Below are positions 1 through 64,000 of a stretch of 64,000 bases of DNA, in pieces. Source of the stretch: Euphorbia lathyris (taxonomy: Eukaryota; Streptophyta; Magnoliopsida; Malpighiales; Euphorbiaceae); assembly GCF_963576675.1 (NCBI RefSeq), contig NC_088917.1, positions 14,908,001-14,972,000 of the forward strand, read 5' to 3'. The translations under genes and the position numbers were made by a program. Positions within the stretch are counted from its first letter, which is position 1, and each line of letters opens with the position of its first letter. The notes under the pieces were generated by a model that was not told the origin of the DNA, made no database searches, and saw nothing but the letters and a program-made list of their open reading frames with translations.

Positions 1-1095
1 GAAAATTGGTTGATTAAACTAAGAGAATTTCGGATTTGAAGTTTCTGAAAATTGAAAGCTTTTCTGAGGAACCGAAGATTAAAGAACTAATTCTGGAAAT
101 TGAGACATTGTTTAGACTAATTAGATGCTAAAAAGCGATTTCTACGAATCTAAGGATTGATAAAGAGGCCGAATTCGGCAGAGAATTTGAGAGACAAATT
201 GAGTTGTTCTGTGTTTTTAATTGATTTTTGAGTGGGCTTTGGAATGAAAGGATTAGGCTATATTTATAGGATTTTGAGCAACAAATCTCATGTTAGTGGC
301 CCTTATTTTTCTCAAACATAATCCCACTACCTTCCCATGAGTTAAAGAAAGAAAATGGGTGAGTGGGGAGTTGGAAATATGGAGGTAATGCCGTTGAATA
401 TGTCCTGGGATGTGAAGACAAGTTCAAACCCGTTTTTCTGCACTACTTCTCTTTGAAAAATTCTACCGGCTTCGTTTTAGCTTCGTTTTTGACATTCCGG
501 AAACTAACATCCCGAGCTTTCTGAAAAAAATAATAGCTGTCTGATATCTTGCTGTTTCGGGGTCCGTTTTTATCGTCGAAGTTGCTGGACGAGTTACTGA
601 AAAAATGATGCAAATTTACCCCTGATTTTTATTATTTTTTTTTTTTTTTTTTTATAATCATCTTTTGATATTATTTTCTATTTTTTATTACATTTTTATT
701 TTGTTGCAAAATGAATTTTAAAAAAGACTATAGAGTAAAATTATAACCTATGCTAAAAATACAAAAATTAAATTAGCCCCCAAACAACCACATATGTAAT
801 TTACCCAATTTAATAAGAAGTCAATAAATTTTAAATTTTTTTTATTATTATTTTAATAGGTCAAATTCTTGTTTAAAGTACATGGTCTTTATTTCATAAA
901 AGAAAAAGAAGCACGTGATCTTCATTAAAAACGTGATACTCATTTTATCGGCATCTAATACATTTTTTTATCATTTCTTCAAAAAAAAAAATACATTTTT
1001 ATCATTGAAAACAATATTTTGACACTTTTTTCAATGACTATATGAAACTTATAAAAAAATTAATTTTTCTTAAAAAAAAAATCAAACTTATAAAA
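1..1095. other. AT-rich flank without a recognisable gene
   Basis: I see no convincing coding region here. The first 250 bases look like the leader or intron of a gene lying to the left. From about 640 onward the sequence is poly(A)/poly(T)-rich and low in complexity, ending in the T-run at about 1097-1107 that probably marks the poly(A) end of the adjoining minus-strand LINE remnant. Confidence 0.5.
257..271 (-). promoter_or_regulatory. possible TATA box of a leftward gene
   Basis: Read on the minus strand this is CCTATAAATATAGCC, a good plant TATA box. The sequence to its left (about 100-230), read leftward, is pyrimidine- and A-rich like a plant leader. A gene transcribed off the left edge would explain it. 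No coding sequence is visible to confirm this, and TATAAATA is common by chance in AT-rich DNA. Confidence 0.25.
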
Positions 1096-1153
1096 AGTTT
1101 TTTTTTTATCTTAATGGAGGGGATGAAACTTCGGAGCACAACAAAAAAACAAG

Positions 1154-2011
1154 TTAAGTAATACTAGTCATTCTAGGAAGACAAGTACCACAAATATCAG
1201 AAAATAAAATATCTAGGATGCCTGCAGGGGGCACCTCACACTCGTGAAGACCCAGGTGTAAACTTCCCGCGTAATTCGCCATCAAGTCCGCGGCACGGTT
1301 ACCTTCGCGGAGAACATGAATCAACCTAACCTCTTCCCAATCATGTCTTAACAATCTTTGACACTCATCAATCAGCCAAAAGAACCTATGCCTATGGTCC
1401 TTACCATTCTTCACCAAATCCAAAACCACAAGCGAGTCCATTTCGAATACAACTCTACGGAAATGTCTATCCCAAGCAAACTTCAACCCGAAGTACAGAC
1501 CTCATAGCTCCGCAAGCACAGCACTGCAAATACCTAAGTTAACAGCGAACCCTCCTACCCAAACTCCATTGTCATTCCGAGCAATGCCCCCTGCAGCTGC
1601 CGGACCCGGGGCTCCCTTACAAGCGCCATCACTATTCACCTTGATCCAGCCCTTCGACGGGGGCTTCCAACTAACCATGGCAGTCCTTCTACTTCTATTT
1701 CTCATGCGCTGCTCATCTAAAAAGGTTTTCTGACATTCCCCAGCTTTACCATATACAAATTCCAGCTTACTTCGACAAACAGCAGTATCCGGATCGAACA
1801 TCGCCGAGCATCTCCACCGCCACAGCCACCATATGGTGTAGACAAACACGGTACTCCAGCCTATACCACGGCAATTCCCCTTTTTACTGAGACCAGCTAA
1901 CAGCCAAGAACTAAGATCAGCGCGGCAAAACTCAATCCAATCCGCAGCAGGTATCAGGATCCGCCAAAGCTCCGCAGCCTCACTGCAGTCCCTCAAAACG
2001 TGCAATAATTA
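1154..2011 (-). pseudogene. LINE remnant: zinc-binding end plus RNase H
   Basis: Reading leftward, the protein starts in the zf-RVT motif (LLHVLRDC at about 2000), passes a linker, and enters an RNase H domain. The four expected acidic residues are visible: D in VNSDGA, E in LAEL, D in FEMDS and D in AADLMA. A TGA at 1502-1504 sits in frame directly after LAEL, where relatives usually have Trp, and a TAA sits just upstream of LLHVLRDC. The reading frame continues unchanged on both sides of the stops, so this is one decayed ORF. The element is 5'-truncated. Its missing few codons (LYILCTFE) reappear at about 20409-20435 beyond the Pack-MULE that split it. A T-run at about 1097 is its probable poly(A) tail. 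Confidence 0.8.
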
Positions 2012-2021
2012 CTCAAATGTA

Positions 2022-2396
2022 GGGTAAATTTCATCAATGGTGTACAACCTTTACCCCATTTCACACTTTGGTGTACAACCTTCAATTTGTCTCATTAATA
2101 TGTACGAATTTATAGGTGACCTCCCACTATGGTGTATGGCCGGTAAGAATGACCGGTCAACCCAAAGTCAATGTGCCAACTCAAATATTTTTACTTTATT
2201 CATTTAAAAAATGGGACTCACATATAATGCAATTACAAAAATACCATCTTCCTAAATAAAAAAACAATATATCTCCATCTTTCATATTTTTTCCTGCAAA
2301 TCCTTCCTCCTTTTCCATTTCCTTCTCTCTCTACCTTATTTCTTCATTTAATTTTGCTAAACCCCAAATCTAAAAGAGCTATAATCAAATCACAAT
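2022..2396 (+). repeat. left TIR of the Pack-MULE (about 375 bp)
   Basis: It matches, in inverted orientation, 20291-20408 followed by 14526-14798. Shared landmarks include TGGTGTACAACCTT, AATATGTACGAA, GACCGGTCA and the inner AATCAAATCACAAT. The similarity stops at about 2396, which I take as the inner TIR edge. Confidence 0.85.
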
Positions 2397-2532
2397 ATTA
2401 TTTTCCTTGATTCTTTCTTCTAATTTTTTTTAATTCATTCGCTATCTTAGAATTAACTCCTCTCTCTCTCCTAATTTCTCTCTCCAAAACCAATTTTCGA
2501 CTTCACCCTTTGCTTTAAGAAATAGGTTTTAG

Positions 2533-2964
2533 AGATGGTTAGCCATAGCACAAAGTCTACCTAGAAGGACCATCAACCAAATTTAAAACTTGTGGAATAC
2601 ACATTTGAAGAAGAAACTTCTGCAATTGGGTATTGACGCTGACACACACAGGCCAAGAACTGGCCTTAATCTTCTTGCTAATTTACCACTTGAGGCCCTT
2701 ATAGATGTTGAGATACTAAAAATCACCACATATGCTTTCTTCAAATTCTTCATTTGTAGAAAATATCCAACAACGGCCATACACGAGCAGAAGTTTTCCA
2801 TCACTCGCATATTTAATATGAAAATATTGTCAGCCATGGAAGAACATGTGATAGACTATAAATGTTATGAAGAAAACGTCGCCAGTCATGGAAGAACAAG
2901 CGATGGTTGTGTTAATTTTCCAGATTTTAAGCAAATGATGGCTGCTAAGAATAGCAAAAATTGA
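2533..2964 (+). pseudogene. captured R2R3-MYB fragment (end of R3 repeat and C-terminal start)
   Basis: In one frame the fragment reads WLAIAQSLPRRT, then NLWNTHLKKKLLQLGID, then THRPRTGLNLLANLP. This is the second half of the R3 repeat of a plant R2R3-MYB factor, with its recognition helix, and the conserved stretch after it. A TAA at about 2587-2589 interrupts the frame where MYBs have Lys before NxWNTHL. An AG acceptor precedes the Trp codon, exactly where plant R2R3-MYB genes keep their second intron, so genomic DNA (intron plus exon 3) was captured. Downstream of LANLP the 80 or so residues up to the TGA at 2962-2964 are not recognisable. The piece has no start and only half a DNA-binding domain, so it cannot act as a factor. 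Antisense or siRNA effects on the donor gene are conceivable but unproven. Confidence 0.8.
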
Positions 2965-2981
2965 AGTGGCAATCTAGGTAT

Positions 2982-4317
2982 TGTTGGTCCCTTATAACGT
3001 GACAAGGTTAGTTCCAATGGGGGGATAGGAACTATTTAAAATTTTGTCCGTTAAGGCTGACTTCTTTTCTTGAGAAAAGGTTTACACAGCGGCACTAAGT
3101 AATTCTAAGACACAAGCTTAGTCAACTTGTGACTAAGTTTGCTTCTTTACTTGAGTAAGGAGATAGCACTTAGAGTCTATTCCTGAACTCAGCTTCTTAG
3201 TGCACTCAACTCAGCGTGAGTTTGTTACTTAGTCAGTTTTATAGCAAGCAATATATGTAAAGGAGTTTAAGGTTAGAAATAAGTTACTCAGCAGACTTAT
3301 TCTGGTTCGGACTCTCCGCCTACGTCCAGTACCCGGAACTCGTTCCGAGCTTTTTGAATTCTCTACTGAGCTCTTTAAAAGTAGAGCACCAAACCTTTTA
3401 CAATAGAAGCTGAGTATACAAGAGTACATTCCTCTATACCTCTACTCACTCCTATATCTACCACTGAGTACTATAACCGAGTACTCGGCCTCTCCTTTCT
3501 ATTCTTCTAGAAATGATAAAGTGTTTGTCCTAAACAACAATTGCTAAGACACTTTAGATGATTGAAATCACTCTAGACTTTTACACAATAATATGGAAAT
3601 TGGTGTAAGGTTTTTGCTTTTCTTTTCTCATAGAACTTCGTGTAGGAATTTGGTCAGCGTTTCGGCTAATTGAAGATCTGCATCGAATGAAGCAAATGAG
3701 AGGCCTTTATATAGTGACACTTGAGGCACCGGTAATTTCGAATTTCGAAATAACCGTTGGAGGGAAACGACTTCCTGTCGTTGTCACTCAGTACGTGCAC
3801 AGTGTCGTTGGCCAATGAGATTCTTGCATCTTCTGTCCGCAGCAGTGCTCGGCAGATTTTCGTCCGGTAAACAGAATGTTTCGACATTCTTGGCAAAGTC
3901 TTCTAGACAGCTTCCTGCGCCTTCTGAACTTTACCCAAAGTAGAAATACTTTGTCTAGAAGTTGATTCTTGTCTGCCGCTGTCCTGACTGCTTATCGCTT
4001 AACTCAGCAGCTTCCTCTTGAAGCTTTTGCTATAAGGCTTTTCGATCTTCTTCATGCTGAGTCGTCATTTTGCTTGAAACGGCTACATTTCATCTTCTTG
4101 GGCCGTAAGGTCTTGATTATATTGACTTTGGCTTGACTTCCACTCATGGGCTTTTAGACTTTATATCTTAATGTCTTATAGATAAATAAACTCAACATTG
4201 AACAAACACAATAGTATAAATAAATCAAAGCATTTAAATTTAATGTGTTAGAATATTTTTTATCAATTACTTAAATAATTTTGTCAAATCAAAATCATGT
4301 GGAAAGGTGTTTCAACA
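2982..4317 (-). repeat. 3' LTR of the Copia element (1336 bp)
   Basis: On the plus strand it starts TGTTGGTCCCTTATAACG and ends GGTGTTTCAACA. It is 51 bp longer than the right LTR, almost entirely because of one deletion in the right copy (left LTR about 3165-3230 against right LTR about 13388). Otherwise the two are closely similar by eye. A TATA box (TATATAAAGG, minus) lies at about 3705-3714. Confidence 0.92.
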
Positions 4318-4850
4318 AACTCACCCATTTTGATGTTGGCAAAAATATTCAATCAAGAACTCAATGTTGAGCTCCCCCATGATAGTTGACCTTATATTAC
4401 TCAGTATACTCCCCCGTAAGGGTTGAGCGGCTGACTTAGATTTACTTTAAACATTTCAATGTTGAATCAAGTAAGTCTAAAGTCAGTTTTCAGAATTAGG
4501 TCAGCTCATGGAACATATTCTTTTTAACTCAGTTTATGCGGAAGATTTAGATATCTTAGAGCGCTGAGTATATCTTTGTTTAATGTGTTTAAGAAGATAT
4601 ATAAAAGAGGTCAACATATTGATCAACACAGCATACAGTCATAAAGCAATGTAGACAAATAGCATAGTTGATTTAGTGAAGATGTGTTTAACTATTCAAT
4701 ACAAAACATAAGTAAGCATCACATAAGATTGGTTAATTTTAAAAAGATAGATGCATGCAAGGTTTTGTATTCAGGGTCAACACAACAAAAAATACATAAG
4801 GGAAAGACTACAAGTTTTAACAAAATGGAATCTAGTAAATCCTAGTCAAG

Positions 4851-7803
4851 CTATTTCTTCTTGTAGTTGAGCTGGGCTTCATGCTCTTTAGCTTTTCCTT
4901 TACCCTTGTATTTTTGCTGACTACCTGAAGCTTCTTCTGAATGTTGGGTTCTTTGAGCTTGTACTTTCTCCCTCATTTTTCCACCATCAGCAGGAGGAGG
5001 AATGAAAGTGTCTTCAAGGGCAGCTTGAGTTAGGCATTTAGAGAATGCCTTAAGCTTTCGTGTGCTTTCATTTATGCCGTCAAAGATTGGAACACTATCA
5101 TCCAGAATAGGCCGTGGAATACTGATAGCTGCAACACTCAACATACTCAGGATATATGCTTGAGATTTTCCAACCCAGTGAATGCTGTCAGTGAGCATGG
5201 AAAATGCTTGATGAAACATCTTCAGCAAAGACGTGTCAAAGTACTGACGCTGAGCATTGGAGTGACGCACGTGGTTGAAAGTAACTCGAGAGTACTTCAG
5301 GATCTCGTTTGTTTTGAGCTGGTCAGTTTCCATCTCTTCCTTGCTTAAGTTTAGCAGACGCATAGCCTCACTAATTTGCTCAATGGAGCATTGGGAGGAG
5401 GAAGAGAGTTGGTGATTGGTTTTCTCTTGCTTAGTGTGAAGCTGGTTGAAGAGATGATGAACTTCGGCAGAAGTTGTATACATTGACTTCGCAGCTGACA
5501 ATTGATGAAGTTCACCTTGTAAAGAGTTTATGTGATTTACCATGGTCAGCTGGAGTTTGGCCAACTTTGTTATAGAGTCCTGTCTGGGCTGTTGAGATTG
5601 TAATGAAGTCATGACACTCAGAAGATCCTTCAGACCTTTGATCTCAGTAAGAAGCTGAGTGACAGACGAAAGCTGAGTTGGCTCAACATTAATAGACCCA
5701 GCGGCATTGGCGTTTGTTTGATAAAGGTCCTGGAGAAGGGCTTGAGCCGAGTCAATAATTCTTCGACCAGACTCAGAGGCATTTAGATACGAGAAGGATC
5801 CATTATCATTTGGCTCGACAGCCGGAATACGAGTAGAACCTGATTGTGGAGGTGTTTGGTTCTGCTCAATATTAGAGGTGCCATCATGATCAGCGGCTGG
5901 TCTTGAGTTCAGATTTCCAGTTGAAACTGACTGGATTGGATTCTGCATTTAGATTTGTGGAAGAGGATAATCGGCAGAATGTGTTACTTGCTCAGGGTCA
6001 GGCTGAAGCTGACTGGATTTGGGAAGCTGAGGAACTTCAGTATCGACCTGAGCAGGTATTTCCTTAGCTTGCTCAACATTTTGAGGAGTGGAATCTTCGA
6101 GCACTTGCTTGGCATCATTTTGTCTTGGGGAAGCAGTTAAGTTGGCATGTTCCTTAGGCTGAGAAACATAGGCTTGCTTTTCCAGTTGCTCTGGTTGAGA
6201 CTCAGTAGGATTAGAGAAGAACTTAAGGTGTACTTTTGTTAGGTCAGTGATCTCATCCCTCAGAGGTGAATCACCCATGAGGTCAATGACGGGTGATCGA
6301 TACGCCTTCTTTTTAAGACTTCTTAGTCTTTTTATCTTTGGAGGAGTAGGGTCAGCAGGAATGGACTCAATAGAGTCAGTAGGTGAAGTTTCCCTTTGAA
6401 CAGCGGGATGATTTATCGTTGGCTCAACGTCTTCTTCTTCAATCTCCTCGGTGTAGATTGTGCCATGTTGGTCAATGTCTGATGGCTCATCATGCTCATC
6501 CTCCACTGTTACCTCATCATTGAACTGACCACCCAGTTCTTCTTCTTCTTCAAACTGACCACCCAATTGGTCTTGTTCTTCCTCTTCATCTGACTGTTGT
6601 TCATTGTCAATGTCTTGACTCTGTACATAATGTGAGTTAGGAGGAATGACGACATCAGTTGGAAGGGCATCGATGGGTCTTAACTCAAAATCAAATTTCT
6701 TTTTCTTCCTCAAAGGTTGCTCATCATTGTCCTCTCTCTCTCTTCTACCTCAGGCTCAGCTTGCCTTGGTCTTTTCTCAGCTGACCTAGGTCCATCCTGA
6801 CCTTGCTGAATTTGAGGCTTAGTTCCTCTGGACACAAATTTTAGCTTCTTTGGTGTAGAAGCAACTTCTTTAGAGCTGCTTTGAACAACTTTCCTCTTTC
6901 TTTCAGTCCTTCCCTTTTGAGTCACCATTACCTCAGCTTCCTAGACATTGGCTGCTTTCCCTTTCTTGGGCACTATTGGTTGATCGTAGAATAGACCAAA
7001 TAGTGCCGCAGCAGTGATCTCTGTCCCTATTGTGTGGATTTCCTCAACTAAGATCACCATGTGATCCTTAAGGATTTTGGTGATGATGGAGCCCAACCTA
7101 AGGGTTCCGGTACTTCTTTGAAATCCACCGATTATAAAGCACTGCTCGAAGTTTGTCGCTGAGTTGGTGCGGTTGATTTTGGGGAAGATGAAATTGGTCA
7201 GTATGTAGTGGGCCATCTTCTGATTCCCACCCATGGAGGTACTTGAAATTTCCCCTACATGACCAGGAGATTTGCAGAACTCAACGGCGTACTTGGTTTT
7301 GTCTTGGTCACTAGATTTATGAAGAATTTCTCCTTCATTTTTCAGCTTGAGTAGCAAGGCCAGGTAAATAGGGTTGATGAAATGTCCTTCCCTTTAACCT
7401 TGGTAACCATGTAGTCCCGGTCATCATCTGCGACCTTTAGGTTAGCGTAAAATTCCTTAACTAACTCTGGGTAGGTATCTTCACGAACTGAGAACAGCTC
7501 GGTCCAGCCGTTGTTCTTAATCCAGTCACAAAAGGGTTGCTCAGCTTCCACAAAACCCCTTGAGAACCATCTGGAATGGTCTACCTTATACCCCCTCACA
7601 CTCTCGTAAACTTGAGTGTAGGTGTGTTCCACATGCTTCTTTGCCTTATCCTTTTGTTGTTTTCCTTTTGAGGAGGCAGCTTGGTCAACTTTGGTTTGCT
7701 TGCTCGGCGTAGTGACCTTGGAGTGGTCACGCTGGGCAGGGGATGAAGGATTTTCATCGGAGCGATTAACGGCACCGGAGACATTCTGAGAATCTTTCGT
7801 CAT
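4851..7803 (-). pseudogene. third (env-like) ORF of the Copia element, broken
   Basis: About 3 kb of minus-strand coding sequence between pol and the 3' LTR, starting at the ATG at 7803. The first part (7342-7803) has a Lys/Ser-rich head, then a motif with WFSRGFVEAEQPF and YPELVKEFYANL, similar to the plant-transposon-associated domain of Gypsy and Copia third ORFs. It is followed by a shifted frame at about 7350 (6941-7357), an in-frame TAG at 6941, a basic stretch (6710-6928), a shift at about 6712, a very acidic Glu/Asp-rich stretch (5949-6713), an in-frame TAA at 5949, and a final helical, probably coiled-coil part (4851-5948) ending in a Lys-rich tail. I see no clear signal peptide or membrane segment. 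In SIRE elements the ORF in this position is called env-like, but its function is unproven. It may equally be a structural or captured host-derived protein. Confidence 0.7.
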
Positions 7804-7901
7804 GATTCTTAGAGAAGTTTGGGAAGTTTGGGAGATTTTAGAGAGAATATGAGAATACCAGAAATTTCTAAGCGTAAAGAGTTAAAAGTGGGAAATCATC
7901 C

Positions 7902-7911
7902 ACTATTTATA
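7902..7911 (-). promoter_or_regulatory. internal TATA box upstream of the third ORF
   Basis: CTATAAATAG on the minus strand, about 100 bp upstream of the ATG at 7803. A pyrimidine- and A-rich leader without an upstream ATG lies between. The spacing matches a plant core promoter with a leader of about 70 nt, so the third ORF may be read from its own transcript rather than by splicing of the genomic RNA. Sequence only; no expression evidence. Confidence 0.5.
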
Positions 7912-8265
7912 GAGGTGTCGAATTGATCCTAAGCATTGAGGTGGCCGTTTGACCTCGAGATACTCAATCGATAAATATTCTGGCATTTATGACACATTCG
8001 GCACATGTGTTTTCTAATCATCGTGCTTACGTCATCCTAGGTGGCTATTTAATTCGCGTGTTATGCATTAAAGTTTGCAACAGATCTTTACTCAGTGTTA
8101 AGGATCTCAAACGTTTAAAATTCTGAGTAGTCAGTTGTTACGCAGAGGAATAATTCTTATGCTTAGTTGCTCAGCTTAAGATAGACACTCAGCATGTAAA
8201 TCTACTCAGCATAAATCATTCAGCATGGTAATTCACTCAACATGCATACATACTATACTTGGAAT

Positions 8266-11200
8266 TTATTGAAGAGGATTAAACATATCAATGGCTTCTC
8301 TAAGTATGTTGAATTGCTCACGAGCCAGTGGTTTTGTGAAGATATTAGCAAGCTGCTCATCCATTGGGACATAGGTCAGCTTGATCTCTCCCTTGAGTAC
8401 ATGATCTCTGATGAAGTGATGTCTTATGCTGGCATGCTTCATCCGGCTGTGCTGGATTGGGTTGTTTGATAAGTCAATGGCACTCTTGTTGTCACATTTG
8501 ACTTCAATTGTTTTAGTCCGAACGCCATAATCTTCAAGTTGTTGCTTAATCCATAGGACTTGAGCAACACAGCTTCTAGCAGCAATGTACTCGGCTTCTA
8601 TGGTTGACAGAGCTACTGACGCCTACTTCTTGCTGAACCAGGACACAAGACAGCTCCCAAGGAAGTGGCATCCTCCTGAGGTGCTTTTTCGTACAAGCTT
8701 GTCTCGTCCGTAGTCAGCGTCAGTGTATCTAATGAGTGTGAAATCATGAGTATTGGGATACCACAAACCTGCATTCACCGAGCCTTGCAAATATCTAAGG
8801 ATTCTTTTTACAGCTATATAATGAGATTCTTTAGGGTTAGATTGATATCTGGCACAATAACATACCGAGAATTGAATGTTCGGCCTACTAGCAGTTAGGT
8901 AGAGTAGAGAACCAATCATACCTCGGTACAATCTGCTATCTACTGACTTACCATTCTCATCAGCGCAGAGGATAGTGTCAGTGCCCATTGGGGTAGATAT
9001 TGACTTACAATTCTCAAGTTCATATTTCTTCAATATCTCCTTAGCATACTTAGTTTGACTGATGAAGATGCCATTTTTCCCTTGTTTGATTTGAAGTCCA
9101 AGGAAGAAGTTGAGTTCTCCCATCATTGACATTTCAAACCCAGTCTGCATCTGCTTACTAAATTCCTTGCACATTAACTCGTTAGTGGCACCAAAAATAA
9201 TGTCATCAACATATATTTGAGCCAGCAGGGTATCTTTACCCTTCCTCTTAATGAATAAGGTTGTATCAGCTTTACCTCTGACATAATTTCTAGTTAGCAG
9301 GAAACTGGTCAGCCTCTCATACCAAGCACGTGGTGCTTGCTTGAGACCATACAAAGCCTTTTTGAGCTTATAAACGTGGTTTGGGAACTTTGGATCCTCA
9401 AACCCCGGAGGCTGATTAACATAAACTTCCTCGTTTATAACTCCATTAAGAAATGCACTCTTAACATCCATTCGAAACAATTTAAAGTTCATATAACTTG
9501 CATATGCACATAAAATTCTAATAGCCTCTAGCCTTGCCACTGGGGCAAAGGTCTCACCGTAGTCAATACCTTCTTGCTGACTGTAGCCCTGAACTACAAG
9601 TCTTGCTTTGTTTCTGACCACGTTCCCTTGTTCATCCAGCTTGTTGCGGAAGACCCATCTTGTTCCTATGGTCTTCTAGCTTCTTGGTTTTGGCACTAAG
9701 TCCCATACTTCATTTCTTCTGAACTGATCAAGTTCTTCTTGCATTGCATTCATCCAGAATTCATCATACTCAGCTTCAGCGAAATTCTTTGGTTCCTGGA
9801 CTGAGACGAATGCTACGTTGTTGAGGTATCTCCTGAGTTGATTTCTCGACATCAGGGTGTTCTCAGTGGCATCAAGAATGGCACTCTCTGAGTGTCCTCT
9901 TGGTATTCTGATCTCTTTTGGTAGATTGATGTCTTGTGCTAGTTGTGTTTCAACAATCTCTGCAGGTGTAGATTGGTCAGTGAAAATAATTTGAGTTTCA
10001 CCTTTACCTTTCGTCAGCCCTTGAGGCAATGACTCAGTGGATGTTTCTTGGTCAGCAGGCACTGAGTGTTGATCATCCTCAGTCAGCTGCATGTCTCTTC
10101 CTGCAGGGTTAGTTTCATCGAACTCAATGTGTACTGACTCTTCTAAGACCCGAGTTCGTTTATTGAAAACTCTGTATGCTTTGTTGTTTGTTGAGTAGCC
10201 TAAAAAGATAGCTTCATCAGCTTTTGATTCAAACTTAGCTAGGCTGTCTTTGGTATTTAGAATAAAACATTTACAACTAAAGGCACGAAAGTATCCAATG
10301 TTGGGCTTTCGTCCTTTCCAAAGTTCGTAGGGAGTCTTCTTTAATATGGGTCTAACTAGAGCTCTATTAAGTATGTAGCACGCTATGTTGACAGCTTCTC
10401 CCCAAAAGTACTTTGGAAGCCTATGCTCACTCAACATTGTCCTGCCTATTTCAACCAAGGTTCTGTTTTTCCTTTCAACAACCCCATTTTGTTGAGGCGT
10501 TCTAGGAGCAGAAAAATTATGGTCAATGCCGTTGGTTTCATAGAATTCAACAAACTGTTGGTTCTTGAATTCTCCACCATTATCACTACGAATGTGACCT
10601 AACTTAAGGTCTTTATCATTTTCAAGTTTTCTTACTAAATTTGAAAACATCTCAAAGGTTTCATCCTTGCTACTCAGCAAGATGATCCAAGTGTACCTAG
10701 AAAAGTCATTTACAATGACCAAGGAAAATCTTCTTCCACCCAAGCTCAGCGGCTGGACTGGACCGAAGAGATCCAAGTGTAGCAACTCTAATGGACGCTT
10801 AGTTGAGACAATGTTTTTACTATGAAAAGATTGTTTGGTTTGTTTTCCAGCTTGACAAGCATGGCATAATTGATTTTTTTCAAACTTAAGTACTGGCAGT
10901 CCCTCAACCAATTGCTTTCTTGCTAATTTGGCTAGGAGGTCCATGCTTACATGACCAAGTCTCCTGTGCCATAGCCAGGAATTTTCTTCCTTTGACACTA
11001 AGCATACAGTTTTTGAAAACTTCTTTTCTAAGTTCAGCATAAAGACATTATCAATACGAGGGGCAGTTAAAATCAACTCATTTGTTTTACCCTCGAATAT
11101 TTTATATCCAGTATTATCAAATATAACTTTTCTCCCATTGTCACATAGCTGAGCTACGCTGAGTAAGTTATATTTGAGTCCGCTGACTAAGGAGACTGAC

Positions 11201-11394
11201 TCAATAGTAGGATTACCACCAATGGTTCCTGACCCTACTATCTTACCCTTTTTATTGTCTCCAAAACTTAAACTTCCTCCTCGTTTACGCACAAATGTGA
11301 TGAACTGAGTTTCATCACCAGTCATATGCCTTGAGCATACGCTGTCAATGTACCACATCTTTGACTTTTCAGCACACCTTAGGCTTACCCGCAA
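8266..11394 (-). pseudogene. Copia Pol: protease, integrase, reverse transcriptase, RNase H
   Basis: Domains in order: a protease whose active site reads DSV where DSG is expected (GTA at 11338-11340); GAG-pre-integrase with the H-H-C-C zinc site (HRRLGH, CHAC); an integrase core with all three catalytic acids (LHLDLFGP, IRSDNGGEF, NGVVERKNRTL); RT with [24 protein letters not shown], the YVDD box ([10 protein letters not shown]) and [10 protein letters not shown]; and RNase H with IEAEYIAA and FTKPLA. In-frame TAG codons lie at 9676-9678 (N-terminal part of RT) and 8623-8625 (start of RNase H), with the frame continuing unchanged to the TAA at 8266-8268. Pol is out of frame with Gag, which is unusual for plant Copia. 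The protease change and the two stops make this copy defective. Confidence 0.9.
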
Positions 11395-11566
11395 TATAGC
11401 TAGTTGCTTTTAGGTAACCAATTCTTTTTGGGTCCTTGTTTGTTAGGTTCAACAGGTAAAGCATCATATTTCATTTATGATGACATACTTGGACAGTGTG
11501 TCCATTCTTTCCACAGAAGTCACAGCTGACCTTCCGTTTAGGATGTCTCACTAACTGGTCAGCACC

Positions 11567-13054
11567 TCAGTGCTGAGCGTGCCAGCACACCTTTGTGGTG
11601 TGTCCTTTCTTCCCACAGAAGTCACACTGGACATTCCGTTGAGGATTCCATCTCTGCTGACTAGTACTTCTGTACTGAGTGTTCAGAGGAATATTTCTTT
11701 TATTCGGAACCTTAAGTTGGTTCTGAATAGATGTGACATCCTTCTTCAGTTTTTTAGAATCTGATTGGACCTCAGAGACAAACTTTTGCATAATTTCTAC
11801 ATTACTCTGCAAAGTTGAGTTGTCTTGGAGAAGATATCGAAGGTCACTCAGCTTGACCTCCTCAATCTCGTCACATCGCCTGCTGAGTGCTCTAACCTTT
11901 TTATTACACTTTTTGACAAGTGTGTAGAGGTCACTCAGGGCATTAATCATTTCATTTCTGAGCAAGGGTAGTGATATTACCTCAGTTGAGTGTTCCTCAT
12001 CGTCTGATACAATGGAGGGGTCAGCATGCTCAGAAACACAAGGCTCAGCAAACTCATCTGCCTTGAAGCAGATCTTTGCTGACTCAGTGGCATCAGCTTC
12101 TGATGATGATGACTCATCACTATCACTCCAGGTTGCCACCATTGCCTTCTTGTCGTTCTTCCTTTCTTTCCTCAAGGTAGGACAACTTGATTTGATATGG
12201 CCAGTTTGATGACATTCAAAGCATGTAATGGGCTTTGAGTTGTCCTTCTTGTACTTGTTGTCGCTTGACTCAGCTTTGTACTTATCAAACTTCTTGTAAG
12301 GCTTCTTGGAATATTTATCGTTCTTTATGAATAGCCTTTTCATCTTTCTAGTGAACATTGCCATTTCTTCATCGTCTGTTGAGCTCCCATCACTGGAGTC
12401 AGCTTTCATGACAAGAGACTTTTGCTTCTTGTCTTCAGACTTGTCCTTCACCTCGAAATTCTTCATTGAGATCTCATGGGTCAGCAACAAGCCAATGAGT
12501 TCATCATACTTGTAGGTGGTCAAGTCTTGAGCTTCCTCAACAGCAGGTTTCTTGGCTTGCCAGCTTTTAGGAAGACTCCTCAGTATCTTCTTGACTTGCT
12601 CTTCCTTAGTAAAGATCTTGCCAAGTCTCTTGAGCTCGTTGATTATGTTTGTGAATCTTGAGTTCATGTCAGAGATTCCTTCATCATCATTCATTTCAAA
12701 GAGCTCGTACAACCTCATGTGCTGGTTCACCTTGGACTTCTTAACTTTGTTGGTTCCTTCGTAGACGACCTCCAGCTTCTTCCAGATCTCCTGCGCTGAC
12801 TCACAACCTGAAATTTTATTATACTCTGCAGCATCTATATAGTGAAGCATGTTTATAGCCGAAGCATGATTTTGTAGCTTCTTGAGATCATCTTCTGTCC
12901 ATTTAGTCTCAGCTTTAACAACCGTTTGGCCGTCAATAGTTTCAACAGGAACAAATGGGCCTTGGACTATAGAAAGCCATGCACTCATATTTGTTGCCTG
13001 GATGAAATTTTTCATTCTGTTCTTCCAAAAGGTATAGTTAGACCCGAAGAACAA
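11567..13054 (-). CDS. Copia Gag (nucleocapsid precursor), no visible ATG
   Basis: The 495-codon open frame encodes a UBN2-type plant Copia Gag. The N-terminal capsid-like part includes YTFWKNRMKNFIQ and, near residue 100, W-K-x-L-E. An acidic and lysine-rich linker follows, with one zinc knuckle CFECHQTGHIKSSC near residue 278 and a second, CDFCGKKGHTTKVC, at the C-terminus. A third knuckle follows the TGA at 11567-11569. Gag packages element RNA in cytoplasmic particles. The frame is open upstream to the primer site (about 13198) but shows no ATG; the position given begins at a TTG, so the true start may be lost or unusual. The TGA and a shift between here and the protease separate Gag from Pol. 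Confidence 0.85.
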   Translation of the reverse strand: MFFGSNYTFWKNRMKNFIQATNMSAWLSIVQGPFVPVETIDGQTVVKAETKWTEDDLKKLQNHASAINMLHYIDAAEYNKISGCESAQEIWKKLEVVYEGTNKVKKSKVNQHMRLYELFEMNDDEGISDMNSRFTNIINELKRLGKIFTKEEQVKKILRSLPKSWQAKKPAVEEAQDLTTYKYDELIGLLLTHEISMKNFEVKDKSEDKKQKSLVMKADSSDGSSTDDEEMAMFTRKMKRLFIKNDKYSKKPYKKFDKYKAESSDNKYKKDNSKPITCFECHQTGHIKSSCPTLRKERKNDKKAMVATWSDSDESSSSEADATESAKICFKADEFAEPCVSEHADPSIVSDDEEHSTEVISLPLLRNEMINALSDLYTLVKKCNKKVRALSRRCDEIEEVKLSDLRYLLQDNSTLQSNVEIMQKFVSEVQSDSKKLKKDVTSIQNQLKVPNKRNIPLNTQYRSTSQQRWNPQRNVQCDFCGKKGHTTKVCWHAQH

Positions 13055-13186
13055 AGGAGGCCGAGTAATGGATAGTCCCTCAGGTAAAATCTGAGTTGTC
13101 TGATTTCCTGGGAGGAAACGAGTGCTGTTCTCAGCCTTAGTGGGGATCAGCTCAAGATAGTTATATCTTGCACAGTCAGCTATTAA

Positions 13187-13198
13187 GCTCTGATACCA
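13187..13198 (-). other. primer-binding site (initiator tRNA-Met type)
   Basis: TGGTATCAGAGC on the minus strand, two bases inside the 5' LTR. This is the standard plant Copia primer-binding sequence, complementary to the 3' end of initiator tRNA-Met, and it fixes the direction of the element. Confidence 0.9.
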
Positions 13199-13200
13199 CT

Positions 13201-14485
13201 TGTTGGTCCCTTATAACGTGACAAGGTTAGTTCCAAGGGGGGGATAGGAACTATTTAAAATTTTGTCCGTTAAGGCTGACTTCTTTTGTTGAGAAAAGGT
13301 TTACACATCGGCGCTAAGTAATTCTAAGACACAAGCTTAGTTAACTTGTGACTAAATTTGCTTCTTTACTTGAGTCGGGAGATAGCAGTTAGAGTTTGTT
13401 ACTTATTCAGTTTTATAGCAAACAATATATGTAAAGAAGTTTAAGGTTAGAAATAAGTTACTCAACAGACTGGTTCGGCCTCTCCGCCTACATCCAGTCC
13501 CCGGAACTTGTTCCGGGCTTTTTGAATTCTCTACTGAGCTCTTTAAAGGTAGAGCACCAAACCTTTTACAATAGAAGCTTGGTATACAAGAGTACCTTCC
13601 TCTATACCTCTACTCACTCCTATATCTACCGCTGAGTACTATAACCAAGTACTCATCCTCTCCTTTCTATTCTTCTAGAAATGATAAAGTGTTTGTCCTA
13701 AACAACAATTTTTAAGACACTTTAGATGATTGAAATCACTCTAGAATTTTACACAATAATATGGAAATTGGTGTAAGGTTTTTGCTTTGCTTTTCTCACA
13801 AAACTTCGTGTAGGAATTTGGTCAGCGTTTCGGCTAATTGAAGATCTGCATCGAATGAAGCAAATGAGAGGCCTTTATATAGTGACACTTGAGGCACCGG
13901 TAATTTCGAATTTCGAAATAACCGTTGGAGGGAAACGGCTTCCTGTCATTGTCACTCAGTACGTGCACAGTGTCGTTGGCCAATGAGATTCTTGCATCTT
14001 CTGTCTGCGGCAGTGCTCAGCAACTTTTCGTCCGGTAAACAGAATGTTTCGACATTTTTTGCAAAGTCTTCCAGACAGCTTCCTGCGCCTTCTGAACTTT
14101 ACCCAAAGTAGAAATACTTTGTCTATAAGTTGATTCTTGTCTGCCGTTGTCCTGATTGCTTGTCGCTTAACTCAGCAGCTTCCTCTTGAAGCTTTTGCTA
14201 GAAGGCTTTTCGATCTTCTTCATGCTGAGTCGTCGTTTTGCTTGAAACGGCTACATTTCATCTTCTTGGGCCGTGAGGTCTTGATTATGTTGACTTTGGC
14301 TTGACTTCCACTCATGAGCTTTTAGACTTTATATCTTAATGTCTTATAGATAAATAAACTCAACATTGAACAAACACATTAGTATAAATAAATCAAAGCA
14401 TTTAAATTTAATGTGTTAGAATATTTTTTATCAATTACTTAAATAATTTTGTCAAATCAAAATCATGTGGAAAGGTGTTTCAACA
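13201..14485 (-). repeat. 5' LTR of the Copia element (1285 bp)
   Basis: Same ends as the left LTR, followed by the target duplication GGTAT. This is the promoter-side LTR because gag starts to its left. It has lost about 50 bp relative to the other LTR. Small differences along the length (for example CCAATGGGG against CCAAGGGGG near the start) show some time since insertion. Confidence 0.92.
13872..13881 (-). promoter_or_regulatory. TATA box of the Copia 5' LTR
   Basis: TATATAAAGG on the minus strand, just upstream of CCTCTCATTTGC. The same box and context recur in the other LTR and, slightly changed (ACTATAAATAGG, ACTATAAAAGG), in both solo LTRs. Conservation across family members supports its being the LTR promoter. 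Confidence 0.6.
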
Positions 14486-14525
14486 GGTATTTCCTCTTTT
14501 AATTTTAACTTGGATAAGTTTATAA

Positions 14526-14798
14526 ATTGTGATTTGATTGTAGCTCTTTTAGATTTGGGGTTTGGCAAGATTAAATGAAGAAATAAGGTATAGAGAGAAA
14601 AGGAAATGGAGAAGAAAGAAAGATTTGCAGGAAAAAATTATGAAAGATTGAAAGAGAAATGAAAAGATGGAGATATTGTTTTTTTTAGGAAGAGGGTATT
14701 TTTGTAATTACAGTGGGTCTCATTTTTTAAATGAATAAAGTAAAAATTGATGAGTTGGCATGTTGACTTTGGGTTGACCGGTCATTTTTACCGGCATA
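14526..14798 (-). repeat. inner part of the right TIR of the Pack-MULE
   Basis: This is the inverted copy of about 2128-2396. The outer 118 bp of the same TIR lie at 20291-20408, displaced by the Athila-like element that inserted after ACCGG. The whole right TIR is about 390 bp. Confidence 0.85.
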
Positions 14799-15119
14799 TG
14801 ATAGCTCCCATTTGTATAGGGTTTTTAGGCCCCTTTTAGCTTCCTTTTGCTTTATTTCCTTTTAATTTCAGTAGCGTTTTATTATCTTTTAGTTTAAATT
14901 AGCAATTTCCCTTATTTTTGGCATTTTCGGTGTTTTCAGGGATTTTCAGGGACCTTTCGTGCATTTCCGAACCAGACCCAAGCCTATTGGAGCATTTCCG
15001 GATCATTCAGGGACCATCAGAGCACTTTTGGGATTCGTCAGGGACTATTAGAGCACTTTTCGGAATCCTAGGGACCTAAACAGATAAAAGCCGAAGCCAC
15101 AATTCCTCAAATAGGACCT

Positions 15120-15225
15120 GTCTCGGCGAGACATCACCTGTCTCGTCGAGACAGGCCCTCGTCTCGTCGAGACAGGCCTTGTCTCGACGAGACGAGGCGG
15201 GGGAAGGCGCGCCTGCGCCTTCCCC
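15120..15225. repeat. array of GTCTCGNCGAGAC palindromes and a GC hairpin
   Basis: Four 13-bp palindromes (central N = G, T, T, A) spaced by 6-8 bp, followed by a perfect 11-bp inverted repeat GGGGAAGGCGC / GCGCCTTCCCC with a 4-base loop at 15200-15225. The block is strongly GC-rich inside an AT-rich LTR. The 3' LTR carries six copies. Confidence 0.85.
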
Positions 15226-15321
15226 TTTGCTGAAATTCGCTGATCAGGACCCTAAAAGCCCATTTAATACTTTGTAAATGCCATTTTTACCCCTGAAGTA
15301 TTAGGGTTTCCTTCCTAATTC

Positions 15322-15330
15322 TATAAATAG
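15322..15330 (+). promoter_or_regulatory. TATA box of the Athila-like LTR
   Basis: TATAAATAG in the context CTATAAATAGGGAGC, conserved at the equivalent place in the 3' LTR (about 19174-19182). It stands 100 bp downstream of the GC-rich palindrome block. Confidence 0.6.
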
Positions 15331-16443
15331 GGAGCTAAACCTAATCTTTCAGGGGGGGATTAGCCATTCAATAAAATTAGAGAGCCGCTAGGGCTTTCTC
15401 TCCTCCACAATGTAGTTTTAGCTTTTAGTTTAGTTTTCTTGCTTTCTAGATTAGGTTTATTTCTGTTTTGTCTTTTCTTTCAAGAACAATTGATTGGAGA
15501 AGTTCTTCAACTTCTATTTCTGTAATTGGAATCGGCAAAACGGGTTTTGGATTTCTATCTCTTTCCCTTTTATCTTTTGCGATTATATTTAATTGAAGCT
15601 TTTTCCATTGTTCTTATTATGCCCATTGCTTGGATTGGTTTGTCTATGAACTGATCTCCATCCAATTTGGGATGGGGATGAAATTGATTGTATGAATATG
15701 TATGATTAGGGATCTAGGACCTTTGATTGATCAGTTTATGCATGCTTAATGCCTAGGTAATATTAGGAACATGATTTATGCTAGAATGAACATTGATAAT
15801 GATCAACTAGCCTGTTTATGTATATAATGTACTTAATGCCTGTGACCCTGATATTAAATAGGATTATAGATAGATGAGAACCTGACCACGGAATCGTCTA
15901 TACCGAACTTGTGTAAATCTGACTTCACTAGAGACCACTAGGAATGAGGCTTTGTGGCTGGGCTACGGCTTTAGCCTTAGTTGTCAATAAACCTAATGCT
16001 TTGCATGACTTAGGGTATATGCCTAATCAAGCCGTCACCCGAATGCATGTGAATAGGTTAGACAAATCCCGTACAAATTTAGCTTTCACTTAGGACAATT
16101 ACCTTCAATCATTGGTAAAACACAAATCTGAACTCCCTAAACCCATACCTAGGATTTAATCAAAGGAATCCTCAACCTATATTGTGCCATCCGTCAATTC
16201 ACCTTCTACCCTGTCAATTGTTCACTTTGTTTTGTTATGTTTATTTCCTTTAATTCAATTAGTTAGTTATTAAAACCCCAAATCCTTATCCAACCCTCTA
16301 AACAATTAAATCATTCTAGGTAGATTTACTAGTTATAATGAATAGTTTTTGTGGTTCGATCTCGTGCTTAGCACAATATTACTTGTTGCGATAGGATACA
16401 CTTGTCCTATTAAATGCTATATACTTTACGAGCATCAAGTTTT

Positions 16444-16461
16444 TGGCGCCGTTGCCGGGGA
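16444..16461 (+). other. primer-binding site, tRNA-Asp
   Basis: TGGCGCCGTTGCCGGGGA, complementary to the 3' 18 nt of plant tRNA-Asp, six bases inside the 5' LTR. tRNA-Asp priming is known for Athila elements. A degraded second copy (CATCAAGTTTTT...GTTGCCGGGACTATT) follows at about 16503-16535, showing a local duplication of the LTR/primer-site junction. Confidence 0.9.
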
Positions 16462-18596
16462 CTATTTTGATTATAATCAAAGGAATCCTCAACCTATAAC
16501 ACCATCAAGTTTTTGATTAAATGTTGCCGGGACTATTTCGATTATAATCTATGTAAATTGAATAGGTTGAGATAATTGTTTAGATATGTATATATATAAA
16601 TATAAAAAAAATTCGGGTTTTTCAAAAAAAAAAAATTCTCGTGTCGTCTCACCGAAACACTGTTCATCTCGGCGAGACACAAAAAAAAAAAAATTCTCAT
16701 GTCGTCTCGCCGAGACACTGTTCATCTTGGCGAGACACCAAAAAAAAAATTTGAATTAACGTTTTTTTTTCTTTTTCTTTTCTTTTGCTTTTTCTACTCG
16801 TATTCTTTTGTTTTTTTTTCTATTCTTATGTTTGTTTTCTTTTTTTATATTTTTTATTAGCAGAACCCTCTAATCGGAATACTCACCGACGCCGGATTGA
16901 TTTTCAGGACTGCAGCTTGGAATTGAAAATTTAGCATCGGAAAGTCGGGGTTGGATTGACAAGCCACCCCTGAGGGAGTTTTTCTACACTATTTCTTTTC
17001 TACACTTTATGTTTTACTTTTATGTAATGATGGAAGTAAATGCATGTTGTAAGTGTGGGGAGTAGATACTAGGATATGATGATTTTTGATTCTGTAATTT
17101 GCATGTTTTTAATTTCTTTTTGTTTTTCTATATTAGGTTGCATGTTTTTGTTTTAATTTTAGGATTTCATGCTTTCTGTTTTTTGTTTGTTTTTTATTTT
17201 AATTCTAGGAATAAAAAGAATCATAGGCAGTTGAATTTGATACATCTAGCTATCCCGACAATACAGTTGACAATGCGCTTAAAAATTTGCACATTCTAAA
17301 TGAAATTGATGCATGAGAAAAATCTTGAACAACGTTTGAGTCTCCAAAGAGTATTATTTGCCTAAAATTGACATGGAACGGAACGTTAGTTGAGGCTAGG
17401 ATTGATACAAATAACCCTTCAATTGTGAGTTAGAGCCATAAAGATCAATATTTTTAGACTCATGATTAGGAACAATTGATCTCTTAGGTGTGGGATTACA
17501 TTTATTGTCTTTGTGCTCATAGGAATTGCATCCAATACTGGTTGAATTTTGTGTTTCTATTAAACTTGAAATGATTAGGCAACCTAGGTATAGCCCTTTG
17601 TGAAATTTAGCCTATTTCTTTGTTTAGCCAAAATCCCTTAACAATTCCACTAGATAAGCTCCTTTGAGCCTTTTACCTCTTTCTTTGATCAACCCTGTTA
17701 CAAACCTTAGCCTTCTTAAATACCATTTCTCACCCAAGTTAATTGACTCAATTTAGTTTTGATAAATCCTTAGACACACATCTCCTTCAAATTCTCGTTA
17801 GCAATCATTAAAAGGTTGTACTTTTAATAGAAGAAGCAACCATTACCCATTTGATTTTCACTCTTTATCCCCTCTATTCAAAAATAAAAAATAAAAAAAA
17901 AATGGTTAAAAACCAAATAAAAAAAATAGAGGAAATGATAAAAGACGTGTTTATATTTTTAGTTGCTTCCCGAATACTTCACTGATTCACAAACACAATC
18001 TTGAACTTAAACCTTCTTTTACATAGCGGAAAACGTGTCCCTTTTGGATTTCGACTTGCTTGAGGACAAGCAAGATTTTAAGTGTGGGGAGGTGGTTTAT
18101 AGCTCCCTAATGCTGAAAATTTATCCTTTTTGCAAAATTTTTAACTATTTGAGTCATTAACTTTTTGCCTATAAATTCCCTTTTTCCTACCCCAACCCTT
18201 AGCCAATGTTACAACCCTTTAAAGACCTATGATTTTGTTTAATTTTAATGCATTAATTTTGACCGGATGGATGATGCAATCCCAATGTGACCACTTTGTG
18301 CAATTAAATGTAGAGCGTTTACAAAAAATTTCACCCAAACACTTGAGCGTTAGAGTGACCACTTGTGAGCTATCAATTTTAGTTCTCTTCTTTCGTTTTC
18401 ATGAAGTGTTGATTGATAAAACCAATTAATCAGTTTTGGAGACTCGTCTGAGGTTCATTATGTTTTTAATTGCAAAATGAGTAGTCTGAACTGTTGTGAA
18501 TAATAAAGTGTAGTAGATTCTTGTTTTTGTAAGGGAGCTATTTGTTGATTTTTCTCTGCTTTAGATTCTGTCTTGCTTGAGGACAAGCAAGATTCA

Positions 18597-18609
18597 AGTG
18601 TGGGGAGGT
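18597..18609 (+). other. polypurine tract of the Athila-like element
   Basis: AAGTGTGGGGAGGT immediately before the TG of the 3' LTR, preceded by CTTGAGGACAAGCAAG, a block typical of Athila-related elements. This is the plus-strand DNA primer site. Confidence 0.75.
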
Positions 18610-20290
18610 TGATAGCTCCCATTTGTATAGGGTTTTTAGGCCCCTTTTAGCTTCCTTTTGCTTTATTTCCTTTTAATTTCAGTAGCGTTTTATTATCTTT
18701 TAGTTTAAATTAGCAATTTCCCTTATTTTTGGCATTTTCGGTGTTTTTAGGGATTTTCAGGGACCTTTCGTGCATTTCCGAACCAGACCCAAGCCTATTG
18801 GAGCATTTCCGGATCATTCAGGGACCATCAGAGCACTTTTGGAATTCGTCAGGGACCATTAGAGCACTTTTCGGAAGCCTAGGGACCTAAACAGATAAAA
18901 GCCGAAGCCACAGTTCCTCAAATAGGACCTGTCTCGGCGAGACATCACCTGTCTCGTCGAGACAGGCCCTCGTCTCGTCGAGACAGGCCCTCGTCTCGTC
19001 GAGACAGGCCCTCGTCTCGTCGAGACAGGCCTTGTCTCGACGAGACGAGGCGGGGGAAGGCGCGCCTGCGCCTTCCCCTTTGCTGAAATTCGCGGATCAG
19101 GACCCTGAAAGCCCATTTAATACTTTGTAAATGCCATTTTTACCCCTGAAGCATTAGGGTTTCCTTCCTAATTCTATAAATAGGGAGCTAAACCTAATCT
19201 TTCAGGGGGGGATTAGCCATTCAATAAAATTAGAGAGCCGTTAGGGCTTTCTCTCCTCCACAATGTAGTTTTAGCTTTTAGTTTAGTTTTCTTGCTTTCT
19301 AGATTAGGTTTATTTCTGTTTTGTCTTTTCTTTCAAGAACAATTGATTGGAGAAGTTCTTCAACTTCTATTTCTGTAATTGGAATCGGCAAAACGGGTTT
19401 TGGATTTCTATCTCTTTCCCTTTTATCTTTTGCGATTATATTTAATTGAAGCTTTTTCCATTGTTCTTATTATGCCCATTGCTTGGATTGGTTTGTCTAT
19501 GAACTGATCTCCATCCAATTTGGGATGGGGATGAAATTGATTGTATGAATATGTATGATTAGGGATCTAGGACCTTTGATTGATCAGTTTATGCATGCTT
19601 AATGCCTAGGTAATGTTAGGAACATGATTTATGCTAGAATGAACATTGATAATGATCAACTAGCCTGTTTATGTATATAATGTGCTTAATGCCTGTGACC
19701 CTGACATTAAATAGGATTATAGATAGATGAGAACCTGACCACGGAATCGTCTATACTGAACTTGTGTAAATCTGACTTCGCTAGAGACCACTAGGAATGA
19801 GGCTTTGTGGCTGGGCTACGGCTTTAGCCTTAGTTGTCAATAAACCTAATGCTTTGCATGACCTAGGGTATATGCCTAATCAAGCCGTCACCCGAATGCA
19901 TGTGAATAGGTTAGACAAATCTCGTACAAATTTGTCTTTCACTTAGGACAATTACCTTCAATCATTGTTAAAACACAAATCTGAACTCCCTAAACCCATA
20001 CCTAGGATTTAATCAAAGGAATCCTCAACCTATATTGTGCCACCCGTCAATTCACCTTCTACCCTGTCAATTGTTCACTTTGTTTTGTTATGTTTATTTC
20101 ATTTAATTCAATTAGTTAGTTATTAAAACCCCAAATCCTTATCCAACCCTCTAAACAATTAGATCATTCTATGTAGATTTACTAGTTATAACGAATAGTC
20201 TTTGTGGTTCGATCTCATGCTTAGCACAATATTACTTGTTGCGATAAGATACACTTGTCCTATTAAATGATATATACTTTACGAGCATCA
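18610..20290 (+). repeat. 3' LTR of the Athila-like element (1681 bp)
   Basis: Same ends as the 5' LTR. The 42-bp length difference equals two additional copies of the CCCTCGTCTCGTCGAGACAGG unit (18931-19046 against 15120-15193). Directly followed by CCATA, the target duplication, and the outer right TIR of the Pack-MULE. Confidence 0.92.
18931..19046. repeat. expanded GTCTCGNCGAGAC array in the 3' LTR
   Basis: Six palindromes, four of them with T in the centre. Three are carried by identical 21-bp units, where the 5' LTR has one. The open frame that runs through it on the minus strand (VSTRRGP repeats) is a by-product of the tandem units, not a gene. Confidence 0.85.
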
Positions 20291-20408
20291 CCATACACCA
20301 TAGTGAGAGCTCATCTATAAGTTCGTACATATTAGTGAAACAAATTGAAGGTTGTACATTAAAGTGTGAAATGAGGTAAAGTTTGTACACCATTGATGCA
20401 ATTGACCC
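20291..20408 (-). repeat. outer part of the right TIR of the Pack-MULE
   Basis: Inverted copy of 2022-2135, ending at the TSD CTCAAATGTA. It begins CCATACACCATAG, directly after the 3' LTR of the nested element. The CCATA at its start is that element's target duplication. Confidence 0.85.
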
Positions 20409-20460
20409 CTCAAATGTACATAAAATGTATAACACTTAAAATCAAGTTTGAGTTTTACAA
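20409..20460 (-). pseudogene. other half of the split LINE remnant
   Basis: On the minus strand this short piece reads YILCTFE and runs straight into the zf-RVT sequence at 2011 once the 18-kb insertion and one copy of its target duplication are removed. A frame stop lies a few codons further upstream. The A-run and ATCAAGTTTGATA at 20461-20490 resemble the sequence at about 1072-1090, which would make them the imperfect target duplication of this 5'-truncated LINE. Confidence 0.45.
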
Positions 20461-20748
20461 AAAAAAAAAAAAAAAATCAAGTTTGATATTAATATTTAAC
20501 CAAAGATTTCAAGTATTCAATTATAATTAACACTTAATATTTCAAACTAAAAAATTTAAGCTTAATAAACAAATAAATAACTGAAGAAATATAAGCAGAA
20601 ATATAAGCGTTAGAACATTTTTATTATTATATATCATTTAAAGGAGGGAGAATTTTTTTTTGAATTATAAATCATTTTTATCCAATTTCGCGTTTTCTCA
20701 GTTTTTTTTTGGTAGGAAATGAATGGAAAAAACAAACAAACAAAAAAC

Positions 20749-23700
20749 CTAATCCGGGATCAGTCTAGGAAGGCTGACCCCAACCCTATCCTCTAGGAGA
20801 GAAGACAACAGAAAAGAAGGAGGAACAGAAAGGGTAGAAATACCTAACATCCCCCCATGCCCAGCAGTTGCCAAGCGATCCGCCACGCGGTTTTGCTCCC
20901 TATAAATATGGGAGAAATTAAGAGTCTCAAAGGCAGGACGAAGCCTCAAAATAGCTTTGATGAGATTCTGGCGCTTAAGACAAACAGCCTGGCTATCCGA
21001 AATCCTGTTGATTGCCTCCAAATTATCAGACTCCACCGAAAGCCTTTTAACACCCATGCGAATGGCGAGTTTAATACCCGACAGAATACCCCAGAGCTAC
21101 GCCGAAAAGGAGGAGCCCGTTCCCAAGTTATGGGTAAACCCAGCCAGCCAAGCACCACCAGCATCCCGAAGAACTCCTCCAGCAGCAATTCTGCCATTGC
21201 TAAGGCAGGAGCCATCCGTATTCAGCTTGACAACCCCTTCTCTGGGCTTACTCCAACCGACTAAATGGACCTCTTTAACCGGGGAGGGGCGAACAAGGGG
21301 CTCTCCTTCAAAACTTTTTGTAATAACATAGAGTTTTTCGAGAAGTAAAACAGTAAGTCAGGAATAAGGACAGTCTTACCAGCAAATAACTCTTCATTGC
21401 TCCATTTCCAAATTTGGTGACATATAATAGCAAAGAGAATGGCACCGTGCTCCATATTGGCCAACAAATTCCCATTGGCTCCTTCAGAGAACCAGTCAGC
21501 TTCAGAATAAGCCATAAAAGAAGGAAGGATGTGGTGAGGGAGGATCCCTTCCCAAATCTTTTTACTATTCGGGCAATCCCTCAAAGCATGGCATAAGGTT
21601 TCCACATGGCCGATGCATCTACTACAGGCACCAGACTCAGCCAAGTGCCTTCTGTGCCTATCCGCATTCGTGAGGAGCCTGTCTTTGACTCCCAGCCACA
21701 GGAAACTTCTCATGCGGTAAGTGATTTTGAGGGCCCAAATGGACTTCCAAATCTCCAAAGGAGGATCAGCCCTATTAGGGGTAAAAGCTTCATAGGCCGA
21801 TTTACAAGAATAAGTACCATTATTAGTCAAGGCCCAGTAGTGTCTGTCCTTATCCTCCTCTTGATTGATAATCTTCACTCCTCTAATGTTAAGGAGGGTC
21901 TCCAGGCTAAAAAAAGAGTCGAACTTAGACCAAATCCAGTCTCCCTCCGAGTCCACCACATCAGCAACTTTCCAGGAAAGGAAATCACACGGCGGAGGGG
22001 CGCTACACACTTCAATCAGCGGTTTATCACCAATCCATGTGTCATACCAGAAACTGATGGATTTACCATTACCCACCTCCAGGCCAACCCCCGTACAGAA
22101 TTCAGCAAACACGGCACTAAGCCCTTTCCAGAGGAAGGAACAGCTGACAACCCTCTCCTTCGGGCCACCAAAATTTTTGTCTTTCTGATACTTACCGCAC
22201 AGAAGACGAACCCAAAGGGAGGAGGGACATTGCCACATTCTCCAAAGAAGCTTCATTAACAGGACTTTATTATTGTCCTTAGCTTGCCTTATACCAAGAC
22301 CCCCCTGCCTTTAGGCTGGCAGGCTTCCTTCCAAGGGACCAGGTGAACCTTTCTCCCATCTCCAGACTCTCCCCATAGGAAACGCCGATTAATCTTATCA
22401 AGGTCATTAAGAACAGGCTCAGGGAGCTTACAGGCTTGCATGATGTGGTTCGAAGTAGCGCAGTTGACAGACTGGATTAATGTAAGGCGACCAGCAAGGG
22501 AAAGAGAATTAGCATTCCAGCTAGCACATAAACCGTTAGTTTTGTCCAAAATGTCTTTAAAAGAGGCTTTGGAAACCCTGTCACTGTGAAGAGGGACCCA
22601 AGATACTTCCCCAACGAGTGAGTCAGGGGAATGCTAGAGAGCTCACTCAGTCTTCTACACAAGCTGTTGTCCATATTCTTGGAACAAAGCATACGAGACT
22701 TTTGGATGTTAATCTTCTGGCCAGAAGCCTCACAAAAGCAGTCAATGATATCCATCACCGCCTTAATTTGCTCCTCATTACCCTCCACGAAAAGCATGAC
22801 ATCATCAGCAAAGAGTAAATGGGTAATAGGGGGCAATGTCTGTTGATGGAAACAGGGTGGAGAGTCCCCTTGCACACCGCCTCTTGGATCAGGTGAGACA
22901 GTCTTTCCATGGCAATAACAAAAAGGAAGGGGCTCATAGGATCCCCTTGACGAATTCCCCTGGAGGGAGAGAACTCATCAGACATGTCCCCATTGATCAT
23001 AACCTGGAAAACAGGAGAGGAGATGCACTTCTCAATCAAATTCCTCCAGTTTTCTGGGATACCAGCTTTGGTTAAACTATCCAGAAGAAAGCTCCAGTTC
23101 AATCTATCATAGGCTTTCTCCAGATCCAGTTTGAGAGCCACGATCCCTTTCTTGCATTTCTTAATCTTCATAGAATGGACAACCTCCTGGGCAATAACAA
23201 TGTTATCCATCAATTGTCTACCATGAACAAAGCTCCCTTGATTCTGGCTGATTATATCCGGAAGGATCTTCCGGATTCTGTTAGCCACAATCTTAGTAAT
23301 AGCTTTATACAAAAACATTACAAAGACTGTTGGGACTCATCTGGAGAAAGGAAGAAGGCTTGACAACCTTGGGAATCAAGACGAGGAGGGTTTTATTAAC
23401 CAAACTGATATCGTTAGAACCACCAAAAACACCTAACACAAAACTGTATATGCCCTCTTTCACAGTGTCCCAGTGTTTATGATAGAAACTAGCGGGGATA
23501 CCATCAATCCCAGGAGCCTTAGTGGAACCGATGCTGGAGAAGGCCAGGTCAATTTCTTTAAGGTCAATAGGATGGAACGCATCTTTAATAGCATCCTCCC
23601 CCAACCGAGGAAAGGAAATACTAGAGTGGGCACTGTCCAAATCCACCGCTTCCTCTCTGAACAGGTCCTTGTAGAACTCAAGGGCAAGGCGCCGAATGTC

Positions 23701-24847
23701 TTCCTCCTCACAAAATCCACTCACCACTGGTGTCTTTAATAGCATCGATCCTATTCCTCTGTCTCCTAATGATCGTTGAGAGGTGGAAAAACCTGGTATT
23801 TCGGTCCCCGTCTTGAATCCAAGCCTTCCTAGATTTCTGGAACCACAGAAGCTCTTCCTGTCTAAGCACTGCTTCCAACTCATTCTAGAGAGCTCTAAGG
23901 TGACCATTCAGGCTATGGTCAAAGCGAACCTCCAAGCAACGTTGAACACCTTCCATCCTCCTCAAGAATTTGTTTTTCCTCCTGATAATATGGCCAAAGA
24001 TGTTTTTATTCCATCCAGCCACATTCCTCCTGAATTCCTCAGCAGCGAGAAGAACATCAGAGTGGGGATGCCAATTGTTCTTAACGAAATTCTTAAACTC
24101 GGGGTGAGAATCCCAAGCCACAAGATACCTAAAAGGTCTGTTACCTTTCAACCGGTTACCTTTGACCAAATTAATGAGGATATGGCAATGGTCAGAGTGA
24201 CGGAAAGGGAGATTAAGCACCTTGACCTCAGGAAACCTACAGATCGCAGCAACATTAGTGTACACCTTATCCAACCTAACAAACACACTATTCCTTTTCC
24301 AGGTAAATTTGTGACCAGCAGCACCCATGTCCGAAAGCCCGCACAGATCCATACTTTGCTTGTGATTTAGACATCGGTTCACATAATGATTACCCCCTCC
24401 TCTCTGATCACTCAAAAGGGCAATATCATTAAAATCCCCGGCCACCAACCAAGCATCCACCATGTTAGAGCTAATAGAATGAAGGATCTCCTACAGCCTT
24501 CTTCGGTTAGTCAAAACAGGATCGGCATAAACAAAGGTAACAAAGAAAGGTTTATTACCAGGGTAACACACCTTACTATGGATGAACTGACTGTCCATAC
24601 TAACAATATCAATATTGACTTGACCTGGCTTCCAAAAGAGCCAAATCCCCCCTGCCCGGCCAGTAGCCTCCGATCTAACACAATTCCAATTCTTAAACTT
24701 TCTAACCACCTCATCTGCTTTGGCTCCACTGACCTTGGTCTCTAGAAGAACAAAACATGAAGGGTTAAACTGTTTAATAAGATCCTTAACATGGATGCGG
24801 GTTGCCTTGCTCGCCGCACCTCTAACATTCCAAACAAAGAAGTCCAT
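20749..24847 (-). pseudogene. LINE ORF2: endonuclease, reverse transcriptase, zf-RVT, RNase H
   Basis: Begins at the ATG at 24847 with the endonuclease motif FFVWNVRGAASKATR, then LLETKVSG and AGDFNDIALLSDQRGGG. RT follows with TKAPGIDGIPASFY, TLLVLIPKV, LKLDLEKAYDRLNW, SRGIRQGDPMSPFLF and the catalytic box LLFADDVMLFVEG. A zf-RVT follows (CSRC, then LCHALRDCP), then RNase H (VKLNTDGSCLS, VESDN, NRVADRLA). Breaks include in-frame TAG at 24491 and 23885 and shifts near 23740, 23310, 22800, 22500 and 22280. There is also a stop at 21261, and a TAG at about 21105 replaces the RNase H catalytic Glu codon. The family's ORF2 is about 1,350 codons, matching the span here. It would nick DNA and prime reverse transcription at the target if intact. 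Confidence 0.88.
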
Positions 24848-24885
24848 CAGAGAGGAAGACTACTGACACAAGCCCATACCCTAGA

Positions 24886-26864
24886 TCAGGTATTTATTCG
24901 GGGCTCCGGAGAGCCTAGAGGAGGTCCCATAAGGTCCCCTTTTATCCCAAGATCCAACCCATTAAGGTTCTTTTTAGGTTTCACTTTGGGTTTCTTCAAG
25001 TTTAACTTACTCACTCCTATAGCTTTTCCAATAGGAGCATCAACAGGAGGATTTAGAATACTAACCTCAGTACTCAACCCTTTCCCTGCTGACAGTAGAA
25101 ACTGGGAGTTCCCTTTGGCTTTGGCCTTAGCATTAGAGACAAAGAGAGGATTAATAGAATTACCCAGACTGGAGGCATGCTCTGCCGATTCCAGACCAGG
25201 CATGCTTAAATCAATCTGTTTATAGGAAGGATCCGAGTCCTGATCTTCCTCCATAGACAAAACACCGAACCTTGACCCCGAACCAGAAGCTGAGTCCACT
25301 CCAGTCTCATTCCCCTTCTTAATATCCAGGGGTCTGACCTTAATCTCAGGAGCAATCTGGAGCGTAGTCATCTTTCTACTGATATCCAGCAAATGATTAG
25401 AATTAACATTAGCACGTGGCTTCCTCCTCACTGACCTCTTGGCAAGCATCCATGGGCCAAAACTCCTTTCTTCCCCCTGACTCTTCTCAGCTCCGCCTAT
25501 GATAGGTTGCACCAACTCCTCCACCTCCTTCCTCTTCTTAGGACATCCCTCAAAGGTATGGCCAAACATACCACATTCATAGCAGATATTGTGTATACCT
25601 TCATATTCAATATGAAAGACCTTATTCTGAATACAGAATTGAGAAAGAAGAGGCTTAGCGAGATCAATATCAATACAGACCCTAGCAAACTTGCCTCTTA
25701 CTGCCCCAATGGTAGTCTTATCAACATGGTGGACCTTCCCAACAAGGCTACCAATCTTGTTCAGGAATCTATCACTGTAGTATTCAAGAGGTAGGCCTGG
25801 GAACCTAACCCAAGTAAGGATCCTGTTAACAGAGCAATCATGGGGATCGAAATTTGGGACCCAATGTCTCAGAGCCAAAACATGATTGGAGATAATATAC
25901 GGTCCACCATTAACAACAGCATTGAAATCCTCAGCCCTTGTGAATTTAATGACGTAATAGTCATTTTCAAGGTCTGTGATAGTAACCTTTCCTTTCTTAG
26001 CCCATTAAGCCTGGATCCTCTGGGCAAAGTAATTGAAACTGATCCTTTTCCCCAACACAGTGACAATTAATGCCAATTTCCACTTTGATCTCATAACCCG
26101 CTTATCTTCTGAGGAAAGACGGATCCTAGGACACAACGGGTTATCAGGCTCTCCATCCTCAGAATCGGAGTCGGATAGAAAATCCCCAGATTCGTTCTCA
26201 ATAGTATCCTCCTCCATCATGGGTTCCTCCTCAACCACCCCTAACACCTTATCCCTCTAGGAGGGAGCTCCCCCATCCTTCTGATAACCTTAGACATGTT
26301 GGCCCTGGATAGCATTAGTGCCTGGGGACAAAGCCCCTTCCCTAATATGTCCTGATTGCAACATACTCAAATCCCCGGACACAATGGCCTGAGCGGCTTG
26401 CGCGGCCAGCACGGCCTGCGAAAGTCGCAAGGCTTGCCCAGCTTGCGAGGGAGAGGCGGCAGGCATTCCCTGTGGCCCAAGCGCAGGACGCGGCCCCACC
26501 ATACCGGAACCCTGCTCGCCCCCACAAACAGCAACCGAATCCAGGGCCGCGGGATCTCTCCTTCCCCGCTCCCGATCGGCCGCCACAAGCCCTGATCCAA
26601 CTAGCGAAACCGCCAGATCCGCCTCCCCACCATCAACCCACTCCGATCTACTCCGATCCCTGGACCTGTCCCTCGGTCTCTCGTTACTCCGCCGCCTACC
26701 CTGAGGAGATCCTTCCGATCTCCCATCATCCGTCGCCCACGGTCCTCCTGCACCAAATCGTTACCCAGCCCGTGCCCCGCCACCGGACTCGCCAGATCCA
26801 TCACCGACCGGCCGGCCGCCTTCACCGACCAGTCCACCCTCCCCTTTGCGTTCGCCTTTGTCAT
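24886..26864 (-). pseudogene. LINE ORF1 (DUF4283 plus CCHC zinc knuckle)
   Basis: Probably starts at the ATG at 26864 in a GC-rich, Arg/Gly/Ala-rich head, then shifts frame near 26590. In the second frame stops occur at 26290-26292 (TAA), about 26260 (TAG) and 26005-26007 (TAA), between clearly coding segments. The conserved part carries DUF4283-type motifs (RSKWKLALIVTVLGK, DLENDYYVIKF, LTWVRFPGLPLEYY) and then a CCHC knuckle CYECGMFGHTFEGC at about 25560-25600. The C-terminus is Lys- and Ser-rich, ending at 24886. ORF1p binds LINE RNA and forms the RNP. The start is my choice, because it is the first ATG after the 5' end that opens a plausible frame. Confidence 0.8.
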
Positions 26865-27013
26865 CGCCGCAGAGAAGAGAAAAAAAAGTTTTAGAACTAT
26901 TATTTTTGCTCGTTTTCTCAGTTTTGCCCTTCCTAAAATATTCCCATTAATAATTCATTTTTCTACGGAAAAAAATATAGTTTGACTCCATGAGAAATAA
27001 TATGAAGTTTATA

Positions 27014-27193
27014 CAGTTGTGTTCACATGGACCTTGATGACCACGTAAATTTGGTCATTCACCGTTAAACCTAAGTTGATTAAAATCTTAGGGTACGAAT
27101 TCAAAACATCCTAAGACTTATATATAATCAGCCTAAATCTAATGGTAAATGACCAACTTTACGTGGATATCAGGATCCATGTGAACGCAACTG
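27014..27193. mobile_element. 180-bp palindromic MITE with 10-bp TSD
   Basis: Ends CAGTTGTGTTCACATGG and, inverted, CAGTTGCGTTCACATGG. Most of the element folds back on itself. Flanked by the perfect 10-bp duplication GAAGTTTATA (27004-27013 and 27194-27203), so it is Mutator-derived. Related copies lie at about 28185-28244 and 54250-54430. Confidence 0.8.
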
Positions 27194-27763
27194 GAAGTTT
27201 ATAAAAGAATATTGAGTGAGAATAAAGAGAATGTTGCGTCACTCTAGGAAAAAAAATACAGTTTCACTCAATTGCATATCATTAAAAAATGAGATTATAA
27301 GGTAGTATTGTTTTTTAAATATTATTTAATGGTTTCTTAATTTATAAAATTTGCCCTTACCAAAAAAAAGTTTATAAAATTTTATTTTAATCCACCTATA
27401 ATTCAGAACGGAGGGAAGGGGGAGTATTATTTTTCTTTTTGAAGATATATTATCACTGTTTCTAAAATAAAATATAGTACTACTTCCTTTTTTAAAAGAA
27501 TTTGGCCATTGAACTGACACATGTTTATAGGGAAACGAATTGGATTACTGATTGGTTGGTGAATTTCGTAGGTACTTGTTCTATGGGCATCATGAGTTTG
27601 ATGCCCTCCTGCAGCCCTCCAAAAAATCCTTCTAACCGATAGTAGAGGCCTGATGCAGTGTAGATTGTTGCGATCCTAGATCGCCTTTTATTTTTCAGTT
27701 CTCTTCTTCTCTTTTTCTTTTGTTGCCAGGGTCTTGAGTCTTCTTCTACTACCAAAAAAAAAA

Positions 27764-28064
27764 GGGTCAAATACATGAATATCACAATTAAATACAAAAT
27801 TACAACTAAGTCATATCAGCAAACTTAATTTTTAATATATCATTATTCTCTATATATTATGATTTTATATCATAGTTTACAAATTCTAGACTCCAATTCA
27901 TAAATTATAAATCCTAGAAAATATATTTTAGACTTCTAATTTATAAATTCTAATCTTTAAAATATATTAAAAGTACTGATTTTACTAGTTTGACATAATC
28001 CAAAATCATAACTTAACATAGTTGTAAATATTTATTAAAAGATGAATTTATGTGTAATTTTCCC
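27764..28064. repeat. dispersed 300-bp repeat, copy 1
   Basis: Runs from GGGTCAAATACATGAATATC to TGTGTAATTTTCCC. A second copy in the same orientation is at 45767-46076, with similarity throughout (for example TTACTAGTTTGACATAATCCA against TTACTAGTTTAACATGATTCA). The ends form a short imperfect inverted repeat (GGGTCAAATACATGAAT, GGGAAAATTACACATAAAT), which points to a non-autonomous DNA transposon. Confidence 0.6.
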
Positions 28065-28184
28065 AAAAAAAAAAAATCCAACTCTAGACCTTTTTAGCCC
28101 ATTTTCCGGCCCATTTCCCATATGTTAGCCTATTGTCCATTTTCAAATGGATTAGTTGTATTTTGTAACGATATCTATACATAC

Positions 28185-28244
28185 AGTCTTGATCACATGT
28201 ACCTTAATGAGCATGCAGAATTTGCTCATTCATCGTTAGATTCA
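28185..28244. repeat. half-copy of the palindromic MITE family
   Basis: AGTCTTGATCACATGTACC...TTTGCTCATTCATCGTTAGA matches one arm of the MITE at 54250-54430 (inverted) and, more loosely, that at 27014-27193. The second arm is not found nearby. Confidence 0.55.
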
Positions 28245-28541
28245 TGATGAATATCATATTATAAATTCGTAATTGTACTAAAATTTTAGTTAGTAAAGCA
28301 GGGGACATTTTTTAAGGTAAGTTAGATTCATGATTTATGAACTATAACATTATTAGCATTATAATCCTTAAACTTCAAGAGTACAAATTCTAACTAAATG
28401 AATTGTTATAATTACATATTTATGCTGAACTCTAACTTATATAGCAGGATAGAGAACAAATTCTAACTAAATCTTGAACTAATATCTACATAATCTATGA
28501 CTAACTTTGTACCTAACTATGTTAATTGATGCAAATACATA

Positions 28542-29193
28542 GGGGTGTAAACGAGCCGAGCCGGACCGAACCCTAGGTAGGTTCGGTATTGGCTCGTTAA
28601 TATCTCGAGTCGAGCCCTCTCGAACCGAGTTTTGTCGAGCTTTGATCGAGCCGAGCTTTGACCGAACCTGACCGAGCTTTGATCGAGCCGAGCTTTTATC
28701 GAGCTTCTAACGAGCTTTAACTAAGTTCATCATACATGCATAGAATAAGCAGCGTAGAAAATAAAAAATCCTTATAACATACTTCATATGAGTATAAAAT
28801 ATTTATAAAGGAAAACAATCATGTTATTATCGAGATTCCAGAATAGTAGAGGATACTTATGGTTAGAAAACACAGACTCGGAAAAAAATTTCAAACAATT
28901 GAAATATATATTAAAGTTTGTAATGTATCTGTTTCTTATCAAACCTAATTGTCTAGTTAAAGTCTTAAATATCTAAGTTTTTTTTGTTATTTTTTTTATA
29001 AGTAAAATCTAATTTGAATTGTGAATTTTGATGATAATAACCAATGAAATATATATATGCTCGCAAGCTTTCGAGCCGAACCTGAGGAAGTTCAGACTCA
29101 GTTCGTTAGTGCTCGAGCCGATCCCGAACTCGAGTTGAGCCCTATCGAACCGAGCTCGAATAGTTTGCGAACTACCAATGCTGGTCAGCACCC
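28542..29193. mobile_element. probable hAT-like non-autonomous element
   Basis: Starts GGGGTGTAAACGAGCCGAGCC and is rich in CGAGCY and GAACCGAGCTC motifs at both ends (28550-28720 and 29062-29180), with an AT-rich middle. GTGTAAACGAGCCGAGC at an end is typical of plant hAT-type MITEs. I could not find a clean 8-bp duplication, and the right edge (CAGCACCC at 29186-29193) is uncertain. Confidence 0.4.
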
Positions 29194-29249
29194 AATATTA
29201 CTATATTATTAACACTCCACAAGTTAAGAGTGGAGAACTATTGACTTCA

Positions 29250-29650
29250 CTGGCTATTTATTCAACATTCCTAAACGTGTTAACAAACAATGATATACAC
29301 AGGAGAATGTAACGGTTTAGTGAAATAATCTGCTAACTGATCCCTGAGCTTACAAGAAATAAGTAAACCATTTAGTTTAAACTTTCTCTCTTACAAAATG
29401 ACAGTCAATCTCTAAATGCTTTGTGCTGTTATAGAAAACTGGATTTTTTAACTATATGCATTGCAGAGATGTGTCACAGAATAACAATGATGGTTGTCAA
29501 TGAAAAAATATGTAAATCTTTTAATAAATACAATAACTATTGAAGTTCACAAGTTATTGTAGACATTTCTTTATATTCAGCTTCTAATAAAGATATGCTA
29601 ATTATTTGTTGTTTCATAGACTTTTGCCTTATCTGATAAATACTCTTGTC
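29250..29650 (-). pseudogene. relic of a Copia RNase H domain
   Basis: On the minus strand, across several frames and stops, one can read LLEAEYKEMSTITCELQ, then LLKDLHI, then SAMHIVK and LSFCKRE-like pieces. These match the order of the Copia RNase H end (EAEYRA, CEL-WL--LL-DL, SA--I--NP, the H-x-x-x-x-C/H region). The Copia RT is not recognisable upstream. This is a different and much older element than that at 2982-14485. Confidence 0.6.
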
Positions 29651-29940
29651 TAAATCAAAAGAAGATTGTTGAATGAACAAATTAAATGATAATCTTGTGA
29701 ATATTTAGATTGAACATGTTTCCTTTTAGATTTTCTTGTAATAGATGATTATAAAACTTCATCTTGTAAGATAATATGTTTATTTCCTTCAAATCCAAGA
29801 TTCTCATGTAGAAATAAGGTCTCATAATAAAACTTTAAATTTCAAGAAACAAACAATTTGATGATTCTCTATGTTGATTAAAAGGATTTTAATATTTTAT
29901 CAAAATAAAGGTTCGTTATTTTATGAATCAATATACATAG

Positions 29941-32790
29941 TATTTTTTTTTTTTTTTTAAGAAAGAACAAATTCATAATGGAAATCTGAATACGAATAAC
30001 AAAATTCGGTTGAATGACAATCCACACTGAGAATTCTGACAAAGAAATGTTTGCTCAAGCTAACATATGAGCCACACTATTCACAGAACAACCTATAAAG
30101 TTGATAGTTACATCATTAAAAGAATCACGAAGAATCTTACACTTGTCAACAATAATCACATAAATAAAGCGAAAGCTAGGCTGCTCGAGGTGATCAACCA
30201 CAACTAACGTACCAGACTCTACTCTAACCCCATCCAATCCTTTGCCTTTTAACTAACTGAGTGCCTCACGAATACTGATAGCTTCAACCTCCTTGGCCAA
30301 AAAAAATTCCAAATTTCTTACACGGCGAAAGCACTACAGAAATTATTATATGAGTCGCGTAACATAGCCCCGATACTGAAAAGAACCCGCTCTAGGAACA
30401 ATTAATGCATCTACATTCAGTTTTAACACATTTGGCGAGGGACATGACGAACCCTGCAACCCACCAGTTCCTAAACTAATTGCCTTTAAACTCGCATGAG
30501 CATCCTAGCAATTCTTTTGGACCAAAACATATAATTTAATAATACTTCCCGTAACAACAATATTATCATTCCAAATTTAACAGTTCCTACCATACCACAT
30601 GCCCCAAATTAATGTTAGCCAAACACAACATTTATCAACATCCAAAACATCCAAAACATTTTTCATCCAGTTTTGAAAAGATTCACCAGGGGCCACAATT
30701 AAACAGTTTAACGATACAATGTTCCACACTGCTACAACATAAGAACATTCATTAAATATATGCAAGATAGATTCAGACCTTATCCCACATAGCTTGCAAA
30801 TCGGATCAATCGCAACTCGCCTCAAAATTAAGTTACAGTCGTAGGGAGAATACATTTGCAAGCCCACCACAGGAGATTTCACATCTTACTCGGTAACTTT
30901 AACTCCCAAAGCCATTTTCAAAAACTAGTTGGCTATTGTGCATTGTGATTTAGGCTCAAACTATATCCACTTTTTACCGTATATTCCTATTGACGCTCCA
31001 GAACCCAAAACCAAGACTTTGTCTCTTCATTGGCAGATAGAGAAATAGCCAAAATGTTACTACAATCCTCACTATTAAAAGTTGCACGGATAAGAGCTTC
31101 ATCCCATCGCCTTTGATTTTTATAGAATAGCATAATCACAAGCACCTGCATAGCTTCTGAAAGCACAAAACTGGTATGCCATTTACACTGTTAATCAGCC
31201 AAGGGTCTCTATCAATTATAAGGTTTTGATCGAAACCTATCCTCCATCTACACCCCCTCAACAACATTGACTTTGCCTCCCAAATGCTACTCCAAGCAAA
31301 ACTTCCATTTGAACTCCTCGAAGAGCTTAAGAAGTGCATGCCCCTGAAGTACCTTGCCTTGAAAATACGAGATACAGGTGAATTCAGATGTATGATAAGT
31401 CGCTATCCCTGTTTCGCTAGCATGGCCATATTAAATTTCTCAACTTCTTAAAACTCACTCCACCAGAAACCTTTGGCTCATATAACTTATCCCAACATAG
31501 CCAATGTATGCCTTTAGCACCATTTTGCCACCAAAATTTATTAAAAATTCTTTCCATCTCATCACACAAACCTGTTAGTAGAACAAAAATATTTATAGCA
31601 TAAATCGGAATAGCCTGCAAGACATATTTAATAAGAATCTTCTTTCCCCTTTCGACAAAAATTTCGTCTGCCATGAAGAAATAGGACTGAGAGCACAATT
31701 CTTAACAAGCTACGGACCTCCCGCTTACTCTTTTCCACAAAAGATGGCATACCATCTCCCCTGATTTTCAGCTGCCACAACCCAAAATATCACAGGTAGC
31801 TTGTTTATCTATGGGGAGTACATTTCTACTAAAAAGTACAACTGATTTATTGTAATTTACCACGTCAGTGGACACGAGCTCGTACTCATTCAACACTTCT
31901 TGAACCACCTCACATTCTTGCATCGTGGCTCTAAAAAAGAATTACCAGTCATCTGCGAAAAATAAATGGCTCGCTCTATGGAACCTATAGCAACTTGACA
32001 CCCTCTCCACAAGCTTTACGACTCCTTTTTCCTAATGAAAGAACTTAGCCCTTCTACATAAAAAAAAGGGTAAGGGGATAGAGGATCCAATTACCTTATT
32101 AGGAAAATCGGACCAAGAGCCAACCTAAATATGATAGGATACTAAGGTTATACAATTTAGCACCAAACTGGTCCATTTCGCATAAAAACCCAACATTGAC
32201 ATCACCAGTCGAATGAAACCCACTCTAGCCAATCGTACGCTTTACTCATATCAATCTTTAGAGCAACAAAGCCCTCATTCCTTTGCGATTTCTGTTTCAG
32301 GTAATATGTTGTCTCGAAAGCAATCAATATATTATCCATTATAATCCTTCCAAGAATGAACGCACTATGTGTGCAGAAATTACACCATTTAACAACGGTT
32401 TTAGCCTATTCGTCATCACCTTTGCTAGAATTCTATAAACTACGTTACACAGTGATATTAGTCGGAAATCTGCCATACCAGTGAGTTGTTCCTTCTTTGG
32501 TATAAGGACAATATTCATATGATTCAATTGTGAGGTAATGCACCTGTCTAAAAAAAAGCTTCTATAAATTTGCACAACATCGCCACCAACAATTGCCCAA
32601 AATGATTGGAAGAAAGTTGGATTCATCCCATCAAGTCCAGGTACTTTATCCGGGTGCATACCAAATAAGGCAGCTCTTACTTTATCTTCGTAATCTTCTC
32701 CAAAAGGTAACCATTTTTTTCTATATAACCTTCAGGGCCACACTCTCAAGTACTTCAAAAGAAAATGAGTTTGTGGTTTGAAAAATTTCA
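29941..32790 (-). pseudogene. decayed LINE (RT to RNase H)
   Basis: A T-run at 29943-29958 on the plus strand marks the poly(A) end. Reading leftward from about 32700: RT start (HPDKVPGLDGMNPTFFQSFW, then MNIVLIPKK and FRLISLCNVVYRILAKV at 32339-32659), an FADD catalytic box at about 31950, the connection region (31417-31698), a zf-RVT (PICKLCG then ESILHIFNEC at 30577-30882) and the RNase H end (VESGTLVVV, NSVAHMLA at 30055-30237). Frames change at least six times. The endonuclease and ORF1 are absent, so the copy is 5'-truncated near 32790. It belongs to a different LINE group from that at 20706-26910, judging by its motif wording. Confidence 0.82.
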
Positions 32791-34142
32791 ATGAAATAGT
32801 TGACCATCAACGCCCCAAATTTCCTTCCCTATCATGTCAGCCACTGTCATCATCTCTTAACTTCTAAATTCTATTTCTTCCTTTCTCCTTGTAGCGTAGG
32901 AACGGTAAAAATGTGTGTTTGCAATCACTTACTTAAGTCAATGCAGCTTCGATCGCTACTTCCAATAGATCTCCATGCTCCCGGGTAAACGAAAATATTC
33001 CTCCTGTTTATCTCGTTACATGGTCTTTTTATTCTTGTTGTTAACCATATATAAATGGAACAAAATTTTAAATCGATAAATATGTATATGTCATATATAT
33101 AATCACACACTAAAGTAAATCTCAATTCATCAAAACACTCAAAATTTGAATTGTGAGATTCATGTACAACTTGCTCTTAATAAGAGCGGTAATAAGATAG
33201 CATTGAAAAACATACAATTTTTATCGAGTGAGGTAGAGTGAGATTTCATCTCTTCCCTATACGTAACCAGTCCATTATTACCAAAATTAAATGACACAAA
33301 GTTAATTTAGATAAATAAGGCGATCAATCACGTAAGAATTATAATTGATGGCGACTCAAAATGATAGAAAAAAGAGAACCCTAATGGCGAAAGAAAAAAG
33401 CCTAGGGCGATCATGCCACACGTCTCCCAAGTAACCGGACGTGACATATACGTTAATAGGAGGCTCAATATATGTGATAATATAGTGAAAGATTGAGAAC
33501 TTAATTCTTAAAATTATACAAGTTCAAAGACTTGATATCAAACAATACATGCTAATAAACTCAATTTTTAAAAATTTGTAAAATTCAAGGATTTAACCTA
33601 TTTTTTATTGTTACTTTCTTAGTTTGATGAATTGAATTGTGGAACTAAATCTTTTAAAAATAAAAATGAGAATCCCAAAGTCATAAAAAGAGTAAATGGA
33701 AGATGACAGAAAGATTTGATGTCTCCACTTCATTGGATTCCTCATCTATACATCTCCTCTTTTTGATTTTTATGTTATTTGGTACATCTTATTTGGACAT
33801 CTCCTTAATCATTATTATTCTAATTACATTTTTATTTTTCCACTATATATTAATAATATCTGGATATTCCAAGTAGAACACAATAATTTTAGCAAATTAA
33901 AAAAATAGGTTAGTGGAGTTCATACGTAAATGACTCAGCAAGAGCATTTTATTCTGTCTCATATAATATTAAGAGATAAGCTAACGAAAAAGTGTAGATT
34001 GAGATTTAACATGTACGGAATGGTTGTATCTTAATTTTTTTTTTTTTAAAAAAGATCAATTTTAACTTTACACAATGGTGAAAACATGATTGATTTGTTA
34101 AAAACCTAATTTTATATGTGGATAAAAAAAAATTGAATCAAA

Positions 34143-34173
<31 letters not shown>

Positions 34174-34700
34174 TGTATATGTACATGTTGTAATTTGAGT
34201 GGTCCAAAACTAATGTTTACGTACCAATGTAAAACTTTTAAGATGTTATTTGTAATTAATCCTTTTTGTGATTAAATACAAAACTCAATGAGATAATTAA
34301 CCACTATAAACCTTAATTTGTTGAAAACAAAAGGGTCAAATCATTCCTAATAGGAGTAGTTTCAACGGCTGGGGACCCGAAAACTATCTATGATAGGGTT
34401 CCGGCGGTCGGGCCCCTTCTCTTCGCCCCGGCTCTATGTTATTGGAAATTTAAAAAGACTGGTTTGATTGCTATTTAGCAATCACATCATACATTCCAAA
34501 CATAAATTGCGTTTAAAATATTTAATATTTAATGTATCAGTAACACAGTTACAAAAAAAATCAGTTAACTAAGTTTACCACATACAAATTAAGGTGTCTA
34601 AGTATACCGTGTCTAAGTATACCGTATCGACAAACTGATTGGAAACTTTGATGTGATAAACTAAATTTTTTCATATTACTGTAAAACTTCTCAAAACTAA

Positions 34701-34850
34701 ATTAAAATGAGACTATAAAAATAAAATTGGATCATATATTGATCAAATTGTTTTTTTTAATTATATACAAACTCAATTAAAATGAGACTATAAAAGTAAA
34801 ATTGGATCATATATTGATCAAATTGTTTTTTTTAATTATATACAAACTCA
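34701..34850. repeat. 75-bp tandem duplication
   Basis: Two almost identical copies (34701-34775, 34776-34850) containing TTGGATCATATATTGATCAA, itself an inverted repeat. Only a single A/G difference is visible, so the duplication is recent. Confidence 0.85.
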
Positions 34851-35045
34851 ATGAACTAATTAAATATTTCAACCTTAAGCCAAAACCATCCATTGGTTTT
34901 TTTTTTTTTTAATTATATGCAACCTCAATGTTTTAGGGACCGGAACTACCCATAGTATGGGTAGTTTCGTAATTACATACTCGCGTTTCACAATAGAGAA
35001 ACTTTTTTGTTTGATTCAATTCATACCACACATTAATTAAAATTT

Positions 35046-35111
35046 ACCAAAATATACTCTTATTAAGTTTAATAAGTTACCGAAATGTACTCTTATTAAG
35101 TTTAATAAGTT
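35046..35111. repeat. 33-bp tandem duplication
   Basis: Two copies of ACCRAAATRTACTCTTATTA plus AGTTTAATAAGTT, with two differences. Confidence 0.8.
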
Positions 35112-35227
35112 GTTTTTTTATGTTGAGAATATATTAAAATTTAGGGGAGTGTAATCACTCCTTAGGTGTAAGAAAGTTGAAAGGACATGGATCTAATTTA
35201 CCCTTGCTAAAACACAAAAGTTACAAC

Positions 35228-36085
35228 TCAACTTTTTTTTATTTTTTTTTTTATTATCATCATCCATTGCATAAAAGAGAGGAAAAAAATTACAACACAA
35301 AGGGCAGATATAGATTCTATTACAAGGTTGCAAAATACAGTAAAGGAAGAAGAAGAAAGACAGATGATGTCTGCAAAAAAACAGGGTTTGGCAAAAGTGG
35401 GGGAAAAAACAACCTTAAAAAAGGTTGTCATGGCAGACTCTATATAATCTGCTGCCATGGCCAAACCCCAAAACCACAAGACACCATTTATCTTCACCCT
35501 TCTACCTCAAACTGCGGAATACGAACCCAATCAAATGACTATTCTACCCTCTGAGGTAAACAGACTCAAGACTCAAATCATCAATCATGTTTTGAAACAT
35601 GATTACAAAAACATTCAAGAAGAAAGAAAGACTCTCACAATTGAGACACTGGCAAAATATATTAAAAGCTGAAACCAAAGCAGTTATGTGCAAAGGTTAG
35701 AGGCTAAAACAGTGAGTAGTGCTGTGCCGAAAACCCGAAACAGGAAACAATATTGAAAACCCGAAAAAGTTTGAACCCAGTTGACTGTAATCTCAGGGAG
35801 TGTGTGTGACCATCATCAAAGTTTTGCCCGGGTGGCCGGGCGGAAAATGCACGGGCTAATGGAAGCCTGTGAAAAAAGCGACGATGGAAACAACTCCGAG
35901 GAAAAAGGAACTGGGTTCTGAAAGATGGAAAGACCCATAGTTGATGGACCCAAAAACTAAACAAACTGTTGCTGCTGATGCTGATGCTGCTGATGCTACT
36001 TCACAATATTTTGAATACCTTATATACCCTTTGCTTCTCTCATCGAGGATGGAGAATTGGGGTTCTACCGGACATTGTTCTGTGC
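35228..36085 (-). promoter_or_regulatory. probable EBF 3' UTR with short U-tracts
   Basis: The roughly 850 bp after the EBF stop codon have no gene of their own. In mRNA sense they contain several U-runs of 6-7 (at about 35286, 35376, 35405, 35416 and 35872) and a near-palindrome around GGCCATGGCAGCAG (35430-35460). AATAAA-like sequence lies at about 35235-35250. In Arabidopsis, poly-U motifs in the EBF1/EBF2 3' UTRs mediate EIN2-dependent translational repression. A long, U-rich 3' UTR here is consistent with that, but the 3' end is inferred. Confidence 0.5.
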
Positions 36086-39027
36086 TTAGGAAAGGATATC
36101 GCATCTCCACAACCGTTCCACAAGAAGGTCGACAGTGGTCGTGCTGATGGCATTGCAGTGCTGGAGATTTAATCCTTGAAGAGTTCGACCCATTTTCACA
36201 AAGGCAGGTAGACTTCTATCTGATATCATAGAGCAACCGGATGCGGAAAATACTTGCAGATTGAGCTGTTTTGAGCGAGAAAGAGCTGCAATCCCACAGT
36301 CTGAGACTGCACATTTTGAGACGTCGAGTTCACTGAGCAAGAAGCAGTTCTCAGCAATTGCTGCCAAACTTGCATCAGTGATTTTCCCACATCCATCAAC
36401 ATTAAGCACTTCAAGAGTCCAACCATGCTGAACGGTCAATTCTGAGACTACTTTGTCTGAGACATTGACACAGCCACTGAGATTTACGTTCACAAGACCA
36501 GCACCGGAGCTCTCGAGTAATGGGATAAACCCAGCATCAGTTACTCCCTGAAGACCAGATAGTTCCAGATGCTGCAATTGAGGACACAGTTTTCCCAAAA
36601 GAGCCAGGCTACTGTCACCAAAACCTGGGCAGTTACGGATGCACAATGTTCGCAGAGATTCACAAGGGGACAGCTGAGGAAGTGCAAGGTTAAGATCTCT
36701 ATATCCCAAACAGCTCACCAGTGAAAGAGTCTTCAATTGTGCACCACACTTCAACAGAGAACCAAAAAGGCCCAGCTGGGTGATCCTGTGGCATTCCTCC
36801 AATAGCAGGCTCTCGAGTGACCCTGCAGCTTTCACAAAGGAGACCAATCCACAGTCTGACAGTAGTGCACTTTTGCAGAGACGGAATTGCCTTAAACTTG
36901 GGCAACCCTTTCCAACAGCTTCAAGTCCAGCATCTGTCATTCCTAGGCATGATATAACTGTAAAGGACTTCAACATTTGTAAGCCATGACCATTCCCCAT
37001 GACCCAAAAGCCCCTCTCGCTAACATTTGGCAGGCTAGTAAGAACTAGGTCTGTAACTGTCTTCCCATAGTGTCCAATAACAGCTAGAGATGCGTCAGTA
37101 ATGTTCAAAGACTGGAGCTTCACCTTTGTCAGGGCACATGTTCCAGAAGACACCAGACCTACAATTCCTTGATCTCCAACAATTGGGCAGTTCTTGATCG
37201 AGATGGATCTTAAATTGGTGCAACATCGGCCAACAGCTTGCAGACCTTCATTCCCAATGTTCGAACAGGACTCAATAGTCAGATCCGTCAAATTAGGACA
37301 ATTCATTGCTACTGCAAGCAAACCCTTGTCGGAAATCGCAGGACATCCACACAGATCAAGCTTCTCCAGCATGTGACAGCCATTAGCAATCTCAAGCAAA
37401 CCTTCATCACCAACCAATGGCAAATTCCATAAAGAAAGAGCCTTGAGCGAAGGGCAGCCACGGGAAATTGCTCTCAGGCCTACACTTGTTACTCCACAGT
37501 TAGAATTGTTTCCACGGATAGCAAGTTTACCCAAACCTCCTCGACCAGCAGTACCAACAGCAATGGCTGCAAGTCTAACATCAGTGGTTTTCTTCCCCTC
37601 CAAACTCCTGGAAAGGTACCCATCACCCTCAATTTCCTGATTATCAGCCTCAGATTTCACCTCAACATTCTTCTCCTCATTCTTTCCACAAAGTTCATCC
37701 CTGGACATATTGCTCACAAGAGAAAGCCAGCGCTTTGAAACACAAGAGCAGGCACTCCTTTCCTCTCCTCCAGGAAGATGTCGGAAGATTTCAAAGAGAC
37801 ACTCATCTGGGAGAACATCAATTGATGCCTGCTTTTTCTGCTCAAATCTCTCTCCAGAGAAGACAAATGGAGCACTGATGCGAGACCTCTTCCGTGAAGG
37901 AAAATACAAATCCACATGATTATCAAGGGACAAAAAGAGGCTCTGCTCCTTGGGGTTTTTGTAGATCGACCCCCGAAGGCAAAAATCATCATCACCTGAT
38001 TAATCAAACAAACATCTATTAATCCAAGTAACCAATACAACACAAATCAACAAAACTCCATAAACAAGCTTTCAATCAATATTTCAGTAACAACTTAGCA
38101 TCCTATCTACATAAATAAAGTCCACAAAACCACAAAACATCTCTATATTAAACTTATCACACAATCACCCCTGGTAAGATTGATATCATATCCCCCATAA
38201 CCAACTAAAACACCCCTAAACAATCAAAATTTCAGTTTCTTCCATCCATCTAATCACTCAAAGATCATATAACTCAAATACTTCATCCAAATCCCAAAGC
38301 AACAAGAAAAAACCCCATACCTAGAACTCCATCATCAGATCCAACAAATATATCAGTAAAGACGATCCTATCAAGCATCCTCGTCAATTAAAACAGGCTT
38401 CCATATAATTCTAATAAACCCGATCCACCACAAAGCTCAAATAAATAAAACAAAACCACGAACAGATTCTATCACAAACTCCAGAATTCTTTTCTTTTTT
38501 TTACTTCCTCTGTTTGATCTACCTTATCACATCACATAAATCGATGATAACATCCTCTAACACGCGTATATCTAAAAGCAAACCAGAGACTCCATAGAAC
38601 AAGATAATAATCTCCTAATCACATATTCCACAGCAAACAAGAACTAAATCCACCATTTAAGAGCTCAAAAAACCTAGCAAAACCTAACAAAACGGAAAAA
38701 AACAGAAATCCGATCCACCACAAAGCTCAAATAAATAAAACAAAGCCACAAACTGATTCTATCACAAACTCCAGAATTCTTTTCTTTGTTTTACTTCCTC
38801 TGTTTGATCTACCTTATCATATCACATAAATCGATGATAACATCCTCTAACATGTGTATATCAAAAATCAAACCAGAGACTCCATAGAACACAATAATAA
38901 CCTCCTAATCACATATTCCATAGCAAACAAGAACTAAATCCACCATTTAAGAGCTCAAAAAACCTAACAAAACGTTAAAAAACAGAAATCCGAAGCACTT
39001 ACCAGCAAATCCAATGAGCTTAGACAT
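36086..39027 (-). CDS. EBF: EIN3-binding F-box protein (EBF1/EBF2 type)
   Basis: Two coding exons: 39027-39003 (ATG, 25 nt, encoding MSKLIGFA) and 37995-36086, joined across a 1007-bp GT-AG intron (donor GTAAGTG, acceptor AATCAG). The product is 644 aa, the usual EBF length. An N-terminal basic stretch (RKRSR, about residues 43-47) is a likely nuclear signal. An F-box spans about residues 64-105 (DVLPDECLFEIFRHLPGGEERS), and about 18 leucine-rich repeats with LDLCGCPAISDKGL-type units run from about 150 to the end. EBFs are the substrate receptors of an SCF E3 ligase that ubiquitinates EIN3/EIL factors in the nucleus and so shuts off ethylene responses. The frame is intact with no stop. An intron after the first few codons is the known EBF layout. 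EBF1 and EBF2 cannot be told apart by eye. It is the only intact host gene in the window. Confidence 0.95.
38420..38991. repeat. 290-bp tandem duplication in the EBF intron
   Basis: Copies 38420-38709 and about 38710-38991 share CCGATCCACCACAAAGCTC, CTTCCTCTGTTTGATCTACC, ATCGATGATAACATCC and the closing AACAGAAATC. A few percent of bases differ, plus one deletion of about 10 bp near the end of the second copy. It lies wholly in the intron next to the splice donor and does not touch coding sequence. Confidence 0.88.
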
Positions 39028-39300
39028 GACTTGAGCTGAAAAAACAAGTCGAGGTGAAATCCACAGACACGAACACCGAAAAACCCTCTAAAGAGAGAAA
39101 AAAAGAGAGAGGCAACCACGATAAACACAAACAAAACAAGAACCGGAGATTCAAAATGCATGAGAGAGATGGACGGCAGAAGAGTGTGTAAACCCTAAGA
39201 GATAGGGCAAAAAGAGAGGAGGAGGAGGAGGAGAAGAGGATTGGGGGAAAATGAAATGAATGAAGGGGAAAAGAAGAGGTAGGCAGAGTCTTTATTGAAA
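39028..39300 (-). promoter_or_regulatory. EBF 5' leader / proximal promoter
   Basis: In mRNA sense this is CT-rich (CTCTCTTTTTTTCTCTC at about 39090-39115, CCTCCTCCTCCTCCTC at about 39217-39233) and has no gene on either strand, as expected of a plant 5' UTR and core promoter. I could not fix a TATA box or start site. Confidence 0.45.
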
Positions 39301-39354
39301 GAAGAAGACGGGTTTAGGGTATATGACCATACACGCAAGTGAAACCCACATGCA

Positions 39355-39362
39355 ATGTATCT
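39355..39362 (+). promoter_or_regulatory. candidate EIN3-binding site upstream of EBF
   Basis: ATGTATCT matches the EIN3/TEIL consensus AYGWAYCT exactly, about 330 bp upstream of the EBF start codon. EIN3 is known to activate EBF2 through such sites, giving negative feedback. An 8-mer this degenerate has roughly a one in eight chance of occurring somewhere in 500 bp, so this is a candidate only. Confidence 0.35.
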
Positions 39363-39566
39363 GAATGGAAAAAGTGGGGTTTGTTTGTTATATTATTCTT
39401 CTTTCTTACCAATTTTAATTTTCAATACCGGTAGCTAAGGGTTTCCTGCTTCTCGGTTTCGGTTTTGGTTTTTGTCCCTCTCGTATTATTTGGGGTTGTT
39501 TGGTTACAGGGTTACGTTTTGGGGTGTTTGTCTATTAGTTTATCTTTGTCCATCAATTTTTGGAGT

Positions 39567-40003
39567 TAAGAGTGAAAATGCCATCAAACTTTGGGTCACG
39601 GCAAATGGCCACTGATTTTATCCATTTTAACAGCTACTTAATTTTAATTTTTAATTATATGTTTCGTTACTGTCCTATCTTTTTAATATCGGTGACCACT
39701 CAACGCTTTAAGAAGACTGTTAAAGGATTCAAAAAAATCGAATAGTTAATTATATTTTAAGAAATTTGAAAAAATTTTCATTTTAAAGTCATTTAAGTGT
39801 TGTTTTGTTAGGAGAAAGTGAGTTTTTAGAGTGATTTTGTGAAAATAAAAAATGTGGTTTTATGGTAAATGTCATTTTGAACAACTTTAACTCTTGAATA
39901 TTTTCATTGTGTAAAGTTCAGTAATCATATCGTTAAGAATTGAAATTCAATGGCCACAATATTAGAATAGGTAAAGTTCAGTGGCTATGGGTGTAATTTA
40001 CCC
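39567..40003. repeat. possible degenerate MITE
   Basis: The right end, read inverted, is GGGTAAATTACACCCATAGC followed by CACTGAACTTTACC, a common start of plant Mutator-type MITEs. The left end carries ATGCCATCAAACTTTGGGTC, a loose counterpart. No clear target duplication was found. Confidence 0.3.
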
Positions 40004-40179
40004 TACAATAAGTTGAGCTCAAATTAAAATTAAAGTTTCGGTATAACTCAATTTTTAAATTGGTAAATTTTTGATAAATTTTAATTGATCCATATTTTAT
40101 AATTTTTTCTATTAAAACCAAATGTATTCGGATTAATTTGTTAAAATTTAAAGAACACAAAACTCATACTTAAATTTTA

Positions 40180-40604
40180 GGCTTAATGCATATATACACA
40201 CCTAAATTTGGTAAATTTTGTCTAATGCCACCCTGAACTTTTAAAATAATCTATCACACACCTATAGTTGCCTTTAAAAACCTATCGCACACCTATAGTT
40301 GGCTCATTCGGACCTCCTACACACAAAATCGTTGATTTTTCGTCTTTGACGGATAAGGTGGCATACCGAACGAACTCCGCGCTTTTCTTCTTTTCTATAA
40401 CACGCATACCACCTCGTTCGTTAAAGACGAAAGATCAACGATTTTGTGTGTAGGAGGTCCGAATGAGCCAAGTATAGGTGTATAATAGATTTTTAAAGCC
40501 AACTATAGATGTCCAATGGGTTTTTTAAAGCAAGTTATTTTAAAAGTTTGAAGTGCCAATAGGCAAAACGTGCCAAGTTTAAGGGTGTAAATATGCATTA
40601 AGCC
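40180..40604. mobile_element. 425-bp palindromic MITE, 9-bp TSD
   Basis: Starts GGCTTAATGCATATATACAC and ends with its inverted counterpart. The arms are about 200 bp and meet near GCGCTTTTCTTC. Perfect 9-bp duplication TAAATTTTA at 40171-40179 and 40605-40613. It is Mutator-type and shares the terminal GGCYTAATGCATA with the element at 51076-51758. Confidence 0.88.
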
Positions 40605-41945
40605 TAAATTTTAATTTTAATTTCAATTAAATTATATTGGTTATCAATTGTAACGACCAATTTTACTCTTAATTCTAATTTTTTATATGTGAATACTATT
40701 TATAAAATTTCTAAGAATGTGTTAGCAATATTTTCATAATATTATTAATTTCAATTTTGTTATGTGTGGGTTGGGTATGGGCATCGCGCGGTTAATTCTC
40801 AATTAATATGGGCAGTTATGTTTATGAAAATGCACGTGAAAACTTAAAATCTAATTAAACGATTGGCGAATGGTGGTTATGTTTATAAAAGCTTAGCTAA
40901 TTAACTCGAAATGTAAATGCAAAAATTGACACCAAATTGTTACAGAGAGTCAATTTTATTAAATGTGGGGGAATAGTTACAATTGTTCAAATACGAAAAG
41001 CGATTATAATCACAACTAATGTTACACGCAACAGTTGACTCTGAAATAAAACGATAATAAAATTAAAATACAAATAACGAAATTGAAAATCAATTAACTG
41101 GAATTGAAATAGCAACAATTGGAAAATGAAAATGATGAATGAAATTAAAACGACAAACTTGAAGTCAAATAAATGGCTAAATGGATGGAGTTGATTCTGT
41201 CTCGGCATGGACTTCACAAGCATTGGCTAAGGTATTTGCCTGCCTTCTGATAAAAGCGGATTGAAAAACCACAAATGTTCTCCAAGATGGAGCGACATTG
41301 AGATATAATTTCTCCAAACTCTGAGAGGTCTTCCACCCGAAAATGAATGGCATTAACGGTCACCAGCGAGTCAGTTTCAAAGACCACATTTAGCAAACCC
41401 AACTCACCCACCCACTTCAACGCTTGTAAAATAGCCCAAGCCTCTCATTCTCTCACTTCCATCAGTCCGTCCATTGTCGAAGTTCTAGCGTGGAAGAATG
41501 AGCCATCTGAGTCCCGAATCACAGCTCTGTTGCCCGTTTGTCCTAAGATCGAGTAAAAGATTGAATCTGTATAGCAGGACGTCATTTTGGGAAGGGCGAT
41601 GTCATGATTCCTCGCAGGCATTCGGGATTAGCAAGGTTCCAGAGGGTTGCCATCCCCACGAGCTAGCTTCCATTCCTCCAATTGTCTGCAACTTTCCCAT
41701 GTGATCAGCATAGGCGATAAGGATATCTGTCGCCATAGTTTTTCATTCTGTGCTCGCCACCAACTCCATAAAATCATCATTAACCGCTCCACTTGTCCCT
41801 TCTCGCCATCCCTACACAGATTAAAGAAAAAAATCCACAAAATTTGCAGCATCCTGTCCCGTTCTTCGAACCAAACTCGCGAGACCCGCTTCTCTCCATA
41901 GATCCTAAACCTTGGGACAAAGGACAAATAAATGCCACACATTTT

Positions 41946-43301
41946 TGTTGAAACACCTTTTTACATGATTTTGACTTGACAAAATTATTTAAGAATAGTT
42001 AATTCACCATGATAAAAATATTCTAACACATTAAATTTAAATGCTTTGATTTATTTATACTAATGTTGAGTTAATTGTATTTATAAGTATCAAAGACATT
42101 AAAAGTGTAAGGCCCAAAAGCCCACATGAGAAAGTCAAGCTCAAGTCAACGGTTGAAAGCCACACGGCCCAAGCAGATCAAAACGCGGCTCAAGATGAAT
42201 GAAACGCAAGCCCGGCGAAGAGAAGGATCAAGAAGCCTTCTCAAAAGCTTCAAGACGAAGCTGCTGAGTTGTGCGACAAGGAAGTCAGGTCAGCAACTGA
42301 CATGGACAAACTTGGAGACAAAATATTTCTACTTTGGGTAAAGTTCAGAAGACGCAGAAAGCTATCTAGAAGACTTTGCCAAAAATGTAGAGACACTCTG
42401 ACCAGCCTGACGAAAAGCAACTGAGCACTGTCGAAGACAGAAGATACATGATTCTTATTGGCCAAAGACGCTGATCACTGACTGAGTGAAAGCGACAGGA
42501 AGCCGTTTCCCTCCAACAGTTATTTCGAAATTCGAAATGATCGGTGCCTCAAGTGTCACTATAAATAGGTCTCTCAAATGCTTCATTCGATGCAGATCTT
42601 TATCAAGTCAAAACGCTGACCAAATCATTACTCGAAGTTTTGTATTAGAAAATCAAAGCAAAAAATCTTACACCAATTCATATTCTTGTGTAAAAGTCTA
42701 GAGTGATTCAATTTCATCTAAAGTGTTCCTAGCTTATAGTTTAGAACAAACACTTATCATTTCTAGAATAATAGAAAGGAGAAGCTGAGTTGCTCGGTTA
42801 TAGCACTCATCGGTAGATATAGTATTGAGTAGAGGAATAGAGGAAGGTACTCTTGTATACTTAGTGACTATCTTGTAAAAGGTTTGTGCTCTACCTTTAA
42901 AGAGCTCAGTAGAGGATTCGCAAAGCTCGGAAGGAATTCCGGGGACTGGACGTAGGCGGAGAGGCCGAACCAGGATAAGTCTGCTGAGTAACTTCTAACC
43001 CTTATCTCCTTTATATATTGCTTTCTAAAATACTGCCTAGTTAATCTTAACGAACATACGCTGAGTTGAGTAATCTGAGAGTTGAGTTCAGGAATAGACT
43101 TAAGTGTTATCTCATGACTCACAGCAGAAACAGTTTTAGTCAGCAGTTGACTAAAGCTGCCTCTAACCTTACTCAGCATTGCTGTGCTAAAAGACTTTAG
43201 AAAAGTCTAAGTTCAAAATACTAGTCAACCTCAAGTGAAAATTTTAAATAGTTCCTAACCCCACCTTGGAACTAATATTATCACGTTACACGGGACTAAC
43301 A
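41946..43301 (+). mobile_element. solo LTR of the Copia (SIRE-like) family, 1356 bp
   Basis: Begins TGTTGAAACACC and ends GGGACTAACA, the reverse complement of the LTRs of the element at 2982-14485. TSD ATTTT at 41941-41945 and 43302-43306. The shared body includes the ATTTCGAAATTCGAAAT palindrome, the TATA region (CACTATAAATAGG) and the GGGGACTGGACGTAGGCGG block. The internal region and second LTR are gone through LTR-LTR recombination. The small open frames inside are not genes. Confidence 0.92.
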
Positions 43302-43629
43302 ATTTTCTGTATCCAAGGAACACATGACACACCTATCATCGATTTCCACCCCCTTTTGACGAAGACAGAACCGGGTCAGTACATTGTCTCTAAGAAGCCT
43401 CCAACAGAAATATCGCACCTTATATGGAATTTCCACCTTCCACATGTTGTGCCAACGACCATGTACCCGGAGTTCTTGCTTGTCAGTGAGGACTTCTGTA
43501 ACCAGCCAATAAGCAGTCTTAACTGAATAGCAACCATTTTTTAGCCCCATGCCAAATGAACTGATCCCGACCACCTGCAATATGTACCGCAAAGCGGCTG
43601 ATAGCCGCAATGTCCTGCTCGGAGAATAG

Positions 43630-44972
43630 TGTTGAAACATAATTTCCACATAAATTTTGATTATGACAAAAATATTAAATTAAATTAATATCTCCATAAT
43701 TAATAACACATTAAAAATGAAAATGATTTATTTATACTAATATGTTTGTTGAAGTGTTTGTTTAAAATAAGAAGTAGTTCAAAGAAATTAAGATGGGCCT
43801 TTTAAAATCTTAAATCAAAGCCCATCCCAAGAAGGCTTGCGCATTAAGCCCACCTCACAGAATATTCCAGAAGTTCTTCAACGTTCTCTAAAAGATGAAG
43901 GCATTCCGGAAGACAAGAATCAATCCACGTTGGACAAAGTCATCAGACAATGGACAGAGATAGAGTTGACATGCACACAACTGTCATTACCCATACCAGA
44001 TAAGGAAAGTTTCAGAACCACATACGGCTTGTCTCCTATTCAACCTGAAACCTTTGCCTGATTTGGTTAGACCAAAAAGACTGACTCTGACCAGCTTTGC
44101 ACAAAAGACAAACCAACGGACAAAAGATAGAAGATGATTGGTTGTTGGCACTGGCCTCTGGAAAGTGAAAATGACAGCTGAACGTTTTCCCTCTCAACTG
44201 GTTATTTTAAATTTCGAGATGATCCTTGCCTCAAGTGTCAACTATAAAAGGCCTCTCATTTGCAACCTTGGAATACACCCCAGAGAGAACAATCTTAAAT
44301 GCAAAAAGCTCTGAGTGATTATCTTTTGAAGTTCCAAAAGCAAAGCAAAAAGCAAGAACTGCTTTACACACACGTTCATATTTCTCGTGTAATATTTTCT
44401 TTAAGTACATTCAAACTGTTCTTAGATTAGAACAAAAATCATCAATTCTCTAGAATGTTTCGGAAGCTCTGTTTGTTCGGTATTTAGCAAACAAAGGTAG
44501 ATAGTTAGTCGGAGTATAGAATTATAGAGGAAGGTACTCTGTAATTGGCTCAACAACTATTGTAAGGGTTTGTGCTCTACCAGAAAGAGCTCAATAGTGG
44601 ATCAAAGCTCGGAAGACGAATTTCGGGGACTGGATGTAGGCAGGAGGCCGTACCAGGATAAATCTGCTGAGTATCATTTTCTAACTCTTACTCTGTATAT
44701 TTTCTTGCTTATTATTTTGGAACTGTTAAACAAACCAGAGTATTATCTCTAACGTCCAGAGTTCGGAAGCCCTCTAAGTGTTGCTCTCCGAACCAAAGAC
44801 AGGAGCAATCTTAGTTACTAGTTAGCTAACATTGCATCTGAACCTCAATCTTTGCACTCTGATATGTGTTGTGTACTGTGAGAAACGTTTTGAGGGTGAA
44901 AAAGTTTTAAATTCGAAATAGTTCCATTAACTCCCCTCTAGAACTAATTCTCACAACACTAAGAGACCAACA
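43630..44972 (+). mobile_element. second solo LTR, diverged member of the same family, 1343 bp
   Basis: Begins TGTTGAAACATAATTTCC and ends GAGACCAACA. TSD AATAG at 43625-43629 and 44973-44977. It retains the family landmarks (CTATAAAAGGCCTCTC promoter, GGTTTGTGCTCTACC, GGGGACTGGATGTAGGC) but is clearly more diverged than the first solo LTR, so it represents a different subfamily or an older insertion. Confidence 0.88.
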
Positions 44973-45283
44973 AATAGTTCATGTAATAGCTCAACATCTC
45001 ACTCAACAGATTGTGGAATAAACAAGTCACATACTCTTAAGTTCTCCAATCCCACTATCATAGGAGTAGAAATCCTCTGAATATGGGGTCCCGAAGCCAC
45101 GGGTCCTTCCACACATTTATCGATGTTCCATCTCCAATCTTCCACCTGCCTCCATTCTGTAGCAATAATCGAGAACTCCAAATGCTTCGCCAAATAAAGT
45201 TGGGCGAATAGCCCAATTTTGCAAAATCCCCCTCTGGATTATTATGGAATTTTTAAAATATTAAATATACATTTTATCTATCA

Positions 45284-45325
<42 letters not shown>
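45284..45325. repeat. (AAT)n microsatellite
   Basis: About 14 uninterrupted AAT units. A shorter ATT run occurs at about 47990-48012. Confidence 0.95.
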
Positions 45326-45326
<1 letters not shown>

Positions 45327-45766
45327 TCTAGCAAAAAAATATAATAGTAATAAATAGAGATAAAAATAAATTACATTTATATTTAAAGGTATTTTGTGAT
45401 TGATTTTTTTTTTTTGAAAAATATTTTGCTATTGATTATTAATTCATGTTGCATTTATTTTTTACTAATCTTTGAAATTGATTTTATTCATAATTTCAAT
45501 CTTGAATTATACTATAAATAATTTATATATTTATAATCATTAAAAGTAAAAATGGTTTTAATTAGTTTTTATACCAATTAAGGTTGATTTGAGTGGTTAA
45601 AGGTTTTAAGTCGTTTAAGTTAAATCTCGAATCGAGAAATCAGAAAAACTATATAAAAAAAAACTAGTATTTTTATATTTTATCGGAAAGAAAAGAGACA
45701 GAGATGACTAATTTTGGTATTTGCAAGAATAAAATGGATTAAATTGAACTTTTGATATATTTTTTT

Positions 45767-46076
45767 GGGTCAAATACATGAATATCATAAATAACTACAA
45801 AATTACAACTAAATCATATTATCAAATTTAATTCTTAATATGACATTATTTTCTATATATTACAAATAAAGTATGATTTTACACCCTAATTTAAAAATTC
45901 TACACCAAATTCATAAATCCTAAATTCTAGAAAATATATCCTAAACACATAATTTATAAATTCTAATCCTTAAAATATATTAAAAATGTTGATTTTACTA
46001 GTTTAACATGATTCAAAATCATTACTTTATGTAGTTATAAATAAATTTTCAAATCTGAATTTCTATGTAAATTTCT
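45767..46076. repeat. dispersed 300-bp repeat, copy 2
   Basis: Same-orientation copy of 27764-28064, beginning GGGTCAAATACATGAATATC. Homology is continuous, with many point changes and short indels. Confidence 0.6.
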
Positions 46077-46839
46077 CAGTTTTTTTCCGATTTCTCACTT
46101 GGACACTTTTTAAATTTAATTCTTTTTTAATTAGAGCTTTCTTAATTAATAATTTTGATGTAATTTGAGATGACCACATTAATTGAATATTACTTAAGAT
46201 TTTTTTAGGTCTTCAAGTGATGGCTAATTATTTATTAAAAAAATAAACTGATGGCTAATTAAATTGGTCCCACAGCTTTCTCTTAATTATTAATTTCATT
46301 TAATTTTTAATAAATTCCAATTAACTTCAAAAAAAAAAATGTTTCAATCACAATGATTTACAGTTTGACTATAAAAGGAAATAAAATTAAGCAATTTATT
46401 TTCTAATATTAAAGAGTAAAGTTTAAATCATGTTATCTTTTCACCAACAGAAACATTATTATATAATTATAGTAATTGAGAAAAATTGTCTAGTTTGATT
46501 ACCAATTTATGTTCAAGTACTTATTCTTTAACGTATGCCAAAAGTCATTTATTTTTATTTTTATTTTGAAAAATATATCTAAGATTTTTAAGAAAATAGT
46601 ATTAAAAAATTTCTGTGATTTGTCCTATTTATAAATACTGACATGTAATTTAAAAGTTTGCAAATAGAAAAAATTTGGTATATTTTAGTAACAAAACACA
46701 ATATTTAAAAAAAGTACATGTGTATACACATAGAAAGTCTCAGAATCTTCTTCTTATTCGTTTGCCATCATCCCTTCTCATGTTTTCTTCGTTCTAACAT
46801 TCTAATTAGGTTTACTTAGAGGAGAAAGTAGGAAGTAGG

Positions 46840-47110
46840 AAGGAAGCATGTCGACTCCTCACATCTATGATTTAGATTTAGTTTTTAGTTTCAGATTTAT
46901 TTTTTCTTGTTGGTTTTGTAGTCTATATACTTTATCGAGCTTTTTTTTCGTCAGATCTGCACATGTTTTTTTTTCATTTATTCTTTTTTCGGTCTTAGCA
47001 AGAGCGGAAAAGTTTCATCTTGTCCATAGATCTAGATCTATGTGGTTGCAGAAAAAAGGACTCAGATTCGAATGTCCGGAACAACCTAAATGATGGAGAA
47101 TGGATTATAA
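46840..47110. repeat. dispersed repeat shared with 58270-58590 (inverted)
   Basis: Around 47020-47090 the sequence TAGATCTATGTGGTTGCAG with the following CAGATTCGAATGTCCGGA-like stretch matches, in reverse orientation, the region 58290-58420 (TAGATCTACGTGGTTGCA, CAGATTTGAATGTTCGAA). The 81-codon frame over it has a hydrophobic, Phe-rich composition and no homologue that I recognise. I read the region as an old transposon fragment rather than a gene. Confidence 0.4.
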
Positions 47111-47129
47111 ACGGTTTTCCAACGGGATT

Positions 47130-48360
47130 CGACTTACGATAATCGGAACTAACGGGATAATTTAAGATATTATGTTATGTTAATTAAATATACACATATT
47201 TCTATTTCTATTTTTAAACTATATATATATTTCTTTTTAATTACTTTCTCAACTTTTAAATTTAAATTGATGACTAAAAGAGTATTTAAACTTTAAATTT
47301 GTATTTTTTGTGCATTTGCATGATTACATTTATAATTTTATTTTGTGAAAAAAGTAATTGTTTAATTCATAGAAAAAATAGTGCATCTCGATATAAGTAA
47401 TTAAAAAATCACAATCCAGAAGTACATAAGAGGAGCTTGAATCTGCATCTTTAATATCATAGATCATAATAGAGCAATAGTAGACAATGCTTGAAACTGT
47501 TTTTGACACAACGACGGGAAACACTCTCCACCCATAATCGAATTCAAAATCTTTTAATCAAGAAATGGATTCATGATCTTTCAATGAGTCATATCTATGT
47601 GGTATAGTAGACAAAACTCTTATGTCTTCCTATGAATGAAAAATGATAACACCCATATAAAGAGACAAACCACAACTACCTATATAGGAAGACAGACACG
47701 ACCACTCATATAGAGAGAAAAATAAGAAAGAACAAAAAAAATTCAAATAAAATAGAAACTATAAAACCTATCGTAATAGTAGATTGATCAAACAATTTGT
47801 TTAATAAAGAAAAAAAAACTCAAAGAAAAAATAAAGAAATGGCTTATCTTCCGGCTAAAAATCAGAAGAAAACCATAAAATCTGGTCAAAGAACTTGAAA
47901 ATTTTCTTAATGGCTAGAGTTACTCCCCGGTATATTTTTAATGCTTATAATTTTATTTTGAATCATTGATCTCAATATTAACTTAGTCTTTATTATTATT
48001 ATTATTATTATTTGTTATGCTTTTAAGTATATTTATGATTAATCCAACGGATGTGGTTGAGCGAGAGCGGCTTTTCTACCCTTAACTAAGAGTGAGGCTT
48101 TGAATTTCACTTTGCATATGTCTGGATGTAAATATGACGTAAAAGTACCGCTGTAGTGATGCAGACTCTCCAAAATTACCTCATAATTTAATAAAAAGAA
48201 TATGATTTCTTTGTTTACTCACAATAATTTTATTTTTATTTGCATTTGAATAACTATATTAAGCTTAACAAACCGAATACAATTACGCTTTTATCCTTTA
48301 ATTTACTAAAAAAAACAATCTATACTATTTTTTCCATTAAATGAATACGAAATTACTTCT
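47130..48360. other. AT-rich spacer, no gene
   Basis: Nothing recognisable apart from A-rich tracts, a short ATT run and small open frames without motifs. Confidence 0.6.
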
Positions 48361-48365
48361 CTTCT

Positions 48366-48772
48366 GGGTGTTTGTTAGAAGGGATATAGGAGGTGAGATA
48401 TGGATAAAAAAACACGAGATAAGTTATACCTTGTTTGTTTGGGAGATAGAAGAGTGAGACGGGTGAGGGATAAGCCTCTTATCCCTCAAATCCTATACCC
48501 AGGAGGGGGTGGTATAAGGAGGCGAGATAAGCTCCTGCGATTTTAATAGGATGGAAAAGTTCATCTTATCCTTCAAATTAATGTTATTTAATTTAAATAA
48601 TGTTAAAATAGTAAAATGTATTATTTTATCCCCATCTCTATCCTACATACCAAACATTGAATAATAATTCTCGTTTATCACATGTTTATCCTTATCCCAA
48701 CCATTTATCTTTATCTCTATCCCAACCTTTATCCCTATCCCTATCCCTATCCCAATAGAATACCAACCCCCC
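48366..48772. mobile_element. possible Tourist/Harbinger-type MITE
   Basis: Ends GGGTGTTTGTTAGAAGG and, inverted, GGGGGTTGGTATTCTATTGG. The interior is rich in GGGATA/TATCCC motifs arranged symmetrically (GAGGGATAAG...CTTATCCCTC at 48469-48500). GGGTGTTTGKTA-like ends occur in plant Harbinger MITEs. No 3-bp target duplication could be assigned with confidence. Confidence 0.35.
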
Positions 48773-49179
48773 GTAAATTACTAAACTATATTCTAATACT
48801 TAATTAGAGTTAGTAGATAATAATTAATTATTATTAATCCAAGTTGAGGTATAATTTTATCCTTTTATATATAAAAACAAAAAGGGACAAACCCATATGT
48901 ACAGCTAATGTACTATAAGTCCTTGCCTAATATTTATGATCAAATTGCCATCCATCCACCATGTCAATTACTTTGCTCTTTCTTCATGCCTCCTATTATT
49001 AATTAAGAATTAAATTGTATATTAATTAACCGATCATCAATAACGTCGATATCTATTTTAAAGAGACTGTTAATATAAGTAAAAGATTTACTGTCATTTC
49101 AATTAGTTTTTGTTCATTTCAATTACTTTCGTTTAATTTCTGTTAGTTTCAATCAGTTCCATATTTCCACCATGTATTT

Positions 49180-49345
49180 TTAATTCCACAAATTAATTAG
49201 GTTGTCAGGACTCGAACTCTCGATCATTTGGTCCAAAAGACCCTGATACCATATCATGGAACCAATTGAACTAAAAACTCAAACTGATAGTTAAGACGCG
49301 CAATCATAGATCTTACATTAATCTCTGACAGTTAAGATACTGTTA
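49180..49345 (-). repeat. tRNA-related SINE-like repeat, copy 1
   Basis: On the minus strand it carries TGGTATCAGGGTC and a pol III B-box-like GAGAGTTCGAGTCCTGACA, followed by AATTAATTTGTGGAATTAAA. It is the same unit as 49735-49870 but more diverged. Confidence 0.45.
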
Positions 49346-49614
49346 ATTTTTTTTTATCACCCTTACGTTAATATTGGGCATTAGATTTCCATTCCATTTT
49401 TAATGATCCACTTAGAGGTCGCAATTATGGAGGTCGTATCTTTTTTGTGTCATGTCAGTTTTGAGTAAGTGTCAAATTGATTCAACTGTAATCTAACCCA
49501 AAAACTTTTATATCAACATCGTGTTAACCTAACCAGGTTAGTATAGTTGTCAAAAAAACCAAGTTAGTATCGATTTCTTGTTGTGTTTTCGAATCATATG
49601 TAATTTTATTATAT

Positions 49615-49870
49615 ATGTATAATGACTGTCATGGAACCGTTTGAACTAAAAGCTCGACACACCCCCACATGCAAATGTCCATTGGGCTTGCAGCGTGCAC
49701 AACACAGGCCCATCCCACCATGTGTTTTAATTCCACAAATTAATGAGGTTGTCGGGACTCGAACCCTCGACCGTTTGGTCCAAGAGGCTCTGATACCATG
49801 TCATGGAACCGATTGAACTAAAAGCTCGAGCTTATAGTTAAGGCTCAACATAGATCTTATATTAATCTCC
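49615..49870 (-). repeat. tRNA-related SINE-like repeat, copy 2
   Basis: On the minus strand: GAGCTTTTAGTTCAATCGG, CATGACATGGTATCAGAGCC (possible A box), GTCGAGGGTTCGAGTCCCGA (the GGTTCGAGTCC B box is perfect), then a non-tRNA body ending in another GAGCTTTTAGTTCAAACGG at about 49635-49655. The A-box/B-box spacing of 25-30 bp fits a pol III promoter. No poly(A) tail or target duplication was identified, so SINE is the best guess rather than a certainty. Confidence 0.45.
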
Positions 49871-50469
49871 GATAATGACGGCTTTTAAAAAATGTAGAAC
49901 GATATAGTACTATTTTTAAATATTTTATATCATTTTAGATGAATATGTTAACAATAATAATCCAAAAAATTGCTAATATCATGTTGGAAGATCGTGTAAT
50001 GTGTTTATAACAATATAAGAGGTACGAGTCGTGTTTACAAGTAATAATTGTAATTTTATTAGTTTTATTAATAAAGATGTCATGTAAAAACATGAAAGTA
50101 TATAACAATAATTTTAAATATTCGTGTTATTTCCAAGTTAGCACGTCAACCTTAATCCAATCCAAAAATTTCCGTATCAATATAAAAATGATACATTACC
50201 TGCTAACTTAAATTCAAATACTAAAATTACGTATTAATTTCACATCGTGTAATCTGATCGCGTGTACTTTTTCCGCTTCTAAACTTAGCCATTTTACATT
50301 TAGATTTATTGCAATATGTGAAGAAAACTGCCCATTTTAATCAGCATTTTGCCTAACTACTTGTCATCATTTTGCCTAACTATTTTAATCAAAACGATCT
50401 TAGATTTTAGTTTGGTTAACTAACCAAACTCACAATAACTAAACTAAATATAGCTAACACAACATTCTC

Positions 50470-50945
50470 TTAAAAAAAAAATTAATAGATCATTTCTCTC
50501 GTGAACTTGTCTAAAAAAGATTGATTGATCTCTGCACTTTCAAAATATCCGATAGGCATCTCAACTTGCATAAAATGTTCCGTTAACCCATGAACTTGCT
50601 TAAAATGTAATCAATTGATCACTCGGTTGCAAAAAAAAGTAAATTAAATGCGGAAAATATATTGCACGAGTCTTAAATGCGGTATTAATATAGAACATAA
50701 ATTTTATAGTTGAGCAAGTAATATATTTTTGAATTATGTAATAACATTCTAAGTTACGTAGAATACATCTTCCGCATTTAACTTACTTTTTTGTAACCGA
50801 GTGATCAATTGATTACATTTTACGCAAGTTTAAGGAGCTAACTTAACATTTTATGTAAGTTGAGGGGACTATCGAAACATTTTGAAAGTTTAGAGGAACA
50901 ATTAACATTTTGGATAAGTTCAAGGAGCAATATAATGCCTTAATC
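50470..50945. mobile_element. palindromic MITE, about 475 bp
   Basis: The two arms pair over about 190 bp. AATGTAATCAATTGATCACTCGGTT at 50606-50630 has its inverted copy at 50795-50820, and AATGCGGAAAATATATTGCA at 50648 pairs with the TGTATTCTACG side at about 50765. The central region is AT-rich. The outer edges and target duplication are unclear. Confidence 0.6.
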
Positions 50946-51075
50946 CTAAGAAAAACTAAATAAAGTCATGGATATCACACAAATAATTTAGAATAATTTT
51001 ATTTACAAATTAATATTATTTAAGTTTTTTTTAGATTATTATAAAAAAAATGGTTATACTTTTATGATTATATAA

Positions 51076-51758
51076 GGCCTAATGCATACCCAGCCCCCTA
51101 AAGTTATCCATTTTGTTCATTTAACCCCCTCACCTTACGGGACAACCCTTTAACCCCCTAAATTCTATAAAAAATGGTATTTCTCACCCCCTTAACTTGT
51201 CCATTTATCCCCCAACTCATAGAATGTTCTATTTACCCCCCTTAACTCCATAAAAGTGGTATTTTTCACCCCTTACAATCCGTTATCGAAGTCTAAATTG
51301 ATAACTTTTTTTAAACGTTAAACCTATATTTATGTTTTCCATAAAAGTGGAACCTAAATTGACACTTTCCCAAAAATCATAGGCTCATTTCAGTACATTA
51401 TCCCTACATATAATGTATTTAACTTGTTTATATTAATGTTCTTGTTATTTGTATTTTTTATTCGTTCTTTCTCCATTCAAATTTTTTTACTACTATAAAG
51501 GGATAAGAAATACCATTTTTATGAAATTAAGAGGGTAAATAGGATCATAAGTGGTGAGAAATACCACTTTTATGGAGTTAAGGGGGTAAATAGAATATTC
51601 GATGAGTTGAGAAGGGGTAAAATGACAAATTTGGACAAGTTAAGGGGGTGAGAAATACCATTTTTATGGAGTTTAGGGGGTTAAAGGGTTGTCCCGTAAG
51701 GTGAGAGGGTTAAATGAACAAAACGGACAACTTTAGGGGGCTGGATATGCATTAGGCC
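51076..51758. mobile_element. 683-bp Mutator-type MITE with 9-bp TSD
   Basis: Begins GGCCTAATGCATACCCAGCC, ends with the inverted counterpart, and has arms of about 230 bp built of C-run motifs (TTAACCCCCT, TTCACCCCTT). Perfect 9-bp duplication ATTATATAA at 51067-51075 and 51759-51767. It encodes nothing. Confidence 0.88.
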
Positions 51759-52024
51759 ATTATATAAATAAGAGTTGTTTACCTGTTAAATTATTATAAG
51801 GGTAATGCTATTTACCGCAATATTTTTTCCACCTACCGCACTATTTTGACACTTTTGCCCTCCTCATAATTTCAATTAAAAAAAACAAAAATCTCAAATC
51901 CTCTTTAGCTTTTTGGTTTTTCAAAAAACCCGACCTAAAACAACATACCGCCAAAGTCAGGAGCGGGTAAAGGCTTCATGAAACCTCCCGTAAGTTTTTT
52001 TTTAAAAAAATTACTCAAAAATCA

Positions 52025-52057
52025 CGGGTTTCGCCTCCGAATTGGAGGCGAAACCCG
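52025..52057. repeat. perfect 14-bp inverted repeat
   Basis: CGGGTTTCGCCTCC and its complement separated by GAATT, just inside the left part of the MULE before the first array. Confidence 0.92.
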
Positions 52058-52088
52058 GATGATTATGAACTAAACGGTCAGTCCGTGT

Positions 52089-52317
52089 CGTTTCCGCCAC
52101 GGGTGGAACGGACGAACTGTCCATTCCACCGTCGGCGGAAACGGCACGGCCGTTCGTTCCACTTTACGGTGGAACGAACGGCGCCTTCGTTCCACTGTAC
52201 GGTGGAACGAAAGGCGCTACCGTTCCACCGTAAAGTGGAACGATGGCCATGCTCGTTCCGCCTTATGGCGGAACGAGCGGCGCATCCGTTCCGCCGTACT
52301 CCGCAACAACAAACTTC
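52089..52317. repeat. 33-bp tandem array, each unit with a 22-bp palindrome
   Basis: CGTTCC (or a variant) starts at 52122, 52155, 52188, 52221, 52254 and 52287, exactly 33 bp apart, with a further degenerate unit at about 52089. Each unit holds a palindrome of the form CGTTCCACCGTA..GTGGAACG (A/G and inner bases vary, and some arms change in a compensating way) plus an 11-bp spacer. As 33 is a multiple of 3, the array is open in several frames. It has a high GC content in AT-rich surroundings. Confidence 0.9.
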
Positions 52318-53485
52318 GCAACAACCCCAACTGCTCCTTATGCACCAACCACGTCTCCTCAACGTACGAGATAAGAGTTTGGTACCTGCTCATCGAATCC
52401 TTCATTTTGCCCAGATTGTCCTCGTACTCCGCAATGGATAAAGATTCAATTAATGTTCTCCATTTTCCATTCTTGAATTTGTCGGCAATTGATTTGTCTC
52501 CCATGATTCTGTATGCCCGATCTTCTACATCCTTGTTTATATGCCAGGTGCATAGCAAATGTGTTGTATGTGGGAAAACATCCAGAATCGGTTTCAACAA
52601 CCCCAACTCCCTATCACTAACGATAACAGTCGGGTTGAGATCAAACCCAATCAAAACCCTCAGCCGCTGCAGGACCCAACGGTAACTTCCTTCAGTCTCA
52701 TCTTTAATGATGGCATATGCGATCTTGAAATTGTTATTGCAAGGCGTCATCCCAACAATTTCAACAAATGGCATTTTGTACTTGTTGGTTTTGTACGTGG
52801 AATCAATGCCGATGTACCAGTGATAAGTCTTGAATAAATCTACTGATTCTGGATGTACCATAAACACATGTGTAATGATGCTGGAATCACCCTCAGTTTG
52901 CGTATAAAGAGCATACTTGTTCTCGAGAGCGATATGATAGAACTGACTAGCCAAGTCTCTACCTTCAAACCCATCATTCCTCATCTTATCTCTATAGTTG
53001 TAGACGTGCTTAATTGCTGGGTGGTCTTCAGGATGCTTTTCTTTAATGGCTGCTAAAATAGCACAAGACTTTGCTTGAGCCGAACTCATATCACGAACGA
53101 TTAATTTAGATGCGATACTGAGTCCGCTCATCTGCCGACTTCCCTCTGGATACACACGTAACGAATGATTGTGCTGACCAGTTAATCCAGCCTTAGCCTT
53201 TATCCTCCAACCAGTAAGGTCTAACCGTTGATAGGCTTTAATCTCAAATTTACACCTGCACGCTTTAGTTTTCGTTTTTCGTATTAACCCTGCATCATCT
53301 GTTTTCCCTCTGTAGCGTTCACCCCGTAAACATCTCAATTGCTTTTGCTTTCCACCATTTTTATGCGAAGATATTGTAATCTCAAACCCAATTCGAATAG
53401 CTACCTGTTTTGCCCAAGTAACAGCATCTTCACACGAAGCGAAAACGGTGTCCGTTATAAAAAGGAGAACTGTAATCAATGCCAT
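52217..53485 (-). pseudogene. MuDR/FAR1-like transposase, C-terminally replaced by repeats
   Basis: From the N-terminus: a FAR1-type DNA-binding region (CEDAVTWAKQVAIRIGFEI, then KACRCKFEIKA and HNHSL, with WRKY-GCM1-like Cys and His residues) at about residues 20-110, a spacer, and then the MULE transposase core with YHWYIGIDSTYKTNKY (first catalytic Asp), VIVSDRELGLL (second) and HLLCTWHINKDVE (the C-x-x-H helix). Homology ends at HKEQLGLL near 52320. The frame then runs into the 33-bp array and reads 11-residue repeats (VER.....SFH). The SWIM zinc finger expected after the core is missing. A short upstream exon (ATG at 54092, donor at 54049) is possible, but joining it requires a small shift near 53455. 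Probably inactive. Confidence 0.8.
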
Positions 53486-53751
53486 CCGGTTGCCAATCTT
53501 CTAACGGTTCCTAAATATATAAAAAATGCATAATATGTATTAACAATACGCAAAAAAAAATGTTAAAAAATGACATTCGGTTGCATAATAGGTATTAACA
53601 ATACATGTAAAAATTTAAAAATTTAAATTTAGGGCTTAGTCGGGTTAAAAAATACAATTCCGCACTTGTTCGGGCCTCGTATAGGCTAAACGGACAGGCT
53701 GCCCGGTTAAAATGCGGCAAATTGGTCAAATTATGCCTAAATGGGCAGCCT

Positions 53752-53965
53752 GCCCGTTCCACCGTACGTGGGAACAGGCAAGTCACGCCGCGCGCGCCGA
53801 CGGCGGAACGAGCGGCATGCGCTGCTCGTTCCGCAGGCCGAACGGGCAGCGCTCCGCTCGTTCCGCCCGCGGAACGAGCAGCGCATGCCGCTCGTTCCGT
53901 AGGCCGAACGAGCGGCGCATGCCACGGCCGAACGGGCAGTTCGACCGTGCGGCCGAACAACATCG
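53752..53965. repeat. second, more degenerate GC-rich palindromic array
   Basis: CGTTCC occurs at 53755, 53827, 53859 and 53893, and GGCGGAACGAGCGG or GGCCGAACGGGCAG-type arms alternate with it at about 33-bp spacing. It lies between the transposase frame and the right TIR, on the other side of the gene from the first array, and uses the same CGTTCCGC / GCGGAACG arms. Frames of 60-120 codons across it on both strands are by-products. Confidence 0.8.
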
Positions 53966-54249
53966 GCCGCCCATTTAGGCCAATTCAATTAAAAAAAATT
54001 CAAAATTCAAAAAACGAAATTTAAATTTAAATTTATATCGTAGGATTACCTCTTGTACGAAATCATGGTCTTCGGGAATTATCGGGTCCATTTTCGTCCA
54101 ATTAGAGTTTTTAGGCTTGGGAGAAAAAGAGAGGAAAAAAAGTTTTGGTTTTTGAGTTTAAATTATGAGGAGGGCATAATTATCAAAACAGTGCGGTAGG
54201 TGGAAAAACATATTGCGGCAAATAGCAGCCCACTTATTATAATCAACAC

Positions 54250-54430
54250 ATGAATTTTCACATGCACCTTAATGAACAAGTGAATTAGTTCGTTCACCGT
54301 TAGATATAGGCTTATTAAATCTAAGTCTCATGATGCTTTGAATCTCCACCTTAGGATTCTAATAAGTCTAGATCTAACGGTGAATGAGCAAATTCTACTT
54401 GCTTATTAAAGTGCATGTAATCAAGACAAA
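54250..54430. mobile_element. palindromic MITE, same family as 27014-27193
   Basis: Arms CACATGCACCTTAATGAACA...TTCACCGTTAGAT and, inverted, TACATGCACTTTAATAAGCA...TTCACCGTTAGAT. A central region with CTCATGATGC separates them. It adjoins the right end of the MULE, which may have landed at its edge. No clean TSD was found. Confidence 0.65.
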
Positions 54431-54639
54431 CATTCTTAAATTTTTTTATTATAATCAACAAAAATAGCTTAATATATATATATTTCTTCAATTTTTTTTT
54501 ATATATAAGGACAACTCGAGTTGTAAGCCATTGTACTATAAATCCTTACCAATTATTTTTATTATGAAATTGCCCATCAATCCCTAACCCATTGCATGTG
54601 GACTGAATTGCTCTTGTTGTTTAATGTTACTTGAAAATA

Positions 54640-57050
54640 AATATTATAAATATTATGCAAACCTTGTGATAATGAGATAATCTCTCCTTAAATAATAACC
54701 CCCGCACTATATGGATCAATCAAGTAAGACCTCGTGATCACACACATTTTAGCTGAGACTTGCGCTTTAATTTACGGAATCATAGTTACAACAGGTACAA
54801 CCGTTTCAGGTTAACAACGAACCTCCACCATTAAGCAGCTGCCACATGGGCTCCAACTCAGTTAGGGCACACATTCCAATCATCCTATAAATAAAAGGTA
54901 CATAATATACTAAAATGTAACATTTTTCTTGCTCATTTCAGCTATATACTTTTAAGTATCATTCTGCTAACTTAAGCATCATAGTAGGATCGTCGATTTC
55001 TAGACCTTCCTTGATCCTTTTTCTATCTTGTATCACGCATCGAAAGGATGTCATAAATCTCACCTCAGATTATCACACATTAAATTGGTGTGCAGTGGTG
55101 GATCCCTAAATCATCAAACATACCATCATCGTACCCACCACCAAGGTGATGGTAAAATCTCCCTCAAGAACCCTAGCCAAGATGGAGGAAGGTCTTACAC
55201 GGTGTGTAACATCAGCCACACATCGTGTGAGTCAGGTGCTGGGTGATTGAAGGGTGGAAGATGGATCCACACGACGTGTCAAAGGGGCACACGACATGTG
55301 TGAAGCTTGCTGAGCCCCTAGAATTTCTATGGAAATTCACACGGCGTTCTTTGTAAGTACGAACTATCTTTTTCAATCAAAATACAAAAACTCTCTTGAA
55401 GAGCAAGATTTCTACATTCTAAATTAGATTTATTCCTTATAGTTAAGCTAGTAAATAAACTCTTTATTGATTTAAAATCAAAATCAACTCAATCGTTATC
55501 TGTATCACAAGGTTTAGAACCTTTGTAGACGCCAACAATAACCCACTCGAACTCTTGCATATTACCCCAGAGTTGGCATGCATATGAAAACCTATTTGGG
55601 TTCTATGGATCCAGAATAGAGGAAATTCATAGAAAGAATTACTAAACAACTTATCTGTAATATGTGTTTTGTTCAGGAATGAACATTATCAAGGTCAAAC
55701 ATGCAATAAAGATGGACTTTGTTATTTGTTTTACCGGACATCACATTGTTTGAAGCTTCCCACCCAAGAGAGAGTTGTCTCTGGATTCTCAACATGAAGG
55801 CACAAGGAGTAGATCTAGACGAAAAGAGCCCAACCCTGAGATCTCATCATTCTAAGATGCCGTATAGGGAGCATAATAGAAGAGTGTCCAAGGATTCATA
55901 CTCTCCTCCCCTAAAAGGCCACCATAAAGACATTGTAGATTACTCCAATGAATCAAAATCTTGCAAGTGAAGAAAACCTATCAGGTTGAAGTGAGCCGGA
56001 TCTTATTATCGAGATTGAATAAAGACTGAAGAAAATCTCCAGGGATAAGTTTTAAGGATCGACGGTAGCCTAGAGAGTAGTGATCTAATGAAGTAGAGAG
56101 TGCATAAAAATCCTCATAAGCACATTTTTCTCCTTTTATAGGCTTTTGAAGGAGGATAGTTAAACGACGCAATAAAAGGGTGGCTATTAATCATTACACC
56201 ATTTCAAATTTACTCAAAGGTCGAAACGATACATCAAGAATTCACTCATTAATGACATTGATCAAAGAGAAGAGGCACAATGAGTTAAAATCTGTCAAGA
56301 ATTCAGAACGGTAGCCATCAATTTAGAGAGAGTGTTGCATTTTAACTTCACGTGGTCTATCAACATTTAATACCACTATCCCACACCTCCATTTGTTATC
56401 CTGCCTATATTTCACATTAAGAATGAAGGACATATATGCAAACACGTAAACAAAAGATATTTTCATCTCATGCTAGCACCAAAAGTTAACTTCGATCGAA
56501 TATAAGCTGAAACTTCAGCTAAGAGATCCATCGTTTGTCATCTGCTACAACGAAGGCCTCCAATTTGTGAATATGTGGGGGGAGGGGGGATTCTGATATC
56601 ACACACAATTAAATGTATTGCATGTGGCCGAATGAGGTAATATCTTTCTGGATAATAACCGCCCATGCCACGTGGACCAATTAAGGAAGATCTCGGGATC
56701 ACACACATTCTACCCGTGTATTGTGCCTTGATTTACATAATCACAGTCACGACCGATACAACCGTTTCAGGTTAATATCAAACCTCTATTATTGAACATC
56801 TACCACGTGGACTCCAACTCATTAGGGCGCACAGTCCAATCCTCATATAAATAAAAGATATACAATACATTAAAATGTATCATTTTTCTTGCTCATTTCA
56901 GCTACATACTTTTTAGTATCATTCTCTTTAACTTTGATGACTTAAGTATGAGAATGGATTCGACAGTCTCCGGCCCCACCTTAATCATTTTTCTATCATA
57001 TCTCAGACATCGAAATGACCGTAAGAAGCACACCTCAAATTATCATACAT
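54640..57050 (+). mobile_element. short LTR element without coding capacity (TRIM/LARD-like)
   Basis: Two direct repeats of about 440-460 bp (about 54640-55079 and 56594-57049) share CCGTTTCAGGTTAA, TATAAATAAAAG, TTTTTCTTGCTCATTTCAGCTA and the closing CACCTCARATTATCAYACA. A strong polypurine tract (GTGGGGGGAGGGGGGATTC, about 56575-56593) stands directly before the second repeat, which starts TGATATCACACACA. The internal 1.5 kb holds no gag-pol; an 84-codon plus-strand frame at 55719-55970 is unrecognised. The 5' edge of the first repeat and the primer site are unclear. The repeats are visibly diverged, so this is an old insertion. Confidence 0.6.
54899..55079 (+). promoter_or_regulatory. TATA box and start region in the first LTR-like repeat
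   Basis: TATAAATAAAAGG at about 54885-54897 and its partner at about 56846-56858 (ATATAAATAAAAGA) are conserved between the repeats, as expected for an LTR promoter. The part downstream to about 55079 would be R-U5. Confidence 0.4.
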
Positions 57051-57059
57051 CATCGTATA

Positions 57060-58840
57060 TTTTATATCAAAACCTTAGGCGTAAGATTGGAAATTTAAAA
57101 TGTTTAATATTTAAATTAATCTTAGGGTGGCAACTAATTTAAAAAATCTAATTAATGAATGTTATATGGTTGCTTGTGTCTGGATTCTGGAATGAATAAT
57201 CAACAACTTGCCTTATTTATTATTAAATTTTATCTTAAATTTTGCAGTTTCCTAGATTTGCATATGCATAAGCTGTATTTATAAACAAGAGTCAATTTTA
57301 ATTTTCTTTTTCTTCTAAAATCTAATGAGGAACTAAATATAGTTTATTAAAAAAAAAAATTTGCTTGAATTTTTCAATTTTTGGTCAAATAAGAGTCATG
57401 TTGAATCCAATTTTAGAGATGACTGTATCCAACAAAAAAGTTTTGACTGTTAGAACAATTTATATCTATATCCAAATTTATTAAATAATTTGTTTAAATT
57501 CAATTATATCTCTAAGAAGATAAGAAAAGTTTCTTAGTAACAGTTTGATTTCATTTTTTGAAATTATTTATCACCTTTTAATTCTAAATAGGAGATAAAA
57601 AAAGTGTTTGATATGATTTCGAAACAGTTGCTTTTAGCAAAAAAATCGACTAATATCTATTATCTATCAGCAAACAACTAACTACAACAACAAACATTAA
57701 ATAAGAATGAGTAAACCAAATAAACTCTTAATTTTCTGAAAAAAATATTTTAATAAAAGTACTTATAGTTTGTTAAAGAAATAATAATTATAATTTATTT
57801 TGTTTAAATTTTCAGAAAATATTGAGCTTTTTCTTTTAAATATAGAGCTTTATAATGCTAAATGATATGCTTCAATCAATATTAGATTATTATTTTTTGT
57901 ATGTTTTTAAAGTATAATTTGTTGTTAAAGTTTTTTAAAAATCTAACTACCACATAAAAGACTTGAAAAAATAAGAATCACCTAACATGTTTTTATGTGG
58001 CTTTATAACTGGTTAATTTATAATTTTAACATTAAAAAAAATAAAAGACTAAATTCCTATCTAATTTTTTTTATTGAAAATGCTTATATTGACCATTAGA
58101 TGAAAAAAATACAATTACAATAAAAACAATAAAAACAGTGAAGAATAAAATACCATAAATTACATGCTAAAACCAATAGAAGGAAAGAAAATAACTATAA
58201 AAAGCAAAAAAAAAAAAAAAGTCATAAAATGTCAAAAAAATAAAATAAAATACAAACGAATGGTAATTCATATACTTCTCATAAATCTAGATTCGTAGAA
58301 AAGGAGTTGCAATCCGATCTTCATCATTTAGATCATTTTCGAACATTCAAATCTGAATCATTTATGTTGTTGCAACCACGTAGATCTGTTGATCTATAAA
58401 CAAGATTAACTGTTCCCGCTTTTGCTAAATCCGAAAAAGTACAAATGAAAGAATAATAGAGAGCAGATACAGTTCAGACGGATAAAGAAATCCAATAAAA
58501 TATATGAACACCAACTAAAAAAATAACAACAAAGAAAATACTTAAAATGTAGGAAACGAAACCTGATGGGAGATAAAATTATTTCTTCCTCCTCAAAGTA
58601 GCTCTACAAAAGAGAAAAGTTTGAGACTTGATTAGATTATGAGATTGGAAAAGAAGAGAGGAAGAGAAAATCCTATTTAATTCAATAGTTGATACAATTT
58701 AATTAATTTTTTTTATAAAAATAATTGAATTGCCTTTTAAAATTGTTGTAGGTAGTTGTTTTTCAATTCTAACTTAACTAGGGAGTTATATAACTTTTTA
58801 TATACGTGAGACAATTCTCTTATTTTGAGGTACATTTTGG
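57060..58840. other. AT-rich spacer, no gene
   Basis: Nothing coding is seen. The segment 58270-58590 is an inverted relative of 46840-47110. The rest is homopolymer-rich with scattered short frames. Confidence 0.55.
58270..58590. repeat. dispersed repeat, inverted copy of 46840-47110
   Basis: Shares, in reverse orientation, the GGTTGCA..., TAGATC and GATTTGAATGTTCG landmarks. The age and nature of the element are unknown. Confidence 0.4.
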
Positions 58841-59991
58841 GATTAATTAGATTTTTATTTACATGATACTAAAACCTCACAGTTTAACTGGTGGAGGTTC
58901 AAATCTTGATAACTCTATGTGTACACCCGTTAAGCTCAATAGGCATTCGCGTGATGTGTCACAAATAATAATAAAAGCTATTTTCGCCCTTATTTACCAG
59001 CTTAAACTTTAGATTAAATGGCTCATTTTGAGTTGCACAAAACTAATCGAAAAATTCAAAAATCGATTTTTGAAACCAAAACCAAATCCAAAAATAGGTT
59101 AACCAAAATTGATGGACTAAGTTTCAGTTTTTCATTTTAAAAACTGATGGTTAACCAAAATCGAACAGTAAACTAATTATGTATATATACAAATATAACT
59201 GATGTGGGAAAACTTAAGGAGGATTCCCCATATGAGATTTGAGATAGGAACACCCCTGTAATAAGATAAAGAAAAATGGTCAAAGGAGGGACCGAGAACA
59301 AACGACCTCACTCCAATGTCTAAATTAGCAAAGTTTTGAGGATGAATAAAATAGGGTGATAGAATTCTAAGGTAGAAGAATGATGTACATTGGTTGGGTA
59401 ACTGCTAATTCTATTTATAAGGATCAAGTGATATTTCCAAAATGTATCCATTTCTTATGCCCTTATTGAAATTCACGACAGATGTGGGATAATGTGGGAA
59501 ATAATCCTCTAGTCGGACTACTCAAATTTGGAATGTACCAACTTGGAGTGACATATTTTGGAATCAACATGCTCATCTCATTGTCCCATGTGTATGAAGT
59601 AATTATATATCTTCCATCATTGCATTTGATCAGGACATATTCATTGGTTCATGTGTCATTTCTATTTTAGTTCCTTATTATCAGATGTCTCCCTTTTCAG
59701 ACTATCGAAGTTCTTTAGGGTTTCGACCAAGTTTTATATGTGTCGTGGTTTGGTGAACCAAATGTCTAATTCTAAAGTCTTTATTTCATAAAGGGTCGAA
59801 GGCCCCGAGTTTATGTTGTGTTGGATGTCCTTATATTTAATATAGATGTCATGGAATGGTGCATTTGGGGAACCCCTGTAGTGAGATAACATTTGATTGT
59901 CTGAAAGCTTGAGAAGATGGAAAGATCTGGGTTGGCATGTGATGGCACGACATACGCTCTCAAATCAAATTGACCTCGTTGTGAATGGGCA
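58841..59991. other. spacer with weak repeat fragments, no gene
   Basis: No recognisable protein. GATGTGGGAAAACTTAAGGAGG (59202) and two loosely similar stretches around ACACCCCTGTAATAAGATAA (59250) and GAACCCCTGTAGTGAGATAA (59870) suggest remains of a repeat related to the element at 59992-60195. A tRNA-like stretch at 58875-58920 is discussed among the rejected items. Confidence 0.4.
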
Positions 59992-60195
59992 CCATGTAAC
60001 GATCCGGTCTGGAGTGGGTGGCACCAGGGTAGAAGGTCTAAGCAAGGAGCGATCTTAAAGGATGACGATGGGGGCATGAATTAACTGAATCCCACATCAA
60101 AAATGGAGAGAATGTATCAAAGACTTATTAGTAAGGTGAGAATCTAGTACATACATACGTTTTTTAAAGTCGTATTGGGCTAGGATGTTACATGG
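59992..60195. mobile_element. about 204-bp inverted-repeat element
   Basis: Ends CCATGTAACGATCC and, inverted, CCATGTAACATCC. The interior includes ATCCCACATCAAAAATGGAG-type sequence common in plant repeats. The flanks share GGCAC (59986-59992 region and 60195-60199), a possible 5-bp duplication, but the exact edge is ambiguous. Confidence 0.4.
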
Positions 60196-60317
60196 CACAT
60201 GTCCTTCACTAAGAACTTTTTTATTATTATTTTAAGATGGTTTTCAATTAGGGTTTATAAGCGCCACGTTTGAGCAATTATGTCTTCTAGCCATTATTTT
60301 AGTCCTGACTTCATAGG

Positions 60318-62706
60318 TGTAGACACCGAGTCGGAGGACCTGTGACGAAAACCTGAAAATAAGAGAGCCCATGCAAAAAAAAGGCACGGATCCCCATGCA
60401 AAAAAAAGGGAAGGAGGAAAGGAGAAGAAGGAAAGGAGGAAAGGGAGGGATTTTGGAGAGCTTTCTCACTCTAAACATTTTTAGAGAGAGAGTGAATATT
60501 TTTGAGAAAAATATTTTTTTTCTCAAAAATTCCAAAGTTCCTAAAGTTTAATTTTTACTAAATTTTCATAAAAAAAACGGAAGCTCGCGGTTCGTGGAAT
60601 CAATCGGCTTCGACTGTCAGATACCGAATTTAAGGTATTATCCGATGACTAGACTCTTTTATTTCATTTAATTTATTTTATTCTTCTAGTTATTTTTATA
60701 TTATAGTTTTTATTTATCTAGTTATTCATTTATTTCGTCAATTTTCGTTTCGTATTGAATAAAGTTCGGTTTTGTGTTAAAGTAAAAAACCTCGTTTTGA
60801 TATCCCAATACGAACTGTGATCCGATAAGAAGGTAGTTCGGGTATCGAAAACGTTGTAATTATAAGTTTTTAATTAAAAAAGAAATTTTCAAATAATGTT
60901 TTAAAACAAAAACATCGTTTTAGGAATTTCCGTTTTCAACTATGATCCATTTTTGGTAGTTCGGAAATCCAAAACGATTGAATTAGATTTAATCAAAAGC
61001 TTTTGAATAAATCTGGAAAATATTGGATTGCTGCTGTAATTTGCCATTTCTGTCACTAAATGCTGTTTACCGACGGATTTTCCGTCGGTAAACCTGCTGG
61101 AATGTAAAAAATGCTATTTTGGTCCCTGTTTCTTAACTTTTAAGCTTTTGATCCTTTATATATATATATAGTTATGTAACATATATTTTTTTAAACTATT
61201 TTAGATATATAATGTACATAATTATTTAGAACATTTGTATATCATTTTTTATTCTATTTTCTAAATATAAGTATATGTATATATATATTTCCTTTTTTAT
61301 TCATTTGAATTATATTAGATTTTACTTTGAAGGTTATTTGTTTGGGTATTTTGGGAGATAATTAATAGTATATGTTATTTTTGATATTAAAAGCTATATT
61401 AGTTATGTATATATATAGTTTTGAGATATTTGGGTTATGTTATTAATTATTAAGTGAAACTATTTTGGACAAATGTTATTTTCTTAGTTATGAGATTTAT
61501 TTACTATTTTCACATTTTTAAAGGTATAAATATATTGTATCTATTATTTTCATATACATATAATTTCTTTTAACTCTCATTTTCATATTCTCTTTTTGAT
61601 TTAAATGTATATATATATGCTTAAACTATTTTCTTTATTCTCTTGGCTATTCATGGGTCCATGTTTCGAATGGGCTTTATTTGAGTGTAAACATTAGTTT
61701 AAATGAGTTGATTATTGTAATTATAATAAGTAGAGAGTCCATTAAATAAGAGGGGAAAATAAATCACAAAAAAGAGAGTTTTCAATTGAATTATGTAAAC
61801 TAATGAGTTTTTTTAAGAGGTTTCTAATGTAAATAAATAGAGTCATTTTTGTTAATATTTCAAATCGTTTTCAAAACACCACGTTTTAAAACCTTAATCC
61901 GTTCCAAAGGCGGATTAAAGGATCATTGTAATTAAAATCATTTTCTCTGCGAATAATAGATCTTTTTAAAAGATTTTGTACAAAATAAAATCGACTTGTA
62001 TGTTTAACCACGTTTTCTCATTAAAAGGTTTTTATCTCAAACGTTTTCAAATACTCGAGTCATTTCAACGGCGATTCGGGTAAACTTCATCAAACGGGGT
62101 TTTGAAACGCACCTAAATCGTTCCAACGACGATTAAGGTGTGAACCATGTAAATAAACTCTTTTTGGGAAATAAGTTAGTGTAGAATAAACACACAACAT
62201 AACATTTAAATACGGTTGTAAATAAATCACTTCTTTCTTCCCCCCTCTCTGTGTATGTATAACATAAATGGGTGATTCTTTATTAAGGTGGCTTTTCAAT
62301 AATATATGCTCAAAACGGTTTCTAAAAAGAGAAAGAAAAGGGTTTCAAATGAATTTTAAACTTAAAGAAGTATACGATTAGTCCGTTATCGCCTAACATG
62401 CTGAGTAGGAGGCCGGTGGTTCATAACCGGGCGATGTCGGGGTGCCTAGTAGCCTTTCTCCGGAAAGGAGCTAGCCTTCTCGGCTCGTACCTAAGTTTTC
62501 CGAACCCACACCGGTCTCCCGCAAGGGATCGGTGTTCATTTTCCCATTCGTGGGTGGCGACTCTTCCATATCTCCGAGCTCCGGTCCTGTCGAGCAGCTT
62601 GATTCCACGATTGGTTGCTTTCGGCGCCAATCACCGCTTACGTCGCCATGAGTTTGTCCACCCCCCGGTCCGCCCGGGAGATTAGGCCGCGGTACCTCGT
62701 CTAACA
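60318..62706 (+). repeat. LTR of the Tat/Ogre-like element
   Basis: Starts TGTAGACACCGAGTCGG and ends CGTCTAACA. The first 300 bp are purine-rich, the middle is AT-rich with TATATATATATA at about 61160, and the last 300 bp are GC-richer. A perfect hairpin lies at 61065-61093. Frames seen at 62398-62707 on both strands are by-products of the GC-rich end. Confidence 0.8.
61065..61093. repeat. perfect 13-bp hairpin in the Ogre-like LTR
   Basis: GTTTACCGACGGA and its complement with a 3-base TTT loop. The stem has no mismatch, although the surrounding LTR is AT-rich and otherwise unstructured by eye. Confidence 0.9.
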
Positions 62707-62708
62707 AG

Positions 62709-62726
62709 TGGCGACTCTGCTGGGGA
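62709..62726 (+). other. primer-binding site, tRNA-Arg type
   Basis: TGGCGACTCTGCTGGGGA, two bases after the LTR. This is the primer site of Ogre/Tat elements, complementary to the 3' end of a plant tRNA-Arg. It gives the plus-strand direction. Confidence 0.88.
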
Positions 62727-64000
62727 AGCGAGAAATTTGATTCCGGAAGGCGTGTATTAAGCCCTTAACGGGGACGGATCATTTTACTTCTTTTCGTATG
62801 CATTCATGTGCATTATTGCAAACCCTCTGGGTAATTTCCGCGAAACCTCTAGCGAGAGTCCATTCATCGCTCGAAAGAGGCTAGCGTAAGTTCCCCCTTA
62901 CAGTAAGGCGCCAAAGGGTCCCCATCCATTCGTTAGGGGCGAATTTGTGCGGTCCTGTGAGGTCCCGCGATCAGCCGTGTCAGCATATAGTAGCCTTAGA
63001 AGTTGCCGTAGGATTACCCGTTACTATTTTTGATGTGATAAATGAATCAGTTCGTGTTTTCAAAACGCCGTGATACGTGTCTAAACCTAACATACATAAA
63101 GAAAATGAAACGATACGTTAATATATACTCTTAAACCGGTATACAAACTATCCCAAAAGATTGAAACAACTCGAACTAAAGACGACTTAGTCATCTCGTA
63201 TAAATGAACTTGTGCGACCCGCCTGGTCCCTTTCTGTGTCCCGAAGAAGGCACAGGTTCAGGAAATACGTTATGACGTAAGCACGTATTAGCACGGATCG
63301 GTTTGATATTAAGGATAGTTGTATCTCGATTCAAAAGACTATATTAACGAGTAGCCGTTATTCACATTCTTTAAATAGGTTAGGATGAAACGAAATTATG
63401 ACGGAACGAAAACGAAGAACATTTCTGTTTTGAACGACCCTGTTGTAACGTAAAAAGTTTCGCACAAGTAGCCCGTCCCTTCCGAATAAAAGACGAGCTT
63501 TTACGTTATACCTCGTGTCGTTCTTGAGAGAAATGGACGTGTCCGCAAAGGTGACTAAGAAAATAAAAAAAGAAAAATAAACTAAACGACCAAGAGTCAT
63601 TCCGAGTCTACGATATATATCAATCCCGAGGGTAGTTAAAGAAAATAAACCAATATCGTTGGATACGTGTCTCGAACAAGTATATACCCCGTTTAAAATC
63701 TTGAAGCCGAATCAAACCAAACCGTATAATTGCACCATATGGACGAGACTGCTGGTTTTGACTAACGACTCGATCATTTCGACCGTTACCAAAACTGTAA
63801 GAAATATGGCCCGATGTACGCGTTTGCTTAAATTCGCACCTAAAAGAAAGAAAACGGTGATATCCTCGCGTCGAACAAACACGCGATTCAACAAAACGTT
63901 GATTTTCTATAACCACACTAAGATGATATATCCCGTGGATTGGGAAGAACAACGAATTGTTGCTAGCCGAAAGATTACCGTGCGCTCAAAATAAGACTCA
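62727..64000 (+). other. internal leader of the Tat/Ogre-like element
   Basis: No recognisable Gag or Pol motif. The longest plus-strand frame, 63659-63994 (111 codons), is Lys/Arg/Thr-rich and unrecognised. It could be leader sequence or the decayed start of the first Ogre ORF. Minus-strand frames of similar size overlap it and carry no motif either. Confidence 0.5.

What the first reader, a model, noticed from the sequence alone, without database searches (positions are those of the whole stretch)
52089..52317. 33-bp palindromic tandem array fused to the end of a MULE transposase
At least six units at exactly 33-bp spacing each carry a 22-bp palindrome (CGTTCC...GGAACG) whose arms vary in a compensating way, inside an AT-rich element. 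The array replaces the transposase C-terminus and, because 33 is a multiple of 3, encodes an 11-residue repeat in frame. Regular palindromes with compensatory change suggest selection for structure or for a dimeric binding site, perhaps of the transposase itself.
Basis: partly seen in the sequence, partly recalled or inferred. Interest (0 to 1): 0.75.

Follow-up and report, generated by a model that had tools for sequence, protein, structure and literature searches.

The report
Co-evolving palindrome arrays in plant transposons
A family of jumping genes in what appears to be caper spurge carries, just inside its ends, arrays of DNA palindromes whose two halves change together, probably because one half is copied onto the other during DNA synthesis; the array is a part of the transposon's ends, not a new tail on its enzyme.

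Summary
The array is real, but it is neither a transposase C-terminus nor a satellite. It is the subterminal region of a MULE. The window element (51800-54233, perfect 9-bp target-site duplication) has a second palindrome array near its other terminal repeat. In this copy a ~1.9-kb internal deletion fused the left array to the transposase frame.

In this genome (apparently Euphorbia lathyris) the core palindrome occurs 741 times, with no reversed-pattern control hit; in 18 of 741 the arms disagree at the A/G position. Of 29 loci chosen by palindrome alone, 28 match the window's left end at 100 bits or more, one at 72.

The strongest co-variation is not in the single 22-bp unit. The two units nearest the terminal repeat form one 63-bp palindrome (45 sequences, 92.9% of cells paired, 15 of 29 pairs changed on both sides). 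An ~85-bp palindrome at the other end behaves likewise in 12 selected copies. In the 63-bp palindrome G-T and A-C mismatches are equally common, which points to DNA rather than RNA. Loops are inverted between units more often than repeated, and changes arrive in both arms in blocks. This fits arm-to-arm copying by template switching. A role as protein-binding platform is plausible but untested.

The parts
51791..51799 (.). left target-site duplication TTATTATAA
   Evidence: identical to 54234-54242
51800..51883 (+). left terminal inverted repeat, begins GGGTAATGCTATTTACCGCA
   Evidence: inverted repeat with 54149-54208, 60 nt at 88%; first 20 bp occur 39 times in the genome
52026..52056 (.). 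31-bp hairpin GGGTTTCGCCTCC..GGAGGCGAAACCC between terminal repeat and array
   Evidence: 14 of 15 window pairs; 90.6% of cells paired and 6 of 14 pairs changed on both sides in 45 sequences, with pair-type count not above shuffles
52085..52147 (.). 63-bp palindrome made of the two units nearest the terminal repeat, loop GAACT
   Evidence: 24 of 31 pairs in the window; 92.9% of 1263 cells, 15 of 29 pairs changed on both sides in 45 sequences
52155..52308 (.). five further 33-bp units (52155, 52188, 52221, 52254, and a cut one at 52287); 52155 and 52221 are exact reverse complements
52298..52332 (.). deletion junction with a 14-nt copy of 52595-52608 at 52319-52332
52217..53485 (-). truncated MULE transposase frame running into the array
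   Evidence: PF10551 E 5.5e-25; translation
53690..53960 (.). second (right) palindrome array; longest window palindrome about 53804-53899 (43 of 48 pairs)
54149..54233 (-). right terminal inverted repeat, outer end GTGGGCTGCTATTTGCCGCA on the minus strand
54234..54242 (.). right target-site duplication TTATTATAA

Best explanation
The array is a conserved subterminal cis-region of a MULE clan, lying inside the terminal repeats, and it travels in ~530-630-bp non-autonomous copies. It is a hierarchy of palindromes: single 33-bp units inside longer two- or three-unit palindromes. Arms stay matched mainly because one arm is copied onto the other at DNA level (template switching or hairpin-templated repair), which puts blocks of changes into both arms at once and inverts loops. 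Shown here: location, homology across copies, co-variation, loop inversion between units, no G-T excess in the 63-bp palindrome. Inferred: template switching as the cause. Inferred with less support: the region is kept because it is a multi-site binding or synapsis platform for an element-encoded protein. The fusion to the transposase is a deletion in this copy.
For: 28 of 29 palindrome-chosen loci match the left end at 100 bits or more. Eleven of 21 terminal-repeat sites in the first 20 loci are 533-633-bp elements around the array with 9-bp duplications at 0-2 mismatches, five of them at 0. Mixed arms 18 of 741. 63-bp palindrome: 92.9% paired, 15 of 29 pairs changed on both sides, 94 such cells against 25.6 in shuffles; right-end palindrome 94.2%, 16 of 39. 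G-T 53 and A-C 51 cells. Loops inverted 57, same 21 of 307 pairs; between arrays 0.110 and 0.109; 53 and 21 of 303 without the duplicated C3 copies. 25 joint pair-to-pair changes on a flank tree against 2 and 1 in two slid controls, five branches with three or four at once. Template switching is reported to homogenise arms and invert spacers (PMC8604942, passages).
Against: 63 one-sided losses of pairing against 9 one-sided restorations on the same tree: arms also decay. With loops of 4 nt or more only, inversion exceeds repetition less clearly, 27 to 18. The 31-bp hairpin has 33 G-T and 19 A-C cells. No inversion was caught at one homologous, dated site. Nothing here tests protein binding or transposition.
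Confidence: 0.6

Rival explanations
1. Selection for a dimeric, sequence-specific binding site: a transposase or other element protein binds paired CGTTCCRCC half-sites and selection keeps both arms the same, as thought for CACTA subterminal repeats.
For: The half-site recurs in many subfamilies whose ends are only about 72-90% identical; regular spacing, 239 of 282 steps at 32-34 bp; analogy with TNPA (PMC2613891, passages).
Against: Units with other, still matched arms (CGTTTGGCC, CGATCCACC, CGCTCCACC) sit in the same arrays as the standard ones; co-variation extends over 29-39-bp arms and includes loops; single-unit hairpins in the terminal module do not co-vary.
Confidence: 0.2
2. Selection for an RNA hairpin in element transcripts (processing, stability or small-RNA supply).
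For: Very stable predicted folds (z -17.2 and -11.1, DNA parameters) and strong co-variation.
Against: No G-T excess over A-C in the 63-bp palindrome, 53 to 51; joint changes come in blocks. The 31-bp hairpin's 33 to 19 leaves some room.
Confidence: 0.08
3. Purely neutral: palindromes self-perpetuate by template switching and ride along in MITEs, without any function.
For: Arm decay and loop inversion need no selection; the mutation mechanism alone can make compensatory changes (PMC8794818, abstract and outline).
Against: The region keeps its place at both ends in divergent subfamilies and in short mobile copies, more than expected of a passenger, though shared descent is not excluded.
Confidence: 0.25
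4. A C-terminal protein repeat of the transposase, or an ordinary satellite that the element happens to overlap.
For: In this copy the array is read in frame for about 2.5 units.
Against: In the long relatives read, the array is outside the ORFs; the junction is a deletion; palindrome sites come in small clusters at element ends.
Confidence: 0.02

Closest known systems
CACTA elements (En/Spm, soybean Tgmt*) with stem-loop-forming subterminal repeats
   Same: Repeated motifs inside both terminal repeats; in Tgmt* they can form two palindromes on the left and 12 on the right; subterminal repeats of En/Spm are bound by TNPA (PMC2613891, passages).
   Different: Different superfamily: here the duplication is 9 bp and the domain is MULE, against a 3-bp duplication and CACTA ends there. 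The passages seen do not report co-varying arms.
VANDAL MULEs with VANC-bound motif arrays (Arabidopsis)
   Same: MULEs with tandem arrays of a short motif in non-coding regions that expand and diverge fast (PMC5735166 and PMC10398659, passages).
   Different: VANC21 motifs are 9 bp and arrayed in one orientation; here they are palindromes with inverted loops. No VANC gene was searched for here.
Foldback / Mutator-foldback elements (Tm1; FARE and FB named there)
   Same: Mutator-type 9-bp duplications and internally repetitive ends (PMC3169594, passages).
   Different: In Tm1 the tandem repeats make up the terminal repeat itself and are about 14-bp motifs; here each array lies inside an ordinary ~84-bp terminal repeat and is palindromic in itself.
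MULEs with tandem terminal repeats (tomato, Arabidopsis and others)
   Same: MULE ends with duplicated sequence that may aid recognition (PMC3310237, passages).
   Different: Whole terminal repeats are duplicated there, not a short palindromic unit.
Template-switch (quasipalindrome) mutations
   Same: Arm homogenisation, spacer inversion and multibase compensatory changes (PMC8604942, passages; PMC8794818, abstract and outline).
   Different: Described there in yeast genes and RNA genes; here in arrayed palindromes at transposon ends.

Membership tests
Mutator-like element (MULE) | 9-bp target-site duplication | tested here: met
   TTATTATAA on both sides; five further copies with no mismatch
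Mutator-like element (MULE) | MULE transposase domain | tested here: met
   PF10551, 88.1 bits against cut-off 27.6
Mutator-like element (MULE) | long terminal inverted repeats | tested here: met
   60 nt at 88% plus 39 nt at 82% that takes in the duplication
CACTA (En/Spm) | CACTA termini and 3-bp target-site duplication | tested here: not met
   ends GGGTAATG / GTGGGCTG and 9-bp duplication
CACTA (En/Spm) | element protein that binds the subterminal repeats | not testable with these tools
   needs a binding assay
Foldback element | terminal repeats that consist of tandem repeats | tested here: not met
   array starts about 285 bp inside the left end, behind an ordinary terminal repeat and a hairpin
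VANDAL with VANC arrays | motifs arrayed in one orientation | tested here: not met
   units are palindromic and loops inverted 57 to 21 of 307 pairs
VANDAL with VANC arrays | VANC gene | not tested
   second ORF gave no Pfam match up to E 5; VANC itself was not searched for
Satellite DNA | long arrays independent of mobile elements | tested here: not met
   28 of 29 sampled loci match the element end at 100 bits or more, one at 72; 711 of the 741 sites were not opened beyond those clusters' own sites
Template-switch homogenisation | matched arms with block-wise joint changes | tested here: met
Template-switch homogenisation | spacer (loop) inversion | tested here: met
   57 inverted and 21 same of 307 pairs, 53 and 21 of 303 without the C3 duplicates; seen between units, not as a dated event at one site

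The most novel reading that the evidence does not exclude
The palindrome hierarchy is a self-repairing cis-element: because each site holds its own reverse-complement template, arm-to-arm copying restores sites damaged by mutation and lets a whole site change sequence in one step. The element's ends can then stay functional while drifting away from host recognition, with the element's own protein reading shape (cruciform or hairpin) more than sequence.
Probability: 0.12. Interest if true: 0.78.

Novelty: new variant of a known kind. Interest (0 to 1): 0.5.

Why it matters
Compensatory change is usually taken as proof of selected structure. This family gives hundreds of palindromes in one genome in which matched arms, loop inversions and G-T/A-C balance can be used to separate template switching from selection. 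It also extends subterminal stem-loop arrays, known in CACTA elements, to both ends of a MULE, and gives a set of natural variants for testing what a MULE transposase recognises beyond its terminal repeat.

Tried and rejected
Rejected: a C-terminal protein repeat. Of 105 other transposase matches, 95 have a longer frame by the tool's count, which reads stops through, and in the long copies read the array lies outside the ORFs.

Rejected: co-variation of single-unit hairpins in the terminal module (1 of 18 pairs changed on both sides, no better than shuffles).

A first count of compensation with loosely anchored arms was diluted by non-array sequence (193 distinct arm pairs; 38 of 227 deviations compensated, 21.0 expected) and was replaced by chain-based array calling.

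Against the simple reading: the left arm of unit k pairs with the right arm of unit k+1 (81.5%) slightly better than with its own right arm (80.1%); a random other unit of the same array gives 75.4%, any array 72.6%. The 31-bp hairpin's number of pairs changed on both sides (6, shuffles 4.8) and of pair types (13, shuffles 15.7) is not above shuffles; the pair-type count of the right-end palindrome is not either (28, shuffles 27.9).

CpG retention is no argument for special hypomethylation of the arrays: observed/expected 1.36 in arrays and 1.34 in their 200-bp flanks, against 0.67 for the window.

Pfam gave nothing for the second ORF or the C-terminal transposase ORF.

Literature: ten searches were answered. 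In their listings and in the passages read I saw no report of arm co-variation in MULE subterminal palindromes; most subscription journals are not held.

Rows dropped: A1 holds 44 of the 49 loci at 100 bits or more, plus the window; L016, L017, L019, L020 (copies with the same flank on C3) and L056 (cut) were left out. A2 holds 12 of 24 right ends, chosen because they held a long inverted repeat, so its paired percentage is biased upward; L078, which also had one, was left out as a near copy of L077. Of 24 right ends, 21 had at least one inverted repeat at the script's threshold. Of 39 exact terminal-repeat sites 29 were read, the window's own included; of 30 palindrome clusters listed on C1, 29 were read. 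Tree controls were run for slides -1 and +2 only. Distinct arrays were merged only when identical.

Full report
WHAT IS THERE. The finding lies in a 2434-bp Mutator-like element at 51800-54233, flanked by a perfect 9-bp target-site duplication TTATTATAA. Its terminal repeats match over 60 nt at 88%, and further out over 39 nt at 82%, a stretch that takes in the duplication. As single-stranded DNA the two arrays fold with z-scores of -17.2 and -11.1 against 200 dinucleotide shuffles each.

HOST. The best matches of a relative's transposase are Euphorbia lathyris proteins on contigs of 88,063,383 and 98,129,200 bases, exactly the lengths of this genome's C8 and C4. Other E. lathyris contigs in that table are close to but not equal to contigs here (for example 143,144,699 against 143,130,644 for C1). 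Caper spurge is therefore the likely source, by inference.

THE FUSION IS A DELETION. In the long copies read, the order is terminal repeat, right array, transposase, a second ORF with a GDGNCGFR motif, left array, terminal repeat (the copy in L023+L056 is 4326 bp). Of 106 genome matches scored, the 105 other than the window align only up to residue 386 or earlier of the 390-residue query; 95 of 105 have a longer frame than the window's 427 residues by the tool's count, which reads stops through. Against the 4326-bp copy, window 51806-52298 matches 6-506 and window 52319-54227 matches 2402-4320, so about 1.9 kb is missing. Near the junction, 14 nt at 52319-52332 repeat 52595-52608 exactly and look like templated filler; the flanking sequence of the relative lacks them. 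The in-frame 11-residue repeat is real in this copy and runs into a stop after about 2.5 units.

THE ARRAY BELONGS TO THE ELEMENT'S ENDS. The first 20 bp of the left terminal repeat occur 39 times in the genome. Of the 21 such sites in the first 20 loci read, 11 are ends of 533-633-bp elements with matching 9-bp duplications (five with no mismatch) whose interior holds this array. The core palindrome CGTTCCRCC-N(0-8)-GGYGGAACG has 741 sites and no hit for the reversed pattern. Choosing loci by the palindrome and not by the terminal repeat, I read 29 of the 30 clusters listed on contig C1. Of these, 28 match an iterated profile of the window's left end at 100 bits or more and L039 at 72 bits. 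By blastn 23 of the 29 align directly to the window element at about 72-90% identity, and the other six align to loci among those 23. The other palindrome sites were counted, not opened.

ARMS CO-VARY, BUT NOT ONLY UNIT BY UNIT. At the A/G position 18 of 741 palindromes have disagreeing arms. In 52 distinct arrays with 334 units, own arms pair in 80.1% of cells, L(k) with R(k+1) in 81.5%, a random other unit of the same array in 75.4%, any array in 72.6%. The reason is a higher order. In alignment A1 (45 left ends) the two units nearest the terminal repeat form one 63-bp palindrome: 92.9% of 1263 cells paired, 15 of 29 pairs changed on both sides, 94 such cells against 25.6 in shuffles, at most 44.2% paired when slid. 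The same units scored as separate hairpins show no co-variation. The 31-bp hairpin pairs at 90.6%, with 36 cells changed on both sides against 12.0 in shuffles, but its numbers of such pairs (6 of 14) and of pair types do not exceed shuffles. In 12 of 24 right ends, chosen for a long inverted repeat, an ~85-bp palindrome pairs at 94.2% with 16 of 39 pairs changed on both sides. In the window itself units 52155 and 52221 are exact reverse complements of each other.

HOW IT MOST LIKELY WORKS. Four signs point to copying of one arm onto the other at DNA level. First, G-T and A-C mismatches are equally frequent in the 63-bp palindrome (53 and 51 cells), where selection on an RNA should favour G-U on one strand; the 31-bp hairpin, 33 and 19, is less even. 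Second, asymmetric loops within an array are inverted 57 times and repeated 21 times among 307 pairs, while between arrays the rates are 0.110 and 0.109; without duplicated C3 copies it is 53 and 21 of 303, and for loops of 4 nt or more 27 and 18. Third, on a tree from flanking columns there are 25 joint pair-to-pair changes against 2 and 1 in two slid controls, and five branches carry three or four at once. Fourth, matched arms of other sequence (CGTTTGGCC, CGATCCACC, CGCTCCACC) stand beside CGTTCCACC in one array. Template switching is reported to homogenise arms and invert spacers (PMC8604942, passages) and to make multibase compensatory changes (PMC8794818, abstract and outline). Against it, the same tree count has 63 one-sided losses of pairing and only 9 one-sided restorations, so arms also decay. 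Function is not shown. Keeping the region at both ends and in short mobile copies makes a binding or synapsis role likely, as for CACTA subterminal repeats (PMC2613891, passages), but a neutral self-perpetuating hairpin region is not excluded.

COMPARISON. By duplication length, domain and terminal repeats this is a MULE. It resembles VANDAL motif arrays in being a tandem array in a MULE's non-coding part, but VANC21 motifs are arrayed in one orientation (PMC5735166, passages). It resembles foldback elements, but in Tm1 the repeats make up the terminal repeat itself (PMC3169594, passages). The nearest structural match is the stem-loop-forming subterminal repeats of CACTA elements, in another superfamily. 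I rate it a new variant of a known kind. Interest 0.5: well supported, with a clear use as a test of template switching against selection, but with no demonstrated function.

Noticed in passing
15113-15198 and 18924-19051: Two tandem arrays of a 20-21-bp unit with the palindrome GTCTCGTCGAGAC (4.0 and 6.2 copies) at the same place in two repeats that begin at 14799 and 18610 and look like LTRs; the unit number differs between the two.
   Followed up: partly
51067-51767: A 683-bp element (51076-51758) right beside the MULE, with ends that match at 92 of 100 bases inverted and a 9-bp duplication ATTATATAA on both sides: another MULE-type MITE.
   Followed up: partly
L028 and L027, element coordinates about 2881-3521: A 212-aa second ORF with a GDGNCGFR motif (OTU-protease-like by recall) and no Pfam match up to E 5.
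   Followed up: partly
G000:C3:22.05-22.34 Mb and G000:C5:95.32-95.42 Mb: Eight copies with the same flank GAAAAAAAT in one 0.3-Mb stretch, and six transposase copies about 18.9 kb apart: segmental or tandem duplications that carry the element along.
   Followed up: no
54044-54091: A short exon-like start (ATG at 54091-54089 on the minus strand, then a GAG/GTAATC junction) upstream of the right array suggests that the right array lies in the transposase gene's first intron; read from sequence only.
   Followed up: partly
51800-51819 and 54214-54233: The outermost bases of the two ends (GGGTAATG and GTGGGCTG) are swapped relative to the long copy in L023, as if the tips of the terminal repeats had been exchanged.
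   Followed up: no
53400-53490: The start of the window's transposase frame is out of frame with relatives, a second sign that this copy is defective.
   Followed up: no
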